A stretch of DNA of 64,000 nucleotides from Acinetobacter sp. XS-4 (GTDB lineage Bacteria; Pseudomonadota; Gammaproteobacteria; Pseudomonadales; Moraxellaceae): positions 1,798,001-1,862,000 of the forward strand of contig NZ_CP094657.1 of NCBI RefSeq assembly GCF_023920705.1, given 5' to 3'. Positions 1 through 64,000 of this stretch are shown here, one piece after another; the first letter of the stretch is position 1; the number at the start of each line of letters is the position of its first letter. The position numbers and the translations under genes were made by a program. The notes below the pieces were generated by a model, which made no database searches, was not told where the DNA came from, and saw nothing but the letters and a program-made list of their open reading frames with translations.

Positions 1-2
1 CT

Positions 3-1046
3 TTTGACCGAGATTTAGTTAAAAAAATGGGAGAGATGGGCTTTATCGCACCTGAGTTACCTGAAGAGTATGGTGGACAAGGGATGGGGCGCCTAGCAGC
101 TGGAGTTATTCATGAGGCAATTGCTAAAGCCGATTTGAGTTTTTCATATATTAATTTACTTGCGTCTTTAAATGGCCAGATTTTAGCTGAACATGGTGAT
201 CCAGACGTTGTCCGTCCGTGGTTAGCAAAACTTACAGCAGGTGAAGCTATTTTTTCAATAGGTTTAACTGAACCAAGAGGTGGGTCTGACGCTGCAAATT
301 TACGTTTAAAAATTGAGCGTGAAGGTGATGAATACATCCTTAATGGAGAAAAAACATCAATTTCAGCTGCTGATCAAGCTGATGCATCAGTTATTTTTGG
401 GCGCACTGGTTCAGTTGAGTCAGGGGCTCATGGTGTGACAGCTTTACTGGTCCCGATGAATTTACCTGGTATTAGTACTACGCGATTTGATTGTCATGGT
501 CAACGTGCCATTGGACGAGGCTCAATTTTCTTTGACAACGTACGAGTTCCTGTCAATCACCGTTTAGGGGAAGAAAATAAGGGCTTTGTACAAGTCATGC
601 AAGGTTTTGACTTTTCACGTGCATTGATAGGTTTACAGGTTTTGGCTGTGGCAAGAGTTTCACTTGATGAAGCTTGGGAGTATGCAGCTCAGCGCGAAGC
701 TTTTGGCAAGCCATTGACTGCATTTCAAGGAGTGTCTCATCCTCTTGCAGATTATGAAACGCAAGTTGAAGCTGCTCGATTATTGTGTTTACAGACTTTA
801 TGGTTGAAAGATAATCATCTTCCTCATACTTCTGAAGCTGGTATGTGTAAATGGTGGGGGCCTAAGCTTGCATATGATGTGGTGCATCAGTGCCTGTTAA
901 CCTTTGGTCATGCTGGATATGATCGTGGAGTTATGGAACAGCGTCTACGAGATGTGCTAGGTTTTCAAATCGGCGATGGTACTGCACAGATTATGAAAAC
1001 AATTATTGCCAGACATAAAGCAGGTCGTAAGGCTGTGCCAGCCTAA
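3..1046 (+). CDS. Acyl-CoA dehydrogenase (5' end outside window)
   Basis: FAD-dependent acyl-CoA dehydrogenase, probably acting on a cyclic or short-chain acyl-CoA. The reading frame is open to the left edge, so the true start lies outside the window; an internal ATG at 27 is not the likely start because the residues before it (FDRDLVKKMGEMGF) already fit the family. Family signatures seen include the flavin/substrate loop around SIGLTEPRGGSD, the C-terminal REAFGKPLTAFQGVSH segment and GHAGYDRG near the end. The next gene is an alicyclic acyl-CoA ligase, so a cyclohexanecarboxyl-CoA dehydrogenase (AliB-like) role is inferred. Family assignment is firm; the substrate is a guess from context. 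Confidence 0.88.
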   Translation, partial: FDRDLVKKMGEMGFIAPELPEEYGGQGMGRLAAGVIHEAIAKADLSFSYINLLASLNGQILAEHGDPDVVRPWLAKLTAGEAIFSIGLTEPRGGSDAANLRLKIEREGDEYILNGEKTSISAADQADASVIFGRTGSVESGAHGVTALLVPMNLPGISTTRFDCHGQRAIGRGSIFFDNVRVPVNHRLGEENKGFVQVMQGFDFSRALIGLQVLAVARVSLDEAWEYAAQREAFGKPLTAFQGVSHPLADYETQVEAARLLCLQTLWLKDNHLPHTSEAGMCKWWGPKLAYDVVHQCLLTFGHAGYDRGVMEQRLRDVLGFQIGDGTAQIMKTIIARHKAGRKAVPA

Positions 1047-1082
1047 ATATAATTTATTTATTATTATCAAATGGTTATTTGG

Positions 1083-1110
1083 AGTGGCTAAACAAAAGTG
1101 TTTAGCCACT
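1083..1110 (+). other. Intercistronic hairpin
   Basis: Perfect 12-bp inverted repeat (AGTGGCTAAACA / TGTTTAGCCACT) with a 4-nt loop, between the acyl-CoA dehydrogenase and the ligase gene. It is followed by a G-rich stretch and not a T-run, so it is not a textbook terminator. It may partially terminate or stabilise the upstream transcript. Confidence 0.7.
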
Positions 1111-1187
1111 GGGTGGGCTTCAACTTTAAAAAATGATCTTGGTAGTAATCTATAAATCAGGGAAAGAATATAACAAGGAGTTAAAGA

Positions 1188-2828
1188 ATGGATTTCGATG
1201 CAGTACTTTTGCCACAGCGAAGAGCAAGAATGATTCAACAGGGATATTGGTTGGATAAAACCATTCTTCAATCGTTAAATGATGCTGTTCATCAATATCC
1301 GGATAAAACAGCATTAGTCAGTATAAAAGATGATCAGCCAGAGAGAAGTTTTACATATCGTGAGTTATTACACACTTCTAATAAGATTGCTCTGGGATTA
1401 AGAAAATTAGGCATACAAAAAAATGATATTGTTTCTTGCCAATTACCTAACTGGTGGGAATTCAGTTTACTTTATATTGCATGCCGACGTATTGGTGCAG
1501 TTTTAAATCCGTTAATGCCAATTTTTCGTGAACGTGAACTTACATTTATGTTAAAGCATAGTGAAAGTAAGGTTTTTATTGTTCCCAAAGTATTTCGTAA
1601 ATTTGATTATGAACAGTTGGCTTATCAACTTCAAAAAAATATCAATAGCTTACAACATGTTATTGTTATTGACGGAAATGGAGAAAATAACTTTGCTGAT
1701 GTTTTACTCAATCACGGATTAGATAAAGATCCTCAAATCCTAAATACGCTTAATGACATAAAAATTAATGCTGATGATATCGCACAATTAATTTTTACAT
1801 CTGGAACAACAGGTGAACCCAAAGGTGTAATGCACACGGCAAACACATTGTTTGCAAATATAGTGCCTTATGCTGAGCGATTACATTTAAATCATGAAGA
1901 TGTAATCTTGATGGCATCACCAATGGCGCATCAGACTGGTTTTATGTACGGTCTTATTATGCCTGTTATTTTAAAAGCCAAGGTTGTTCTTCAAGATATT
2001 TGGGATGTTGATAAAGCAATTGAAATAATTGATAAATATAAGATTACATTCACAATGGCTTCAACTCCTTTTTTGAGTGATTTATCGACTGCTGCATCAG
2101 AAGGCGACAAAAAATTTCATTCATTAAAAACATTCCTTTGTGCAGGTGCACCGATTCCCGGTCCTTTAGTGAAAAAAGCAAGAGATAATCTTGGAGTAAA
2201 AGTAATTTCTGCCTGGGGCATGAGCGAGTGTGGTGCCGTGACCATGACAAGGCCTGAAGATGATGATGAAAGGTCATTTAATACAGATGGGTTACCTTTA
2301 CCTGGTGTTGAAATTAGAATCATTGATCAAGATGGTCAACATAAAGCTGCCAATGAACCAGGTTCTTTAATGATTCGCACATGTTCAAATTTTGGTGGAT
2401 ATCTTAAACGTCCTTATTTGAATGCTACCGATAATGATGACTGGTTTGATACTGGTGATTTAGCATATCAAGATGAGCAAGGGTACATCCGAATTTGTGG
2501 AAGAAATAAGGACGTTATTATTCGTGGAGGAGAGAATATTCCTGTTGCTGAAATTGAGTCATTACTTTATCAACATCCCGATATAGCTATCGTTGCTTTA
2601 GTCTCGTATCCAGATGAACGCCTTGGTGAGCGTGCCTGTGCAGTCATCAAATTAAAAGAACACAGGGAATCTATAGAACTTCCAGAAATTATTGATTTTC
2701 TTAAACAGCATAACCTTGCTGTGCAGTATATCCCAGAGCGCTTAGAGGTTTGGAATGAGATTCCAATGACACCTTCAGGAAAAATTCAAAAATTTAAATT
2801 AAGAGAAATGATTACGTCTAATTCTTAA
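1188..2828 (+). CDS. aliA: AMP-dependent acyl-CoA ligase, cyclohexanecarboxylate-CoA ligase-like
   Basis: ANL-superfamily adenylate-forming ligase of 546 residues that would activate a carboxylic acid with ATP and CoA. The phosphate-binding motif TSGTTGEPKGVMH lies near residue 205, the GRNKDVIIRGGENIP hinge near residue 440, and the catalytic lysine motif PSGKIQKFKL near the C-terminus. The start is set by AAGGAG at 1175-1180, seven bases before ATG. The overall sequence resembles AliA-type cyclohexanecarboxylate-CoA ligases. Neighbours (acyl-CoA dehydrogenase before, DcaP porin after) fit uptake and activation of an alicyclic or aromatic acid. Exact substrate is inference. Confidence 0.82.
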   Translation: MDFDAVLLPQRRARMIQQGYWLDKTILQSLNDAVHQYPDKTALVSIKDDQPERSFTYRELLHTSNKIALGLRKLGIQKNDIVSCQLPNWWEFSLLYIACRRIGAVLNPLMPIFRERELTFMLKHSESKVFIVPKVFRKFDYEQLAYQLQKNINSLQHVIVIDGNGENNFADVLLNHGLDKDPQILNTLNDIKINADDIAQLIFTSGTTGEPKGVMHTANTLFANIVPYAERLHLNHEDVILMASPMAHQTGFMYGLIMPVILKAKVVLQDIWDVDKAIEIIDKYKITFTMASTPFLSDLSTAASEGDKKFHSLKTFLCAGAPIPGPLVKKARDNLGVKVISAWGMSECGAVTMTRPEDDDERSFNTDGLPLPGVEIRIIDQDGQHKAANEPGSLMIRTCSNFGGYLKRPYLNATDNDDWFDTGDLAYQDEQGYIRICGRNKDVIIRGGENIPVAEIESLLYQHPDIAIVALVSYPDERLGERACAVIKLKEHRESIELPEIIDFLKQHNLAVQYIPERLEVWNEIPMTPSGKIQKFKLREMITSNS

Positions 2829-2911
2829 TAACCGACTCATCTTTAATAAATATAAGGAAAACATAAGCTGCTTGTGGTGAGAGGCCTATGTTCCTTATTA
2901 AAAAGCAAAAT

Positions 2912-2948
2912 AAAGCAATCTTTTAGGCATGATGCCTAAAACTGCTTT
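2912..2948. promoter_or_regulatory. Extended dyad upstream of the DcaP porin, possible operator
   Basis: Nested inverted repeats: outer arms AAAGCA/TGCTTT and inner arms TTTTAGGCAT/ATGCCTAAAA separated by a single base. It sits 35 bp before the porin start. With one-base spacing the inner arms suit a dimeric repressor site better than a hairpin loop, and no T-run follows. The regulator is unknown. Confidence 0.5.
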
Positions 2949-2982
2949 ACGAATGACTATTCACAAAAAATGGAGTTTTAAA

Positions 2983-4278
2983 ATGAATAAATCAGTAAGA
3001 TTATTCTATAGAAGTACACTAAGCCTTGCAATATTTGCTGTAGCTACATCGAGTTATGCAGAAGTTACTCAAGAACAAATTGCAAAACTTCAGCAGCAAA
3101 TACAAGAATTACAAGCAAAGTTCGATAAACAAAATGAAGATAAAAAAGTAGTAGCTACGTCATCAACTAGCTCATCGGACCTTAAGCACCTTGTGACTAA
3201 AGGTGGGGCGGAATTTGAGTTGTATGGAAATATTCGTGCCGATGCTTCATATCAAATTAAGGGTCCTAGTGCGATGTATAATAACATTAGTACCGTGCCT
3301 TTGAAGCATACCGAAGCTGAAACACATAATTCAGATAAATTCCAAAGTACCTTAAATGCGACCCGTTTTGGTTTTAATTTTACTGCGCCTAGTACTTGGG
3401 ATCACAAAGTAGGTGGTAAGTTAGAGATGGATTTCTTTGGTGGAGCGGGGCGTGATACATTCCGTCTCCGTCATGCTTATATTACCTTTGATGACTGGTT
3501 AATCGGTCAAACTTGGTCAAACTTTAATGCCATTGAGTATTTCCCAGAAACAGTAGATGCAGCACTTTCTGTAGGTGGTTCTTTAACACGTGTATCTCAA
3601 ATAAAATATAGTCATCCTGTGGATTCACATTTGAATTTTGCATTTAGCCTTGAAGATCCTAAGTCTGAAACTGTTACGACTACAGGTACACAGAACTTTA
3701 CAACGGATGCTAATGCAAAGTTGAAACTACCATCAGCAACAGGACGTATAAATTACAAGTTTGATAATGGATCTGCACTTTCTGGTCGAGTTTTTATAAC
3801 TCAAAAAGCAACATCAGCAGGTGATCACGATGAGTTTATCGCTTGGGGAGCAGCTTTAGGCGGCAAGTGGCAAGTCACTCCAAATACTTTAATTCGAGCT
3901 GATTACAATCATATTAAGGGTGATACTAAAAATTTACTGTGGTCTAACTATGCTTATGTATTTGATGGAAATGGTCATATTAAACCAAATGAATTTGACA
4001 CAGTAACAGTTGGGTTAACTCAAAAATTTACGCCTAAGATACGATCCTCAGTCGGGTTAGGCTATATGCGTGCTAATAGTAGTAATTCATTTTCTGAACT
4101 CGTACAAAATGATTCGACTCAAAATAAAGAGCTAATAGAAGGATGGATTAATGCCTTTTATACACCAGTAAAAGCAATAAATATTGGTTTTGAATATATG
4201 TATGGGCAAAGGACAACTTTTAATGATCGAGAAGGAATTGATAATCGTATAAATGCTACTATTATCTATGATTTTTAG
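2983..4278 (+). CDS. DcaP-like trimeric outer-membrane porin
   Basis: Outer-membrane channel of 431 residues related to the Acinetobacter DcaP family, which takes up dicarboxylic and related acids. A signal peptide ends at about SSYA; the mature N-terminus EVTQEQIAKLQQQIQELQ is a heptad-type coiled coil, typical of DcaP, followed by an amphipathic beta-barrel ending in aromatic Phe (IIYDF). The upstream in-frame ATG at 2929 is rejected because it lies in the palindrome; ATG 2983 has GGAG at 2972-2975 and a proper signal peptide. Placement behind the ligase suggests it admits the acid that the ligase activates. Confidence 0.85.
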   Translation: MNKSVRLFYRSTLSLAIFAVATSSYAEVTQEQIAKLQQQIQELQAKFDKQNEDKKVVATSSTSSSDLKHLVTKGGAEFELYGNIRADASYQIKGPSAMYNNISTVPLKHTEAETHNSDKFQSTLNATRFGFNFTAPSTWDHKVGGKLEMDFFGGAGRDTFRLRHAYITFDDWLIGQTWSNFNAIEYFPETVDAALSVGGSLTRVSQIKYSHPVDSHLNFAFSLEDPKSETVTTTGTQNFTTDANAKLKLPSATGRINYKFDNGSALSGRVFITQKATSAGDHDEFIAWGAALGGKWQVTPNTLIRADYNHIKGDTKNLLWSNYAYVFDGNGHIKPNEFDTVTVGLTQKFTPKIRSSVGLGYMRANSSNSFSELVQNDSTQNKELIEGWINAFYTPVKAINIGFEYMYGQRTTFNDREGIDNRINATIIYDF

Positions 4279-4288
4279 AGTATTTTAT

Positions 4289-4323
4289 ATTAAAGGTAGT
4301 ATATTGCTACCTTTAATTTTTTA
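4289..4323 (+). terminator. Rho-independent terminator after the porin
   Basis: Inverted repeat ATTAAAGGTAG / CTACCTTTAAT with a 7-nt loop followed by a T-rich tract, just after the porin stop. Confidence 0.8.
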
Positions 4324-4725
4324 ATTAAGTAATTAGTATTAATAGGAGCTGTAAATATTTTTTTATCTCCTATAGTTTAAGTTGGATTTGTCGTTAAAAT
4401 TAATGATATTTTATTGGAAATTATAAAGATGGAAGAATTTTTAGAACTTGTAGATTAACATAGTTCTCTCGCAGGCCTAATATAAAACTTTAAAGGTATT
4501 CTGTTCTAATTATAAATAAAAACTATTATATGAAACAAAATAAGTATTGGCATTTAGATGGAGATTTTTCCATTCTTAAACTGTTTTATGTACACGTTCC
4601 AGTAGGTAGCTGTCTCGGAAAATACAAGGGATTTGTTGTGTCTAACTTTGCCTGAACTCCGTATTCCGTTTTTATACCTTCAGTAACGCAGTATACGTTC
4701 AATTTTGCAGTTTAAGGAAATATTG
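4324..4725. other. Non-coding spacer before mhpDFE
   Basis: About 400 bp of AT-rich DNA without a credible gene. It must carry the promoter of the mhpDFE operon. The last 150 bp are less AT-rich and may hold activator sites, but I cannot pick a convincing -35/-10 pair or operator. Confidence 0.5.
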
Positions 4726-5523
4726 ATGTCGAATTCTGCTGTTGTTGATTCAGTTGCTTTTGCCTTAAGACAAGCTGAACTATCACAAACTGCGATTATT
4801 CCTATTCGCACTGAGCTCGGTGGTGAACAGGCAAATGTGGATATCGCTTATGCAGTACAGGAAATCAATACTGTACGTGCACTGTCGGAAGGGCGCCGTT
4901 TAGTAGGTCGAAAAATTGGCCTAACTTCTAAAGTGGTACAAGCCCAACTCGGCGTAGATCAACCTGACTTTGGGATGTTATTTGCTGATATGGCATATGG
5001 CGATGGTGAAGTCATTCCAGCGGGTAAGTTGATTCAGCCAAAAGTTGAAGCTGAAATTGCGCTCGTACTCAAAAAGGATTTAACCCAAGCCCGACATACA
5101 TATGCAGACATTATTAGTGCAACAGACTATGCCTTACCAGCTATTGAAATAGTTGATAGTCGCATTGAGAACTGGAAAATCTCATTGATTGACACGGTTG
5201 CTGACAATGCATCAAGTGCAGCTTTTGTGTTGGGTTCACGTCCAGTACAGCTTAATCAACTTGATTTAGTTAACTGTAAAATGACGATGACTCGTGGGGA
5301 CGAAGTTGTTTCGCAAGGTGTTGGTAAAGCTTGTTTAGCTAATCCATTGAATGCAGCAGTTTGGTTAGCTGATGAAATGGTACGACGCGGACGTCCATTA
5401 CAAGCAGGAGATATTGTCCTGACTGGGGCATTGGGTCCAATGGTGGTGGCTCATCCAGGGGATGAGTTTAAAGTTGAAATTGATGGCTTCAATTCAGTTG
5501 TTGCATGCTTTGCTGCTGAATAA
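4726..5523 (+). CDS. mhpD: 2-keto-4-pentenoate hydratase
   Basis: Hydrates 2-hydroxypenta-2,4-dienoate to 4-hydroxy-2-oxovalerate, the step after MhpC in meta-cleavage pathways. The 265-residue length matches the family, and the conserved stretches [20 protein letters not shown] and [12 protein letters not shown] are visible, including the acidic metal-binding residues. An in-frame ATG at 4705 has no ribosome site; ATG 4726 follows AAGGAA at 4714-4719 by six bases and gives the usual N-terminus. First gene of a tight three-gene operon with mhpF (11 bp gap) and mhpE. Very confident on family and pathway. Confidence 0.93.
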
Positions 5524-5534
5524 AGGATAAGGAT

Positions 5535-6440
5535 ATGAAAAAGATAAAATGTGCCTTAATTGGTCCAGGAAATATTGGAACAGATTTGTTGTATAAATTG
5601 CAGCGTAGTGAAGTTTTGGAGCCAGTATGGATGGTTGGAATTGATCCTACTTCTGAAGGCTTGGCTCGCGCTGAAAAAATGGGTTTAAAAACCACGGCTG
5701 AAGGCGTTGATGGTTTATTACCTCATGTACTTAAAGATGATATCAAAATTGCTTTTGATGCAACCTCAGCGTATGTGCATGCAGAGAACAGTCGCAAGCT
5801 CAATGAGCTTGGAGTGTTAATGATTGATTTGACTCCTGCGGCAATTGGTCCATTTTGTGTGCCGCCAGTGAATTTGGAAGCTTTATTAGATGCAGGTGAA
5901 GTACCCAATGTGAATATGGTGACTTGTGGTGGGCAAGCAACTATTCCGATGGTCGCGGCAATTTCACGGGTACAAACGGTTAGCTATGCTGAAATCATTG
6001 CAACGGTTTCGACTAAATCGGTTGGCCCAGGTACTCGTAAGAACATTGATGAATTTACTCGTACTACGGCTGGTGCAATTGAAAAGGTTGGCGGAGCTAA
6101 ACAAGGTAAAGCCATCATTATTATTAACCCGGCTGAACCACCACTAATGATGCGCGACACTGTTCATTGTTTAGTTGAAGGTGAGCCTGACCAAGTTACA
6201 ATTACGGAATCAGTCAATGCCATGATCAAAGAGGTACAAAAGTACGTACCCGGCTACAAACTGGTGAATGGACCTGTATTTGATGGCAATCGTGTTTCTA
6301 TGTTTCTTGAAGTAGAAGGCCTAGGCGATTATTTACCAAAATATGCAGGTAATCTTGACATTATGACAGCGGCAGCCGCACGCACTGCTGAAATGTTTGC
6401 AGAACGCGTTTTATCTAATCAAAAAGCTGAAGTTGTTTAA
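5535..6440 (+). CDS. mhpF: Acetaldehyde dehydrogenase (acylating)
   Basis: NAD-dependent CoA-acylating acetaldehyde dehydrogenase of 301 residues. It converts the acetaldehyde released by MhpE to acetyl-CoA, usually in a channelled complex with the aldolase. The Rossmann loop GPGNIGTD is at residues 10-17 and the catalytic Cys is residue 131 in [11 protein letters not shown]. Eleven bases separate it from mhpD and eleven from mhpE, so the three genes are one operon. Start supported by AAGGATAAGGAT just upstream. Nothing unusual is seen. Confidence 0.94.
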
Positions 6441-6451
6441 GGAGAAACCGT

Positions 6452-7471
6452 ATGTCTAAGATTATTGTGCATGATATGACGTTACGTGATGGTATGCATC
6501 CACAACGTCATCAAACTACAGTTGAGCAAATGATTGCCATTTCAACCGCGTTAGACGAAGCGGGTGTACCATTAATTGAAGTGACTCATGGTGATGGCTT
6601 AGGGGGAAGTTCCGTTAACTACGGTTTCGCTGCTGCAACAGATGAAGAATATTTATCTGCTGTTGTGCCACGCATGAAAAATGCCAAGGTGTCAGCGTTG
6701 TTATTGCCTGGCATTGGAACAGTTGATCATTTAAAAATGGCATATGAGATTGGTGTTTCAACCATTCGTGTTGCAACACACTGTACAGAAGCAGACGTGT
6801 CTGAGCAGCATATTACTGCTGCACGAAAATTGGGAATGGACACAGTAGGCTTTCTAATGTTGGCACATATGGCATCGCCACAACATTTGCTAGAAGAAGC
6901 AAAAAAAATGGTGTCTTACGGTGCTAACTGTATTTATGTCACTGACTCTGCTGGGTACATGTTGCCACAAGATGTTACCGATCGGGTTGGGTTGCTTCGT
7001 CAAGAACTTGATAGCAGTATTGAGTTAGGTTTCCATGGTCACCATAACTTGGGTATGGGCGTTGCCAATACTGTCGCTGCGGTTGACGCTGGTGCAATTC
7101 GGGTCGACTTGGCGGCAGCTGGTCTAGGAGCTGGAGCAGGCAATACACCACTTGAGTTATTTATTGCAGTTGCAAATCGTATGCAAATAGAAACAGGCGT
7201 AGACTTGTTTAAAGTACAGGATATTGCAGAAGATCTTGTGATTCCAATGATGCTAAATCCAATTCGTGCAGATCGTGATGCAGCAACATTAGGTTATGCA
7301 GGTGTATATTCTTCTTTCTTGCTGTTTGCAAAACGTGCCGAAGCTAAATATGGTGTCTCTGCACGTGAAATTTTATTAGAGCTTGGTCGCCGTGGTACGG
7401 TTGGGGGGCAGGAGGATATGATTGAAGATCTTGCCTTGACCATGTCAAAATCGAAAGTAATGAGCGCATAA
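6452..7471 (+). CDS. mhpE: 4-hydroxy-2-oxovalerate aldolase
   Basis: Class II metal-dependent aldolase of 339 residues that splits 4-hydroxy-2-oxovalerate into pyruvate and acetaldehyde. The N-terminal HMBP-type motif [14 protein letters not shown] carries the metal-binding Asp, and the [12 protein letters not shown] segment provides the metal-binding histidines. The C-terminal part matches the DmpG/MhpE communication domain that contacts the acylating dehydrogenase. GGAG precedes the ATG. Last gene of the mhpDFE operon, followed by a strong terminator. Confidence 0.94.
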
Positions 7472-7492
7472 GTTTTTTTATAAATGAAAAAG

Positions 7493-7518
7493 AGCACTCC
7501 ACGAGAGTGCTTTTTTTC
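7493..7518 (+). terminator. Rho-independent terminator after mhpE
   Basis: Stem AGCACTC / GAGTGCT with a 5-nt loop and a run of eight T, about 20 bp after the mhpE stop. Confidence 0.9.
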
Positions 7519-7887
7519 ATCTACTGATTTGATCTAGATGAAATAACTTGGGTATAAGCGTTATTTTCTATAAATGGATGAACATCATTTTTGATTGGAT
7601 GAGTTTCTATTTAAATAAAAAAACGATTAGAAAATTAAAAATAGCAAATTTAAATAAAGCTATTTTAATAAAAATAGATATATAACAAATACTTATTATG
7701 GTTTTTGGGAGATGATTAATCGGTTTTAGTGATCTGTTAAAAATCCTCATTACTGGAAAAGTAACATTTTTTTAAAGCATTGAGTTTAAAAAGAAAAATA
7801 TCTTAATACTCTAGTCGAATTTTTCATAAAAATAGAGTTGAGCATGATAGGGCTTGGTTTCATGGATTGATTAAAAGGAAGTACGCA
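7519..7887. other. AT-rich spacer before the OprD porin gene
   Basis: About 370 bp of very AT-rich DNA with no credible ORF. It presumably holds the porin promoter; no clear operator or hairpin was seen. Confidence 0.5.
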
Positions 7888-9198
7888 ATGCGTCGTCAAA
7901 CGTTATGGATCGCAATGGCTTGCGCAATAGCAACAATAGAGGCTACTGGCACAAATGCTGGTTTTGTTGAAGATAGTCAGGTTCAGCTGAAATTTAAAAA
8001 CTTCTATTTAGATCGTCAGTATGATGACACCCCTGCAAAAAACTGGGGGAGTTGGTCGCAAGCTGTGACACTGGATGCAAAATCGGGCTATGCAGAGTTT
8101 GGGGCGTTACAACTCGGTGTTGATGTGTTAGCACAGTATGCTGTGCGTCTGGATGGTCGTGACCGTAATGCCGATTGGGTTCTGCCGTATAGTGGAATTT
8201 CTGGTACAGGCACAGGAAAACAAGAGCGCCAGTTTGGCAAAATAGGAGCAACTCTTAAAGCGAAAATCAACCAAACTGAATTACGAATTGGTGAAATTTT
8301 ACCTGTAACACCAGTAATTCATTTTGATCCATCACGTCAATTATTGACCACTTATAATGGGGTATGGCTAGAGTCAAAAGATCTTAAAAACACCAAATTA
8401 ACGTTAGGTTATTTGGATAGTATCAATGCCCGTTATGAAAATCAGCCAATGGATTTTGGCCTATGGCCTAAAGCATTAAATAATGATGGTAAAACTGATG
8501 GGATGTATGTTGCGGGCATAGATTACCAATTAAATAAAAACTGGTCTGCAAGTTACTTTTATGGTGATGTGACGAATATCTATCGTCAAAATTACTTGGG
8601 TGTGAACTATAAAAACAATTATGACAAATTAAAAGTCGATTCACACATACGTTTTTTCGACAATGCAGAGTCGGGAGATGCCTTGTATGGTGATATTGAT
8701 AATCAGGCATTGTCTATAGGCTCAACCTTAACTTATGGCTCACACAGCGTAGGTTTATCTTATCAGCAAATGTTTGGTGACCATGGTAGTAACTCGAGTG
8801 CAGCAACTGGCGCACCATATTTCCCATCCCTCGCAGGTTGGGTACCTCAGCCTTATTTGGATAACTGGTCAGTTGCGAGCTTTATCCGTAAAGATGAAAA
8901 ATCGGTGGGTGTGGCTTATAGCTATGATTTTAGTGATCTTGGCATTAAAGGTTTAAAAACCACTGCAAAATATTGGCATGGTTGGGGCATTGATTCAGCT
9001 TATGAATCAAGTGCATTAACAGGCAAAGGTAAAGAAGATGAATTCAACTTTATTCTGAATTACGTTGTGCCAGAAGGGAAGTTAAAAGGCTTAGGTTTTC
9101 AGTGGATGTATATCGATGTGAACTTCGACAATATTGCAGGCCAAGCAAGCGATTTGCAGGAACATCGTATTGCAACGACATATACCTATAAATTTTGA
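7888..9198 (+). CDS. OprD-family outer-membrane porin
   Basis: Specific outer-membrane channel of the OprD/OccD-OccK family, 436 residues from the chosen start. A signal peptide ends near GTNAG; the mature N-terminus GFVEDSQVQLKFKNFYLDR is typical of OprD porins, and the C-terminus ends in KF after alternating barrel strands. An upstream TTG at 7867 opens the frame, but ATG 7888 follows an AAGGAAG ribosome site. Placement between mhpDFE and mhpC suggests phenylpropionate or related aromatic acid uptake; OprD porins in catabolic clusters commonly carry the substrate of that cluster. Confidence 0.88.
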   Translation: MRRQTLWIAMACAIATIEATGTNAGFVEDSQVQLKFKNFYLDRQYDDTPAKNWGSWSQAVTLDAKSGYAEFGALQLGVDVLAQYAVRLDGRDRNADWVLPYSGISGTGTGKQERQFGKIGATLKAKINQTELRIGEILPVTPVIHFDPSRQLLTTYNGVWLESKDLKNTKLTLGYLDSINARYENQPMDFGLWPKALNNDGKTDGMYVAGIDYQLNKNWSASYFYGDVTNIYRQNYLGVNYKNNYDKLKVDSHIRFFDNAESGDALYGDIDNQALSIGSTLTYGSHSVGLSYQQMFGDHGSNSSAATGAPYFPSLAGWVPQPYLDNWSVASFIRKDEKSVGVAYSYDFSDLGIKGLKTTAKYWHGWGIDSAYESSALTGKGKEDEFNFILNYVVPEGKLKGLGFQWMYIDVNFDNIAGQASDLQEHRIATTYTYKF

Positions 9199-9383
9199 AT
9201 ACTTTTAAATATTTATTTAAATAACAATTGGTTATTGATATTTTTTTTGTATCACCTCATCGTAAACAAGTATCAGTTTAAGCGCTGTGAACAGGTAAGA
9301 TGGGTGAGTAAAACATTTAAAATTTGGTCTACTAAAAGCAGCTTAATCTTGAGTTGAGCTGTATAAATTGTAAGAGGAATGAC

Positions 9384-10244
9384 ATGGGCACAGTACAAAT
9401 CCCCGAATATAAAACAGATCCATTTTTTGGTTTGGAAGACAAATGGATTGAAACAGCAGCAGGCGAGCTTACTCATTATCATGAGCTTGGAGAAGGTACT
9501 CCAATTTTATTTTTACATGGTTCGGGTACTGGTGTTTCAGCAGCAGCAAACTGGTGGTTGAACTTACCACAAATTGCTGAGCAGGCACGCTGTATTGCTA
9601 TTGATTCGATTGGTTATGGACAAACTGTTGTTGCAGAAGGGACTGCTTACGGTATCCGTGCATGGGTAGATCATGCAGTCCGTGTATTAGATGCTTTAGG
9701 AATTGAAAAAACCTGGTTAGTAGGTAATTCTTTAGGTGGTTGGTTAGCATTCCAGTTTATATTGGATTACCCAGAGCGTGTACTGGGTATTGTATCAATG
9801 GGAACGGGTGGTGCTAAACAGACGGCAGCACTTAAAGCACATGCTAATCCTGAATTGACAGAAGCTGGTATCCGTAAAACTTTAGAAATGTTTGTGGTCG
9901 ATAAGTCTTTAGTCACAGATGAATTGGTTAAAGTTCGTTTTGACTCAGCAAAAAATGACTACGCATCAGATCGATTGATGGATGTTGTTGGTGCACGAGA
10001 CCGTGACCGTTTTGAATTCCCGCTTGATTTTGAAAAGATGAAAGAGATTCAAGTTCCTGTACTACTCATTCATGGTGTGCAAGATGTAGTTATTCCTGTA
10101 TCTCGTACATGGGATATTTTGAATATTGTACCTTATGCTGATGCACATATTTTTAGTCAATGTGGTCATTGGTCACAAGTTGAAAGAGCACAAGAATTTA
10201 ACCAGATTATTAAACAATATTTAGCAGTACATGATGTTAAATAA
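9384..10244 (+). CDS. mhpC: Meta-cleavage product hydrolase (2-hydroxy-6-oxononadienedioate hydrolase-like)
   Basis: Alpha/beta-hydrolase of 286 residues that would hydrolyse the C-C bond of the ring-fission product made by MhpB, giving hydroxypentadienoate for MhpD plus succinate. Seen: oxyanion segment LFLHGSGTG, nucleophile elbow GNSLGG, catalytic Asp in HGVQDVVIPV and His in QCGHWSQVE. The frame opens with TTG 9354, but ATG 9384 has GAGG at 9374-9377. It stands alone between the porin gene and a convergent regulator gene. The fit to MhpC is supported by motifs and by the fact that the cluster otherwise lacks this step. Confidence 0.87.
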   Translation: MGTVQIPEYKTDPFFGLEDKWIETAAGELTHYHELGEGTPILFLHGSGTGVSAAANWWLNLPQIAEQARCIAIDSIGYGQTVVAEGTAYGIRAWVDHAVRVLDALGIEKTWLVGNSLGGWLAFQFILDYPERVLGIVSMGTGGAKQTAALKAHANPELTEAGIRKTLEMFVVDKSLVTDELVKVRFDSAKNDYASDRLMDVVGARDRDRFEFPLDFEKMKEIQVPVLLIHGVQDVVIPVSRTWDILNIVPYADAHIFSQCGHWSQVERAQEFNQIIKQYLAVHDVK

Positions 10245-10252
10245 AATATAAA

Positions 10253-10290
10253 AAATACAGGAAGGATAAATTATTATTCTTCCTGTATTT
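10253..10290. terminator. Bidirectional terminator between mhpC and the LysR gene
   Basis: Perfect 12-bp stem AAATACAGGAAG / CTTCCTGTATTT with A- and T-rich flanks, between convergent genes. Confidence 0.85.
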
Positions 10291-10360
10291 AAATTAAAAA
10301 ATTTGGTTTTTTGCTGAGCCCTGTCATTTTATCTTAGACTTTTGTATTAAATAAGATAAG

Positions 10361-11260
10361 TTAGATCTGGTTAATATTTAAGTAAAAAACTTTACTTAAT
10401 AAATCCATGAATTCTTTAACCCCAGAAGATTCTGCGTCTTTGCGATAGCTTACAAATAAATCTAAAAAAGGTAGATCGACATCAACAGGTCTAGTGACAA
10501 TATTATTTAAAGTGAGCGGCTCTATATAGCTAGGCAAGATCCCGCAACCTAATCCCATCCCTATTGAATTAATATTAAATAAAATATTATGAGCAGTTTG
10601 CACAATATTAAATTTAATTTTATGAAGTTCAGCAAAATTAAGAATTGTATTATGTAAAATCGATGACTGTTCTGACGATGGGATAATAAAATCAATATTA
10701 TTTAAAAGCTTCACTGGAATACGCTCGTACTGAGCAAGTGGGTGATCTCGAGGAAGCAATAGCATTAGAGGTTCACGTAATACAAACTGACTCTGAATTT
10801 CATCGTTATTTAAGTTATCTCTCATAAAGGCAATGTCAATTTCACCTTTCTTTAAGGCTTCCATTTGTTCGGTATTATTCATGCTCCGTAATTCAATTTT
10901 TAAGTTTGGATTTTGTATGCGTAAACTCGGAAGAACACACGGGAAAACTTTCATTTCTACTACTGGAACAAAACCAATGGTCAGTTGTTGTTTTTTAAAT
11001 TTTGAAACTTGACGAGCCATAGCAATTGCTTTGTCCGCCTGAGCTAAAGTCAGACGGGCTTGTTCAAGAAATACACTACCTTCTTCAGTGAGTTCAACTT
11101 TACGTTTAGTACGATGTAGTAATGTAACGCCAACCTCATCCTCAAGGTCTTTAATTTGTTGACTTAATGATGGTTGAGCTGTGTAGAGGCGAAGTGCAGC
11201 TTTACTAAAGTTGAGTTCTTCAGCCACCATTACAAAGTAGCGTAAATGACGTAATTCCAT
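10361..11260 (-). CDS. hcaR: LysR-type regulator, HcaR-like
   Basis: LysR-family activator of 299 residues. The N-terminal winged HTH (MELRHLRYFVMVAEELNFSK through PSLSQQIKDLEDEVG) is close to HcaR of the E. coli phenylpropionate dioxygenase operon, as is the effector domain start QLTIGFVPVVEMKVFP. It is divergent from hcaE with a 264-bp intergenic region, the usual layout for a LysR regulator and its target. It closely resembles a second LysR in the window (19852-20745). Likely effector: phenylpropionate or a pathway intermediate. The gene symbol reflects similarity and position; which paralogue is the true HcaR is not settled. Confidence 0.82.
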   Translation of the reverse strand: MELRHLRYFVMVAEELNFSKAALRLYTAQPSLSQQIKDLEDEVGVTLLHRTKRKVELTEEGSVFLEQARLTLAQADKAIAMARQVSKFKKQQLTIGFVPVVEMKVFPCVLPSLRIQNPNLKIELRSMNNTEQMEALKKGEIDIAFMRDNLNNDEIQSQFVLREPLMLLLPRDHPLAQYERIPVKLLNNIDFIIPSSEQSSILHNTILNFAELHKIKFNIVQTAHNILFNINSIGMGLGCGILPSYIEPLTLNNIVTRPVDVDLPFLDLFVSYRKDAESSGVKEFMDLLSKVFYLNINQI

Positions 11261-11285
11261 ATCAGTTGTGATCCCAAAATCCTAT

Positions 11286-11307
11286 TATTAACGTTGGATA
11301 GTTAATA
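11286..11307. promoter_or_regulatory. Candidate LysR box between hcaR-like gene and hcaE
   Basis: Interrupted dyad TATTAAC-N8-GTTAATA, 26 bp upstream of the LysR start codon, of the size and symmetry of LysR recognition sites. It would serve autoregulation and possibly activation of hcaE. A second small palindrome, ATTCAAATTGAAT, lies at 11472-11484 nearer hcaE. Confidence 0.5.
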
Positions 11308-11524
11308 AAATATGCTAAATGCTTGAAAACCATAAATCCGTTTATAAAACCACTGATCAGTATCAGTCGAACTTAATTTTAATATTTAAAATCTATAATG
11401 AATAATTCATAAAAAGTCTAATTTGAAACAAATAAAATATTTCACTTAAAACAGTTAAAAAATCATTATCCATTCAAATTGAATTTTATGTTGTGCGTTT
11501 TTGGCGGCAGCAGGAGTGCTTCTC

Positions 11525-12928
11525 ATGAATGGAAAAATTGAAGTGTGTGAAATCGATGCTTTAGTCGATGCACAAAATGGACGTATCTCGCCAACTATCT
11601 ATACAGATCCACAATTATACGAACTAGAGTTAGAGCGTGTTTTTGGACGTTGTTGGTTATTTCTTTGTCACGAAAGCCAGATTCCAAAATCAGGCGACTT
11701 TTTCAATACGTATATGGGTGAGGACCCAATTATTGTTACGCGTCAAAAAGACGGTTCTATTAAAGCATTATTAAATCAATGTCGTCACCGTTCTATGCGG
11801 GTTAGCTATGCTGACTGTGGTAATACGCGTGCGTTTACCTGCCCATATCATGGCTGGTCCTATGGCATTGACGGTTCTCTTAAAGACATTCCATTGGAAG
11901 GTATCGCTTTTCCACATGGGGCTTGTAAAGAACAATGGGGATTGCAAGAGGTTCCTCGTGTTGCAAGCTATAAAGGTTTGGTTTTTGGTTGTTGGGCAGA
12001 TGACACACCCGAATTACTCGACTATATGGGTGATATTGCTTGGTATCTCGATGCAATGATTGACCGCCGTGAAGGTGGTTCGGAAGTCATTGGTGGCATT
12101 CATAAATGGGAAATTAACTGTAACTGGAAATTTGCAGCAGAACAGTTTGCTTCTGATCAATACCACGCGCCGTACTCGCATGCCTCTGCAGTACAAGTTT
12201 TAGGTGGTAAACCAAATGATGATGCTTCTAAAGCATTAGGAACAGCACAAACGGCACGTCCAGTTTGGGAAACAGCAGAAAGCTGTGTGCAATATGGTCA
12301 ACGTGGTCATGGTTCAGGTTTCTTCCTTACGGAAAAACCAGATGCCAATTTCTGGGTTGATGGTCAAGTAGCAGATTACTTCCGTGAAACCTATGAAGAA
12401 ACAAAAGAGCGTTTGGGCGACACACGTGCTTTACGCTTGGCTGGACATAACACAATGTTCCCAACTTTGTCTTGGTTGAATGGTATGACGACGATGCGCA
12501 TCTGGCATCCACGTGGGCCAGATAAAACCGAAGTTTGGGCTTTCTGTATCACGGACAAAGCAGCGCCGCAGCACATCAAAGAAGCGATGGAGTTGAATGC
12601 TTGCCGAGCATTTGGCCCAGCTGGTTTTGCTGAAGCAGACGATGGTGAAAACTGGATTGAGATCCAGAAAGTGTTACGTGGTTATAAAGCGCGAAAAAGC
12701 AAACTCATTATGGAAATGGGCCTTGGCAATGAAAAATACCGTGAAGATGGTATTCCCGGTATTACTAACCATGTTTTCTCTGAAACAGCTGCACGTGGCA
12801 TGTATCGTCATTGGGCAAACCTGTTGATGCATGAAAAATGGGAAGACGTACAACGGGCAGATGAGGCTTATGAGCAAAAGCTTTTGAAAAAAGCGGCTAA
12901 AAAGGATGAGAAGGAGCTTGTGAAATGA
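11525..12928 (+). CDS. hcaE: 3-phenylpropionate/cinnamate dioxygenase, large subunit
   Basis: Catalytic alpha subunit of a Rieske ring-hydroxylating dioxygenase, 467 residues. It would dihydroxylate the ring of phenylpropionate or cinnamate using electrons from HcaC/HcaD. The Rieske 2Fe-2S ligands are C86, H88, C106 and H109 (CRH ... CPYH), and the mononuclear iron site is in the DQYHAPYSH motif (D211, H214, H219). The frame opens with TTG 11501, but ATG 11525 has AGGAG at 11512-11516. Its stop overlaps the start of hcaF. Substrate inference comes from the HcaB-, MhpA- and MhpB-like genes around it. Confidence 0.9.
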
Positions 12929-13485
12929 ACCAGATCATTGACTCATTAAAACCACAGCCAGTATGGCGTTCTATTGGATTGGAACTTCACCACGACATTA
13001 GTCAGTTTCTATATGCAGAAGCACAGTTGTTAGATGACTGGAAATTCCGTGATTGGTTGGAAATCTTAAGCGAAGATATTTTATATACGCTCAAAACGAC
13101 GACAAATGCGCAAACACGTGATCGTCGTAAATGTATTGCACCACCATCAACATGGATTTATCACGACGACAAATTTGTACTAGAGCGTCGCGTAGCAAAA
13201 TTAGAAACAGGAATGTCGTGGTCCGAAGAACCGCCATCACGTACTCGTCACTTGATTACTAATATTCGGGTCGAAGCAACTGCGCAAGCAAATGAATATC
13301 AAGTTTTTAGTAATTATTTGCTTTATCGCTCGCAAAAAGAAAAAGACGTATTGACCTATGTTGGTAAACGAGTTGATCTGATTCGAAAAGATGATAGCAG
13401 TAGTTTAGGTTGGAAAATTGCTAAACGTGATATCACCCTCGATCAAGCGACTTTGATTTCTCACAATATTACGGTGTTTTTCTAA
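12925..13485 (+). CDS. hcaF: 3-phenylpropionate dioxygenase, small subunit
   Basis: Beta subunit of 186 residues, NTF2-like fold, structural partner of HcaE in the oxygenase hexamer. Conserved family segments include [16 protein letters not shown] near residue 40 and the basic region following it. It overlaps hcaE by four bases (ATGA) and is preceded by AAGGAG at 12911-12916, so translation is both coupled and independently initiated. Its stop codon overlaps the hcaC start by one base. Confidence 0.9.
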
Positions 13486-13811
13486 TGAATAAGATTTTTG
13501 TTTGTCAGATTGATGAGTTGGATGAAGGCGAAGCGCTGAAAGTAGATTGTAATGTAGGTGATATTGCTGCACTCGCTGTGTTCAATTTTAATGGTGAATT
13601 TTTTGCCATGAATGATAAATGCAGTCATGGTAATGCTTCTATGTCAGAAGGCTACCTAGAGGATGATGGCACGGTTGAATGTCCACTTCATGCATCACGT
13701 TTTTGTTTGAAAACTGGCGTACCACAATGTGTACCAGCGACTGATCCGATTCAGACATTCTCTGTCGTGATTGAAGATGGTGCACTCTATGTAGAAATGG
13801 CAGGAGCGTAA
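13485..13811 (+). CDS. hcaC: Rieske-type ferredoxin of the phenylpropionate dioxygenase
   Basis: Small Rieske 2Fe-2S ferredoxin of 108 residues that passes electrons from the reductase HcaD to HcaE. Cluster ligands are C46, H48, C66 and H69 (DKCSHG ... CPLH). Start ATG shares a base with the hcaF stop (TAATG) and lacks a good ribosome site of its own, so translational coupling is likely. Its own stop overlaps hcaB in the same way. Confidence 0.92.
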   Translation: MNKIFVCQIDELDEGEALKVDCNVGDIAALAVFNFNGEFFAMNDKCSHGNASMSEGYLEDDGTVECPLHASRFCLKTGVPQCVPATDPIQTFSVVIEDGALYVEMAGA

Positions 13812-14629
13812 TGATGGGCTGGCTAGAGGGTGAAGTTGCATTAATTACTGGTGGTGGTTCGGGACTAGGGCTTGCGTTGGTTGAGCGTTTTTTGCAAGAG
13901 GGTGCGCATGTTGGTGTGTTGCAACGGTCTCAAGCAAAAATAGATGAATTGATTGCACGCTATGGTGACAAAATTGTGGCGATTAATGGCGATGTGGCGA
14001 GTTTTCAGGATAACGTTCGTGCTGTGCAGGCTACAGTAGAACGTTTTGGAAAACTGGACTGTTTTATTGGTAACGCTGGTATTTGGGATCATTATGCCGA
14101 CATCGTTAACATGAGTGGCGAACAGTTAGATAAAGCCTTTGATGAAATTATGAGTATTAACACGAAAGGTTATTTACTTGGTGCAAAAGCAGCTTTAGAT
14201 GAGTTACTCAAAACTGAAGGTTCGATGATTTTTACCTTATCTAACTCAGCGTTTTATTCATCTGGTGGTGGTCCAATTTATACCGCATCAAAACATGCTG
14301 GTGTGGGTTTGGTACGTGAACTGGCCTATGAGCTGGCACCGAAAGTGCGTGTGAATGCAGTTGCTCCATCCGGGATGAATGTCAATGTGAAAGGTGCCGC
14401 ATCCCTTGGGCAAGAAAATCTAGGATTACTTGATGCACGCGATCCCCAAAAAATTGGGCAGGGTATGCCATTGAGATTCTTACCAGAACCAGAAGACATG
14501 ACTGGTTCTTATGTATTGCTCGCATCACGTCAAAATAACCGACCATTATCCGGTGTTTTTATTAATGCTGACTGTGGTTTGGGAATTCGTGGCTTACGTC
14601 AAGCGAACGCTGGTTTTTTTGATGCTTAA
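13811..14629 (+). CDS. hcaB: cis-dihydrodiol dehydrogenase (dihydroxydihydrophenylpropionate dehydrogenase)
   Basis: Short-chain dehydrogenase of 272 residues that oxidises the dioxygenase product to 2,3-dihydroxyphenylpropionate with NAD. Cofactor loop TGGGSGLG, the GNAGIWDH motif and the catalytic Tyr-Lys pair in YTASKHAG are present, and GKLDCFIGNAGIWDH strongly recalls HcaB. Two adjacent start codons exist: ATG 13811 overlaps the hcaC stop, while ATG 13814 is better spaced from AGGAG at 13802-13806; the difference is one residue. Followed by a hairpin and then mhpB. Confidence 0.92.
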   Translation: MMGWLEGEVALITGGGSGLGLALVERFLQEGAHVGVLQRSQAKIDELIARYGDKIVAINGDVASFQDNVRAVQATVERFGKLDCFIGNAGIWDHYADIVNMSGEQLDKAFDEIMSINTKGYLLGAKAALDELLKTEGSMIFTLSNSAFYSSGGGPIYTASKHAGVGLVRELAYELAPKVRVNAVAPSGMNVNVKGAASLGQENLGLLDARDPQKIGQGMPLRFLPEPEDMTGSYVLLASRQNNRPLSGVFINADCGLGIRGLRQANAGFFDA

Positions 14630-14652
14630 TTTTAATCCGATATTAATGGACT

Positions 14653-14679
14653 AATAAGACAGCTAAAAACTGTCTTATT
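14653..14679 (+). other. Intercistronic hairpin between hcaB and mhpB
   Basis: Perfect 10-bp stem AATAAGACAG / CTGTCTTATT with a 7-nt loop and only a short T-run, ending just before the mhpB ribosome site. It looks like an attenuating or processing hairpin that sets the level of mhpB/hcaD relative to hcaEFCB. Confidence 0.65.
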
Positions 14680-14691
14680 TCGGAGCTAATC

Positions 14692-15648
14692 ATGACTGTT
14701 AAACTTATTTGTGCTTCTCATAGCCCGCTAATGGAATTTGCATCTCCGGCAGAAAAACAACAAGAACACACGGTGCGTAAAACATTTGAAAAGCTCGCTG
14801 CAGAGGTCAAAGCATATGACCCCACTTTAATTATTGCTTTTGGGCCAGATCATTTTAATGGCTTCTTTTATGACCTGATGCCGAGTTTCTGTGTAGGTGT
14901 CCGCGCAACAGCAGCAGGTGACTGGAACTATGGTCCAGGTGAGCTTAATGTGCCTGAAAGCACAGCATTGAGTTTAATTCGACGTGTACTTGATGAAGGT
15001 GTAGATGTTGCATATTCATATCGGATGCAAGCCGACCATGGTGTCACTCAACCGCTGCATTTTTTATGTGATGGCCAACTTAATCGTTACCCAACCATTC
15101 CAATATTTATTAATGGTGCGGCTGCGCCAATGCCTACAACAAAACGAACGATTGCTTTAGGACGAGCGGTTGGGGCTTTCATCAACTCAATTAATCAAGA
15201 AAATGAACGTATATTGATTTTGGGCACAGGTGGACTTTCACACGATCCACCAACCCCTCAAATGGGCTCTGCACCACCAGAAGTTGAAGAGTTTCTAATT
15301 GCCGGACGTAACCCAACTGTTGAAGCTCGTAATACACGTCAGGCCAAAATCATTTCAGTGGGACAGCGTTTAGCAGCAGGTGACAAGAGCGTATCTGTAC
15401 CACTTAATCCAGAGTGGGACGAACAGTTATTGGAAAAATTCAAAAATGCAGACTTTGCTGCGCTTGAAAATATGACTGAAGATGAAATTCGCCGTGAAGG
15501 TGGGCGTGGTGGGCAAGAAGTTCGTACATGGATGGCTGCTTTTGCGGCATTAGAAGCTGTTGGCGATTATGAGATGACCTTACATTGCTATGAACCTATC
15601 AGTGAATGGATTGCTGGTTTTGGCATTGTATCTGCCGAGCTGAAATAA
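14692..15648 (+). CDS. mhpB: 2,3-dihydroxyphenylpropionate 1,2-dioxygenase (extradiol)
   Basis: Class III (LigB-type) extradiol ring-cleavage dioxygenase of 318 residues; opens the catechol ring of 2,3-dihydroxyphenylpropionate for MhpC. Histidines expected at the Fe(II) site and for acid/base catalysis appear in CASHSPLME (H10), GPDHFNGFF (H54), QADHGVTQPLHF (H116) and GGLSHDPPTP (H184), as in MhpB. GGAG at 14682-14685 supports the start. Twelve bases separate its stop from hcaD, so both are in the same operon. Confidence 0.93.
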   Translation: MTVKLICASHSPLMEFASPAEKQQEHTVRKTFEKLAAEVKAYDPTLIIAFGPDHFNGFFYDLMPSFCVGVRATAAGDWNYGPGELNVPESTALSLIRRVLDEGVDVAYSYRMQADHGVTQPLHFLCDGQLNRYPTIPIFINGAAAPMPTTKRTIALGRAVGAFINSINQENERILILGTGGLSHDPPTPQMGSAPPEVEEFLIAGRNPTVEARNTRQAKIISVGQRLAAGDKSVSVPLNPEWDEQLLEKFKNADFAALENMTEDEIRREGGRGGQEVRTWMAAFAALEAVGDYEMTLHCYEPISEWIAGFGIVSAELK

Positions 15649-15659
15649 AGGATAAAACG

Positions 15660-16880
15660 ATGAATATTCAAACTATTGTCATCATCGGTGCTGGACAGGC
15701 AGGTGCAAGTGCTATTCTGGAACTACGTAATAACAAATACGACGGTAAAATCATTTTGATTGGAGATGAATCTCATCTGCCTTATGAGCGTCCCCCTTTA
15801 TCTAAAGATATGATTTTAAGGCCTGAACAGACCAAAATTGAAATTCTATCACAACAAAAATTGAAAGATTTAGGTGTTGAGACCATTCAAGGCAATGCAG
15901 TTGTACGCATTGAGCCTGAAAAATATCAAGTGATTTTGAAAAATGGTGAAAGTATTCACTATGACAAGTTATTACTCGCGACAGGTGGGGCTCCTCGTCG
16001 TCTTCCAATTTTAGATGCAGTTGGTAAACATGTTTATACTCTGCGAAATTTGGAGGATTCACAAGCCTTGGTTCCAATCTTTCAAGCGGGGAAACGCATT
16101 TTGCTTGTAGGCGGTGGAGTTATTGGTCTTGAATTAGCATCAAGTGCCCGTTTTAAAAATTGTCAGGTGACCTTAATTGAACAAAGTCCAATGATTATGG
16201 GGCGTTCACCAGCAATTATTAGCCAATTTTTACTTGATGAACACCGCAACCGAGGGGTCGATATTCACTTAAATGTGCAAATTGGTAATGTCACCTTACG
16301 AGGAGAAGAGATAGTTGTAATATTGGAAAGTGGTGAAGAGTTGATTGCCGATGCTGTTGTTTATGGCATTGGGATTGTACCGAATGCTCAATTGGCCATA
16401 GATGCTGGTTTAGACGTCGACTTTGCCATTAAAGTGAATGAAAACTGCCAGACTTCGAATCCAGATATTTATGCTGCTGGTGATGTAGCAACTCAGTTGC
16501 GTGCAGATGGTAATTATGCCCGTATTGAAACTTGGGAAAATGCCAATAATCAAGCAGGCACTTTTGCTCGTCATGTCATGGGATTAGCGCAACCTAAAGC
16601 TAATCCATCATGGTTCTGGACAGATCAGTATGATATTAATTTTCAATTCGTTGGCGATATGTCTGCAAAAGAATGGCATATACGAGGCAATATGAATCCG
16701 CACGAAAACCAAAATGTTGGATTCACCTTATTTGGGTTAGACCAAGGTATCGTTGTAGCAGGTATTGCTGTTAATCAAGCTAAAGATGTTAGGCATTTAA
16801 AAAAATTGGTTTCTAGTTCTAGCACCTTTGATAAAGAAAAGTTGCTAGATCTGTCTATTGAATTACGCAAATTAATTTAA
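15660..16880 (+). CDS. hcaD: Ferredoxin reductase of the phenylpropionate dioxygenase
   Basis: FAD/NADH ferredoxin reductase of 406 residues that feeds electrons to HcaC. FAD-binding GAGQAGASA near the N-terminus, substrate-side motif YERPPLSKDM, second dinucleotide motif GGGVIGLELASSA near residue 153, and YAAGDVA before the C-terminus. The frame is open from 15606 inside mhpB, but ATG 15660 follows AAGGA at 15648-15652 and gives the standard N-terminus. Last gene of the hcaEFCB-mhpB-hcaD unit, followed by a clear terminator. Confidence 0.92.
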   Translation: MNIQTIVIIGAGQAGASAILELRNNKYDGKIILIGDESHLPYERPPLSKDMILRPEQTKIEILSQQKLKDLGVETIQGNAVVRIEPEKYQVILKNGESIHYDKLLLATGGAPRRLPILDAVGKHVYTLRNLEDSQALVPIFQAGKRILLVGGGVIGLELASSARFKNCQVTLIEQSPMIMGRSPAIISQFLLDEHRNRGVDIHLNVQIGNVTLRGEEIVVILESGEELIADAVVYGIGIVPNAQLAIDAGLDVDFAIKVNENCQTSNPDIYAAGDVATQLRADGNYARIETWENANNQAGTFARHVMGLAQPKANPSWFWTDQYDINFQFVGDMSAKEWHIRGNMNPHENQNVGFTLFGLDQGIVVAGIAVNQAKDVRHLKKLVSSSSTFDKEKLLDLSIELRKLI

Positions 16881-16920
16881 TTAGGGTTGTTATACTAAAA
16901 GCCTATTTAATATTGAAAAT

Positions 16921-16952
16921 AAAAACCGTCATGCTTATATGGCGGTTTTTTT
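16921..16952 (+). terminator. Rho-independent terminator after hcaD
   Basis: Stem AAAAACCGTCAT / ATGGCGGTTTTT (one G-T pair) with a short loop and a run of T. Confidence 0.85.
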
Positions 16953-17287
16953 ATGGTTAATCATAAATATTTTCCATGAGTGGATATTATTAATACTTAA
17001 TTTGAACTGAATTATAATTTTTAGGTATTAGTAGATTTTATTTTTGTTGAGTGATTAATATGTTTTTTGGATTTTAAGTTTCATTATTTTAATATAAGTT
17101 ATTGAAATATAAATTTATTTAAATTTTATTATAGGTTATTTCTATAAGACTAAAGTATTTAAGTGAAATGTAGTAAATATTTTTTTATTTTTTTATAAAA
17201 TTATAGAACTTAAGGCTAATTTAGAAATAAAAGCAGTTAAGAAATGATGGTGAATGATTTTTTTAACTAGTAGAAAAGGATTTTTCT
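16953..17287. other. AT-rich spacer before mhpT
   Basis: About 335 bp of extremely AT-rich sequence with no ORF; presumably the promoter region of mhpT. AAGGA directly precedes the mhpT start. No clear operator found. Confidence 0.5.
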
Positions 17288-18493
17288 ATGGACCGTGCAG
17301 GAAATAAGCACTCTATTATTACGATCGTCATTTGTTTTTTAATTGCTGTGATTGAAGGGATTGATATTCAGGCAGCAGGTATCGCAGCTGTAGGTATTCG
17401 AGAATCTTTTGGTCTGGATAGCTCTCAACTCGGTATTTTTTTTAGTGTCGGAATATTGGGGTTATTACCCGGTGCATTAATTGGTGGACGTTATGCAGAC
17501 CGTATTGGCCGTAAGATGGTGCTAATCGGGGCAGTAACTATTTTTGCAATATTTACTCTTTTTACCGTTTGGGTGAATAGTTTCTATGTGTTGCTGTTGG
17601 TACGTTTTTTAGCAGGAGCTGGATTAGGGGCTGCAATGCCAAATTTAATTGCTCTAGTTTCGGAAGCTGTTTCTAGCGAAAATCGTGGGCGTGCTGTAGG
17701 TTTGATGTATTGTGGTATGCCAATAGGAGCCATATTGGTGTCATTACTGGCAGCCTATGATGTAAGTGGACATTGGCAAACAATTTTTTACGTTGGTGGA
17801 ATCGTTCCTCTTCTTGTACTTCCACTTATGATCAAATTTTTACCAGAGTCACGGGAGTTTTTAGAAACTAGATTTCAGGATAAATCTATTACACGCATAG
17901 AAAGCTCTTTTAAAAATCTATTTCAAAATAACTATGCAGGGCAGACTCTATTACTTTGGGCAAGCTATTTTTTTACCTTGATGGTTGTATACATCATGTT
18001 GAGTTGGTTGCCATCTCTCTTTATGGAGTTGGGATTCTCTCGTCAACAGGGTAGTTTAGCTCAAGTCTTTTTCCAAATGGGCGCTGCACTAGGCACGGTT
18101 GTTTTGGGTATTTTGATTGATCGCTGGAATAAAGCTTATGTCATTATATTGATGTACATAGGTATTTTAGCTGGTTTATTTAGTTTAAATGGAGCCGGTA
18201 GTCTTACTGCGATGTATGCAGCCGCAGCATTAATGGGAACATTTACAATTGGTGGGCAAGGCGTTTTATATGCATTTGGTAGCATTGTATATCCAACTGA
18301 GATTCGGGCAACTGGTGTAGGGAGTGCCGCAGCGGTTGGGCGTATTGGTGCAATGTTAGGACCTGCGATTGCTGGACAATTACTCGCGATGGGAAGCGGT
18401 GCTACAGGCGTAATTTCTGCTGCCATCCCTGGAATTATCATTTCAGCATTACTGATGCTTTTGGTGATTCGCAAATTACATCAGGCCCAATAA
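17288..18493 (+). CDS. mhpT: MFS transporter for 3-(3-hydroxyphenyl)propionate-like acids
   Basis: Inner-membrane major facilitator permease of the aromatic acid:H+ symporter (AAHS) type, 401 residues with about twelve hydrophobic segments. Signatures: IAVIEGIDIQAAGIAA in the first helix, GGRYADRIGRKMVL between helices 2 and 3, and VYPTEIRATGVGSAAAVGRIGAM late in the protein, all close to MhpT. It probably imports phenylpropionate or its hydroxylated derivatives across the inner membrane, downstream of the OprD porin. Monocistronic, with a terminator 18 bp after its stop. Confidence 0.88.
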   Translation: MDRAGNKHSIITIVICFLIAVIEGIDIQAAGIAAVGIRESFGLDSSQLGIFFSVGILGLLPGALIGGRYADRIGRKMVLIGAVTIFAIFTLFTVWVNSFYVLLLVRFLAGAGLGAAMPNLIALVSEAVSSENRGRAVGLMYCGMPIGAILVSLLAAYDVSGHWQTIFYVGGIVPLLVLPLMIKFLPESREFLETRFQDKSITRIESSFKNLFQNNYAGQTLLLWASYFFTLMVVYIMLSWLPSLFMELGFSRQQGSLAQVFFQMGAALGTVVLGILIDRWNKAYVIILMYIGILAGLFSLNGAGSLTAMYAAAALMGTFTIGGQGVLYAFGSIVYPTEIRATGVGSAAAVGRIGAMLGPAIAGQLLAMGSGATGVISAAIPGIIISALLMLLVIRKLHQAQ

Positions 18494-18510
18494 TCTGAAT
18501 ACCACAATGA

Positions 18511-18537
18511 AAAAAGCTCATATTTAGGAGCTTTTTT
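18511..18537 (+). terminator. Rho-independent terminator after mhpT
   Basis: Stem AAAAAGCTC / GAGCTTTTT with an 8-nt loop and T-run. Confidence 0.85.
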
Positions 18538-18597
18538 CATATTTGGCATTATTTGAGTGAAATTTCAAATTTGATCATCCGAATGTTTAGTAAGTTC

Positions 18598-18632
18598 AGA
18601 ACTGTATCGAGCATATGAGTCGATACAGTTCT
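18598..18632. promoter_or_regulatory. Perfect 13-bp inverted repeat upstream of an MFS/LysR pair
   Basis: Arms AGAACTGTATCGA / TCGATACAGTTCT around the loop GCATATGAG, 28 bp before the MFS start and with no T-run. It could be an operator, a 5'UTR hairpin, or a dispersed hairpin repeat: a hairpin at 39193-39219 has a similar loop. Confidence 0.55.
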
Positions 18633-18659
18633 ACTAATCATCTATATTGAGTAAGAAAA

Positions 18660-19850
18660 ATGTATTCAGTTACCAAGGAAAAGCTTTGGAATCGTTCATT
18701 TATTCTGTGTGTATTAAACAATCTTTTTTTATTCATTTATTACTATGCATTACTCACAATATTGCCACTTTATATTTTAAAAGAATTATCCGGTTCAATC
18801 AGTCAGGCTGGTTTGGCGTTAACCTTATTTTTGGTTTCATCTATTATCACTCGTCCTTTTTCTGGCTTAATTATTGATCGGTTAGGTAAAAAATATGCCT
18901 TACGAGGTTCGGCATTATTATTTGCACTTCTGGCATTAAGTTATCTATGGGCAAATCAGTTATGGCTTTTATTGCTTATTCGTTGTGTGCATGGAATCTG
19001 GTTTAGCATTTTGACGACAGTAATAGTGCCTATTGTGAATGATTTTATACCTGAACATAGAAAGGGCGAGGGTATGGGATATTTCGTAATGTCTACGAAT
19101 CTGGCAGTTGTTTTTGGGCCAATGATCGCATTAGCCACGATACGTTACACCAGTTTTTATAATTTATTTGCCTTTTTAGCATTTATTGTTTGTTTGGGTT
19201 TAATTTTTTGTTTTCTTATTCCCGTTTCTTCCTTAAACGATAGGAGGAGAGCCTCTGTAAAGTGGAGTATTACATTTGACGATATCTTTGAAAAAAGGGT
19301 GATGTCTATCGGCGTTATTGCTTTATTTACTGCAATGGCTTATTCAAGCATTATGAGCTTTATTAGTGTCTATAGTGAAACAAAAGGCTTATTAGCGGCG
19401 ACCAGCATATTTTTTATTATCTTTGCAATATCAATGATTATAGTGCGTCCTTGGGTAGGTTACTCTTATGATAAAAGAGGGGCTAATTCTGTGGTTTACC
19501 CTTCATTTATCCTTTTTTCAATAGGCTTATTTTTAGTTAGTTGGATGCAAACACAGTGGGGCTATTGGTTGGCGGCAGTACTAATAGGAATGGGATACGG
19601 ATCGCTTTTCCCTGTTTTTCAAACCATGGCAATACAATCGGTTGAGAAAAAGAGAATAGGGCATGCTGTTTCAACCTTTTTTACTTTATTTGATTTAGGA
19701 ATGGCCATTGGTTCAGTTTTGGTAGGATTAATTATTGCCCAAATAGGCTACGAGAAAACTTACCAGTTGTGTGCATTCGTTACGATAATGACTTTATTTT
19801 TATATCGTTGGATATGTAGTAAAGATGGAAAGACAATAATTAGGATATGA
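18660..19850 (+). CDS. MFS transporter of unknown substrate
   Basis: Major facilitator protein of 396 residues with about twelve membrane segments; the inter-helix motif IDRLGKKYALRG marks the family. It is not similar to HcaT or to the AAHS permease just upstream and looks more like drug- or sugar-efflux type MFS members. Its stop is one base before the start of the HcaR-like regulator, so the two are co-transcribed. Involvement in phenylpropionoid transport or export is suggested by position only. Confidence 0.78.
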   Translation: MYSVTKEKLWNRSFILCVLNNLFLFIYYYALLTILPLYILKELSGSISQAGLALTLFLVSSIITRPFSGLIIDRLGKKYALRGSALLFALLALSYLWANQLWLLLLIRCVHGIWFSILTTVIVPIVNDFIPEHRKGEGMGYFVMSTNLAVVFGPMIALATIRYTSFYNLFAFLAFIVCLGLIFCFLIPVSSLNDRRRASVKWSITFDDIFEKRVMSIGVIALFTAMAYSSIMSFISVYSETKGLLAATSIFFIIFAISMIIVRPWVGYSYDKRGANSVVYPSFILFSIGLFLVSWMQTQWGYWLAAVLIGMGYGSLFPVFQTMAIQSVEKKRIGHAVSTFFTLFDLGMAIGSVLVGLIIAQIGYEKTYQLCAFVTIMTLFLYRWICSKDGKTIIRI

Positions 19851-19851
19851 C

Positions 19852-20745
19852 ATGGAATTACGTCACTTACGCTACTTTGTTGCGGTTGCTGAAGAGCTGA
19901 ATTTTACTAAGGCAGCAATGCGTATGCATACGGTGCAACCTTCTCTCAGTCAGCAGATTAAAGATTTAGAAGAAGAAGTAGGAGTTCAGCTTTTTATACG
20001 AAGTAAGCGAAAAGTTGAACTGACCAAAGCAGGAGAAGTCTTTTTTAAAGAAGCTCTAATCATTTTAGAACATACAGAAAAAGCAATTAGTTTGGCTCAA
20101 CAAACTGCTAAAGTTGAACAAGAACAATTAAATATTGGTTTTGTTCCAGTGGCAGAAATGAAAATCTTCCCCTATATCATGCCCAATATAAGAGCGCATT
20201 TCCCAGAACTAACAATTGATTTTCATAGCCTTACGGATGATGTACAACTAGTAGCGCTTAGAAAAGGCGAGATAGATATCGCTTTTACTCGTTATGGTGC
20301 TGATTCAGATGAATTGGTTTCGATTCAAGTGTTTCAAGAGCCACTTACCTTAATTATTCCCAAAAATTCGCCAGAGGCTCAGCAGGAACGCATTAGTATA
20401 AAAAGTTTTGAACAACATGATTTTGTGATTTGCAATGAAGAGTCATCGCCAGAACTTTATCGAATTATTCATAACTTCTTTAAAAAAACTAAGCTTAACG
20501 TCGCTGTTGTACAGCACTCAACTAATATCTTACTTAACGTTAATTTAGTCGGAATGGAAATTGGTTGGAGCTTGGTACCTCAATATGTGATTCCTCTATT
20601 AGGGGATAAAATTATAGTCAAAAAGACGATAGAACCATTACCGATGATAGGTTTATATGTTTCTTATCGAAAAGATCACGTTAATAAAGCTATAGATTTG
20701 ATTTTAGATGTACTTAAAAAACAATTTTATCTGGACTTTAGTTAG
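19852..20745 (+). CDS. LysR-type regulator, second HcaR-like paralogue
   Basis: LysR-family regulator of 297 residues with HTH MELRHLRYFVAVAEELNFTK and effector-domain start LNIGFVPVAEMKIFP. It is clearly paralogous to the regulator at 10361-11260. It follows the MFS gene by one base and converges with mhpA. By analogy it could control mhpA and/or the MFS-LysR unit in response to a hydroxylated phenylpropionate, while the other paralogue serves hcaE; this division is inference. Confidence 0.82.
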   Translation: MELRHLRYFVAVAEELNFTKAAMRMHTVQPSLSQQIKDLEEEVGVQLFIRSKRKVELTKAGEVFFKEALIILEHTEKAISLAQQTAKVEQEQLNIGFVPVAEMKIFPYIMPNIRAHFPELTIDFHSLTDDVQLVALRKGEIDIAFTRYGADSDELVSIQVFQEPLTLIIPKNSPEAQQERISIKSFEQHDFVICNEESSPELYRIIHNFFKKTKLNVAVVQHSTNILLNVNLVGMEIGWSLVPQYVIPLLGDKIIVKKTIEPLPMIGLYVSYRKDHVNKAIDLILDVLKKQFYLDFS

Positions 20746-20747
20746 TA

Positions 20748-20774
20748 TAAAAAAGCCATTCAAAAGAATGGCTT
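20748..20774 (-). terminator. Terminator of mhpA (convergent region)
   Basis: Stem AAGCCATTC / GAATGGCTT with a 4-nt loop. Read on the minus strand it is followed by a run of T, so it mainly terminates mhpA; on the plus strand A residues follow. Confidence 0.8.
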
Positions 20775-20781
20775 AAAAAAT

Positions 20782-22392
20782 TTAGTTAATTAAATGCATT
20801 TTTTCAAAAAGTTCTTCACTTATACTATTTACCGTTTGAGGAATAGCAAGACCTGCTATAAAACGGTCAGGTCGTAATATCACCATAGATTGATTTGTTT
20901 GACCAAACCAAGTACGGATTTCACTATCCGCATCACCGATTGTAATGCAATCTGCATTAGAAGTTTGATTTGGTGCATCTAATTGCACGTTAGGGACGAC
21001 TTGAATAAATTTTATACCTAATTTAATCCATTTTTTCATAATATTGGGTGATATGCCCCAAGTTGGATTGACTCCCCAAGCGAGAATGGCAAAGTTATTT
21101 CCAATTACATCATCTAATAAAATTTTGTCTTTGTTTCCAAACTGGACATGAGGCTGTATGAACATCTTTCCAACAGGTGTATTTTTTCCTGAAAATGGCG
21201 CCAATATTCCCTCATTATATTTTGGCATTGGCTTGAAACGCATTTCTAGTAAATAGCGTTTTATGGGTTGTATGTAGTTCAATGCATAAGAAATACTATC
21301 GCGAACAACACCTTGCCATTTTTTCGGTGGGGCAAGTACGTGACCAGCTAGAACGGATAAATTAATCATTGCTTGCGCGTGGTCTTTCCTTTCTAGTTGA
21401 TAGCTATCAAGAATTTCAGGGCTTGCTACCTTTTTAATGACCAAAGCCATTTTCCAAGCAAGATTAAATGCATCACGCATACCACTATTGTAACCTTGGC
21501 CCTGCCACACAGGCATAATATGTGCAGCATCGCCTGCCAATAAAATACGGTCTACGCGGAAACGATCTGCAATACGTGCATTATGTGTATATACACGTTG
21601 GCGTATGACTTCAATATTATCGGTATGGGGTAAAACTTTTCCTAATAGACGATTGATGTTCTCAGGTTTACTAAGTTCTTCTTGGGTTTCTCCCGGCATT
21701 ACCATAAATTCAAAACGTCGGATGCCATGTGGTAAAGCTGCTGATACGTAAGGACGAACTGGATCACAGCATAAATATACATGAGGGGTGGCTAATGGAT
21801 CGTTTGCAAGATCAATAACAATCCATTGGTTAGGCGCTGTTTTTCCTTCAAAATTAATATTGAGATTACGACGTACAAATGAATTTCCGCCGTCACAGGC
21901 AATAAGGTACTGTGCTTGAATAATTTCTTGTTTTTTGTCTTTTGTAGTAAGGTCTAAAGTTACATGTTCTTTGTCTTGAGTAAAACTATTTAAGTGGCGC
22001 GAAAAAAATACCTGTGTTGTTGGGTATAAAGCTAAACCTTCGAGTAAAACACGGTCAACTTGGGGTTGGATAAATGCATTACGACGTGGCCAACCAAATT
22101 CGCGAGTCATGGGTTGGATATCTGCAAAGCAACGTCCTTTAGGAGTTAAAAAGCGCATTGCGTGATTGGGAGTAGTATGTGGTAAAACTTGTTTAATTAA
22201 TCCTAAAGATTGGATTGTTCTTAATGATTCATCATCAATACCAATGGCTCTTGGATAATCAATAAGCTGATCTAATTGTTCAATAACAGTAACTTGTACA
22301 CCTTGTTTACTTAAGTAATTTGCAATTGTTAATCCAACTGGGCCGGCACCTAAAATTGCAACTTCCGTGGTGTGATGTTGATTCTGATTCAC
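20782..22392 (-). CDS. mhpA: 3-(3-hydroxyphenyl)propionate hydroxylase
   Basis: FAD-dependent aromatic monooxygenase of 536 residues that ortho-hydroxylates 3-hydroxyphenylpropionate to the 2,3-diol, the substrate of MhpB. GAGPVGL for FAD at residues 15-21, the DG motif in [11 protein letters not shown], and the GD motif [19 protein letters not shown] near residue 290 are all present. Segments such as [10 protein letters not shown] and [13 protein letters not shown] are nearly those of MhpA. Start is GTG (22392) with AAGGGA upstream. It lies opposite to the hca genes and is transcribed alone, giving the cluster a second entry point. Confidence 0.93.
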
Positions 22393-22723
22393 AGTAAATA
22401 TCCCTTACTATCAAGTTTTCTTATTAATATCAAAATTGAAACAAAGGTAAATTTAATCAATAGTTTAATAAGACGATTATTTGAAGGGGAATGTATGCCT
22501 TATTGATTTTAATATATTGTATTTAAAGATTTTTTAATTATTCTGTAATAAGTTTTTTTAATCCAATCATTGTTTTAAATTATATATAATTGTATGGAAA
22601 TTGGGGAGGATGTTTAATCAACCTCTGATTTATCACAGATTCGGATATTACATTTTTCTTAAGCATGATATTTTTTTATGACCCATGAATGGTGAAATGA
22701 CCAAAGAAGCGATCTAAAAATTA
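22393..22723. other. Promoter region of mhpA, no gene
   Basis: About 330 bp of AT-rich DNA between the mhpA start and the terminator of the next minus-strand gene. It must hold the mhpA promoter; no clear regulator dyad was recognised. Confidence 0.5.
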
Positions 22724-22751
22724 AAAAGAGACCAGCACATGGTCTCTTTTT
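22724..22751. terminator. Terminator of the ADC-family gene
   Basis: Stem AAAAAGAGACC / GGTCTCTTTTT with a 6-nt loop; A and T runs on both sides make it work in either direction. It lies just after the minus-strand gene at 22777-23673. Confidence 0.85.
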
Positions 22752-22776
22752 ACTGCGGTTATCTCTAATAATAAGT

Positions 22777-23673
22777 CTATAGTGGATTAGGCAAATTAAG
22801 TACCACCTGAGCATCCCCAATAACATCTAAGCGTAGAATTTTTGAAGCGCCAAGTTCATTTAGTAACTTTGTTAAAGGGCCTTCGTTTTTCACTAGTCGT
22901 ACTTTCTCTGGAAAAAGCTTTTGCGCAAAAGAAAGAATATTAGATTGAACGTCTGTTCGGTGCCATTTTCCATCGACTACATGTAGCATGGTTGCTTTAT
23001 TAATATGTGTTTCAGAATCGACATGTTTTAAAGTAGGAACATCAGTTTTTAAACTTAAATCTAATTTTCCATTAAGATCAAAAATATTGGCTTGAACTTC
23101 TTTTGAGTTAATGTTGACGTCAATTTGAGTTAACCATTTTGGTAACTGGTAACCATATACACCACGGACTCTCGCAATTTCAGTATCGACGGGTAAAGCT
23201 AAAACATGGGCATAAAAATGACGTTGACGCATCGATTTCATTAACTCTACGATATGTGGCCCACGAGCATTAGGTTGGCGTATGACAATCGCAATTGATA
23301 CTTCGTTATAGGGGTCATTGTCACAAACCGAATAGGTAAAGAATGTGAGGGCTATCAACCCATAACCTGGAAATGGTTGTAACGGCGTTAAAGCAGCAGG
23401 AAGTTTTGCTTTAATTTGCTTAATTGGAGCAAGCATTAACAGCTGAACATTTGCACTACGATAATAAAAGTTAGGTGCCCAGACAGGACCTACTCTCGAT
23501 TCCACAATTTTTTTAGGAATATGGCGGAAAAAGTCGATATTGCCAGCAGCTGGATCTCGAGCAACTTCATCAAGGTCAGGGTTCATTCTAAAACGGTCAT
23601 AATAACCATCTTTAGGTACTTTGACTTTCTGTTGCCCAAATTCAACCTCAGTAAATTGTTGTTTTATATTCAT
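22777..23673 (-). CDS. Acetoacetate decarboxylase-family protein
   Basis: Protein of 298 residues of the acetoacetate decarboxylase (ADC) fold. The region GVYGYQLPKWL holds a lysine in the position of the Schiff-base lysine motif of ADC, and APNFYYRSANVQLLMLAP fits the start of the domain. True substrate unknown; many family members act as decarboxylases, aldolases or hydratases on keto acids. It is divergent from the alpha/beta hydrolase gene at 24004 and preceded by a MerR-type promoter (23755-23785), which ties it to the regulator at 29054-29470. A paralogue lies at 36290-37036. Confidence 0.78.
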   Translation of the reverse strand: MNIKQQFTEVEFGQQKVKVPKDGYYDRFRMNPDLDEVARDPAAGNIDFFRHIPKKIVESRVGPVWAPNFYYRSANVQLLMLAPIKQIKAKLPAALTPLQPFPGYGLIALTFFTYSVCDNDPYNEVSIAIVIRQPNARGPHIVELMKSMRQRHFYAHVLALPVDTEIARVRGVYGYQLPKWLTQIDVNINSKEVQANIFDLNGKLDLSLKTDVPTLKHVDSETHINKATMLHVVDGKWHRTDVQSNILSFAQKLFPEKVRLVKNEGPLTKLLNELGASKILRLDVIGDAQVVLNLPNPL

Positions 23674-23754
23674 TGGAGTTCTCCTTTAACATTAATTGAC
23701 CGAGTAGCTACCGTTGCCTTTATCAAGACATGTTAATTAATAGCCAGTGTGGGC

Positions 23755-23785
23755 ACTATAAGGTTAAAGCTAACTTTAAAGTCAA
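23755..23785 (-). promoter_or_regulatory. MerR-type promoter of the ADC-family gene
   Basis: On the minus strand: -35 TTGACT, 19-bp spacer with the dyad TTAAAGTTAGCTTTAA, -10 TATAGT. The overlong 19-bp spacer holding an operator is the hallmark of MerR-family targets. Same site type as at 23916, 24937, 29008 and 29485. Confidence 0.78.
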
Positions 23786-23915
23786 GGCTTTAATTTTGAC
23801 ATGTCAAATCTTTGACATTTAAAAGAAATAAAATAAAAACAATTCAAGATTAAAAAGATACAAAGTTAAGTAGAGTCTTCATATAAATTTTATTTTTAAA
23901 AGATGATTAAGATAA

Positions 23916-23946
23916 TTGACCTTAAAGTTAACTTTAAGCTTAGTAT
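23916..23946 (+). promoter_or_regulatory. MerR-type promoter of the alpha/beta hydrolase gene
   Basis: -35 TTGACC, 19-bp spacer, -10 TAGTAT. Bases 23921-23938 are a perfect 18-bp palindrome CTTAAAGTTAACTTTAAG. With the divergent site at 23755-23785 it fills a 330-bp spacer (23674-24003) that holds no gene. Confidence 0.8.
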
Positions 23947-24003
23947 AAATATCCAAACCTTTATAACGAATCGATAAAACAGTTTTTCAGCAGGAGAACA
24001 AAG

Positions 24004-24834
24004 ATGGGATATGTAACCACAAAAGATGGCGTAGAAATTTTTTATAAAGACTGGGGTCCACGCGATGCCCAAGTTTTATTTTTTCATCACGGTTGGCCTT
24101 TAAGTTCAGATGATTGGGACACACAGTTACTTTTCTTTTTAGGGCAAGGTTATCGTGTTGTAGCACATGACAGACGGGGACATGGGCGTTCGAGTCAGGT
24201 GTGGGATGGTCATGATATGGATCACTACGCCGATGATGTCGCAGAAGTGGTTAAACATCTGAATATTAAAAATGCAATTCATATTGGCCATTCAACGGGT
24301 GGCGGTGAAGTTGCTCATTATATTGCTCGTCACGGCCAAGAAAACGTTGCAAAAGCTGTACTTGTTAGTGCAGTTCCACCACTGATGGTTAAAACTGAAA
24401 ATAATCCTGAAGGTTTACCAAAAGAAGTTTTTGATGACCTACAAAATCAAGTTCTCACAAACCGTGCACAATTTTTCCGAGACCTTCCATCTGGCCCATT
24501 CTATGGTTTTAACCGACCAGATGCGAAACCATCTGAAGGTATCATTTCGAATTGGTGGCGTCAGGGCATGACGGGCAGTGCAAAAGCACATTACGATGGT
24601 ATTGTGGCATTCTCGCAAACTGACTTCACTGAAGATTTAAAGAAAATCACGGTTCCTGTTTTAGTGTTGCATGGTGACGACGACCAGATTGTGCCTTATA
24701 AAACTTCTGGTGTGAAATCTGCTGAGTTACTCCCAAATAGCCAACTTAAAATCTATCCGGGTTTTTCACATGGCATGTTAACTGTAAATCATGAAGTGAT
24801 TAATGCTGACTTATTGGCGTTTATTCGCGAATAA
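24004..24834 (+). CDS. Alpha/beta hydrolase, non-heme chloroperoxidase/arylesterase type
   Basis: Cytoplasmic serine hydrolase of 276 residues. Oxyanion segment FFHHGWPLSSDDWD, nucleophile elbow GHSTGGGE, acid residue in HGDDDQIVPY and catalytic His in GFSHGMLTV are intact. Members of this subfamily hydrolyse aryl esters and can form peracids; the physiological substrate is unknown. AGGAGAACAAAG precedes the ATG. It has its own MerR-type promoter and terminator, so it is a single-gene member of the regulon. Confidence 0.85.
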   Translation: MGYVTTKDGVEIFYKDWGPRDAQVLFFHHGWPLSSDDWDTQLLFFLGQGYRVVAHDRRGHGRSSQVWDGHDMDHYADDVAEVVKHLNIKNAIHIGHSTGGGEVAHYIARHGQENVAKAVLVSAVPPLMVKTENNPEGLPKEVFDDLQNQVLTNRAQFFRDLPSGPFYGFNRPDAKPSEGIISNWWRQGMTGSAKAHYDGIVAFSQTDFTEDLKKITVPVLVLHGDDDQIVPYKTSGVKSAELLPNSQLKIYPGFSHGMLTVNHEVINADLLAFIRE

Positions 24835-24857
24835 TTAAAAGTTTTAAAACTTTAAAG

Positions 24858-24887
24858 AAAGAGGCATATTGAGTGCCTCTTTTTTTA
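24858..24887 (+). terminator. Rho-independent terminator
   Basis: Stem AAAGAGGCA / TGCCTCTTT with a 7-nt loop and T-run after the hydrolase gene. Confidence 0.88.
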
Positions 24888-24936
24888 TATAAAAATAATA
24901 AATTCAATTAATTAAATACAGAAGTGCGAAAAGGTA

Positions 24937-24967
24937 TTGACATTAAAGTTAGCTTTAATCTTAAAGT
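24937..24967 (+). promoter_or_regulatory. MerR-type promoter of the OYE operon
   Basis: -35 TTGACA, 19-bp spacer with TTAAAGTTAGCTTTAA, -10 TAAAGT. It lies 28 bp before the oxidoreductase start. Confidence 0.75.
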
Positions 24968-24994
24968 AAAGCCATATTGAATGAGGTCATTCCA

Positions 24995-26233
24995 ATGAAA
25001 GTGTTCGAAAAGCTAGTATTCCCAAATGGTTCATATGTTCCTAACCGTATTGCCAAAGCTGCAATGGAAGAAAACATGGCTGATTTAAACCATGCACCAT
25101 CAGAAGAGTTAATGCATTTATATCAGGTTTGGGCAAATGGTGGTGTAGGTTTAATCATTACCGGAAATGTGATGGTAGATCGCCGGGCAATGACTGGACC
25201 AGGAGGCGTCGTGCTTGAAGATGAAAAGCATTTGGATACTTTTAAAAAATGGGCGCAAATTGGTCGTTCAAAAGGTGCTCAGGTTTGGCTTCAAATCAAT
25301 CATCCGGGGCGTCAAATGCAAGCAAACCTTGGTCAACAGACTTGGGCGCCATCGGCAATTTCACTTGATCTTGGCAAAATGTCAAATCGCTTTAATACGC
25401 CAATCGAAATGACTGAATCTATGATTGCAGAAGTGATTCAGCGTTTTGCAAACACGGCGCGTTTAGGCGAAAAAGCAGGGTTTACTGGTGTAGAAATTCA
25501 TGCAGCGCATGGTTATTTATTAAGTCAGTTTCTTTCACCACTCAGCAATAAACGCCAAGATCAATGGGGTGGTTCTTTAGAAAACCGCGCTCGTATTTTA
25601 ATTGAGATTGTAGAAGCGGTTCGTAAAGTGGTTTCCCCTCAATTTACTGTTGCAGTAAAACTGAACTCAGCCGATTTCCAACGTGGTGGGTTTAGCGCTG
25701 AAGATGCTCAACAAGTGGTTAAAATGCTAAATGAACATGCAGTTGATTTGGTTGAACTTTCAGGCGGTAGCTATGAAGCGCCTGCAATGCAAGGTCAAGC
25801 ACGTGATGGCCGAACACTTGCTCGTGAAGCTTACTTTTTAGAGTTTGCCCAAGAAATTCGTAAAGTTGCCAAAATGCCTGTTATGGTGACAGGTGGCATA
25901 CGCCGTAAACAGGTAGCAGAGCAGGTAGTTGAAAGTGGTGTAGATATGGTTGGTATTGCCACAGCTTTAGCGATTGAACCCAATTTGCCAAATGCTTGGA
26001 AACAAGGCAAAAATGTTTCTCCTGAACTCAAGCCAATTACATGGGAAAATAAAACATTCGCTTCACTTGCCAATATGGCTGTGGTCAAATTCCAGTTACG
26101 TAATTTAAGCGCTGGTAAAAAAACAAAACCAAATGTTTCACCAGCTTGGGCTTTAATTTTGCAACAATCAGCGATGTCATGCCGTACCCGCCAATACAAA
26201 AAAGGCATGCGTGACTATACATTTGCTTCTTAA
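24995..26233 (+). CDS. Old Yellow Enzyme-type NADH:flavin oxidoreductase
   Basis: FMN-dependent TIM-barrel oxidoreductase of 412 residues that typically reduces activated C=C bonds of enones, quinones or related electrophiles. Seen: QINHPGRQMQ, the active-site/FMN segment EIHAAHGYLLSQFLSPL, and the phosphate-binding MVTGGIRRKQVAEQVV. The frame opens with TTG 24977, but ATG 24995 has GAGG eight bases upstream. Sixteen bases separate it from the next gene, with which it forms an operon. Paralogue at 37932-39158. Confidence 0.88.
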   Translation: MKVFEKLVFPNGSYVPNRIAKAAMEENMADLNHAPSEELMHLYQVWANGGVGLIITGNVMVDRRAMTGPGGVVLEDEKHLDTFKKWAQIGRSKGAQVWLQINHPGRQMQANLGQQTWAPSAISLDLGKMSNRFNTPIEMTESMIAEVIQRFANTARLGEKAGFTGVEIHAAHGYLLSQFLSPLSNKRQDQWGGSLENRARILIEIVEAVRKVVSPQFTVAVKLNSADFQRGGFSAEDAQQVVKMLNEHAVDLVELSGGSYEAPAMQGQARDGRTLAREAYFLEFAQEIRKVAKMPVMVTGGIRRKQVAEQVVESGVDMVGIATALAIEPNLPNAWKQGKNVSPELKPITWENKTFASLANMAVVKFQLRNLSAGKKTKPNVSPAWALILQQSAMSCRTRQYKKGMRDYTFAS

Positions 26234-26248
26234 TAAGTGAGTTGTGTT

Positions 26249-27316
26249 ATGACAAATCCGAATGATTCAAACTGGATAATTTATGGAGCAAATGGTTACA
26301 CGGGCGAGTTAATCGCTCGTGAAGCTGTACGCCAAGGTCTAAAACCAACTTTGGCTGGTCGTAACAAAGCTAAGGTTGAAACATTAGCTCAAGAGTTGGG
26401 GCTCGACTATAAAGCTTTTGGGCTTGATAACGTAGATGCGGTCAGTGAGCAACTCCAAGGTTTTAAACTGATCATGCACTGTGCAGGGCCATTTTCAGCG
26501 ACATCAAAACCCATGATGGAAGCTTGTATAAAAGCAGGTGCTCATTATCTCGATATTACTGGTGAAATCGCTGTATTTGAGTTAGCACAGTCACTTAACA
26601 GCCAAGCTGAAAAAGCCAATATTGTGCTTTGTCCGGGTGTTGGTTTTGATGTAATTCCGACAGATTGTGTTGCTGCTGCCTTGAAAGAAGCACTACCAGA
26701 TGCGACCCATTTAGCACTTGGTTTTGACTCTAGAACAGGGTTTTCACCGGGTACTGCTAAAACAAGTACAGAAGGTATGGCCGAAGGCGGTAAAATTCGT
26801 AAAAACGGAAAAATTACTACTGTTCCATTAGCACATTATGTTCGGACCATTGATTTTGGTGATGGTAAAAAAAGTGCCATGAGTGTTCCGTGGGGAGATG
26901 TATCTACAGCGTTTTATACAACCGGTATTCCAAACATTGAAGTGTTTGTACCTGCATTCCCTAAAATGATTATGGGCGCGAAAATGATGAACTATTTACG
27001 CTCAGTATTAAAAATTAATGCTGTGCAGAAGTTTATTAAGTCACGTATTGAAAAAACGGTTGTTGGGCCAAATGAGGAGCTTCGCGCGAAAGTACCCACC
27101 TATGTTTGGGGTGAGGCAAGAAATACGCGTGGGGAAATCAAAACTGCTCGCATTCAAACAGAAAACGCTTATAGCCTTACCGTAAATGGCTCACTGACTG
27201 TAGTGAATTATTTACTCAAAAATACTGTGAAAGGCGGTACATATACACCTGCAAAACTCATGGGTTATAAGCTAGTGACCGAGTTGCCGGGCTCTGGTCC
27301 GCTAGTCATTAATTAA
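26249..27316 (+). CDS. Saccharopine dehydrogenase-like / trans-acting enoyl reductase family protein
   Basis: Protein of 355 residues with an N-terminal Rossmann domain (WIIYGANGYTGELIAREAVR, residues 8-27), the CAGPF and CPGVGFDVIPTDC segments typical of saccharopine-dehydrogenase-like reductases, and a hydrophobic C-terminal half. Family members include mycobacterial trans-acting enoyl reductases; the substrate here is unknown. ATG 26249 is preferred over TTG 26237. Operon partner of the OYE enzyme, so joint reduction of an unsaturated carbonyl compound is a plausible inference. Confidence 0.8.
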   Translation: MTNPNDSNWIIYGANGYTGELIAREAVRQGLKPTLAGRNKAKVETLAQELGLDYKAFGLDNVDAVSEQLQGFKLIMHCAGPFSATSKPMMEACIKAGAHYLDITGEIAVFELAQSLNSQAEKANIVLCPGVGFDVIPTDCVAAALKEALPDATHLALGFDSRTGFSPGTAKTSTEGMAEGGKIRKNGKITTVPLAHYVRTIDFGDGKKSAMSVPWGDVSTAFYTTGIPNIEVFVPAFPKMIMGAKMMNYLRSVLKINAVQKFIKSRIEKTVVGPNEELRAKVPTYVWGEARNTRGEIKTARIQTENAYSLTVNGSLTVVNYLLKNTVKGGTYTPAKLMGYKLVTELPGSGPLVIN

Positions 27317-27528
27317 TTAAGCCCTTATTAAAACAGCATGTTTATAGATAGTCCCGAACAAGGAGACATTCTTGTTTGGGTAATTTATAAAATTAATAAA
27401 TATTTCAAAATGATATCGTGGTAAAAAGGTGTAAGGAAAGACAGAAAACAAAACACTGCATAAGAAATAATTCAAATTGAATATACTAAAAAGCGATAAA
27501 TATTTTTCATAATAAAGGAATGTAAATA

Positions 27529-28104
27529 ATGAGAAAACTAATACTGTTTCTACATGCATCGCTTGATAGTTTTGTCGAAGGTCCAAATGGGGCAATGGAC
27601 ATAGGGTGGATTGCTTACGATGCTGATTTAGCAAATCATGCAAAAGAAATTTTAAGCACTGCCGATACGGTGATTTGGGGACGTGCGACTTACCAGATGA
27701 TGTATAATTACTGGCCAACAATGCTTTCAAATCCAGAAGCTTCAGAGCATGAACGCAATCATGCTGAGTGGATTGAAAAAACAGAGAAAATCGTTTTTTC
27801 AACCACCTTGGATACAGTTGAATGGAATAATTCCAGACTTGTAAAAGACCATGTCGAAGAAGAAATTAATAAGCTCAAACAGCAAGCGGGTAAAGATATG
27901 GTGATTCTGGGAAGCCCAAGATTCGCACACTATTTGATGCAACTTGATTTAATTGATGAATACAAAATTACAGTTTCACCTGTGCTGATTGGTAGTGGTT
28001 TGCCACTATTCCAAGGTATTCAGCAAAAGACCAATCTTAAACTCATTGAAAATAAAACTTTTGCTTCTGGTGCCATCGGTCTTCACTACCAAAAGATTAG
28101 TTAG
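27529..28104 (+). CDS. Dihydrofolate reductase-family (RibD C-terminal-like) protein
   Basis: Protein of 191 residues of the RibD_C/YwjB-type NADPH reductase family: MRKLILFLHASLDSFVEG at the start, VIWGRATYQMM near residue 45, VILGSPRFAHYL near residue 125 and PVLIGSGLPLF near residue 155. These are not housekeeping DHFRs and their substrates are mostly unknown. AAAGGAATG precedes the ATG. No MerR-type site was found before it, but a 13-bp palindrome ATTCAAATTGAAT is at 27470-27482. Confidence 0.85.
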   Translation: MRKLILFLHASLDSFVEGPNGAMDIGWIAYDADLANHAKEILSTADTVIWGRATYQMMYNYWPTMLSNPEASEHERNHAEWIEKTEKIVFSTTLDTVEWNNSRLVKDHVEEEINKLKQQAGKDMVILGSPRFAHYLMQLDLIDEYKITVSPVLIGSGLPLFQGIQQKTNLKLIENKTFASGAIGLHYQKIS

Positions 28105-28126
28105 TTTTTTCTATAATATTTGTATG

Positions 28127-28167
28127 AAAAAGACGAATTACAGTGCTGGTCTATAATTCGTCTTTTT
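28127..28167. terminator. Bidirectional terminator
   Basis: Perfect 14-bp stem AAAAAGACGAATTA / TAATTCGTCTTTTT between convergent genes. Confidence 0.92.
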
Positions 28168-28171
28168 AGCT

Positions 28172-28978
28172 TTATTGCATGCTACTTAAACGCTTAACAA
28201 CTGCTTCGGCAATTTCTTTACTCGACTGTGGGTTTTGTCCAGTAATTAATCTGTCGCCCGAAATCACATACGAGGTAAACGGAATAAATGCTTCTTTATA
28301 TTTTGCACCACGTTCAATGAGTCCATTTTGTAAAGAAAATGGAACTTGAGACTTAATACCTGAAAGTGTTTCTTCTATATTTGCAAAACCCGTAACAGTT
28401 CTATCTGCAATTAAGGGTTTGCCATTTTCATCCTGTAAAGGCAATAAACCGCCTACGCCGTGACAGACCGCTGCAACGACTCCACCTTGGCGATAGATTT
28501 GTTCACTAATATTCTGCAAAGCTTTATTGTTTGGAAAATCCCACATGGTGCCGTGCCCACCCGTATAGTAAATGGCTTTGTACTGGGTAGGATTAATGGC
28601 ACTTGGAGCCAGCGTTGTTTTTAACCGCTGCATAAAGGCTGGGTCGGCTAAATGGTGACGGGCAGATTTGTCTAGGTAAATCGATTTTAGGCTACGTTCA
28701 TCTAGTGGAACTTCACCACCTAAAGGACTTACAAAATCCATGTCATAGCCAGCAGCCAAAGCGACATCGTAAAAATGAGTGAGTTCGGTCAGCCAAAGTC
28801 CTGTTTTATCAGAACGGGAAGGATAATCCGAGTGATTGGTCATCACGACTAAAATTTTTCCGTTTGCTTTGGCTAAACTTTGAGTCTTATCTAACTCTGC
28901 GGCATGTAGCGCATGTGAAGACAAAAAAAAGGCAAAAATAATGGTTAACCAACGCTGAAAATCCCAAACTTTAAACAT
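28172..28978 (-). CDS. Exported DJ-1/PfpI-family protein
   Basis: DJ-1/PfpI superfamily protein of 268 residues of the Hsp31/glyoxalase-III-like type, which can act on reactive carbonyls or as chaperones. A signal peptide (IIFAFFLSSHALHAAEL) precedes the domain, implying a periplasmic location. Domain hallmarks: YYTGGHGTMWDFPNN and the catalytic elbow AAVCHGVGGLL with the nucleophilic cysteine. It resembles the cytoplasmic protein at 29627-30319 throughout (FIPFTSYV, LITGQNP). Driven by its own MerR-type promoter at 29008-29038; next to the regulator gene. Confidence 0.87.
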   Translation of the reverse strand: MFKVWDFQRWLTIIFAFFLSSHALHAAELDKTQSLAKANGKILVVMTNHSDYPSRSDKTGLWLTELTHFYDVALAAGYDMDFVSPLGGEVPLDERSLKSIYLDKSARHHLADPAFMQRLKTTLAPSAINPTQYKAIYYTGGHGTMWDFPNNKALQNISEQIYRQGGVVAAVCHGVGGLLPLQDENGKPLIADRTVTGFANIEETLSGIKSQVPFSLQNGLIERGAKYKEAFIPFTSYVISGDRLITGQNPQSSKEIAEAVVKRLSSMQ

Positions 28979-29007
28979 GACAGGTCCTCATTCATCACCT
29001 GTAGCCA

Positions 29008-29038
29008 ATCGTATGTTTAAAGTGCACTTTAAGGTCAA
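29008..29038 (-). promoter_or_regulatory. MerR-type promoter of the exported DJ-1 gene
   Basis: Minus strand: -35 TTGACC, 19-bp spacer with TTAAAGTGCACTTTAA, -10 TACGAT. The dyad centre differs (GTGCAC) from the other four sites but the arms are the same. Confidence 0.72.
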
Positions 29039-29053
29039 TAGGTCTCGAAGAAA

Positions 29054-29470
29054 TTATGGTGATTTTGCTTTGTCGTAATAGAGATTCATGAGTCGTTCAG
29101 CATTTTGTTCGCAGGTAATTTCATCAGGTTTGTTATTGATTGCTTCAACCATAGTTCGTAAGTTTTGTTTACTCACTTTGAGTTTTTGTTCTAAAAGTTC
29201 AATTTCTTGAATTTTTAATTCAAGTGTTTGGATGAGTGCGTCATGGTTCCAAGTGGCAACTTTTGAAGGCAAAAAAGCCTTAATTTCTGCTAAAGAAAAT
29301 CCAACTTGCTGGGCTTGTTGAATTAAAGAAAGTTGCTTTAAATCATTATCGGTATATTCACGATAACCGTTCGATTTTCTTTTTGCTTTAGGCAATAGTT
29401 TGATTTGCTCGTAGTAACGAATTGTAGGGGTGCTTAAGCCGCTTAATTTAGATAACTCGCTAATATTCAT
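29054..29470 (-). CDS. MerR-family transcriptional regulator
   Basis: MerR-type regulator of 138 residues: winged HTH ISELSKLSGLSTPTIRYYEQ, wing with SNGYREYTDND, then a long dimerisation helix (about residues 75-110) and a short tail. Only one cysteine, in EITCEQN near the C-terminus, so heavy-metal binding by a multi-Cys site is unlikely; an electrophile or aldehyde sensor is possible. A start at 29491 is also open, but ATG 29470 gives the usual MerR N-terminus. Divergent from the DJ-1 gene at 29627. Five MerR-type promoters nearby are its likely targets. Confidence 0.85.
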   Translation of the reverse strand: MNISELSKLSGLSTPTIRYYEQIKLLPKAKRKSNGYREYTDNDLKQLSLIQQAQQVGFSLAEIKAFLPSKVATWNHDALIQTLELKIQEIELLEQKLKVSKQNLRTMVEAINNKPDEITCEQNAERLMNLYYDKAKSP

Positions 29471-29484
29471 AGCTACAGACTCTA

Positions 29485-29515
29485 TTGACATTCAAGTTAA
29501 CTTTAGGCTTATAGT
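29485..29515 (+). promoter_or_regulatory. MerR-type promoter of the cytoplasmic DJ-1 gene
   Basis: -35 TTGACA, 19-bp spacer with TCAAGTTAACTTTAGG, -10 TATAGT, in the divergent region with the MerR gene. Binding here could also affect MerR expression. Confidence 0.78.
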
Positions 29516-29626
29516 GTTCTAAAAGCAAGGTTCATAACTTTACTAACTACACACGTTCAGTAACAACTTTCTATGCTTTGATAGATGAAAGAATAGAATT
29601 ATAAATATGAAAAATGAGGTGAGAAA

Positions 29627-30319
29627 ATGTCTAAACGCATATTACATGTCGTGACAAATATTTCACGCTATAAAGATATAGATGAACCGACAGGTCTATG
29701 GTTAGGTGAACTGACCCATGCCTACGATGAGTTTGAGAAACAAAATTACGTACAGGATATTGTCAGTCCAAATGGCGGAAAAACTCCGATTGAACCTAAA
29801 TCACTTGTGCCTTTAGTAGCAGATAAATCAGTTAAAAATAGAGAAAATGATCAAGCTTTTATTACGCTTTTAGCAAATACCTTTAAGCCTTCAGATATCA
29901 AGTGGCAAGATTATGATGTGATTTACTACACAGGTGGTCATGGAGTCATGTGGGATTTTTTAGATAACCCTGAACTTCAAGAAATCACCAAAAATATTTA
30001 TGAAAAGGGCGGCATAGTTTCGAGTGTTTGTCATGGTTATTGTGGTTTGCTCAATGTAAGACTTTCAAATGGTGAGCGACTGATAAAAAATAAAAAGTTA
30101 ACGGGCTTTGCTTGGAGTGAAGAAGTTTTGGCAGGGGTGGCAAAAAAAGTTCCATACAATGCTGAAGAATTAGCAAAAGAATACGGTGCTCACTATGAAA
30201 AAGCTTTTATTCCTTTTGCACCATATGTGGTTCGAGATGGCAACTTAATTACAGGTCAAAACCCTTTTTCAGCTAGAAAGACGGCTTTGGCGATTGTAGA
30301 AGAGCTAGAAAAGTCGTAA
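29627..30319 (+). CDS. Cytoplasmic DJ-1/PfpI-family protein
   Basis: DJ-1/PfpI superfamily protein of 230 residues without a signal peptide. YYTGGHGVMWDF and the nucleophile elbow SSVCHGYCGLL are intact; the N-terminal ILHVVTNISRYKD and PTGLWLGELTHAYDEF match Hsp31-like class members. GAGGTGAG precedes the ATG. Transcribed divergently from the MerR gene under a MerR-type promoter. Together with the exported paralogue it would protect both compartments from a carbonyl or similar stress; this role is inference. Confidence 0.88.
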   Translation: MSKRILHVVTNISRYKDIDEPTGLWLGELTHAYDEFEKQNYVQDIVSPNGGKTPIEPKSLVPLVADKSVKNRENDQAFITLLANTFKPSDIKWQDYDVIYYTGGHGVMWDFLDNPELQEITKNIYEKGGIVSSVCHGYCGLLNVRLSNGERLIKNKKLTGFAWSEEVLAGVAKKVPYNAEELAKEYGAHYEKAFIPFAPYVVRDGNLITGQNPFSARKTALAIVEELEKS

Positions 30320-30341
30320 TTGTTAATGGTGCAAGCATAAC

Positions 30342-30379
30342 CCCTAAAAGCAAAACCAGTGACGGCTTTGCTTTTAGGG
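30342..30379. terminator. Convergent hairpin terminator
   Basis: Perfect 13-bp stem CCCTAAAAGCAAA / TTTGCTTTTAGGG with a 12-nt loop between convergent genes; T-tract weak, so terminator function is probable and not certain. Confidence 0.75.
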
Positions 30380-30416
30380 TGTTTAAATAAAATGATTTGA
30401 TCTAGCAAGGCTAACT

Positions 30417-31622
30417 TTAAGGAACAATCACAAAATCAGGGTTTGCTATTGCAAAAACTGCTTCGCGGTCTGCAACTGGTGGATAAATCCAGACTGTATT
30501 AATTTCTTGTTTAATTTTTTTAGCTTCATCACGCACAAATTGAACCTGACGATCCCAACCTTCGCTATACATTGCACCCCACGGACCTAAATCAACACAC
30601 GTCACATACTTCGGTTGGCTGTATGGATGAAGTGGTAAATCAACTAGTTCTGCCGCGGCATTGTAACCTGCTACTCGGCCTAGGCTCATGGCATGTTGGC
30701 ATGACATCACGTTAAAATTACCTAAATTATCGGTTGGAACTTTTACAGTATCGCCCGTGACAAAAATATTTTTTGTTTCAGGTGCATGTAAGTAAGCATC
30801 CCCTAAAATACGTCCTAAATTATCTTTTTCACCAGTAACTTGAGAGGTGAGTGGGTTGGCTCGCATGCCGGCAGTCCAAATCACGGTTTCTGTTTCAATT
30901 CTTTCGCCATTAGAAAGCGTTACCCCTGATGCATCTAGCGCCGTAACTCGTAGCCCAGCTTTACCTTCAATACCCAACTCGCTAAGAGCTTCTCGAATAA
31001 CTGTAGCTGCTTGGTCACCCATTGCTGCACCAATTTCTGTTGAAGAGTCAACTAAAACTACACGGACATCAGTTTCACCTAAAATGCTACGCAGACGTTC
31101 AGGCATTTCGGTAACGGCTTCTAACCCAGTAAGACCACCACCAGCAACGACCACAGTATTACGTGCTGCACTTAAAGGTTTATTGGCTAAACTTTTAAGA
31201 TGTTGGTCCAGTTTCTCAGCATCTTCTAGTGTGCTTACGCTAAAACCATATTCGGTAAGACCCGGTATAGGTGGCATAAACGTAGTACTTCCGGTTGCCA
31301 GAATAAAACGGTCATAACTTAAAGTCTGTTTGCTACCATCGATGGTTGAAAGGTCAATTGTCTGTTGGTCGGCATCAATTTTATTTACCCAGCCTGCTAG
31401 AAATTTAACCCCAACTACACTTAATAACTCTGAAATATCAGGGTTCATGTTTTCTAGTACAGCTTCATAAAGACGAGGACGAATATCAACATTTGGGCTA
31501 GGGGAAACCATCACCACTTCAATGTTTTGTTCTTGCGACGCTAAGTGAATTGCTCTTTGTGCAGCAAGTGCAGCCCATAAACCAGCAAAGCCAGAACCAG
31601 CAATAATAATACGTTTACTCAT
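30417..31622 (-). CDS. NADH dehydrogenase-like FAD oxidoreductase (NDH-2 family)
   Basis: Two-dinucleotide-binding flavoprotein of 401 residues: FAD motif IAGSGFAGLWAALA near the N-terminus, NAD motif VVAGGGLTGLEAVTEM near residue 160, and IFVTGDTV before the C-terminus. The type resembles NDH-2-like NAD(P)/FAD oxidoreductases that reduce quinones. AAAAGGAT precedes the ATG. The Rrf2 regulator gene lies upstream on the same strand with a 157-bp spacer holding a large inverted repeat. Physiological acceptor unknown. Confidence 0.82.
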   Translation of the reverse strand: MSKRIIIAGSGFAGLWAALAAQRAIHLASQEQNIEVVMVSPSPNVDIRPRLYEAVLENMNPDISELLSVVGVKFLAGWVNKIDADQQTIDLSTIDGSKQTLSYDRFILATGSTTFMPPIPGLTEYGFSVSTLEDAEKLDQHLKSLANKPLSAARNTVVVAGGGLTGLEAVTEMPERLRSILGETDVRVVLVDSSTEIGAAMGDQAATVIREALSELGIEGKAGLRVTALDASGVTLSNGERIETETVIWTAGMRANPLTSQVTGEKDNLGRILGDAYLHAPETKNIFVTGDTVKVPTDNLGNFNVMSCQHAMSLGRVAGYNAAAELVDLPLHPYSQPKYVTCVDLGPWGAMYSEGWDRQVQFVRDEAKKIKQEINTVWIYPPVADREAVFAIANPDFVIVP

Positions 31623-31640
31623 TTGATTATCCTTTTGATC

Positions 31641-31717
31641 GATTTTTCGGACAAAAATTCCTGCTCATCACAAAATTTAGGGTGAGCGAATCCTTTCTCT
31701 GATTGTCCGAAAAAATC
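31641..31717. promoter_or_regulatory. Paired inverted repeat in the leader of the NDH-2-like gene
   Basis: GATTTTTCGGACAA at 31641-31654 is matched by TTGTCCGAAAAAATC at 31703-31717 (one extra A), about 48 bp apart. One arm sits next to the ribosome site of the oxidoreductase. It may form a long-range stem in the mRNA or be two half-sites for a regulator. Confidence 0.55.
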
Positions 31718-31779
31718 TGAGAAGGCGTTTAAAACGATTAGAGGATTTTTAAATTAGGGCATGAAGCCCTATAAACTCA

Positions 31780-32328
31780 TTATTCGAGCGTATCCCGTAA
31801 GATTTTACTTTTCCGCATTTTTGCTGTTTTTCCTTCGATGCGTTCATTAATCCAGCCATTTACATCACTAAAAAATATGTCGGGTGCATAACGGCCAAAA
31901 CGGTTAGCAATATCACCAAGTGTATGAGCACCTAAAGCATCTCGCATGGCTTTTTCGGCCTGTAACATGACCGCATGTACTGCACACACACCACTGGTTG
32001 CCCAATCTGGCGGAGCATGATTAAAGACCGCGCATTTACCACGAACTTCTTGACACTCAAAAAGCGGTTTTTCACCTTCGATTGCATTCACGATATCTAA
32101 GAAACTAATTTCATGAGCAGATCGAGCGAGTAAATACCCACCACGGATACCTTCTTGAGCAACAACAAGACCTGCCTTTTCAAGTTTAGGAAAAATCTTG
32201 GCCATAAAACTTGGAGAGACTCCTTGTAATTCAGCAAGATCCTTACTACTCAAAGGTTTATCTTCATTATTCACAAGAAAAAGAAGACAGTGAATCGCAT
32301 ACTCAACGCTACTAGTGATATAAGCCAT
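31780..32328 (-). CDS. Rrf2-family transcriptional regulator
   Basis: Winged-helix Rrf2-type regulator of 182 residues. YAIHCLLFLVNNEDKP and the recognition region GVSPSFMAKIFPKLEKAGLV followed by GIRGGYLLAR define the family. Three cysteines (CQEVRGKC and a later GVCAV) fall in the region where IscR/NsrR bind an iron-sulfur cluster, but the spacing differs, so cluster binding is uncertain. Two related operator-like sites lie upstream of its start, suggesting autoregulation. Its neighbour is the NDH-2-like flavoprotein, a likely target. Confidence 0.85.
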   Translation of the reverse strand: MAYITSSVEYAIHCLLFLVNNEDKPLSSKDLAELQGVSPSFMAKIFPKLEKAGLVVAQEGIRGGYLLARSAHEISFLDIVNAIEGEKPLFECQEVRGKCAVFNHAPPDWATSGVCAVHAVMLQAEKAMRDALGAHTLGDIANRFGRYAPDIFFSDVNGWINERIEGKTAKMRKSKILRDTLE

Positions 32329-32357
32329 TTAATTTCATAATTGATCAACTACAAACA

Positions 32358-32374
32358 CAGACTAATGTAGTCTG
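32358..32374. promoter_or_regulatory. Operator-like palindrome upstream of the Rrf2 gene (site 1)
   Basis: CAGACTA-ATG-TAGTCTG, a perfect 7-bp dyad about 30 bp upstream of the Rrf2 start. Confidence 0.65.
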
Positions 32375-32397
32375 CGTTTTAAGTCAATAATAAAACT

Positions 32398-32414
32398 AAG
32401 ACAAAGTTAGTCCT
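32398..32414. promoter_or_regulatory. Operator-like site upstream of the Rrf2 gene (site 2)
   Basis: AAGACAAAGTTAGTCCT matches site 1 at 12 of 17 positions, including AGAC and TAGTC at the same spacing. The centres are 40 bp apart, close to four helical turns, so both can be bound on one face of the DNA. Confidence 0.55.
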
Positions 32415-32526
32415 AGTTTTATTTTGGAATAGCATAGATGGCAGAATTGGAGGATATATAACTGAATTTAAATACCTTTAAAGTAAAATTGAAGGATATA
32501 AATAATTTAAAAACTATCAAAAAAAC

Positions 32527-33546
32527 TTACGAACGCCACCAATAATTTTCGACATTTGGTTCGTTTAGGTTCAGTACTTCACCCATTTGCGGTGTGCTAA
32601 TCGCTAACGCATTTTCTTTAGCCAAACTGACAATACGTTCAAACGGGTCATCCCAAGCATGAAGTGCCAAATCAAAAGTACCGTTATGTACAGGCAATAA
32701 ATGACGACCTTTTAAATCGATATGTGCTTGTAAAGTTTGCTCTGGTTGCATGTGAACATCAGGCCATTCGGGGTCGTAAGCACCTGTTTCTAACATGGTG
32801 AGATCGAAAGGGCCATAACGATGTCCAATCTCTTTAAATCCATCGAAATAACCTGTGTCACCACTGAAAAATACACGTAAGTCATTATCAATAATCACCC
32901 ACGAAGCCCAAAGCGTCGCATTGCTATCACCCATACCACGGCCTGAAAAATGATGAGCAGGGGTAGCCACCAATTTTAGTCCATCCACATGGGTAGTATC
33001 CCACCAATCAAGTTGTTGAACCTTTTCTGCTGGAATTCCCCATTTAATGAGGGTGTCACCGACACCAAGCGGTGTTAAGAAATGCTCAACTTTATCGTTC
33101 AGTTGCATGACTGCATGGTAGTCGAGGTGGTCGTAGTGGTTATGCGACAAAATCACGCCTTTAATGGGTGGTAATTCGGCAATACTAATCGGGGGCTGGT
33201 GAAAACGTTTTGGGCCAAGCCATTGAAAAGGTGATGCACGCTCTGAAAAAACTGGGTCGGTTAACCAAAATTCATTTTGCAGTTGTAACAAGATGGTTGA
33301 GTGCCCCAAACGAAATAGAGAGCGGTCGGGTGCACTCAACAATTGTTCTTTCGATAAACTTAAAACAGGAATTTCTCTATTTGGAACGGTGTCTTTTGGT
33401 TTGTTAAATAGAAACTTCCACATGAGCTGGAGCGTTTTGCCAAAAGAAGGCTTGTGCTGGTTTGGACGCGTATTTCTAAATTTGCCATTGTGCTGTTGAG
33501 ATGGCATTAAGGCAGAAGGCAAGTCTGTGGTATTTGAAATAGTCAT
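32527..33546 (-). CDS. Metallo-beta-lactamase-fold hydrolase (NAPE-PLD/UlaG-like)
   Basis: MBL-fold metal hydrolase of 339 residues. The metal motif LSHNHYDHLD carries the HxHxDH signature, with further ligands in TPAHHFSGRG, FFSGDTGYFDG and LPVHNGTFDLALHAWD. Overall layout (LGHSTILLQ at the start, WGPKRFH loop) resembles NAPE-phospholipase-D-like lactonases and phosphodiesterases. Substrate unknown. The TetR gene upstream on the same strand and a shared TGAG-N6-CTCA site suggest local repression. Confidence 0.85.
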   Translation of the reverse strand: MTISNTTDLPSALMPSQQHNGKFRNTRPNQHKPSFGKTLQLMWKFLFNKPKDTVPNREIPVLSLSKEQLLSAPDRSLFRLGHSTILLQLQNEFWLTDPVFSERASPFQWLGPKRFHQPPISIAELPPIKGVILSHNHYDHLDYHAVMQLNDKVEHFLTPLGVGDTLIKWGIPAEKVQQLDWWDTTHVDGLKLVATPAHHFSGRGMGDSNATLWASWVIIDNDLRVFFSGDTGYFDGFKEIGHRYGPFDLTMLETGAYDPEWPDVHMQPEQTLQAHIDLKGRHLLPVHNGTFDLALHAWDDPFERIVSLAKENALAISTPQMGEVLNLNEPNVENYWWRS

Positions 33547-33622
33547 TTTGTTTTCCTTATTGGAACAAACCTATATGTGCAAATAAGAACTTGGGCTAAG
33601 TACTTATTTTGATTTATTTAAA

Positions 33623-33636
33623 TGAGTATTTGCTCA
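33623..33636. promoter_or_regulatory. Candidate TetR site before the MBL gene
   Basis: TGAG-TATTTG-CTCA, 77 bp upstream of the MBL-fold gene. Same half-sites and spacing as the site at 34273-34286 in front of the TetR gene. Confidence 0.5.
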
Positions 33637-33685
33637 CTCATTAATTGGTTCAAAAATAAGGACGCCACGCATCCTTGACTTTTAT

Positions 33686-34255
33686 CTAGATTGAAACTGC
33701 ATGCCAAAATGCTTCAAAACCAGATTTGCGATAACGCTCTGTTTGAGAAGGGTCTTGGCCAATAAAATTTAGTGTGACTTCGGCAAGTGCACCTAAAATT
33801 GAAGCAATAAATAACGGCGGATAATCTCGTAGTGTTCCACTGTTAATATGTTCTTGAATGTTTTGAGTGAGGTCGCAAAAGGTTTGCATGCCAATTTGTT
33901 TGCTTTGCTCAGTAATTTGTTCTGAGGTTGAAAGCTGCGCCATCACTTTACGTTTAAGGGGAGCCTCTAAGCTCCAGTCCAAATAGCTTTGCCAGATATG
34001 CGACATTTGTATTTGCAGATCGGCGTTAGTCGGGTAACCAAGCATCATCACTTGTCGTAACTCAGCCTTTAACGAAAGATATAACTGGTTTAGCAGTTCT
34101 TCTTTATTACTAAAATAGGTAAATAAAGTGCCTTCTGCCACGCCAGCGACTTTTGCAATTTTTGAGGTAGACGCACGTTCGCCAAGCTCTGCTAATGTTT
34201 CAATAGCAGCGCTTAAAATTGCATTACGTTTATCTTCACTGCGTGGACGAGCCAT
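33686..34255 (-). CDS. TetR-family regulator
   Basis: TetR-type repressor of 189 residues starting MARPRSEDKRNAILSAAIE, with HTH STSKIAKVAGVAEGTLFTYF and the following FSNKEELLNQLY helix. ATG 34255 is preferred to 34267 because MARPRSEDKR is the usual start. The ligand domain is unremarkable. Its promoter holds the palindrome TTGAGTGATTACTCAA, and a related site precedes the MBL-fold gene, so it likely controls itself and that gene. Confidence 0.86.
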   Translation of the reverse strand: MARPRSEDKRNAILSAAIETLAELGERASTSKIAKVAGVAEGTLFTYFSNKEELLNQLYLSLKAELRQVMMLGYPTNADLQIQMSHIWQSYLDWSLEAPLKRKVMAQLSTSEQITEQSKQIGMQTFCDLTQNIQEHINSGTLRDYPPLFIASILGALAEVTLNFIGQDPSQTERYRKSGFEAFWHAVSI

Positions 34256-34272
34256 ATATAAATACATTAATT

Positions 34273-34286
34273 GAGTGATTACTCAA
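34273..34286. promoter_or_regulatory. Candidate autoregulatory TetR operator
   Basis: TGAG-TGATTA-CTCA within the longer dyad TTGAGT-N4-ACTCAA (34272-34287), immediately upstream of the TetR start. Confidence 0.6.
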
Positions 34287-34335
34287 TCATACATAAAAAT
34301 AGCAAGACAGCAAGATATATTTTGTTAGATCCACA

Positions 34336-35382
34336 CTATTGATCCCTTCTAAATGTAATTGGTGTTTGGCCAGTCCATTTTTTAAAAGCTCGTGTGAAAT
34401 TCGTAGGTTGTATATAGCCCAGAAAAAGTGCAATTTCTTGTATATCCATATCACTATGAAGTAACAAATGTTCAGCTTCTTTTTGTTGAGCTTCTTCAAG
34501 CAATTGCAGATATGAAGAACCGACTTGGCTTAAATGGCGTCGTAATGTTCGGCTAGACATGTTTAAGCGAGTTGCAATTTCATCAAATGAAGGATAACCC
34601 ACCTGTGGTTTTAGATTTAATTCAGCCTTTACGGTTAGACATATATCTTTAATTTGCTCGGAAAAACGGATTTGTTCAGCTTCACACTGTGCCAGAGCTT
34701 GTTTAAAAGCAATCGGATCTGCCATTTTAATGGGTAAATCTAGAAGCTGTTTTTTATATCCAATTTGATTAGTTGCTTGGTTAAAGTGAATAGCTGGCAA
34801 TAAATGTTGATATGCTTTGTGATAAGCAGGTTCAGGCCAATCAACCCATAACTCGATTTCAGCAGAATCATTTTCAATCAAGAATTGGCCAGTTTGAATC
34901 ACACCAATCATTAAACATTCATAAAAAAAGCGTCTAAGCGTTTCCGCTTGTTCGGGTTGATTGCTGACAATAGGATGAGTTTCTTTAATTTTAATAATAG
35001 AAAAATCATTATTTTCAAGCAAAGCAATACGATAATCTTTTAATCGCATGTTAAAGAATTGCGTTGAAACCTCAATGGCCTGACGTAAGTTTGGGCTACT
35101 CATGAGGGCATATCCCATCGGACCATGAGCAGTTAAACGTAGTTTTAATCCGTAGTCATATCCCAAGCCAGAATCTTTCGACAATAACAAGCTTTCCCAC
35201 GCCAGCTTAGACCACTGCACAGGGGTAATTCGGGCATCTAGTTGATCTAAAAGGTTTAAGGGAATTTTACTTTTCTTCAAAATTTCAAGCGCAGAAAATC
35301 CTTTGTCGACCATGATTTCTAATAACAAATGCGCATAAGAAATAGGAATACTGGCTTTGGAAAGCCCATATGGATCTTTCAT
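34336..35382 (-). CDS. AraC-family regulator (OruR/ArgR-like)
   Basis: AraC-type activator of 348 residues with an N-terminal arabinose-binding-like domain of the PF12625 kind (HGPMGYALMSSPNLRQAIEV) and two C-terminal HTH motifs: SFDEIATRLNMSSRTLRRHL and DIQEIALFLGYIQPTNFTRA. It is divergent from the SDR/ADC/PF10118/OYE operon by 107 bp, its presumable target. A second AraC regulator of the same kind, at 46935-47945, is also divergent from a PF10118 gene. Confidence 0.87.
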   Translation of the reverse strand: MKDPYGLSKASIPISYAHLLLEIMVDKGFSALEILKKSKIPLNLLDQLDARITPVQWSKLAWESLLLSKDSGLGYDYGLKLRLTAHGPMGYALMSSPNLRQAIEVSTQFFNMRLKDYRIALLENNDFSIIKIKETHPIVSNQPEQAETLRRFFYECLMIGVIQTGQFLIENDSAEIELWVDWPEPAYHKAYQHLLPAIHFNQATNQIGYKKQLLDLPIKMADPIAFKQALAQCEAEQIRFSEQIKDICLTVKAELNLKPQVGYPSFDEIATRLNMSSRTLRRHLSQVGSSYLQLLEEAQQKEAEHLLLHSDMDIQEIALFLGYIQPTNFTRAFKKWTGQTPITFRRDQ

Positions 35383-35489
35383 ATTACTTTTTGTTTTGGC
35401 CGAAAATGATTATCAGTATGTCTGATCCACATCTCACGCTCAAGTTAAAAGTTCGAAATAATCAAATTATTATATTTTGAGCATTAATT

Positions 35490-36290
35490 ATGAGCTTACC
35501 TATTCCACAAGCTTCATCGCGAGTTGTGATTACTGGCGCTTCATCGGGCATTGGTGAACAGCTAGCAAAACAGTTTGCTGTACGAGGCTATTCGTTAGTT
35601 TTAGTGGCTCGCCGTGTAGAAAAATTAGAGGCACTTGCTGAAAAATTAAAAGCCGCATATCAAATATCTGTAGATTTATATCCATGTGATTTGGGAGATC
35701 GGGCAGCACGGGCTAAATTTCGTGATTATTTAGAAAATATTGAAGTAGCCATTCTTTGTAATAACGCTGGATTTGCGACTTTTGGTTGTCTGCAAGATTT
35801 AGATGCAGACCGAGAGCGTGAAGAAGTTGAAGTTAATTCGGTGGCAATTCATGACCTGACTTTAGCCGTGTTGCCACAAATGATTAAAAGAAAAGCTGGA
35901 GCGATACTCATTGTAGGGTCAACTTCTGGTCATCAGCCAACTCCAGCCAACGCAACTTATGCAGCAACCAAGGCATTTGCTAACTCTTTTGCCGAGTCAT
36001 TACATAGTGAACTTAAAGGAACAGGTGTGAGCTGTACATTGCTGGCTCCGGGACCAACCAAAACTGGTTTTAACGAAGTTGCAGGCATTACAAAAATTGA
36101 TGGCGTTGGTGGTGGTCTCGTTTGGGTAACCGCAGAACGCGTTGCCAAAGAAGCCATTCAAGGAATGGATCGGAATTGTCGAATTGTGATTCCGGGCTTT
36201 GTAGCACAGGCGCAAACTTTTGGGGGACGCTACACACCACGCATTATTTTGCTACCCATTCTTAAACAAGTATTTTCGAGATTAAGCTAA
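35490..36290 (+). CDS. Short-chain dehydrogenase/reductase
   Basis: NAD(P)-dependent SDR of 266 residues. Cofactor motif TGASSGIGEQ, NNAGFA, catalytic Ser in ILIVGSTSG and the Tyr-Lys pair in YAATKAFANS are present. GGPTKTGF-type segment (PGPTKTGFNEV) suits classical SDRs of the DltE/YqjQ kind acting on ketones or lipids. First gene of the AraC-controlled operon; its stop overlaps the next start by one base (TAATG). Confidence 0.88.
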   Translation: MSLPIPQASSRVVITGASSGIGEQLAKQFAVRGYSLVLVARRVEKLEALAEKLKAAYQISVDLYPCDLGDRAARAKFRDYLENIEVAILCNNAGFATFGCLQDLDADREREEVEVNSVAIHDLTLAVLPQMIKRKAGAILIVGSTSGHQPTPANATYAATKAFANSFAESLHSELKGTGVSCTLLAPGPTKTGFNEVAGITKIDGVGGGLVWVTAERVAKEAIQGMDRNCRIVIPGFVAQAQTFGGRYTPRIILLPILKQVFSRLS

Positions 36291-37036
36291 TGAAACAGTT
36301 GATTAATGACTTACGTGTGCCTGTGGGTTTAGCCAATCTTGGCAATAAGCTTTATCACAATGCTCAATATTTGACTGCTGTTGTTGAAGTTGATGAAAAA
36401 GCAATGGCGCGCTGGTTACCGTCTGGAATGACACTGGTTAAACCTGCCAGAGCCGATCTGTTTTGTGTGTATTTCCCTGAAAATGTCTATACGGGCGCTT
36501 ACCATGAAGCGGGTTTATTTGTTCATATTAAAGTTGGCAACAGAACAGGAATCTTTTGTCCTTGGATGATTTTGGACGATGACCGAGCCATGATTATTGG
36601 TCGTGAATTGCTCGGCTACCCTAAAAAGATGGGTGAAATTAACTGGGAAAATGATGGCAAACGCATTTTAAGCAAAGCTTCACGCCGAGGTACAACACTC
36701 ATTGAAATGGAAGCCAAGCTTGGTGAAGTCATTTATGAGGCACCTCCAATTTTGGGATTACCGCATCGGAATATTACGGGTGGTTTAGGAATTGGTTTGC
36801 CACGTGAAGTTCGATTTACCCCGAAAGAGCACCCAGTGGAAGTGCGTCAGGTTGAAATGAACTTACGTTTTACAGGCACAGCAAACGATCCATTACATGA
36901 TATGGGGTTAGGCAAGGTTGTTGAGGCCAGATTACATCGAGTTGATTTGTCGGGAGGGTTAATTCCACCGATTCAAATACCTCGGTTACGTACGCCGTTA
37001 TTTTTATTACGTCAGTTTAATCCACGCGTTTTATAA
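36290..37036 (+). CDS. Acetoacetate decarboxylase-family protein
   Basis: ADC-fold protein of 248 residues, a size typical of the family. The motif LLGYPKKMGEI carries the lysine pair expected at the Schiff-base site. Second gene of the operon, translationally coupled to the SDR gene. It is a distant paralogue of 22777-23673; both occur near an OYE-type reductase. Decarboxylation of a beta-keto acid is the default guess. Confidence 0.85.
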   Translation: MKQLINDLRVPVGLANLGNKLYHNAQYLTAVVEVDEKAMARWLPSGMTLVKPARADLFCVYFPENVYTGAYHEAGLFVHIKVGNRTGIFCPWMILDDDRAMIIGRELLGYPKKMGEINWENDGKRILSKASRRGTTLIEMEAKLGEVIYEAPPILGLPHRNITGGLGIGLPREVRFTPKEHPVEVRQVEMNLRFTGTANDPLHDMGLGKVVEARLHRVDLSGGLIPPIQIPRLRTPLFLLRQFNPRVL

Positions 37037-37049
37037 CGAGAGAATAAAC

Positions 37050-37907
37050 ATGAATGCATTTTTTCAGTCAAAGTCAGCCCAAGATTTTTCTAAAATTTCT
37101 GCATCAATTGACATTACAGTGCGCCAGTTAGACTTATCTTTTTCAGACGAAATACCAGAGTTTTGGTTTAACGATAATCCCTTGCTGACCATGTTATTTA
37201 CTGCCTTATCAAGTGCTTTCCCAGATGGTGAACGGCAGTTTATTTATAGTGTGCGTAATTATCAGGACAAAATTAGCGACCCTGTTTTGCTTAAACAAGT
37301 CCGAGCTTTTATTGGTCAAGAAGCTCATCACGGCAAAGAGCACGATGCACTTAATGCCGTGATGCTTAAAAAAGGTTATCCAGTTGAACGTATTTATAAG
37401 CGTTTTAAAAAGATGAACCGTATGTTACAGCAACGATTTTCTTTAGAGCATCAGTTGGCTTGTACAGTATGTATGGAGCATCTAACAGCAATTTTAGCGG
37501 ACTATTTTATTAGTATCGCGCCTGAAGACTTAGAGTTATTTGACGTTCATTTGCGAAAAATTTGGGCTTGGCATGCCATTGAAGAAACAGAGCATAAAGC
37601 TGTGGCGTTTGATGTCTATCAATCTTTAGTGAATAGACCTTATTTCTTACGGTTGGTGATGTTAGAAACTACGCTTTCTTTTCTCATAATTACCAGCAGA
37701 GGAACAAAAGAGCTTTTAAAGGCTTCTGGCAAAAATAGAGATTTTAAAAGTCTATATGTAGGTTTGAAATATTTGCTTGGCGGTCAAGGTGTAATCCGAA
37801 AAATTAGCCGCAGTTACTTAGATTTTTATTCTAAAGATTTCCATCCTTGGCAACATGATAACCGTGTGCAAATGATGAAATTAAAAGACATATATCTCAA
37901 TAAATGA
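37050..37907 (+). CDS. PF10118-type predicted metal-dependent hydrolase
   Basis: Protein of 285 residues of the family annotated as metal-dependent hydrolase (PF10118), probably all-helical and diiron-binding. Potential ligands are clustered: IGQEAHHGKEH near residue 90, CMEHLTAILADYF near residue 140 and HAIEETEHKAVAFDVY near residue 178, a pattern of paired E/H helices like ferritin-type proteins. Third gene of the operon (13-bp gap after ADC). A paralogue lies at 48063-48959. True reaction unknown. Confidence 0.82.
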   Translation: MNAFFQSKSAQDFSKISASIDITVRQLDLSFSDEIPEFWFNDNPLLTMLFTALSSAFPDGERQFIYSVRNYQDKISDPVLLKQVRAFIGQEAHHGKEHDALNAVMLKKGYPVERIYKRFKKMNRMLQQRFSLEHQLACTVCMEHLTAILADYFISIAPEDLELFDVHLRKIWAWHAIEETEHKAVAFDVYQSLVNRPYFLRLVMLETTLSFLIITSRGTKELLKASGKNRDFKSLYVGLKYLLGGQGVIRKISRSYLDFYSKDFHPWQHDNRVQMMKLKDIYLNK

Positions 37908-37931
37908 TTTTTAAATTTAGGAAGAAACAAA

Positions 37932-39158
37932 ATGACAAAACCTAATCTAAAGCCCACATTAGCAAGCCCTTTAACTTTAGCCTGCGGCATTACCATTCCA
38001 AACCGAATTGCTAAATCTGCGATGAGTGAACAACTTGCCGATCGGCATGGCTCACCTACAATTGACTTACAACAGTTGTATGCAGCTTGGGCCAGAGGTG
38101 GAGCAGGGTTGTTAATTACAGGCAATGTGATGATTGACCATCGTGCTTTTGTGGAACCACGAAATGTGGTTTTAGAGTCAGCAGCATTTCTGCAAGCAAA
38201 CAAATTATGGGCTCAGTCTGCACAAGCCAATGGCAGCAAAATTATTATGCAGATTAATCACCCTGGTCGTGTTGCAGTTTTACCACTTTTGAAAAAACCA
38301 ATAGCTCCTTCAGCACTTGGGCTTGATTTACCTGCTATGAATATTATTCGTATTCCTCGTGCGATGACCGAAGCGGAAATATATGAACAGATTAATCGAT
38401 TTGCTCAAACTGCGAAGCTGGCTGTTGAAGCAGGTTTTGATGGAGTACAGGTGCATGCAGCACATGGTTATTTACTCTCACAATTTTTATCACCTTTGGC
38501 TAACGTTCGGACAGATAAGTGGGGCGGTAGTCCTGAAAACCGACGCCGCATGTTGATTGAAATAGTTCAGGCTGTACGAGCTGCAATAGGAAAACACAAA
38601 ATATTAAGTGTAAAACTCAACTCTGCCGATTTTCAAAAAGGTGGATTAAGCTCTGAAGAGTCGATGGATATTGCGTTAGCACTCGAAAAAGAGGGAATCG
38701 ATTTACTCGAAATTTCGGGTGGAAATTATGAGTCTCCAGCGCAGCTCGGATATACGCCAGAAAGACAAGTAGAGCGCGATGCTTATTTTATAAATTATGC
38801 AGAAAGTCTAAGACAAAAAAGTAAATTACCACTCATGTTAACTGGTGGGTTACGTAAAGCCAGTTTTATGAACCAGATTGTGGCGGATGGAGTGGTTGAC
38901 CTTATAGGAATGGCACGTCCATTTGCTACACAACCAGATTTGGCAAAGCAACTTTTGGCAGGGAAATCGATAATAGAACCCGCTCATGTGCCTTCAATTG
39001 GCTATAAACCTGTAGATGCCTATTTGCAACTCGCTTGGCATGCTTCGCAATTTCGCCGTATTAGTCGTGGGCAACAACCTAAAGCAATTAAGGGATTAAT
39101 TAGAACATTTGTTGCTTTTGGCCCACGTATGGGGTGTAACATTTTGACTCAGAAATAA
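37932..39158 (+). CDS. Old Yellow Enzyme-type NADH:flavin oxidoreductase
   Basis: FMN TIM-barrel oxidoreductase of 408 residues, paralogous to 24995-26233: IPNRIAKSAMSEQLADRHG, MQINHPGRVAV, QVHAAHGYLLSQFLSPL and LMLTGGLRKASFMNQIV are conserved. AGGAAGAAACAAA precedes the ATG. Last gene of the SDR-ADC-PF10118-OYE operon; likely reduces an enone produced or consumed by the partner SDR. Confidence 0.88.
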   Translation: MTKPNLKPTLASPLTLACGITIPNRIAKSAMSEQLADRHGSPTIDLQQLYAAWARGGAGLLITGNVMIDHRAFVEPRNVVLESAAFLQANKLWAQSAQANGSKIIMQINHPGRVAVLPLLKKPIAPSALGLDLPAMNIIRIPRAMTEAEIYEQINRFAQTAKLAVEAGFDGVQVHAAHGYLLSQFLSPLANVRTDKWGGSPENRRRMLIEIVQAVRAAIGKHKILSVKLNSADFQKGGLSSEESMDIALALEKEGIDLLEISGGNYESPAQLGYTPERQVERDAYFINYAESLRQKSKLPLMLTGGLRKASFMNQIVADGVVDLIGMARPFATQPDLAKQLLAGKSIIEPAHVPSIGYKPVDAYLQLAWHASQFRRISRGQQPKAIKGLIRTFVAFGPRMGCNILTQK

Positions 39159-39192
39159 TGAATAAGACGTTTTAATTCATCTTATTCATAGT

Positions 39193-39219
39193 CTATAGCC
39201 GACGTATGAGCGGCTATAG
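39193..39219. terminator. Hairpin between convergent genes
   Basis: Perfect 9-bp stem CTATAGCCG / CGGCTATAG around the loop ACGTATGAG, located after the OYE operon and after the convergent LysR gene. No T-run, so terminator function is probable only. Loop resembles that of 18598-18632. Confidence 0.6.
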
Positions 39220-39258
39220 TTAAGAATATCTAATCTAATGAAAAACAATTAGGTAAAA

Positions 39259-40152
39259 TTACAGTCGTAATGCTTCTACTAACAGCCGAAATAATGGTGA
39301 AGACTCACGACGGCTCGGGTAATACATGTAGTAACCTGAATAACTCATGTCCCAATCTTTTAATATCGTGACAAGATTACCTTTTTGTATTTCGGCCTCG
39401 ACCATAATTTTCGGTAGCCATACAATACCTAGTCCATCTAAACCCGCCTTTAATTGTAATCTGGCATGGCTAACAACCATTGAAAACTCAGGAGATAGAA
39501 CCTGAACCTCTGAGTTCTCTTGTGCTTTTTTAAATTCCCATGATTGAATCCGTTCATGGCTGGGTAAACGTAATCCAACACAACGATGTTGAGGTAAATC
39601 ATTAGGAGTTTGAGGAGCACCATATGTTTGCAAATAGGCAGGAGAAGCCAAAGTCATCATTTCTAACTCGTGGCTGACTTTAACTGAGATCATGTCTTTA
39701 TGGACATTTTCTCCCAATCGAATCCCAATATCGTAGCGATCTTTAACAATATCTGTAAAGGCATAGTCCATGGTCAGTTCAAGTTGTATGTTGGGATGGT
39801 CGTGTGAAAATTTAGATAATTTATCCCATAATAAAAAGTTGAGACTAATTTCCGTCCCATTAATTCGTAACTTGCCGCGAGGTGAATCCCGAAATTCATT
39901 TAAGTTATAGAGCTTTTGTTCAATGCCGGTGATGAGAGGTTCAATATCATTAAGAAGTTGCTCACCTTCTTGTGTAAGGGAAACGCTTCGAGTGGTGCGG
40001 TTCAAAAGTTTAATACCCAGCCTTTGTTCAAGCATTTTAAGCGTATAGCTTAAAGCAGACTGGGACACACCTAATTGTCCAGCAGCTTTAGTAAAGCTCC
40101 TTGTTTGAGCAACAATAATAAACGATTTCAAATCATCTAAATTTTCAGACAT
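39259..40152 (-). CDS. LysR-type regulator
   Basis: LysR regulator of 297 residues with HTH SFTKAAGQLGVSQSALSYTL and the RTTRSVSLTQEGEQLL wing, a type often found next to aldo-keto reductases and dehydrogenases. It is divergent from the aldo-keto reductase gene with a 157-bp spacer, which should contain its operator. It resembles the regulator at 62733-63647 more than the HcaR-like pair. Confidence 0.87.
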   Translation of the reverse strand: MSENLDDLKSFIIVAQTRSFTKAAGQLGVSQSALSYTLKMLEQRLGIKLLNRTTRSVSLTQEGEQLLNDIEPLITGIEQKLYNLNEFRDSPRGKLRINGTEISLNFLLWDKLSKFSHDHPNIQLELTMDYAFTDIVKDRYDIGIRLGENVHKDMISVKVSHELEMMTLASPAYLQTYGAPQTPNDLPQHRCVGLRLPSHERIQSWEFKKAQENSEVQVLSPEFSMVVSHARLQLKAGLDGLGIVWLPKIMVEAEIQKGNLVTILKDWDMSYSGYYMYYPSRRESSPLFRLLVEALRL

Positions 40153-40300
40153 TGGAGACCTCGAAAATACTACTTTTTTTGTTAATAGAATGTGATTAAT
40201 AAAATATTCATATAAATGTAATCGAAATTGCCTAGCTAATACATTCCTTATTGTCGAGTTATAGTTATTTTTTAACCAACACCTACTATGTGCGTGGTGA

Positions 40301-41161
<861 letters not shown>

Positions 41162-41177
41162 GTCTAGATGAGGAAAG

Positions 41178-42230
41178 ATGATGAAATTTTTAAATACCAT
41201 TTTAATGTCGGCAGTAATTACGACTTCTGGTGCTGCTGTTGCAGCAGATAAAAAAGATAACCCTTTTGGCCTAGTGTATGGCGGTGCAATTACTAAAAAT
41301 CTTAAAGGGCAAGTCAATATTCATCCTGTCACCTATAAGCTGAATGGTTTGGATATTGTCGCCAATGTTTATACCCCAGCTAATTATGATGCCAATAAGA
41401 AATATCCCGCAGTGGTAGTGGCGCACCCAAATGGTGGAGTAAAAGAACAAGTTGCCGGATTATATGCACAGCGCCTCGCTGAACAAGGTTATATCACCAT
41501 TACGGCAGATGCTGCTTATCAAGGTGGAAGTGGTGGCCAACCGAGGAGTGTAGATAAACCTGCAAATCGTATTGAAGATGTTCATGGCATGGCCGATTTC
41601 ATTACCCAATATGCAGGTGTAGATAGCGACCGTTTAGGTTTACTCGGAATCTGTGGTGGAGGTGGCTACTCATTGGCAGCAGCGGAAACGGACAAACGCT
41701 TTAAAGCTGTAGCGACATTAAGCATGTTTAACTCAGGACGAGTTCGCCGTAATGGTTTTGCAGATTCTCAGTTAGACACGATTCAGCAGCGTTTAAAGCA
41801 AGCCTCTGATGCTCGTGCTCAGGAAGCAGCTGGAGGTGCGGTTCTCTATGCAGGTGATGCCGATATGACGGATGAACAGATTGCTAAATTGCCATTTGAG
41901 ATGTATCGCCAAGGTTATGAATATTATTGGAGAACACATGCTCATCCAAATTCAACTTTTAAATATACCATGAGCAGTTTACTTGACCTGATGCGTTGGG
42001 ATGCAACCGATCAAATTGAGTTGATTAATCAGCCTTTATTAATGATCGCAGGTAGTCAGGCAGATAGCCTTTATATGACTGAAGATGCCTTTGCTAAAGC
42101 TACAGGTACAAAAGATAAAGTCTTATTCAAAATTCCAAATGCGACGCATATCGAAACGTATTGGAAGCCTGAATATGTCAAACAGGCAATGGGTCAGTTG
42201 ACCGCTTTCTATAGCAAAAAATTGAAATAG
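41178..42230 (+). CDS. Exported dienelactone hydrolase-like protein with Cys nucleophile
   Basis: Alpha/beta hydrolase of 350 residues with a signal peptide (LMSAVITTSGAAVAADKK). The nucleophile elbow reads LLGICGGGGY, so the nucleophile is a cysteine as in dienelactone hydrolase, and the acid and His are likely in MIAGSQADSLY and NATHIETYW. Two adjacent ATGs; AGGAAAG precedes the first. Resembles DLH-like proteins associated with stress or xenobiotic clusters. Substrate unknown; likely periplasmic. Confidence 0.82.
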   Translation: MMKFLNTILMSAVITTSGAAVAADKKDNPFGLVYGGAITKNLKGQVNIHPVTYKLNGLDIVANVYTPANYDANKKYPAVVVAHPNGGVKEQVAGLYAQRLAEQGYITITADAAYQGGSGGQPRSVDKPANRIEDVHGMADFITQYAGVDSDRLGLLGICGGGGYSLAAAETDKRFKAVATLSMFNSGRVRRNGFADSQLDTIQQRLKQASDARAQEAAGGAVLYAGDADMTDEQIAKLPFEMYRQGYEYYWRTHAHPNSTFKYTMSSLLDLMRWDATDQIELINQPLLMIAGSQADSLYMTEDAFAKATGTKDKVLFKIPNATHIETYWKPEYVKQAMGQLTAFYSKKLK

Positions 42231-42269
42231 AAAACTTTGTGATTTGCATATTATAGGATGAGAGGAAAT

Positions 42270-43406
42270 ATGATGAAAAATCAGGTAAATGCCTTACTTG
42301 TAATGAGTTCTCTCTCTGGAGGGGTTTGGGCTGAAGACAAGATAGAGCAACAGATTACTCGAGTAGAGCAGCTTGCTATTCAATCTGCCCAAGACAACAA
42401 CTTTTCAGGTAAAGCCGAATTTTCACGTTTTCCTGTCATGCCTTCAACAGGTAATGTTGCGCCTGCCATTGTTCGTTTTGAAACAGGGGCTATCACGCAC
42501 TGGCATACCCATCCTCACGGTCAATATTTAATTGTGACTGAGGGCGAAGGGCGGACACAAGAATGGGGGAAGCCTATTCAAATCATTCATCAGGGAGATG
42601 TGATCTGGTGCCCACCTAATGTTAAACATTGGCATGGAGCAAGTGAACATAGCCCAATGTCGCACATCGCCATGAGTCCAGTTGCTACAGATGGCAAAAG
42701 TGTTACATGGTTAGAAAAAGTAAATTTACCTGATGCTCAACCAACATCAGAATCTTCCAAAATTCGTAAATCAGTGGTGTTAAATCAAAAGCAATTAAGT
42801 TTGATTCCAATTGCTGCATTTACTGCAAGAGGAGATATTAAAAAACTTAAGCCCGCATTAGTCAGTGGGTTGAATAGCGGTTTAACGGTCAATGAAATTA
42901 AAGAAGTATTTGCACATCAATATGCTTATGCAGGCTTTCCGCGTGCATTAAATGGGATGCTAACTTTTAAAAGCCTACTTGAAGAGCGTGAGAAAAAGGG
43001 TATTAAAGATACGCAGGGCGCAATGCCAAGCACTTTACCAAGTAATACCGATTATTATCAGCTTGGTATAGAACGACTAGCTTATCTGAATAAAACCTCT
43101 ATCGAAGATAATTCAAAACCATTGTTCGATAATTTTTCACCTACGATGGATCAGGCTTTGAAAGCCCATTTATTTGGTTATCTGTTTAGCCGAGATAACT
43201 TGCCTCCTTTAGAGCGTGAATTAGTTGTTGTGAGTACGCTATCTGCATTAGGAGATGTAAATGCGCAATTACGTTCGCATTTAAGAATTACTCAAAATCT
43301 TGGTGTAGATGCTACTCAAATGCAGAAAATTATGACGACTTTACAGCAAGCCGTTGGCAATGATTTGGCAAACAATGCTCAAAGTGTTGTACAGCAATTA
43401 AAATAA
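42270..43406 (+). CDS. Cupin - carboxymuconolactone decarboxylase fusion protein, exported
   Basis: Protein of 378 residues with a probable signal peptide (NALLVMSSLSGGVWAED), an N-terminal cupin domain with metal motifs HWHTHPHGQYL and VKHWHGAS (residues about 70-130), and a C-terminal half with two carboxymuconolactone-decarboxylase-like repeats (HQYAYAGFPRALNGMLTF; RELVVVSTLSALGDVNAQL). The AhpD-type CxxC pair is absent. ATG 42270 is chosen over 42258 because GAGAGGAAA sits directly before it. Third gene of the operon. Role unknown; a cofactor-free lactone or peroxide reaction is possible. Confidence 0.82.
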   Translation: MMKNQVNALLVMSSLSGGVWAEDKIEQQITRVEQLAIQSAQDNNFSGKAEFSRFPVMPSTGNVAPAIVRFETGAITHWHTHPHGQYLIVTEGEGRTQEWGKPIQIIHQGDVIWCPPNVKHWHGASEHSPMSHIAMSPVATDGKSVTWLEKVNLPDAQPTSESSKIRKSVVLNQKQLSLIPIAAFTARGDIKKLKPALVSGLNSGLTVNEIKEVFAHQYAYAGFPRALNGMLTFKSLLEEREKKGIKDTQGAMPSTLPSNTDYYQLGIERLAYLNKTSIEDNSKPLFDNFSPTMDQALKAHLFGYLFSRDNLPPLERELVVVSTLSALGDVNAQLRSHLRITQNLGVDATQMQKIMTTLQQAVGNDLANNAQSVVQQLK

Positions 43407-43422
43407 TTGAGATGAGAAAGAA

Positions 43423-44523
43423 ATGATAAATACCAACTCGATGTTCGGCAAAGTGCTGCTCTCAATCTGTATTGCGGCTTCAATTTCAGCCTGCTCAATC
43501 AACCCTCAGCAATCAAATATTTTAAAGATTGCCCAACAAGGTAATTTTGCAGCGGGTGGGAAAGTGATTCAAACTGCGGGTCAATTTGATGATAAACAAT
43601 TGTTTACCCCCCAAGGTCAAACTTTGCATGGCGACCATGCTTCTGTATTTTATCAAATTCCTGAAAATGCCCGTCCTCATCCACTGGTTTTTTTACATGG
43701 TGCAGGCCAATCGGCAAAAACATGGGGAACAACACCTGATGGCCGAGAGGGGTTTCAAACAATTTTTCTACGTCAGAATTTCCCGATTTATGTAGTGGAT
43801 CAGCCACGTCGTGGACAAGCAGGCCAATCGACTGTAGCCGCGGAAATACCTGTAACGACTAACGACCAAGCTTGGTTTAATATGTTCCGTATCGGGCAAT
43901 ATCCTAATTTTTTTAATGGCGTACAGTTTTCAAAAAATCCAGAAGCTTTAAATCAATATTTCCGTCAAATGACGCCAAATACTGGAGCTTATGATGAACA
44001 GGTAATTAGCGATGCAATGGTTGAGGTTTTGAAGAAATCGGGAGATGCTGTACTCATCACCCATTCACAAGGGGGTGGGCCAGGTTGGTGGACAGCAATC
44101 AAATCTAGTCAGGTCAAAGGCATTGTGGCGTATGAACCGGGAAGTGGTTTTGTTTTCCCTGAAAATGAACTGCCTGAGTCGATGTTGAGTGCTACAGGAA
44201 CATTGGCTCCGACCCCTGTAAAAATGGCACAGTTCGAGAAGCTGACCAAAATGCCAATCATTATTTATTATGGCGACAACATTCCCACTGAAAAAAATGG
44301 CTATGCAGGCCAGCAAAATGCAGGGCAAGACAATTGGCGTGTGCGTTTAAAAATGGCACAGCTTTGGGTTGATAAGATTAATCAACATGGTGGACAGGCT
44401 CAATTAGTCCATTTGCCAGAAATTGGTATTTATGGAAATACTCATTTTCCTTTTTCTGATCTAAACAACGGACAAATTGCACAACTGCTTTCACAATGGC
44501 TTAAGCAAAATAAACTGGACTGA
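43423..44523 (+). CDS. Alpha/beta hydrolase lipoprotein
   Basis: Serine hydrolase of 366 residues with a lipoprotein signal (ASISAC lipobox, cysteine about residue 24). LVFLHGAGQSAKTW provides the oxyanion region, LITHSQGGGPGWW the nucleophile elbow, and the conserved catalytic His is probably in GNTHFPFSD. Resembles the large esterases seen in clusters with cupin/CMD proteins. Fourth gene of the operon (16-bp gap). Likely anchored in the envelope; substrate unknown. Confidence 0.84.
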   Translation: MINTNSMFGKVLLSICIAASISACSINPQQSNILKIAQQGNFAAGGKVIQTAGQFDDKQLFTPQGQTLHGDHASVFYQIPENARPHPLVFLHGAGQSAKTWGTTPDGREGFQTIFLRQNFPIYVVDQPRRGQAGQSTVAAEIPVTTNDQAWFNMFRIGQYPNFFNGVQFSKNPEALNQYFRQMTPNTGAYDEQVISDAMVEVLKKSGDAVLITHSQGGGPGWWTAIKSSQVKGIVAYEPGSGFVFPENELPESMLSATGTLAPTPVKMAQFEKLTKMPIIIYYGDNIPTEKNGYAGQQNAGQDNWRVRLKMAQLWVDKINQHGGQAQLVHLPEIGIYGNTHFPFSDLNNGQIAQLLSQWLKQNKLD

Positions 44524-44561
44524 TTCATTTTTATCTAAGCAAAATTTATAGAGTTTCTCAA

Positions 44562-45776
44562 ATGCCAACATCATCTGCCCCCATCTCATATTCTAAAAAT
44601 ACCATACAGACCTCAAGCTGGTTCTTTATGGTGATTTTAGGTGCATTAATGGCATTTACGTCACTTTCTACAGATATATACTTACCAGCCATGCCACAAA
44701 TGGCACATGAATTAAATGGGAATGTTGAGCTGACAGTTACAGGGTTTCTGGGTGGCTTTGCATTGGCGCAGTTAATATGGGGCCCAATGAGCGACCGTAT
44801 TGGACGGAAAATTCCTTTATTTATTGGCATGATTCTTTTTGTAATTGGTTCAATTGGGTGTGCATTATCACAATCGATTGAACAGATCGTATTTTGGCGA
44901 GTTTTTCAGGCTTTTGGTGCGTGTACAGGTCCAATGCTTGCTCGTGCGATGATTCGAGATCTGTATGCTCGAACCCAAGCTGCTCAAATGCTCTCTACAC
45001 TTACCATTATTATGGCAATCGCTCCGATTGCTGGGCCACTACTGGGTGGGCAAATCATCAAGTTTAGTACTTGGCATAGTATTTTCTGGTTATTAGCAAT
45101 GATTGGCGGAGTAATGTTTTTTGCCTTATTCTTTTTACCCGAAACTCATGTAGTAGAAAAGCGAACTACATCCTCAGTGATGAATACGTTTAGGAATTAC
45201 CGACAGTTACTCAGTAATGGGCAGTTCATGCGTTATACATTATGTGTGACTTTTTTCTATGTTGCTGCTTTTACTTTTATTGTTGGCTCACCCTTTGTGT
45301 ATATTTCTTTTTATGGCGTAGATGCACAACATTATGGTTGGTTATTTGCACTCAATATCATCGGCGTAATGGGGCTTAGTTTTGTAAATCGAAACTTGGT
45401 CAAACGATTTAGCCTCGATCAATTACTCAAATTTACTACTGCAATTGCCATGTTGGCGCTATTAATCCTTTGCCTTTTGTTCTATGCCCAGATAGGGGGA
45501 ATCTATAGCATTATTGCAATGGTTTTTGTCTTTTTTTCTATGAATGGCATGATTGCTGCCAACTCAACCGCGGCAGCCCTAGATGGCGTACCTGAAATGG
45601 CTGGTTCAGCATCGGCGCTGATTGGTTCATTGCAATATGGAAGTGGGATCATTTCTTCATTATTACTTGCATGGCTATCTATGGATACACCTACGACCAT
45701 GATTGTGATTATGACGTTTTTTACAATACTTAGTGCAGTCATGGTTTGTCTTCCGATGAAAAATGGAATTAGCTAG
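44562..45776 (+). CDS. Bcr/CflA-type MFS drug exporter
   Basis: DHA1-type MFS transporter of 404 residues: FTSLSTDIYLPAMPQMA in helix 1, GPMSDRIGRKIPLFIG between helices 2 and 3, and about twelve hydrophobic segments. Bcr/CflA members export bicyclomycin, chloramphenicol and small organic molecules. It follows the lipoprotein hydrolase gene by 38 bp and may be the last gene of the operon, exporting a substrate or product of the hydrolases. Confidence 0.87.
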   Translation: MPTSSAPISYSKNTIQTSSWFFMVILGALMAFTSLSTDIYLPAMPQMAHELNGNVELTVTGFLGGFALAQLIWGPMSDRIGRKIPLFIGMILFVIGSIGCALSQSIEQIVFWRVFQAFGACTGPMLARAMIRDLYARTQAAQMLSTLTIIMAIAPIAGPLLGGQIIKFSTWHSIFWLLAMIGGVMFFALFFLPETHVVEKRTTSSVMNTFRNYRQLLSNGQFMRYTLCVTFFYVAAFTFIVGSPFVYISFYGVDAQHYGWLFALNIIGVMGLSFVNRNLVKRFSLDQLLKFTTAIAMLALLILCLLFYAQIGGIYSIIAMVFVFFSMNGMIAANSTAAALDGVPEMAGSASALIGSLQYGSGIISSLLLAWLSMDTPTTMIVIMTFFTILSAVMVCLPMKNGIS

Positions 45777-45927
45777 ACTTTTGGAATTATTTTTAATTAG
45801 CTTTAAACAATTATTTTGTTATTGTTTACTTAGTCTGAAGCCATTACATGTTTTTTATAGTAATAGGCCTTCTAAATTACATGATATGAAAAATTTATAG
45901 TTCTGACTCAGGTTGAGAGATAGAGAC

Positions 45928-46821
45928 ATGAAATGTGTTATCAGGATTCTATTAAAGATAAATATTTTATCTTTTTTATTCATTAATATAGTGTTTGCAG
46001 CTACTGTTCCAAGTGGGCAGTTGAGTGGTTCTTTTTCTGAGGCAGCAGGGAGTAACAGAAGTTATTTTGTTACCTTACCTAAAAATTATACTCCTCTAAA
46101 AAAATACAAACTTGTATTAGTTTTTGCTGGAACAGATACTACCGGTAAAGAAATGAGGGATTGGTTTGGTTCAGGATGGAATGCTTCTGTACCTGGTCTA
46201 GAAAAGAATATGCAAGATACGATCTTTATTTACCCAGATCAGAAATGGCGCTGGGGTTCAGATCGAGGATGGGCATTAGGACCTAATGGTGCTGACTTTG
46301 TTGGCAATCATGATATTAAGTTCACAGAGGAGTTGTTAGCTTTAGCAAAACGTAACTATTCTATTGATTCTACAAAAGTATTTGTAACAGGGCATTCTTG
46401 GGGCGGTGATATGGCTGCTGTAGTAGGGTGTTTTTTGGGTGATCAATTTAAAGCAATTGCACCTGTAGCCGCAAATCGTCCTTATTGGTTTTATAATAGT
46501 AATAACACTGCAATCAAATGCAAAGGTAAACCTGCTGTCTGGACTGTATTTGGTTTGGCCGATGATTATTTTGGGGATGATAGTCCTAATGGATTATTTG
46601 GGAAAGAGCAAAATAAGTTTTGGATAAACAGTTATGGATGTAATACCTCGGCAACTAAAAAACTATCGAATGAAACGATTGAATATACACAATGTAAGAC
46701 TGCACCAGTAAGACTGACTCTTTATCGCTCAGGTCAGTATTCTGGAGGTGGGGATTTAACAGGACATTATCCACCTGATTATTTCTTAAAAAATGTTTCT
46801 ACATGGTTCTCTAGTTTTTAA
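45928..46821 (+). CDS. Secreted esterase, PHB-depolymerase/feruloyl-esterase-like
   Basis: Alpha/beta hydrolase of 297 residues with a signal peptide (ILSFLFINIVFAATV). LVFAGTDTTGKEMRDW, nucleophile elbow GHSWGGDM, and a C-terminal GHYPPDYF supplying the His fit the LpqC/feruloyl esterase-like group. An upstream TTG (45913) is less likely than ATG 45928. Extracytoplasmic ester hydrolysis, perhaps releasing aromatic acids such as hydroxycinnamates from esters, is a plausible link to the hca/mhp cluster but unproven. Confidence 0.8.
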   Translation: MKCVIRILLKINILSFLFINIVFAATVPSGQLSGSFSEAAGSNRSYFVTLPKNYTPLKKYKLVLVFAGTDTTGKEMRDWFGSGWNASVPGLEKNMQDTIFIYPDQKWRWGSDRGWALGPNGADFVGNHDIKFTEELLALAKRNYSIDSTKVFVTGHSWGGDMAAVVGCFLGDQFKAIAPVAANRPYWFYNSNNTAIKCKGKPAVWTVFGLADDYFGDDSPNGLFGKEQNKFWINSYGCNTSATKKLSNETIEYTQCKTAPVRLTLYRSGQYSGGGDLTGHYPPDYFLKNVSTWFSSF

Positions 46822-46830
46822 TATTTTAAT

Positions 46831-46876
46831 AAATGATGGCTAGGCATCTTAAAAGCAACTTGGCCATCATTTTTAT
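46831..46876 (+). terminator. Terminator after the secreted esterase
   Basis: Stem AAATGATGGC / GCCATCATTT with a 22-nt loop and T-rich tail, between convergent genes. Confidence 0.75.
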
Positions 46877-46934
46877 TATTTACTATCATGTTGGAGTACA
46901 TAAACTTTTTTTGAAAGTAAGAAAAAGTTTGGGG

Positions 46935-47945
46935 CTAACTTTCATAACGTCTTGGAGTCCTACCCGTCCAGCGTTTAAATGCACGAGAAAAATTAGTTAC
47001 GTCTGTATAGCCTAAATGATCAGCGATATAGTTTAAGCTTAGACTTCGATTTTTTAAAAAACCAAGTGCTTTGTTACACCGAACATTTTCAACGATATCT
47101 CTAAAGTTAGTTTGTTCATCTAGTAGTTTACGTTGCAAAGTTCGTTCTGAAATATCAAGTTTTTTACAAACTTCGGTAATTGTACTAATACCCATAACTT
47201 CATCATAAACCAAGTCTTGTACTAGACTGGTAAAGTCTGATTTTTTTAAAAAATTACGTAATTGAGCCTTACATTGCTCTCTCATTAATCTTTCTGTAAT
47301 TGGATCTGAGGTAAGTAGGGGGATTTCAAGAATTTCTTTTTGAAAAACTAATCGCGTATATGGTTGTTTATAATTTACTTTACCAGGTAATAGTTTTTCA
47401 AAGTCTTCAAAATATTCAGGTCTTTCAAATTCAACATCAGCATATCCTGTTAATGAATGTCCAGAAACAGCTTTCCCCATTTGAACGAAGCCGAGCAAAA
47501 GAGCAACGTGAACAACATCAATATAAAGATAGGATTGATTATGGTTAAAGTTTAAATATGCATATTCGTTGTCAATTTCGAGGGTGATTTTATGAATTGT
47601 CGACTGAAGCGAAATAAATTCTTGTGCAATTTTTAATGCATCGTGTACGTTCTTCGCAGCTAGAGCTGCAAACCCAATAAGCCCATGACAAGTTACAGTC
47701 ATTTGCATGCCAAGATAGAAACCGAAAGCTAAAGACGGTTCTTTTGTAAGCGTTAATGCTCTATGTAGAGTCTGAATAGCAGCATTAAAGTCGACATGCC
47801 AGAGAGGTTCTAATAGTTTTTCTTGTTGAATTCCTGTCCCTTGCAATAAATCTTCTTTTGATATTTCCCATCTTGAAGCAACGTCTGCAATGAGCGCTAT
47901 ATAAGCACCAGGTATTGTATTTTTGGTTTTCTCATCACGCATCAT
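46935..47945 (-). CDS. AraC-family regulator (OruR/ArgR-like)
   Basis: AraC-type regulator of 336 residues with the PF12625-type N-terminal domain (CHGLIGFAALAAKNVHDALK) and HTH motifs STITEVCKKLDISERTLQRK and LNYIADHLGYTDVTNFSRAF. Divergent from a PF10118 gene by 117 bp, the same arrangement as 34336-35382 and its operon. Two adjacent start codons (47945, 47942) exist. Confidence 0.87.
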   Translation of the reverse strand: MMRDEKTKNTIPGAYIALIADVASRWEISKEDLLQGTGIQQEKLLEPLWHVDFNAAIQTLHRALTLTKEPSLAFGFYLGMQMTVTCHGLIGFAALAAKNVHDALKIAQEFISLQSTIHKITLEIDNEYAYLNFNHNQSYLYIDVVHVALLLGFVQMGKAVSGHSLTGYADVEFERPEYFEDFEKLLPGKVNYKQPYTRLVFQKEILEIPLLTSDPITERLMREQCKAQLRNFLKKSDFTSLVQDLVYDEVMGISTITEVCKKLDISERTLQRKLLDEQTNFRDIVENVRCNKALGFLKNRSLSLNYIADHLGYTDVTNFSRAFKRWTGRTPRRYES

Positions 47946-48062
47946 AAAAATACTTCTGTGTCGGGAAATGACATTAAATTGACATAATAGGAACTATTGC
48001 TGAAAGTTTTAATATGAAAAATATAAGGTGAAACTTAATTAGTTACAATAGGATTCACGATT

Positions 48063-48959
48063 ATGGAAATGGTAAAAACTCAAAGTGGTAGAAAGCCACT
48101 TGGTGCACAAGTCAATATCCCACCTCGCCGTATGGATTTTGATTTTTCCAAGGCACCACGCAATGGCTATGCAAATGATGAATATATGACAACATTTTGG
48201 GCTGCTTTCTCGGCACTATTTCCTAAAGGCGAATCATTCTTTGTAGAGGCTGTTCGGCCATATCGAAATCAGATTCATGATGAAATTCTTAAAGCTCAAA
48301 TTGCAGGCTTTATCGGCCAAGAAGCAATGCATAGTAAAGAACATATTTCATTTAATAAGTTTTTTGCAAAACAAGGTTATCCAATGGATAAATTGGACCA
48401 TGATGTCGGGAAACTTTTAAGTCTTATTCAAAAATATGCCCCATCTCGATTTCAACTGGCAATAACCGTATGTTTAGAACATTACACGGCAATTATTGCT
48501 GAATATTGCTTGAAAGCTGATGATATGCATCGTATGGCCGATCCAGAAATTCTAAAGATTTGGCTTTGGCATGCACTTGAAGAAAATGAACACAAGACAG
48601 TCGCTTTTGATGTCTATGAGACGGTTGGTGGATCTTACACAGAACGGGCCTTGGTTATGTTTCCAACAACAATAATTTTAGCATTTATGTTCCTTTGGTT
48701 TCATAGTCGTTTATTGGCTCATGATAAGCGCTTATTCAGCTTTAAAAAGAATTGGGCCGGAACTAAACATTTTTGGGGACGTGGAGGCATGTTTCAGGGA
48801 ATAGTTCCTCAGTTACTGGACTTTTTAAAACCTGATTTTCACCCAAAACAACATGACACCGATGAATTATTAGATTTATGGAGAGAGAAGCTTTTTGGAG
48901 AAAAGGGCATTTTAAATGAGCAACTTAATTCGGTTCAAAATAAAAAATTAGTATTTTAA
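48063..48959 (+). CDS. PF10118-type predicted metal-dependent hydrolase
   Basis: Protein of 298 residues paralogous to 37050-37907. Metal-ligand-like clusters: IGQEAMHSKEHISF, CLEHYTAIIAEY and HALEENEHKTVAFDVYE; a hydrophobic stretch near residue 205 (IILAFMFLWF) suggests membrane association. Controlled by the divergent AraC-type gene. Function unknown; co-occurrence with OYE and SDR genes in the other copy suggests lipid or ketone metabolism. Confidence 0.82.
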   Translation: MEMVKTQSGRKPLGAQVNIPPRRMDFDFSKAPRNGYANDEYMTTFWAAFSALFPKGESFFVEAVRPYRNQIHDEILKAQIAGFIGQEAMHSKEHISFNKFFAKQGYPMDKLDHDVGKLLSLIQKYAPSRFQLAITVCLEHYTAIIAEYCLKADDMHRMADPEILKIWLWHALEENEHKTVAFDVYETVGGSYTERALVMFPTTIILAFMFLWFHSRLLAHDKRLFSFKKNWAGTKHFWGRGGMFQGIVPQLLDFLKPDFHPKQHDTDELLDLWREKLFGEKGILNEQLNSVQNKKLVF

Positions 48960-49113
48960 AAAGATATATTTCTTTTGTTTAATAGAGCAAAAATAAAAGA
49001 AATGTCTTATTTATTGACTAAACTGCCTGAATATAAAACTTAATGAATAAAAAATTAATTTTTATTACATCAATAATTCAAACATTCTGTTAACAGAGAA
49101 AAGAGGACAACAT

Positions 49114-49971
49114 ATGAAAAATAATATTCTAAAATATTCTAAAGTATTAGGAATATTTTCCGTAGCACTAATTACGATATCCAGTCTAACTGGATGTAAT
49201 GATAGCTCAGACTCTAAATCTGAAAGTATTAAGCCAGAACCTACAAATACCTCAAAAGGAAAATTTATCCCAATTTATGAGCCAGCAACTAATGCAGAAA
49301 ATAGGGTTGAGGAAAATTTGTGGCGTAGCCGAAAGTTGTTAGAAGGTTATACTGAAGAAATGAATGATTTTGTCAATATTCCTAATGATATCAAAGTAGT
49401 TGCAAAAGAATGTAAAGAGGCTAATGCATTCTACGATAGTGATAAAAACACAATTGAACTTTGTTATGAATTGGGAGTAGAAGAGAGAAAAATGTTCACG
49501 GAGGAAGGTGATTCTGGTGTAAATCTCGAAAATGAGCTATATCAAAGCGCTGTGGGGACGTTATTTCATGAGGCTGGACACGCACTTATTGCAGAACTTG
49601 ATTTAAAAATAACTGGTAGAGAAGAGGACGTAGCTGATCAATTGGCAGCATACATCCTAACATATAATGATGAAGATAAAGATTATCTGATTACAGTTGC
49701 AGATACGTATGGCCTTGCTGCACAAAGAGCTACATCATTGGATGATTTGCCATTTTATGATTCGCACTCATTAGATGCACAGAGAGCTACAAATTTTCTA
49801 TGTTATGTTTATGGGTCTGATATGAAAGGCTTCCAAAATCTTATAGATGATGGCGTGCTGAACAAAGAACGTGCTGTGGATTGTGAGCATGAATATCAAC
49901 AAATAGTTGATGCTTGGGATTTTTTACTAGGCCCTTATTTCAAGAATCAATCTAAAAACAATATTTCTTAA
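49114..49971 (+). CDS. DUF4344-like metallopeptidase lipoprotein
   Basis: Lipoprotein of 285 residues (lipobox SSLTGC, Cys about residue 28). The zinc motif HEAGHALIAELD with a downstream REEDVADQLAAYIL acidic region matches the putative metallopeptidase family DUF4344. RGACAAC-type ribosome site (AGAGGACAAC) precedes the ATG. Single gene, followed by a hairpin. Cellular target unknown; the envelope location is inferred from the lipobox. Confidence 0.82.
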   Translation: MKNNILKYSKVLGIFSVALITISSLTGCNDSSDSKSESIKPEPTNTSKGKFIPIYEPATNAENRVEENLWRSRKLLEGYTEEMNDFVNIPNDIKVVAKECKEANAFYDSDKNTIELCYELGVEERKMFTEEGDSGVNLENELYQSAVGTLFHEAGHALIAELDLKITGREEDVADQLAAYILTYNDEDKDYLITVADTYGLAAQRATSLDDLPFYDSHSLDAQRATNFLCYVYGSDMKGFQNLIDDGVLNKERAVDCEHEYQQIVDAWDFLLGPYFKNQSKNNIS

Positions 49972-50005
49972 ATTTCGAGTTCGTATTCATCCCGCTTATT
50001 TTTTT

Positions 50006-50035
50006 GCTGTGCATTCTGCTATTAGGGTGCACAGC
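50006..50035 (+). terminator. Hairpin after the metallopeptidase gene
   Basis: Stem GCTGTGCA / TGCACAGC with a 14-nt loop, 35 bp after the stop. No T-run follows. It shares GTGCATTCTGCTA with the hairpin at 57456-57481. Confidence 0.6.
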
Positions 50036-50211
50036 TCATACATTTCATAAGAATATGTATATTGAGCGCCATGTACCATCTTTATCCAACAGGACTAAAA
50101 ATATTTTTAGTAAGCAATACTGTTTTATTAAGTTGATATTTAAGATTTACCTTAATTGTGTAATTAAATGAAAAACAATAATTAATTAAATAATTTCTAG
50201 CCAATATTACA

Positions 50212-50240
50212 TTGACACCTTAAATATTGCAGATTACCAT
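50212..50240 (+). promoter_or_regulatory. Candidate promoter of the structured RNA
   Basis: -35 TTGACA, 17-bp spacer, -10 TACCAT, directly in front of the first hairpin of the structured RNA. Consensus -35 and ideal spacing; -10 moderate. Confidence 0.6.
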
Positions 50241-50245
50241 TTGCG

Positions 50246-50430
50246 GGCTGGCCTACATTGCCAGTCGGTTTTGACGGACCGTTTATTCGACCACATCAGA
50301 TTATTCTTTCTGAGGAATAGTTTCATGTGCGCACCTCGTTCCCTCCCGTAGCGGTAGGACGGGAGTGGGACACTTTCGAGTGTGCTGGATGTCGAAACCA
50401 GTCCGTCAACCCGTTTCCGTTCTGCCACCA
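50246..50430 (+). ncRNA. Highly structured RNA, C4 antisense RNA-like
   Basis: A GC-richer island in AT-rich surroundings, with no convincing protein frame, that folds well by eye. Hairpin GGCTGGC/GCCAGTC (50246-50266); a closing helix TTGACGGAC (50271-50279) with GTCCGTCAA (50401-50409); inside it CTCCCGT/ACGGGAG (50343-50365) and a UUCG-capped ACACT/AGTGT hairpin (50370-50383). Then GTTCTGCC (50419-50426) is exactly complementary to GGCAGAAC (50447-50454), just before the ribosome site of an 18-codon ORF. This matches the logic of the phage P1/P4 C4 antisense RNA, which pairs with a leader downstream in the same transcript. The C4 name is a resemblance; the structure itself is seen. Confidence 0.6.
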
Positions 50431-50454
50431 TAATTTATAATGTTTCGGCAGAAC
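50419..50454 (+). promoter_or_regulatory. Complementary pair flanking the small ORF leader
   Basis: GTTCTGCC (50419-50426) and GGCAGAAC (50447-50454) are perfectly complementary over 8 bp, 20 nt apart. They can form a local hairpin or allow a processed upstream RNA to pair in trans with the leader nine bases before AAGGAG. Confidence 0.6.
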
Positions 50455-50476
50455 TCCCAAAAGAAGGAGTTGGCCC

Positions 50477-50533
50477 ATGCACATTCATAAATTATTGGCA
50501 GTCATTGTCAAAATCTATATCGACACAACTTAA
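50477..50533 (+). CDS. Small hydrophobic peptide ORF (18 aa)
   Basis: ATG at 50477 is preceded by AAGGAG (50464-50469) at 7-nt spacing, one of the best ribosome sites in the window, and encodes MHIHKLLAVIVKIYIDTT before a TAA. The core LLAVIVKIYI is hydrophobic like type I toxin peptides, though shorter and flanked by His and Asp. The leader is complementary to the structured RNA just upstream. It could instead be a leader peptide of a remnant phage immunity operon. No known homologue is recalled. Whether it is translated is untested. Confidence 0.45.
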   Translation: MHIHKLLAVIVKIYIDTT

Positions 50534-50727
50534 ATCACTTTAAAACAGTTTGATCGCTATTACGCTTATCGGACTTTAAATCGTCACGACTAAAAAACTT
50601 AATCAACAATGAAACTTGAGATGTGCCAAGCACAGTCTTTATGGCTTTGCTATGCCTTTTTTCTCCCAGAAAGGGTAATGGCTTTTAGATCTCTTTAGAA
50701 ACAACAAGAATGTATAACGGTAAAATT

Positions 50728-51288
50728 ATGCCAACTTTAGAAACATCTTCCAAAAAATTACAGGTTATTCACACTGCAATAGAGCTGTTCAATCTCTATG
50801 GATTCCACAATACGGGCGTGGACTTAATTGCTAAAGAATCCAAAATTCCTAAAGCCACTTTTTATAACTACTTTCATTCAAAAGAGCAGCTTGTTGAAAG
50901 GTGCGTATCTTTTCAAAAAAGCCGATTGAAAGAAGAGGTGCTGGCAATTATTTATTCAAGCCGTTACCGAACCCCAAACGATAAACTCAAAGAGATTATT
51001 GTTTTACATGTCAATTTTAATAGTCTGTACTATCTATTACTTAAAGCCATTTTTGAAATTAAACAGATTTACTCTCAGGCCTACCACATGGCAATTGAGT
51101 ATAGAAAATGGCTGCTTCGAGAACTTTTTGATTTAGTTTTTAGTTTGGAAAACTGCACACTAAAACCCGATGCCAACATGGTTTTAAACTTAATCGATGG
51201 TTTGATGTTTCAGATTTTAAGCTCAAAAAGTTTAGAAGAGAGGGATGTGGTGGTAGGGAGGTTTTTTGGTGGGAAATTAAATAAATAA
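50728..51288 (+). CDS. TetR-family regulator
   Basis: TetR-type regulator of 186 residues from MPTLETSSKKLQVIHTAIEL, with HTH GVDLIAKESKIPKATFYNYF and HSKEQLVERCV. An alternative ATG at 50710 adds six residues; neither start has a strong ribosome site. The C-terminal domain is not diagnostic. It follows the structured RNA/small ORF region by about 195 bp and precedes AT-rich genes of unknown function, and its target is not evident. Confidence 0.8.
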   Translation: MPTLETSSKKLQVIHTAIELFNLYGFHNTGVDLIAKESKIPKATFYNYFHSKEQLVERCVSFQKSRLKEEVLAIIYSSRYRTPNDKLKEIIVLHVNFNSLYYLLLKAIFEIKQIYSQAYHMAIEYRKWLLRELFDLVFSLENCTLKPDANMVLNLIDGLMFQILSSKSLEERDVVVGRFFGGKLNK

Positions 51289-51395
51289 TTCCACAAAGAT
51301 AAATTATAGTTTATAAAGCTAATTTTAAAGTAAAGTTAAAAGTATCAAATCTTTATAACTATTTTGAATGGATAGAAAGCCAATAAGGTTATTTT

Positions 51396-52238
51396 ATGAA
51401 AGCAATAAGAGAATTAAATAAATTATTAAAATGTTATAAAACATATAGTATTGAAAGTTTGGTTCATTCATTAAAATTTTATCAAAAACATATACTAGAG
51501 ACCTTAGATGGAAAAGATATACTTTTTCCCTATCATATAGTGGGTATGTCTATACCTTATGCCCAATTGGCATTCTTAAAAATTGAAAATAATAATGCAG
51601 ATACAGATGCTTTAAATAGTTTAAATCTTGCTTTGATGTATGCTGAAGTGGGAAGAGAATTACAATTAAAAGATTTCAAAATAAAACCTTTAGATAAAAT
51701 GAATGTACATGAGTTAAAGAAGTATTTTTCAGAATTTTCTGCACTACTTTTTTGGGCGATTCTATTAAATAATAAAAATTTAGCAAAGAAATTAGCACGC
51801 CAAGTGAAGTTTTGCTTACAACAACAATTTCTATCTGACTTTCCTTTAAGTTATGACTATTTTTCATTATGGGCTTATTACAAATGGATTAATGAAGAAT
51901 TTACATTAGAAGCAAAAATAGGCGGAAAATTTAAAGATTTGATAGATAATTGGTCATGTGACTCAGTATTTTTAGAACCATTACTCATAGATATAGCAAA
52001 TTTACACTGCGAAGAATTAATAGATAATGATTTACGTAAGTATCCTCCAAAATTTATTTTCCCTCCGTTTACTTTATTGCCACTTGAAATTCATGTGATT
52101 AATAAATTAAGAGCATTAGATGAATTAGAGGAAATATCTTTAAATCATCCTTTAATGAACACTCATTCAGCAAAAATTAAAGAATTTGAAGTGATAGCTG
52201 ATGATTTGATTGAAACGATACAGATAAATTTTTTGTAG
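51396..52238 (+). CDS. Hypothetical protein, AT-rich
   Basis: ORF of 280 residues with AAGG upstream of the ATG. I do not recognise the family. The protein is mostly helical by composition, rich in Leu, Lys, Asn and Phe, with no signal peptide or clear membrane segment and a few Cys (WSCDSV, NLHCEELI). Base composition is clearly more AT-rich than the catabolic genes, suggesting transfer. Size and style recall orphan immunity proteins of polymorphic toxin systems, but no toxin gene is adjacent, so this is only a thought. Confidence 0.7.
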   Translation: MKAIRELNKLLKCYKTYSIESLVHSLKFYQKHILETLDGKDILFPYHIVGMSIPYAQLAFLKIENNNADTDALNSLNLALMYAEVGRELQLKDFKIKPLDKMNVHELKKYFSEFSALLFWAILLNNKNLAKKLARQVKFCLQQQFLSDFPLSYDYFSLWAYYKWINEEFTLEAKIGGKFKDLIDNWSCDSVFLEPLLIDIANLHCEELIDNDLRKYPPKFIFPPFTLLPLEIHVINKLRALDELEEISLNHPLMNTHSAKIKEFEVIADDLIETIQINFL

Positions 52239-52264
52239 CTGAATAGGCTAACTATAAAGTGTTG

Positions 52265-52295
52265 TTGCAGACTCTTGGATTACAAGAGGGTGCAA
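52265..52295. other. Hairpin with internal loop
   Basis: TTGCA-GA-CTCTTG / CAAGAG-GG-TGCAA around a 5-nt loop, just after the gene at 51396-52238; no T-run. Confidence 0.55.
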
Positions 52296-52343
52296 TGCTA
52301 AATATAGGTATAATTTTATGAATTTCTTGATAAAGTTGAATTG

Positions 52344-52366
52344 TAGCCATCACTTAGGAATGGCTA
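52344..52366. other. Hairpin in the leader of the membrane protein gene
   Basis: TAGCCAT / ATGGCTA with a 9-nt loop, about 32 bp before the ATG at 52398. Confidence 0.5.
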
Positions 52367-52397
52367 TGTATAGATTGGATATACTGCAGTGCAAATT

Positions 52398-53093
52398 ATG
52401 ATTGAACCATCAGTTCTTAGAGCCAAATCGCCATTTTTTATTATTGCTAAAAATTTCTTTATTTTTGGATTGCTTTGGATTTTATCTTCATTCTTGTATG
52501 GTGTTTTTGACTATGAGTCATATTCTTCCATATTTATTTATCTAATTAGTTTCTATGCTACTTATTTTTTTGGATATTTAATATCTAAACCTATTGTTTT
52601 AGACCTTGACTTTAATACTCTTAATCGAGTTAAGTTTTTAAGCCTTATATTTTTTGCTCTTTATTATATAATAATACCTCTACGGTTCTTTCTATTTGAT
52701 ATTAATAATGATTTATATGGTTTTAGACTTGGATTTGGATTCATTTTTCCATTCTGGACACTAACCCCAATTTTTATCACTAATCTGAAGAATAAGTTTT
52801 ATATTTATTTATGTGCCTTGCTATGTGCTCTAGAAGTAATTTTTTGGGTAATGTTTTTTAAAATGAGTGAGTCTGAATTTTACAAGAGACCTTCATTTGT
52901 TGCTATGTTCACAAGTTCTCTTATATTCGCCTTAACTTTTCCTTGGTATTTATCTTGGCTAAGAGAAATAGACATCAATAAATGGGTTTTACCATTCTTT
53001 TTTAAAGAAGATAGATTTATATCTAAACTTATATCATGGGTAGTAATAGGACTTGGTAGTTTATTTATGTTTTTATTCTATCTTTTCTTTTAA
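52398..53093 (+). CDS. Hypothetical integral membrane protein
   Basis: Protein of about 231 residues, very rich in Phe, Ile, Leu and Tyr, with about six to seven predicted membrane segments (for example FFIFGLLWILSSFLYG, FLSLIFFALYYIIIPLRFF, WVVIGLGSLFMFLFYLFF). No family recognised. Start uncertain: a GTG at 52389 and the ATG at 52398 are both possible, and neither has a good ribosome site. Strongly AT-rich, with the preceding ORF, and probably foreign. Confidence 0.7.
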   Translation: MIEPSVLRAKSPFFIIAKNFFIFGLLWILSSFLYGVFDYESYSSIFIYLISFYATYFFGYLISKPIVLDLDFNTLNRVKFLSLIFFALYYIIIPLRFFLFDINNDLYGFRLGFGFIFPFWTLTPIFITNLKNKFYIYLCALLCALEVIFWVMFFKMSESEFYKRPSFVAMFTSSLIFALTFPWYLSWLREIDINKWVLPFFFKEDRFISKLISWVVIGLGSLFMFLFYLFF

Positions 53094-53129
53094 TAAAGCA
53101 ATTAACAACCAAGAAAAAGGGTTAATTTT

Positions 53130-53438
53130 ATGACTTTTAATAAATTTATTTTTCTAATTTCAGGTTTTATTGTTTTAAGTAGCATTGGGTGTGCAACTAA
53201 TGAACCTAAAGAAAACCCATTAGAGGTAAAGCCGAAAGATGCCTATTGCAATCCCAGTGATGCTAAAAAGCTTATAGGGCAATCTCTTCCGAGTGAGGAA
53301 GAATTAAAAGCAAGGACTAATGCGGGAGTGGTACGAATTTCCCATACAGGTCAATCTGTGAGAACAGACTTACATTATGATCGACTGAGTGTTGTGATAA
53401 ATAATGAATCTAAGATAGTCTATTCGAACTGTAGTTAG
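53130..53438 (+). CDS. I78-family peptidase-inhibitor-like lipoprotein
   Basis: Lipoprotein of 102 residues (lipobox SSIGC). The C-terminal 65 residues show the I78 inhibitor pattern: a Cys near the start (AYCNPSDAKKLIGQ), ELKARTNAGVVRISHTG, then LHYDRLSVVINNESKIV and a final Cys. I78 proteins are small inhibitors of serine proteases; family members in Acinetobacter are often envelope lipoproteins. AAGGG precedes the ATG. A related protein is encoded just downstream. Confidence 0.8.
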   Translation: MTFNKFIFLISGFIVLSSIGCATNEPKENPLEVKPKDAYCNPSDAKKLIGQSLPSEEELKARTNAGVVRISHTGQSVRTDLHYDRLSVVINNESKIVYSNCS

Positions 53439-53496
53439 AATGATAATAGAATTAAAGTCTTCAATTAAGTTCTTAAATTGTTGAGAATATTCTGGC

Positions 53497-53546
53497 AGAG
53501 AAAGCTCCTCTACACTAAATGTCGATTATTCGCAGTGGCTTTCTCT
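53497..53546 (+). terminator. Hairpin between the two I78 genes
   Basis: Stem AGAGAAAGC / GCTTTCTCT with a 32-nt loop and a short T-rich tail; the loop can form a small inner stem. Probable terminator of the first I78 gene. Confidence 0.55.
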
Positions 53547-53600
53547 CTTTTAACTCATGATATATTGCTATAAATTGAATAATTAATAAAGTTAATAAGT

Positions 53601-53960
53601 ATGGAAAGATATATTTTTATAGGACTCGTGATGAGCCTGCTTTCAGCATGTTCAAATAATGTATTAAACCCTGAAACTTCTAAACAAGTTCAAGCGCAGC
53701 CACAAGAGAAAAAAGTCAAGCCTCCAGTCCTTGGCACAAGTCAAACATGGGACTCATCTTTTGACTGTGATCCAATTAAAGTTAAAAATCTTATAGGTAA
53801 AACTGGCTTAACAGAAAAACAGGTTCTATCGATGACCAATGCTCGAACTTATCGAAGTGCTTACCCAGGAGAAGCGGTAACTGAAGAATTCCGCCCAGAT
53901 CGAGTTACTGTAGTAATTGATCCAAAAACAAAACGAATAATAGCTAGTGCATGTGGCTAA
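53601..53960 (+). CDS. I78-family peptidase-inhibitor-like lipoprotein
   Basis: Lipoprotein of 119 residues (lipobox LLSAC). Domain pattern as in the preceding gene: SFDCDPIKVKNLIGKTGLT, MTNARTYRSAYPGEAV, EFRPDRVTVVIDPKTKRI and SACG at the end, with paired cysteines. This copy is closer to the canonical I78 consensus (RPDRVTV). The linker before the domain is Pro/Lys/Gln-rich. It may protect the cell against its own or foreign proteases; that is family knowledge, not seen here. Confidence 0.82.
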   Translation: MERYIFIGLVMSLLSACSNNVLNPETSKQVQAQPQEKKVKPPVLGTSQTWDSSFDCDPIKVKNLIGKTGLTEKQVLSMTNARTYRSAYPGEAVTEEFRPDRVTVVIDPKTKRIIASACG

Positions 53961-54159
53961 CTTAAGCAAAAAAATAATCGTTCATAATATTTTGTTTTAT
54001 AAATTGTAATTTTCTGATTTTTTATTATAAATTAAATATTTAATGATGAAGTGTTAAAGAATATCTTAAGGTTATGCAGCTCATAGCTAAATTTTGGTTG
54101 GTTTTTATATAAAGAATATATCGTTATATTTTAACCTTATTTCTGATTAGAAGGTAAAA

Positions 54160-54777
54160 GTGAAAAAAATATTAGCGCTAACAATTTTAATTTCATCATC
54201 TTGTACATTTGCTGCATCAAATGAGGGAGTTGAGCAGGACATCAGAAGCTATTTTTTATTGCATGGCGTAAGTACAGCAGAAGCAAATAAAGCATTATTT
54301 TTAGAAGCTAACAGAGACTCTGCACTCGACGCTATTGAAAAAGAATTCAAAGGGCGTATAGGTGGTATTTATGTGGAAAATGTACCTACATATAAAATTG
54401 TGGTCAGAGTCAAAGGTTATGGCCAAAATGAGAAACGCAATATAGTAGTAGGAAATACAATTTCTAAAAGTGATTTGCCTATTGATATTCAATATGGGGC
54501 AAAAGAAACAAGAGAGGTTGCTAAAGGTCAGATAAATAAAGCCGCAAAATTAGCCAATAAATATTTTTCTAAGGTTCAAACTGTTGAGTATGATGAAAAA
54601 AGCGGAAATATTTATGTACGTGTAAATGGTAAACAAACAACTGAGAGTCAAAGAAAAATAAATCAGGTCAAAGCAGCTTGGAATAACGCGAATCTGCCAT
54701 TAGAAATTAATTTAGTTAACTGGTCTGTAAAGCCTCTTGTTGATACTAATAACGGGGCTTTAGCCTTTAAAAGGTAG
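54160..54777 (+). CDS. Hypothetical secreted protein
   Basis: Protein of 205 residues starting with GTG after AAGGT. Signal peptide ILALTILISSSCTFAAS, so probably periplasmic or secreted. The segments VPTYKIVVRVKGYGQNE and VQTVEYDEKSGNIYVRV recall prodomain-like modules found in front of secreted serine proteases, but no protease domain follows. Function not recognised; the neighbouring I78-type inhibitor genes make a protease-related theme attractive but unproven. Confidence 0.7.
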   Translation: MKKILALTILISSSCTFAASNEGVEQDIRSYFLLHGVSTAEANKALFLEANRDSALDAIEKEFKGRIGGIYVENVPTYKIVVRVKGYGQNEKRNIVVGNTISKSDLPIDIQYGAKETREVAKGQINKAAKLANKYFSKVQTVEYDEKSGNIYVRVNGKQTTESQRKINQVKAAWNNANLPLEINLVNWSVKPLVDTNNGALAFKR

Positions 54778-54782
54778 GTAAG

Positions 54783-55118
54783 TTAACTCTCATTTTGTGA
54801 GTATTTGGGCTGAATTTGATTCAAACTATCTGCTGGATTCTTCTCACGCGTATGTGATACTTGAATATTTTCAATATGAATAATTCGATCATATTCAACA
54901 TCTTTTAAATGTTCAGGTGCTAATTCTGGATATAACATATAAAAATGCATTTTTATATTAAGGGCATGATCGAGTAAAAAAGCAGATTCGGTGCTGTAGT
55001 ATTTATCATTTTGAAAGCATTCATAAGTCGACTCTAAAAGCTCTTTTATCGAGTCATCAAGATTCTTAAGTTTTTCATTAATCGAATTTAAATCATTCCT
55101 TGATGGTTTTGTTTTCAT
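54783..55118 (-). CDS. Hypothetical protein
   Basis: ORF of 111 residues, acidic and polar, probably helical in its first half (LNSINEKLKNLDDSIKELLE). No signal peptide, no known motif. Converges with the preceding gene with a 5-bp gap. Could be real because of length, codon use and a plausible start, but nothing supports a function. Confidence 0.6.
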   Translation of the reverse strand: MKTKPSRNDLNSINEKLKNLDDSIKELLESTYECFQNDKYYSTESAFLLDHALNIKMHFYMLYPELAPEHLKDVEYDRIIHIENIQVSHTREKNPADSLNQIQPKYSQNES

Positions 55119-55266
55119 TTTTATCTCGCATTTTAAATTTAAAAAGTCTTATGAGAAAAAGTATCCACACTTTTACCTAAGACTACTGAAAAATCACTCG
55201 AAGTAGAATGAGTACCCCCTTAATGAGGGCTTTTATCATCATGATAGTTTTTTAACCTAAAAGCAG

Positions 55267-55887
55267 CTACTTTCCTGATACAGCTATTGCTGTTTCTAGC
55301 ACATTATCGATCATGATATTGAGTTCATCATTACTCAAATGACTAAATTGTCCGTCAATAATTAAATAGCTTAGACCATGAACCATTCCCCAAGCTAATC
55401 TTGCCATAGTTTGACTCTGTGCAGCATCGACGGGGGCATCAAATGCTGTTGCCGCTGCGTATACCATTCCCGTATAGAATAAATTTGTCATAGATTTTAA
55501 TTTTTCATCATCTTGAGCGACAGTAAACTGGCTATACATCAGTCTAAATAAAGATGGGTTTTTAATAGCAAAATATATGTATTCTTTCCCTGAGTTTAAA
55601 AAACCGTCTTTTGGATTGGTTGCATTATGAATAGCGTGCGCCTGAGCTTCTATTAATTGCTCAAATCCATAGATGGCTAAAGCAGTCAGTAATTCTTCTT
55701 TATTTGCAAAATGTCTGTAAACCGCGTTTGGGGATACTCCAATCATGCGGGTCAATTCTCGCATACTAAAATCAACACCATGACTAGACTCTAATAATTG
55801 TAAGCCATTAATAAGTAAAGCTTCTCTCAAATTACCATGGTGATAGCTAGAAGTTGGATTTATGCTCGATGTTGACACTATGAACAT
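55267..55887 (-). CDS. TetR-family regulator of the carotenoid-oxygenase-like gene
   Basis: TetR-type repressor of 206 residues: HTH SMRELTRMIGVSPNAVYRHF and FANKEELLTALAIYG, preceded by SSYHHGNLREALLINGLQLL. The C-terminal domain is of the TetR_C type seen with WHG motifs (LAWGMVHGLSYLII). Divergent from the oxygenase gene; the shared region carries the palindrome GTATACAGTGTATAC. Confidence 0.87.
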   Translation of the reverse strand: MFIVSTSSINPTSSYHHGNLREALLINGLQLLESSHGVDFSMRELTRMIGVSPNAVYRHFANKEELLTALAIYGFEQLIEAQAHAIHNATNPKDGFLNSGKEYIYFAIKNPSLFRLMYSQFTVAQDDEKLKSMTNLFYTGMVYAAATAFDAPVDAAQSQTMARLAWGMVHGLSYLIIDGQFSHLSNDELNIMIDNVLETAIAVSGK

Positions 55888-55907
55888 CCTCGTGTAATTT
55901 TAATTAA

Positions 55908-55922
55908 GTATACAGTGTATAC
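55908..55922. promoter_or_regulatory. TetR-type operator
   Basis: GTATAC-AGT-GTATAC in the divergent region between the TetR gene and the carotenoid-oxygenase gene, 20 bp upstream of the TetR start and 60 bp before the oxygenase start. Confidence 0.65.
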
Positions 55923-55981
55923 ATTCGTTGATACATACTGGAATTATACAAAAAATTAATCAGCAGGTAGGATGTAATCGA

Positions 55982-57442
55982 ATGAACAGGGCAAGTATCC
56001 GTAATGAAATTGTTAACAATAAGCTGGTTTCTTCCGTAGTCGGGAAGTTTCTGAGTTTCCACCAAAGCCGAGTTCCCTATAGCCCAGATAATCTCTTTCT
56101 TGTAGGTGCGTTTGCACCTGTTACTGAAGAAGTTTTTTCAAGTGATTTGGTTGTACATGGGGAAATACCATCTTCATTAAATGGTATTTTTTTAAGAATG
56201 GGCCCAAATCCATTAGAAGTTGAAAATCCTGCAAACTATAATTGGTTTATGGGCGATGGGATGGTACATGGTCTCAGGTTAAAAGATGGTCAAGCATTAT
56301 GGTACAAAAATCGATATGTAGGGACGCATCAAGTACATAAAAAATTAGGACGAGAGAAAATAAAAGGTGAACCAAGAAGTCCAATTGATTTGGCAAATAC
56401 CAATATTATTGGTCATGCGGGAAAGATCTGGACAATAACAGAAGCAGGACCATTTCCAGTCGCTTTAGATTCTGAACTAAATAGCTTTAAATATGGATTA
56501 TTTAACAGTAAAGATAATTATCCTTTTACAGCTCATCCCCATGTTGACCCAGATACGGGAGAATTACATGCGATTTGCTATGATGTTTTACTACCAATGC
56601 AAGTCTATTATCAGGTGATTGATCAATCAGGCCAAGTTAAGAAGCGGGTTAGTATCCCTGTTAAGCATGGGCCGATGATGCATGATTGCGGGATGACAAA
56701 AACTAAAATGTTGGTTCTGGATTTTCCTGTAACTTTTTCATTCGAGAGAATGTTAAAAGGGGGGCAATTACCATATGCATGGAATGAAAAACACCCTGCG
56801 CGAATAGGTGTCTTACCAAAAACTGGTGATGCACAGGATATCAAATGGTTTGATGTAGATCCTTGTATTATTTTTCATTCATTTAATGCATATGACCTTG
56901 AAAATGGTGATATTGTTTTTGATGCATGTGTTCATACCAAGACTTTTACAGACTCTATTCAGGGACCAGTAGATAAGCAGTTTATCCAGTTTGAAAGATG
57001 GACTTTGCAATTTGGTACTCAAACTTTAAAACGAGAAGTAATTTCAAAAATTCCTCAAGAGTTTCCTCGTCTAGATGAACGTTTTGTTGGGAAACCCTAT
57101 CGCTTTGCTTATTCAATTTCTGTTGGAAATGAAGGTGAGCCAGTGGATAATATTAATTTAAAAGCAAATAATTTATTGGTTCATGATTTACTCAAAGGTG
57201 AATCCTATAAGCATTCATATGGTGATGATTATTTCACTGGCGAAGTGATTTTTTTACCAAAACACTCTGAGAGTGAAGAAGGCGATGGTTGGTTAATTTC
57301 GTATATCCATGCTTTAGACGGAATAAAGCCAAGTAAAGTAGTAATACTCGATTCTAAAAAAATTGGGCAAGACCCCCAAGCTACTATTGATTTACCTGTA
57401 AGGGTGCCTTTAGGTTTCCATGCAAATTGGGTAGATATTTAA
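55982..57442 (+). CDS. Carotenoid-oxygenase-family dioxygenase (RPE65/lignostilbene type)
   Basis: Non-heme iron dioxygenase of 486 residues. The four iron histidines are in PFTAHPHVDP, GPMMHDCGM, CIIFHSFNAYD and the C-terminal GFHANW, as in the RPE65/carotenoid-cleavage superfamily. NGIFLRMGPNPLE and DGMVHGL are typical. The ORF is open from 55928, but ATG 55982 has AGGA about nine bases upstream. Acinetobacter of this type usually lack a carotenoid pathway, so cleavage of stilbenes or other phenylpropanoid-derived alkenes is the more likely reaction. Under TetR control. Confidence 0.86.
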   Translation: MNRASIRNEIVNNKLVSSVVGKFLSFHQSRVPYSPDNLFLVGAFAPVTEEVFSSDLVVHGEIPSSLNGIFLRMGPNPLEVENPANYNWFMGDGMVHGLRLKDGQALWYKNRYVGTHQVHKKLGREKIKGEPRSPIDLANTNIIGHAGKIWTITEAGPFPVALDSELNSFKYGLFNSKDNYPFTAHPHVDPDTGELHAICYDVLLPMQVYYQVIDQSGQVKKRVSIPVKHGPMMHDCGMTKTKMLVLDFPVTFSFERMLKGGQLPYAWNEKHPARIGVLPKTGDAQDIKWFDVDPCIIFHSFNAYDLENGDIVFDACVHTKTFTDSIQGPVDKQFIQFERWTLQFGTQTLKREVISKIPQEFPRLDERFVGKPYRFAYSISVGNEGEPVDNINLKANNLLVHDLLKGESYKHSYGDDYFTGEVIFLPKHSESEEGDGWLISYIHALDGIKPSKVVILDSKKIGQDPQATIDLPVRVPLGFHANWVDI

Positions 57443-57455
57443 AAAGATAGTTTAA

Positions 57456-57481
57456 TGTGCATTCTGCTAAAAGAATGCACA
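57456..57481. terminator. Terminator after the carotenoid-oxygenase-like gene
   Basis: Perfect 10-bp stem TGTGCATTCT / AGAATGCACA with a 6-nt loop, 14 bp after the stop; convergent with the MarR gene. Confidence 0.75.
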
Positions 57482-57491
57482 ATTTATAGAG

Positions 57492-57944
57492 TTAATAAGA
57501 ATTCTCTTTTAGTGGAGGCGAGTTGGCAATACGTGCCATTAAACTCCCTGCTGCGATTAACAATGTCTGCTCTTCGGCAGTGAGACAATGTTCCATTGCA
57601 TTAGAGAGCCAGGTTTCACGCCGCGCACGGCTTTCATGTAGCAGGCTTAATCCTTCCTGAGTTAGCATTACCCTGATCTTACGTCGATCTTCAGCATCAG
57701 GTATACGTTTCAGCAAACCATCAGTTTCTAGAGTACGCAGCGCAGCGGCCAGATTGGAAGAACGCATACCTTCAGATTCAGCCAGCACCGAAGGGGTTGC
57801 CATCCCACCATGGCGATCGATGGCACCGAGCAGAAGCAGCTGTGCCCAAGATTTTTCGTCACTGCGTGCCTCGCGCCGCATACGTCGAACCAAGGACATC
57901 AACTGCGTACGTAATTGTGTTATTTCTTCAGGATTCTTCTTCAT
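57492..57944 (-). CDS. MarR-family regulator
   Basis: MarR-type regulator of 150 residues, winged HTH around MRSSNLAAALRTLETDGLLKRI and DAEDRRKIRVMLTQEG, the usual MarR wing. Third gene of a minus-strand unit after the FUSC gene (88-bp gap). Codon use is notably GC-richer than neighbouring genes, shared with the two upstream genes. Probably an autorepressor acting at the large palindrome in front of the operon. Confidence 0.87.
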   Translation of the reverse strand: MKKNPEEITQLRTQLMSLVRRMRREARSDEKSWAQLLLLGAIDRHGGMATPSVLAESEGMRSSNLAAALRTLETDGLLKRIPDAEDRRKIRVMLTQEGLSLLHESRARRETWLSNAMEHCLTAEEQTLLIAAGSLMARIANSPPLKENSY

Positions 57945-58032
57945 CTTTATTTATAAATCGCTATATCTATTCATATTTTTGCACCACAGGATTATGCGGT
58001 CAACTTAAATTGGTAAAACAGAGAGTTTAGCG

Positions 58033-59046
58033 TTATATATGAGCGCGGGTTCTGATAGTAATGACGACATGCAGCAAAAAAACGAACAGTAGACCGATAC
58101 TTCCTCCTAGTAACACATTGAGCACCCGTTCTGCGGCAATATCGGGAGTTTGGCCAACTACTATCATCGCACTGGCGATGCAGGCACAGCGAGCACCAAA
58201 ACCCAATATATAGTGTGAGAAAGACACCAATGTAAGCATAGCGGTAACGGTTAAAAGCTCATACATCAGCAGGCTGTGTGGCATCGCATAGCCTAGCAGC
58301 ATGCCAAGCGGTACGCCAACTAAAGCTCCCGCTCCACGTTGATACAACTTCTGGCGTGCTGTTGCCATGTCGCCGGTCACTACGCTGGCGGCTGACCAGA
58401 TCACCCATTGACCATAATCCAGTTGGCGCCACTCGACAATTGCCGCAGCCAACGCCACTGCGAGGCACACAGTCACCACAGCTTCGCCACATATAGCTCG
58501 CGTGCCGAGATCACCGGTACGATGCAACCTAAATATATGACGCAAACGGTGACTGACTTGTATATGTTCAACAAGTGAGATCACTGACACTGGCAGCACA
58601 GCAACCATCAGAAAGGGCAATAGCACCAGAACATGCTGGGAGTATTGTGCTGGGGTGATTCCTTCCGCAGTCTCACATGCCAGATAGAGCGCAGGAATAA
58701 AGGTGAAATTTCCAAGAGACCTCAGCTTGCCGCCATAGGCTGATACCCTCACAGCCGCTGCCGCGGCCAGTGCACAGACCAGTACAAAAATGATGGGTTG
58801 GCCCATGGCAAACAATAACGTTAGAAAGACTAGCAAAAAGGTTAGGGCTTGGCATGCTACACCGAGCGGCGCTAACTCGGCTCTTTCATAAGTGATGAAT
58901 AGTGAAATGGTCAGGATAGAAGCTTTCAGCCAGTTGGTGTCACCCGTCAGTAATGTGAGTGCTAGCAAAGGTGCTAACACCCAAGCAGCACGTTTTAAAG
59001 ACCGCAGATCAATTTCTGATGTTAGTGCTGATAGCATCTGAGGCAT
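58033..59046 (-). CDS. FUSC-family inner-membrane protein (aromatic acid exporter-like)
   Basis: Integral membrane protein of 337 residues with about ten hydrophobic segments and the FUSC-type region YQRGAGALVGVPLGMLLGY near residue 235. FUSC proteins include AaeB-type exporters of aromatic acids. The ORF is open up to 59142, but ATG 59046 overlaps the preceding stop (TGATG), so translation is coupled to the isochorismatase-like gene. Export of a hydroxybenzoate-like compound is an inference from the family. Confidence 0.82.
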   Translation of the reverse strand: MPQMLSALTSEIDLRSLKRAAWVLAPLLALTLLTGDTNWLKASILTISLFITYERAELAPLGVACQALTFLLVFLTLLFAMGQPIIFVLVCALAAAAAVRVSAYGGKLRSLGNFTFIPALYLACETAEGITPAQYSQHVLVLLPFLMVAVLPVSVISLVEHIQVSHRLRHIFRLHRTGDLGTRAICGEAVVTVCLAVALAAAIVEWRQLDYGQWVIWSAASVVTGDMATARQKLYQRGAGALVGVPLGMLLGYAMPHSLLMYELLTVTAMLTLVSFSHYILGFGARCACIASAMIVVGQTPDIAAERVLNVLLGGSIGLLFVFLLHVVITIRTRAHI

Positions 59047-59618
59047 CAACGACCCTTTAGATCTTCTAGAGTGACAATTTCGGCGATGTGGGCAAGTGTC
59101 TCCATCGATATCTGATGCTCTTCCAGCGTGGCAGCCGCGCAAGCTTCTTCGAGTAGCAATACTTGATAATCTCGATCATGTGCGTCGCGTACCGTGCTTT
59201 GTACCGCCCAAGTACTGCTGACACCACAGATAATCAACCGCTCGATACCTCGTGCTCGCAGCACTGCATCAAGGTTGGTGCCATAAAAGGCGCTAACGCG
59301 AGGTTTGACGATTACTAGTTCCCCCAACTCGGACGCCAGATCGGGATGAAACGCTGTGCCAGGCTGATCTAGTGCTAGCGCACAGAATTTATCTACTTGG
59401 CCAAACATACGTGAGCGTTTGGGCTGGTCAACATAGCCAGCGGCAAAGCCGACTTTGACCAGAATGCGTAGCCAGTCTTTTTGTTGTGCCAGTGCCAATG
59501 CTCGATTGGCGTGACCGATGACATTACGTTCCAGCACTTGCTGTGCCGAGCGTGCAATTTTTCCTTCGGGATGTGAAATATCTAAAATGTAGTCAAGTGC
59601 GATCAGAGCAGTATTCAC
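59046..59618 (-). CDS. Isochorismatase-like protein lacking the catalytic cysteine
   Basis: Isochorismatase-fold protein of 190 residues. The catalytic Asp9 (LIALDY) and Lys105 (IVKPRVSAFYG) are present, but the position of the nucleophilic Cys in the GVxxxxCV motif is Ala138 (CGVSSTWAVQSTVRDA), as in isochorismatases such as PhzD that use no Cys. Thus amidase activity is unlikely and vinyl-ether hydrolysis (isochorismate type) is possible. First gene of the GC-rich operon, behind a 28-bp near-palindrome. Confidence 0.83.
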   Translation of the reverse strand: MNTALIALDYILDISHPEGKIARSAQQVLERNVIGHANRALALAQQKDWLRILVKVGFAAGYVDQPKRSRMFGQVDKFCALALDQPGTAFHPDLASELGELVIVKPRVSAFYGTNLDAVLRARGIERLIICGVSSTWAVQSTVRDAHDRDYQVLLLEEACAAATLEEHQISMETLAHIAEIVTLEDLKGR

Positions 59619-59671
59619 GATGTTTGGCCTTTGGTTGAAGACATGAATTGGCAGCCTAAAATGGCATTTAA

Positions 59672-59699
59672 CTATAATAACATAGCTATATTGTTATAG
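59672..59699. promoter_or_regulatory. 28-bp near-palindrome, probable MarR operator
   Basis: Starting CTATAATAACATAG and symmetrical about the centre with only two mismatched pairs out of fourteen. It lies 54 bp upstream of the isochorismatase-like gene of an operon that encodes a MarR regulator. Size and symmetry suit a MarR dimer site. Confidence 0.68.
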
Positions 59700-59908
59700 T
59701 AAAATATTGCCTGTGACCGCATAAGAACGCATAACGCACCAGCGCGTGGTCCTTGAGGAACTTCAATATGCAAGTAATTACATATTTTTTACTTTAAATT
59801 TAAGATTTAAAAATACAGATGTGTACCAACGAAGTTAGCGTATATGTCTAATGTGGAGGTATGTTTAAATGACCTTTGAAGATCATTGGAGAAGGTACTA
59901 ACTGATTT
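59700..59908. other. Spacer with a short GC-rich remnant
   Basis: Bases 59710-59770 are noticeably richer in GC than the following AT-rich leader and could be the edge of the acquired segment. No ORF or known mobile-element end is recognised. Confidence 0.4.
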
Positions 59909-60637
59909 ATGAATAAGAAATCTCTTTCTGTTGTTTTAATTCCTGGCTTTATGCTTGATGAGTCTCTCTGGGATGAGTTGGTAAATGCCTTACCTAGAGA
60001 GTGGAAAATATTTCGGGCTAGTTTAAAAGACGGATGCACAATCAAGGAAATTGCTCAAAAAATTGCTGAAAATGTGCCTGAAAACTTTGTAGTGATTGGT
60101 TTCTCACTTGGAGGTTATATTGCTAGATCTATAGCGGAACAATTTCCTGAAAAAGTTAAGGCACTCATCTTAATAGCATCTTCACTACGCCCTGATAGTG
60201 AGGAACAAAAAAATCAAAAATTAACTGCTATTCGACTTAATTCTAAAGAAAGTTTCCGTGGGCTGAGTTCGATCTCTATTGCGAAAACGCTTCATACATC
60301 AAATGCTCAAAATCGAAATCTTGTGAAAAGAATTCAGGAAATGGGTAATAGATTAGGTTATGACGAGTTTGTTAAACAGTCTATGTTGGATAGAAGTTCA
60401 TATGATATAAGCAAGATAATATGTCCAACCTTAATTATTTCTGGTAGTGAGGATCAACTTCGTTCCGGTGAGGAAGCAATTGAATTATTAGGTCAATTAC
60501 CCTATGCAAAGCATGAGGTGATTAATAATACTGGTCATATGATTCCAATTGAACAAGCTGCCATCTTGGCTTTAAAGATTTCAAATTGGTTAGTTGAAAA
60601 GGAGCTCTGGCAAGGAGAAGATAACTTTGGAAATTAA
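59909..60637 (+). CDS. Alpha/beta hydrolase
   Basis: Serine hydrolase of 242 residues: VLIPGFMLDESLWDELVNAL gives the oxyanion region, VIGFSLGGYIARS the nucleophile elbow, the Asp is in IISGSEDQLRSGE and His in NNTGHMIPIEQ. Small, lid-poor form of the family, similar to MenH-like and ester hydrolases. Substrate unknown. AGAAGGTACTAACTG upstream of the start is a moderate ribosome site. Adjacent arylamine acetyltransferase gene may be co-transcribed (91-bp gap). Confidence 0.83.
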   Translation: MNKKSLSVVLIPGFMLDESLWDELVNALPREWKIFRASLKDGCTIKEIAQKIAENVPENFVVIGFSLGGYIARSIAEQFPEKVKALILIASSLRPDSEEQKNQKLTAIRLNSKESFRGLSSISIAKTLHTSNAQNRNLVKRIQEMGNRLGYDEFVKQSMLDRSSYDISKIICPTLIISGSEDQLRSGEEAIELLGQLPYAKHEVINNTGHMIPIEQAAILALKISNWLVEKELWQGEDNFGN

Positions 60638-60728
60638 ATTTTCAATTTTTTATTTAAATGGACTTCATCAGAGTTAAATTATTGTAAAGCTATACTAACA
60701 AGTTATTATTTTTTGTTTGGGAAAATGT

Positions 60729-61589
60729 ATGGACTCTAACTTATCTATCTCACGACAGTATCTAAATAAAATTGGATTTAATAGAAACGTATCTTTAACA
60801 TTTGATGATCTTTCAGAAATTCTAAACTTACATATCCAAAGTATACCTTTTGGCAATTTAGATGCATTTTTAGGAAATGCTATATCGGTAGATATTGAAC
60901 AAGTCGCGAAAAAACTTTTAGATGATGAACGAGAAGGGTATTGCCTTGAACAAAACGTGTTAACTACTTATGTTTTAAATGAATTAGGGTTTGAAGCATT
61001 TAATCTTTTAGCAAGGGTTTATTATCAAGGCACACATGTAGAAGCTCCTATAAAAACACACCTACTTTCAATCGTTAAGTTAAATAATGAGCTTTTTTTA
61101 TTTGATCCAGGCTTTGGAGGAATGACCCCAACGGGTGTTTTATCACTGAGTAAGATAAATGAAGTTCAAAATACTCCTTATGAATCATTCCATTTGGTTG
61201 ATGTGCTCAATTCAGGGGTTGCAGAGTCCGCACTTCTTGGAATGAAATTTATGTTACAGGCTTATATAAAGGATACTTGGATAAATGTATATGCATTTAA
61301 TCCAGAGCATAGAGTTGCGCAGTCTGACATCATCACAGCTAATTGGTATATTTCAACTTCACCACAATCTTTGTTCACTCAAAATTTAATGTTTTCAGTT
61401 ATTCATGATGGCAAAAGAAAAACGATAAACAATAATGTTATGAAAGAATATTCAAATACGGGAATTCACAAGAAAACATTAATTAGCATCGAAGATTACA
61501 GAAAGTGCTTTAAAGAAAATTTTAACTTAACCATTGCTGATGAAGATTTAAATCTATTATTAATGAAACTCGGAGATAGGATAGAGTAA
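60729..61589 (+). CDS. nat: Arylamine N-acetyltransferase
   Basis: N-acetyltransferase of 286 residues that acetylates arylamines and hydrazines from acetyl-CoA. Catalytic triad Cys72 (REGYCLEQN), His111 (KTHLLSIV) and Asp126 (LFDPGFGG) lies at the expected distances. The motif normally reads RGGYCFE-N; here REGYCLEQN is a variant still carrying the Cys. ATG 60729 is preferred over TTG 60717. Function as xenobiotic detoxification or N-acetylation of a metabolite is family knowledge. Confidence 0.88.
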   Translation: MDSNLSISRQYLNKIGFNRNVSLTFDDLSEILNLHIQSIPFGNLDAFLGNAISVDIEQVAKKLLDDEREGYCLEQNVLTTYVLNELGFEAFNLLARVYYQGTHVEAPIKTHLLSIVKLNNELFLFDPGFGGMTPTGVLSLSKINEVQNTPYESFHLVDVLNSGVAESALLGMKFMLQAYIKDTWINVYAFNPEHRVAQSDIITANWYISTSPQSLFTQNLMFSVIHDGKRKTINNNVMKEYSNTGIHKKTLISIEDYRKCFKENFNLTIADEDLNLLLMKLGDRIE

Positions 61590-61609
61590 GAATAAATAAA
61601 TTGGGTCAA

Positions 61610-61637
61610 AGTCGGACTTGATGGCCAAAATCCGACT
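61610..61637. terminator. Hairpin between convergent genes
   Basis: Stem AGTCGGA / TCCGACT with a 14-nt loop, extendable by CA/TG with one mismatch, between the acetyltransferase and the convergent hydrolase gene. No strong T-run. Confidence 0.55.
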
Positions 61638-61672
61638 CTGAAGTTTAATAGTCCATAAGAAGTATTTTTAAA

Positions 61673-62650
61673 CTAATTGATGTGGCGATTAAACCAGTCT
61701 GTTACATGTCCTACTGTTCTGTCTACTACGTCTGGTTGTTCATAATACTGGAAATGATTTGTACCATTTTCCCAAATTAATGCTTTATCAGATGTTGGAA
61801 TAGAGTCGTAATGTCTGCGAGCAGCTGCTGGGTTCATACAGGTATCTGAATGAATGATAAGAGCGGGCTTTGTCAGTTTAGAAACGCCGTTTACAGTAGA
61901 GTAAGAAAAATGATCAAGGTCACTCATGATAGCATATTGGTTTTCCCAACCTTTTAATGTCCATGGGCCATACCAACTCCATACGAGAGGTCCCGGCAGT
62001 CCTGCATTTGAGCCATTTATTCGATCGCCAAGATCGGGTGAGACAAGAGGTTGATAAATGATTTCACCTGTTGTTTCATAAAGATCTTTTGCTTCTTGAG
62101 CATGTTTTAGTCGCTTTTGTAGAAGTGCTTCAAGTTCTTCAATTGAAGGAGCGGTGGTTGTATCAAAAGGATTTTCAGTTACACCCGCAGCTATCATAAA
62201 TAAATCAGTCTCGGTATCACGATAATAACCTGTAACCGATACAACAGCTTGAACCCGATCTTCATAAGATGCGATATCAAGCATTTCTGGCCCACCTTGG
62301 CAGACTCCCAAAAGGTAAATCTTGCTTGTATCTACATCAGATCGCGTGAACATGTAGTCAATAGCTGAAACAACATCCTCATTCTTCATTTTTGGATTTT
62401 CAAGGCGACGAGGGGTTCCTCCACTTTCACCCACAGTTCGTGGATCAAAGGCTAGAGCCAAATAACCTTCATCAGCCATTCTCGTTGCATATTGTGTGGG
62501 TGCTTGTTCTTTTTGAAAAGAATAGGGGCCTAAGATAATTACTGTAGGGAATGGTCCGTTACCAAGAGGCTTGTAAATATCACCAACAACTTGATCGCCA
62601 TGAGAGTCAAAAGATACTTTTTCTTTAGTGTAGTTACCATGCTTTGACAT
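61673..62650 (-). CDS. Alpha/beta hydrolase with Cys nucleophile (DLH-like)
   Basis: Cytoplasmic alpha/beta hydrolase of 325 residues. Nucleophile elbow LLGVCQGGPEML carries cysteine, as in dienelactone hydrolase; acid residue likely in LIIHSDTCMNPAA and His in ENGTNHFQYYEQ. The start segment KEKVSFDSHGDQVVGDIYKP and FDPRTVGESGGTPRR match the exported protein at 41178-42230, its paralogue. Divergent from the LysR gene at 62733, its probable regulator. Confidence 0.82.
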   Translation of the reverse strand: MSKHGNYTKEKVSFDSHGDQVVGDIYKPLGNGPFPTVIILGPYSFQKEQAPTQYATRMADEGYLALAFDPRTVGESGGTPRRLENPKMKNEDVVSAIDYMFTRSDVDTSKIYLLGVCQGGPEMLDIASYEDRVQAVVSVTGYYRDTETDLFMIAAGVTENPFDTTTAPSIEELEALLQKRLKHAQEAKDLYETTGEIIYQPLVSPDLGDRINGSNAGLPGPLVWSWYGPWTLKGWENQYAIMSDLDHFSYSTVNGVSKLTKPALIIHSDTCMNPAAARRHYDSIPTSDKALIWENGTNHFQYYEQPDVVDRTVGHVTDWFNRHIN

Positions 62651-62732
62651 GATCGTTACTCTTATTAATGGTGTACTTTGATTCTAAAAGTAGAATATTA
62701 TTGAGAACAATCTCATAAAACTGTATAGAAAG

Positions 62733-63647
62733 ATGAAATTCACTCATCAATTAAAAAGTGGTGAAATGTTTGCCTTAACTATATTTTTGGCTGCAGCATT
62801 CCATCGTAATTTTCGCCTAGCCGCAGTCGAATTAAACATGACGCCTTCAGCGGTAAGCCATGCGATTAAAAACTTGGAAGACCGGCTAGATGTGAGATTG
62901 TTCAATAGAACTACACGGAGTGTTTCGTTAACGGATGCGGGGTATCAGTTATATAGTTCACTTCAACCTGCCATGGAAAATGTTGCTACAGCAGTAAACC
63001 AATTAGATGCCTTTCGAGAAAAACCAAATGGAATTTTACGGATTAATTCTAGTGAGGGGGCTGTCCGTATGATTTTGAAGCCAATACTAAAAAAGTTTTT
63101 AGATATCAATCCATCTGTTGAGCTAGATATCGTCTGTGATGGAAGGTTAGTGAATATAGTAGAAGATAAATTTGATGCAGGTATTCGCCTAAGAGACAAT
63201 ATTCCCCAAGAAATGGTAGCTATCCGCTTAACAAAAAGTGAAGAGTTTGTAGCGATTGCATCACCTGAATATCTAAATAAATACGGAGTTCCTAAAATTC
63301 CAAATGATTTATATACCCACAACTGTATTAGATTTAGATTTGAAAGTGGAGAAATCTTTCAATGGGAATTCAATATAGATGGCAAAATTAAAAAATTTGA
63401 TGTGAGAGGAGCACTTACTTTAACCGATCAGCCTTTGATGGTTGAAGCTGCAATAGATAGTATAGGAATTGCATTTGTTCCCAAACACTTAACACATGAA
63501 TATGTGGCACAGAATAAAATTAGAATCATCTTAGAGGAGTATAGTCCAAGTTATGATGGGTTATGTTTGTATTATCCGGGGCATCGGCACGTTTCCAATG
63601 CATTGCAAGCATTAATTGATTTGATTCGTTCTGAATTTAAGATTTAA
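62733..63647 (+). CDS. LysR-type regulator
   Basis: LysR regulator of 304 residues with HTH NFRLAAVELNMTPSAVSHAI and the RTTRSVSLTDAGYQL wing. Divergent from the DLH-like hydrolase gene (82-bp spacer), an arrangement paralleling the regulator at 39259-40152 near its own DLH-like gene. AGAAAG precedes the ATG. Effector unknown. Confidence 0.87.
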   Translation: MKFTHQLKSGEMFALTIFLAAAFHRNFRLAAVELNMTPSAVSHAIKNLEDRLDVRLFNRTTRSVSLTDAGYQLYSSLQPAMENVATAVNQLDAFREKPNGILRINSSEGAVRMILKPILKKFLDINPSVELDIVCDGRLVNIVEDKFDAGIRLRDNIPQEMVAIRLTKSEEFVAIASPEYLNKYGVPKIPNDLYTHNCIRFRFESGEIFQWEFNIDGKIKKFDVRGALTLTDQPLMVEAAIDSIGIAFVPKHLTHEYVAQNKIRIILEEYSPSYDGLCLYYPGHRHVSNALQALIDLIRSEFKI

Positions 63648-63874
63648 GTGGAAATTGATAGATCATAGCCTTACATAATCAATAGTAATTTCTAGTACAC
63701 GTTTAATTTTGAATTTCAAGTTTTTAGTTGACAAGACAACAATACAGGTTTACTTCTATTTATATGGTTCTTTTTTGGAACTTGTGTATTTTTCACTAAT
63801 TTAAAAGTCAATAATAGCTATTATTGAAGTTACATAAGTATTTAAGTTGCTAATTTTTTATAGGTAGTATTTAA
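63648..63874. other. Spacer before the SRPBCC-family gene
   Basis: AT-rich, 227 bp, no ORF or clear hairpin; contains the presumed promoter of the next gene. Confidence 0.4.
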
Positions 63875-64000
63875 ATGAGAAAAACTTGTAAAGCTTCAAC
63901 GTTTATACCTGCACCTATAGAACAAGTTTTTGACACTTTTACTGATTATAAAACTTACCGTTTATTATCTGGTGTTAAAAGCACACGAGTGTTACAAGCT
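63875..64000 (+). CDS. SRPBCC-family protein (3' end outside window)
   Basis: The first 42 residues are visible: MRKTCKASTFIPAPIEQVFD and FTDYKTYRLLSGVK. The IPAPIEQVFDTFTDY element is the beginning of a START-like SRPBCC ligand-binding fold. TAGGTAG precedes the ATG by about nine bases. Function cannot be judged from the fragment. Confidence 0.72.
   Translation, partial: MRKTCKASTFIPAPIEQVFDTFTDYKTYRLLSGVKSTRVLQA

Follow-up and report, generated by a model that had tools for sequence, protein, structure and literature searches.

The locus described here probably represents a domesticated C4 antisense operon. It would control a regulator of the TetR family and keep tetR off, probably by premature termination. 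It lies within the 64,000-nucleotide stretch of the Acinetobacter sp. XS-4 genome that was analysed as a whole and is called the window below. At the sequence level, the architecture of the unit, the matched pairing between C4 and its upstream target and the link to tetR are evident. Processing of C4 at this locus, the off direction of control and termination as its means we infer by analogy with related systems. According to this explanation, one promoter would give rise to an RNA carrying a1/b1, C4, the leader ORF and tetR. C4 would be cut out of the leader and bind to a1/b1 on fresh transcripts of the same locus and, by analogy with P1 and P4, this might stop productive transcription or translation before tetR, which would normally be off. 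In P1, C4 brings about early termination. The leader ORF may act as a ribosome checkpoint rather than encode a toxin, and a′ together with b′ would serve as an address, allowing numerous paralogous units to exist side by side with limited cross-talk.

Organization of the C4–tetR unit

The following features were identified in the window.

50212–50217, + strand: promoter −35 box TTGACA; 10 of 12 consensus positions matched together with the −10 box
50235–50240, + strand: promoter −10 box TACCAT, 17-nt spacer from the −35 box
50234–50285, + strand: Rfam c4-a1b1 (RF03163) matched weakly, with 20.2 bits (cut-off 46.7)
50246–50266, + strand: Region 1 hairpin with the loop CTACATT (50253–50259), as in the Group 1 sRNAs of A. 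baumannii
50271–50279, + strand: b1 target TTGACGGAC, complementary to b′
50286–50291, + strand: a1 target TTCGAC, 6 nt complementary to a′, found by eye
50340–50352, + strand: strand predicted to pair with the C4 5′ arm, disrupting C4
50347–50432, + strand: C4 antisense RNA (RF01695), Rfam 57.4 bits, cut-off 45
50353, + strand: possible RNase P site GGT, by analogy with the GGW processing of Group 1 RNAs (PMC5320573)
50391–50396, + strand: a′ loop GTCGAA, pairing with a1
50401–50409, + strand: b′ GTCCGTCAA, 9 bp with b1
50419–50426, + strand: C4 3′ arm GTTCTGCC, complementary to the leader
50447–50454, + strand: leader GGCAGAAC, exact complement of the C4 3′ arm
50452–50471, + strand: predicted hairpin AACTCC/GGAGTT, covering part of the Shine–Dalgarno site
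50464–50469, + strand: Shine–Dalgarno site AAGGAG, 7 nt before the ATG at 50477
50477–50533, + strand: 18-codon leader ORF MHIHKLLAVIVKIYIDTT
50728–51288, + strand: TetR-family regulator gene, 186 codons, Pfam TetR_N 53.2 bits

The order is promoter, a1/b1, C4, leader with the Shine–Dalgarno hairpin, ORF, a spacer of 194 nt and tetR. Use of an in-frame ATG at 50710 would give a TetR of 192 codons. No convincing intrinsic terminator was found between the ORF and tetR, where only a weak TGTGCCAAGCACA stem is present. Transcription presumably starts at about position 50247. A scan for promoter-like sites was not above chance (two found versus 4.5 expected in 1.3 kb), and the promoter call therefore rests on recurrence, as a TTGAC box is also located upstream of most other C4 copies of this genome.

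All elements named in a sequence-only reading of this region were found in place. The GC-rich island that it noticed has a G+C content of 53% (50246–50432) compared with 38% for the window, and the RNA is indeed structured: the stretch 50228–50560 has a predicted folding energy of −107.8 kcal/mol (z = −5.1), a stability that none of 100 shuffled sequences reached. The Rfam match confirms the RNA as C4-type, its UUCG hairpin is the tetraloop stem of C4, and the long-range 9-bp helix proves to be the pairing of b1 with b′. The exact complementarity between the C4 3′ arm and the leader recurs in other copies with matched changes, and the ribosome site and the 18 codons of the ORF were likewise read correctly. 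The interval covered by that reading ends before the most informative part, the TetR gene, and its interpretation is partly supported, as detailed below.

On the minus strand, an ORF of 65 codons (50234–50431) lies opposite the C4 region and is likely spurious. In A. baumannii, the hypothetical gene ABUW_0220 has been discussed as a possibly misannotated Group 1 sRNA (PMC5320573).

C4 copies and their link to one TetR subfamily

The Acinetobacter sp. XS-4 genome contains 26 C4 copies above the Rfam cut-off, 17 of which each lead a TetR gene. Three copies form a tandem array upstream of one C4–tetR unit, five lead a small lipoprotein-like ORF and one (L012) leads something else. The 17 TetR proteins show 42–100% identity to the window TetR, and the next protein follows at 31%. 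In all 17 members of this subfamily a C4 is located on the same strand, 283–321 nt upstream, compared with 0 of the 39 other TetR_N matches of the genome (one of the 39 being below the Pfam cut-off). The sequence-only reading had considered a P4-like immunity region stranded in the chromosome. Against such a relic speak the 26 copies in the genome, of which the 21 with intact upstream regions keep the matched pairing described below, and no P4-type replication gene was recognized by eye among the ORFs at 44–57 kb of the window. The other suggestion, a stand-alone peptide under RNA control, does not agree with an ORF that leads a tetR gene or with the presence of C4 throughout that TetR subfamily.

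The same association bears on a possible orphan immunity function, in which C4 would act against incoming phages or satellites by silencing their C4-controlled genes and its link to tetR would be incidental. Such a role is one of the options proposed for the A. baumannii RNAs (PMC5320573), and it would suit the nature of C4 as a phage immunity RNA, the satellite-type C4 loci found in Acinetobacter and the tandem array of three C4 copies that carries no targets of its own. It is very unlikely in view of the 17 of 17 versus 0 of 39 distribution and of a1 targets that match their own C4 far above chance.

Within the genus, C4 is present in 127 of 149 genomes examined, with 15–26 copies in 15 genomes and 1–10 in the other 112 (up to 27 candidates scored per genome). 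A comparison sample of 60 C4 loci was taken from the best-scoring matches, high-copy genomes being left out except G065; L077 had no match with the profile and was dropped. In this sample, none of the 59 remaining loci has this TetR family downstream of C4. Behind C4 they carry genes resembling those of phages or satellites, as well as lipoprotein-like and other ORFs. A pattern scan of named genomes yielded 21 loci with the TetR among 77 usable matches (80 listed of at least 112 stretches), and among viral pattern matches one of 105 usable ones carried it. As context, a family-wide scan detected C4 in 66 of 199 genomes (up to 20 candidates scored per genome).

Several copies differ in organization from the complete unit. 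In the tandem array, the three C4 copies have different a′ loops and lack a1/b1 of their own, and they sit just upstream of a complete C4–tetR unit (L018, L007, L003 and L001 together, C1:232520-233098). In L024 (C1:2586465-2586552) and L026 (C1:2798552-2798635), an insertion that looks alike in both seems to have removed the C4 start, the promoter and a1/b1 at nearly the same position; leader, ORF and tetR remain. The lipoprotein-like ORFs of about 94–100 aa behind L005, L009, L014, L017 and L021 form one family. The one member that was searched had no Pfam match, and ORFs of similar appearance lie behind C4 in further genomes of Acinetobacter.

Satellite- or phage-like C4 loci (L045, L053, L083, L084 and others) occur in Acinetobacter beside the chromosomal type. 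The genes downstream of these loci appear primase-like or Rha/KilA-like; a 70-aa stretch from one such locus gave a zinc-finger match below cut-off. A phage origin inferred from DNA similarity was discarded: all 28 ‘phage’ records matched carry the name Acinetobacter phage MD-2021a and form two contig sets with pieces of up to 379 kb, which were taken as misfiled bacterial contigs and not used. These records may mislead phage searches. Several ‘plasmid’ matches are chromosome-sized records, and the best match of the window there lies in a 3.97 Mb record.

Matched pairing between C4 and its upstream target

The stretch following the Region 1 hairpin is, judged by complementarity, the a1/b1 target of C4: in the window, b1 and b′ can form 9 bp and a1 matches a′ over 6 nt. 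Permutation tests, which ignore relatedness among copies (some relatives have identical loops), support this assignment across the genome. The own a′/a1 match was 17.4 versus 12.8 for permuted partners in 23 own copies (0 of 20,000 permutations) and 16.8 versus 12.7 when all 26 copies were included (also 0 of 20,000). For b′/b1, compared in the 21 copies whose upstream region is intact, the corresponding values were 22.3 and 17.1 (0 of 20,000). Compensatory changes among copies, whose absence would have refuted the sequence-only reading, are thus present: a′ co-varies with a1 and b′ with b1.

In the window copy and 10 further loci (L094–L103), a′/a1 likewise reached 16.6 versus 12.4 permuted (0 of 20,000). 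We term these loci close relatives because strict orthology lacks support from neighbour genes: within the flanks compared, the window's upstream gene is found at none of the 10 and a downstream gene at two (L096 and L097). A stretch of 41–59 bp just upstream is common to nine of the 10. Within this group, the leader is largely conserved apart from a few highly variable parts, which include a1 and a′; these two change together, and in L099 both b1 and b′ are altered and still match. In three of the 11 loci (window, L094 and L097), the best-scored a′ stretch falls over b1 and the a1 match comprises 5–6 nt; for the window copy, the automatic scoring took a longer wobble match over b1 instead of the 6-nt a1.

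Each of the 17 tetR units apparently has its own RNA pairing address. The own upstream region was the best or tied target in 13 of 21 copies by a′, in 16 by b′ and in 16 by both. An own target that is best in only 13–16 of 21 copies means that the address is not fully private, which counts to some extent against the C4 operon explanation. The short a1 matches of the three loci and the relatedness ignored by the permutations weigh in the same direction.

Leader classes and the downstream target

A downstream a2 that overlaps the Shine–Dalgarno site is the classical C4 arrangement. Four of the 26 own copies keep it (L001, L004, L008 and L026, with 9–12 pairs), as do many Acinetobacter copies without the TetR and almost all of the viral copies listed; b2 is present in several own copies. 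Over the 26 own copies the downstream test was weaker than the upstream one, the a2 value being reached by 243 and the b2 value by 20 of 20,000 permutations. In the window copy, pairing scored against the relatives revealed neither a kept a2 nor a clear b2; its leader class keeps the intrinsic hairpin AACTCC/GGAGTT. The window a′ can also pair with GTTTCGGCA in its own leader, the match that ranked first by score; this pairing was rejected because relatives, L095 for example, have not retained it.

Having lost a2/b2, C4 of the window class could act only through a1/b1, and the classical P1 block at the ribosome site cannot operate there. This loss also speaks against the C4 operon explanation. 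As a1 and a′ co-vary despite the loss, the a1/b1 pairing seems to matter by itself.

The C4 3′ arm and the leader were also more complementary than expected (own 20.4 versus 16.3 permuted, 0 of 10,000, n = 61). The own leader was the best match of the 3′ arm in only 5 of 61 copies, and some copies have no such complementarity. For the upstream strand that pairs with the C4 5′ arm, 0 of 10,000 permutations reached the observed value, with the own partner best in six.

The 18-codon ORF

The window and its 13 closest relatives all preserve the ORF, in its reading frame, and its ribosome site; one in-frame insertion of 6 nt and three TTG starts occur among them. Of 16 more distant loci, nine were unreadable by the anchor used, one gave no ORF, three have 9 codons and three have other ORFs. 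Other C4 classes of the genome carry unrelated peptides at this position.

Over 23 different ORFs, pN/pS was 1.1 (bootstrap over codons 0.42–3.1), and over the eight sequences of the window's closest group it was 0.99. The frames +1 and +2 gave 0.59 and 0.81, lower than the coding frame. Thus, pN/pS detected no amino-acid constraint on the ORF, with a wide interval that is compatible with constraint. A value near 1 makes a toxin reading unlikely.

A type I toxin–antitoxin system, as raised by the sequence-only reading, would require the 18-aa peptide to be toxic and C4 to be its antitoxin. The peptide is short and partly hydrophobic, it has a strong ribosome site and its frame persists among the 13 closest relatives. 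Given the pN/pS values, the unrelated or 9-codon peptides elsewhere and the continuation of the unit into tetR, we regard this system as highly improbable. The ORF looks instead like a leader ORF, and the data fit a role in which its translation matters more than its product. Azithromycin is reported to raise the activity of the ABUW_1645 gene set (PMC10878099); this would fit control via translation of the leader ORF and is only suggestive.

Alternative folds of the leader

In predicted full-length folds, the C4 stem survived in only two of the 21 own copies and in none of the 32 other copies of Region-1 type, compared with 16 of 22 phage/satellite-type copies; five of the 59 other loci had no recognized b′ and were left out of this comparison. 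Masking a1/b1, to imitate the effect of bound C4, restored the predicted stem, which was then present in 15 of 21, 18 of 32 and 20 of 22 copies, respectively. In own copies, the mean fold gap fell from 6.5 to 0.4 kcal/mol with the a1/b1 mask and to 5.1 with control masks. With slightly longer leaders, again 2 of 21 kept the C4 stem, and the copies that did so unmasked varied with the length folded (L012 and L016 in the longer run versus L002 and L012). Six of 21 own copies, the window included, were not restored by masking: in the window the gap narrowed from 9.5 to 4.4 kcal/mol, and from 7.6 to 0.6 kcal/mol when a shorter stretch was folded. The Shine–Dalgarno site was predicted to be paired (0.73–1.0) in the free leaders of own copies.

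The alternative folds suggest a self-reinforcing switch. Without C4, a1/b1 and their flanks would tie up C4 in the transcript and tetR would be on; in the other state, C4 would occupy a1/b1, new C4 could fold and be excised, and tetR would be off. Each of the two states would perpetuate itself. The disruption of the predicted stem in 19 of 21 own copies and its restoration by masking in 15 point in this direction. The folds are thermodynamic only and contain no kinetics, the window C4 is not restored, and the identity of the stem-keeping copies depends on the length folded. Moreover, a Shine–Dalgarno site predicted to be paired in free leaders too obscures how tetR would be read. We consider such a switch a possible, if doubtful, rival to the explanation given above.

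The Gifsy-1 RNA IsrK, which we take to be related to C4, offers the opposite sign of control. Acting in trans, IsrK turns on orf45-anrP through a shift between alternative structures (PMC4825925), and in a similar way a short C4 might open the leader and turn the ORF and tetR on. A leader with a Shine–Dalgarno hairpin and alternative pairings of the C4 3′ arm would be suited to this mode. In copies that have a2, its pairing would cover the Shine–Dalgarno site, which predicts repression, and the leader folds (as distinct from C4–leader duplex folds) gave no sign that C4 frees that site. Activation of this kind is quite unlikely, and repression by a domesticated C4 operon remains the preferred explanation.

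Relation to small RNAs and TetR switches of A. baumannii

In 2016, Weiss and colleagues (PMC5320573) described 21 C4-like ‘Group 1’ sRNAs in A. baumannii AB5075, which have a CUACAUU loop, are abundant and are seemingly processed at GGW. They share this Region 1 loop and the C4 body with the window unit. The similarity of Region 1 to the P1/P7 upstream sequences was judged to be very limited and, in the available part of that report, Region 1 is not recognized as a1/b1, a leader ORF or tetR link is not drawn and a target is not established. Here, both the a1/b1 assignment and the link are provided, as the locus joins C4 and a tetR leader.

Perez-Varela and colleagues (PMC9802203) have shown that overexpression of any of 11 related TetR regulators can drive the opaque-to-translucent switch. 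Random activation was seen for four of the 11, autoregulation for none of the three tested, and the plasmid sRNA SrvS sets the switching rate. When fused to lacZ on plasmids, each TetR promoter region reflects the on/off state of its own TetR. Fusions that follow the state of their own gene without autoregulation suggest a diffusible, gene-specific factor, and C4 would fit as this factor if the published fusions include the leader. That SrvS, a separate plasmid sRNA, already sets switching rates counts against the C4 operon explanation.

Like the VIR-O/translucent-switch TetRs (PMC9802203), the window TetR belongs to a clade of related TetR genes, with 17 members in the XS-4 genome. The A. baumannii switch TetRs (including the ABUW_1645 clade) were compared with the window TetR by position only. 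The 11 published TetRs and one pseudogene are estimated to lie within 21.5 kb of a Group 1 sRNA, which none of 100,000 random draws matched; for the other sRNAs, the nearest is on average 52.5 kb away. Positions were interpolated from locus tags with one anchor (ABUW_2969) rather than taken from sequences, which weakens this link. A partial literature search, without supplements, found no paper linking C4 to these TetR genes.

Random switching of single TetRs in A. baumannii is only partly explained by the SrvS-dependent rate (PMC9802203), and C4–tetR units may account for the random on/off switching of such regulators. In the most far-reaching version, each of the approximately 17 TetR genes would have a self-reinforcing C4 memory: C4 would promote its own excision and silence its own gene through a fast-evolving two-part pairing code, with heritable random flips without DNA change. 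We regard this as rather unlikely. If true, a single TetR would become heritably switched on whenever its C4 species happened to be lost, without protein autoregulation, and per-gene memories would give combinatorial opacity and virulence states of A. baumannii.

Comparison with known C4 systems

The window unit resembles Gifsy-1 IsrK/orf45/anrP in its alternative leader folds and in the small ORF before the effector gene; it differs in that IsrK activates, is prophage-borne and has other downstream genes. The P4 CI RNA is a processed leader RNA that pairs with seqA and seqC on both sides and causes premature termination (PMC4825925). Unlike in P4, no replication genes of that type are evident by eye around the unit, and the window copy has no downstream target.

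In the immI regions of P1 and P7, C4 is cut from its own operon leader, a′/b′ match the upstream a1/b1, and a small ORF precedes the regulated gene. The window unit shares with this system (C4, icd and ant) the position of C4 in an operon leader, the upstream a1/b1 and the small ORF; an interdependence of c4, icd and ant is named in the title of a reference cited in PMC8546580. It differs from P1 in lacking a2/b2 at the ribosome site and in the 194-nt spacer between ORF and tetR. Unlike P1/P7 immI, the unit is chromosomal and multi-copy, and it leads tetR and not ant, its downstream gene being a TetR_N protein rather than an antirepressor. A phage immunity RNA would have been copied many times and put to new use as a set of distinguishable switches, providing trans-acting, locus-specific control.
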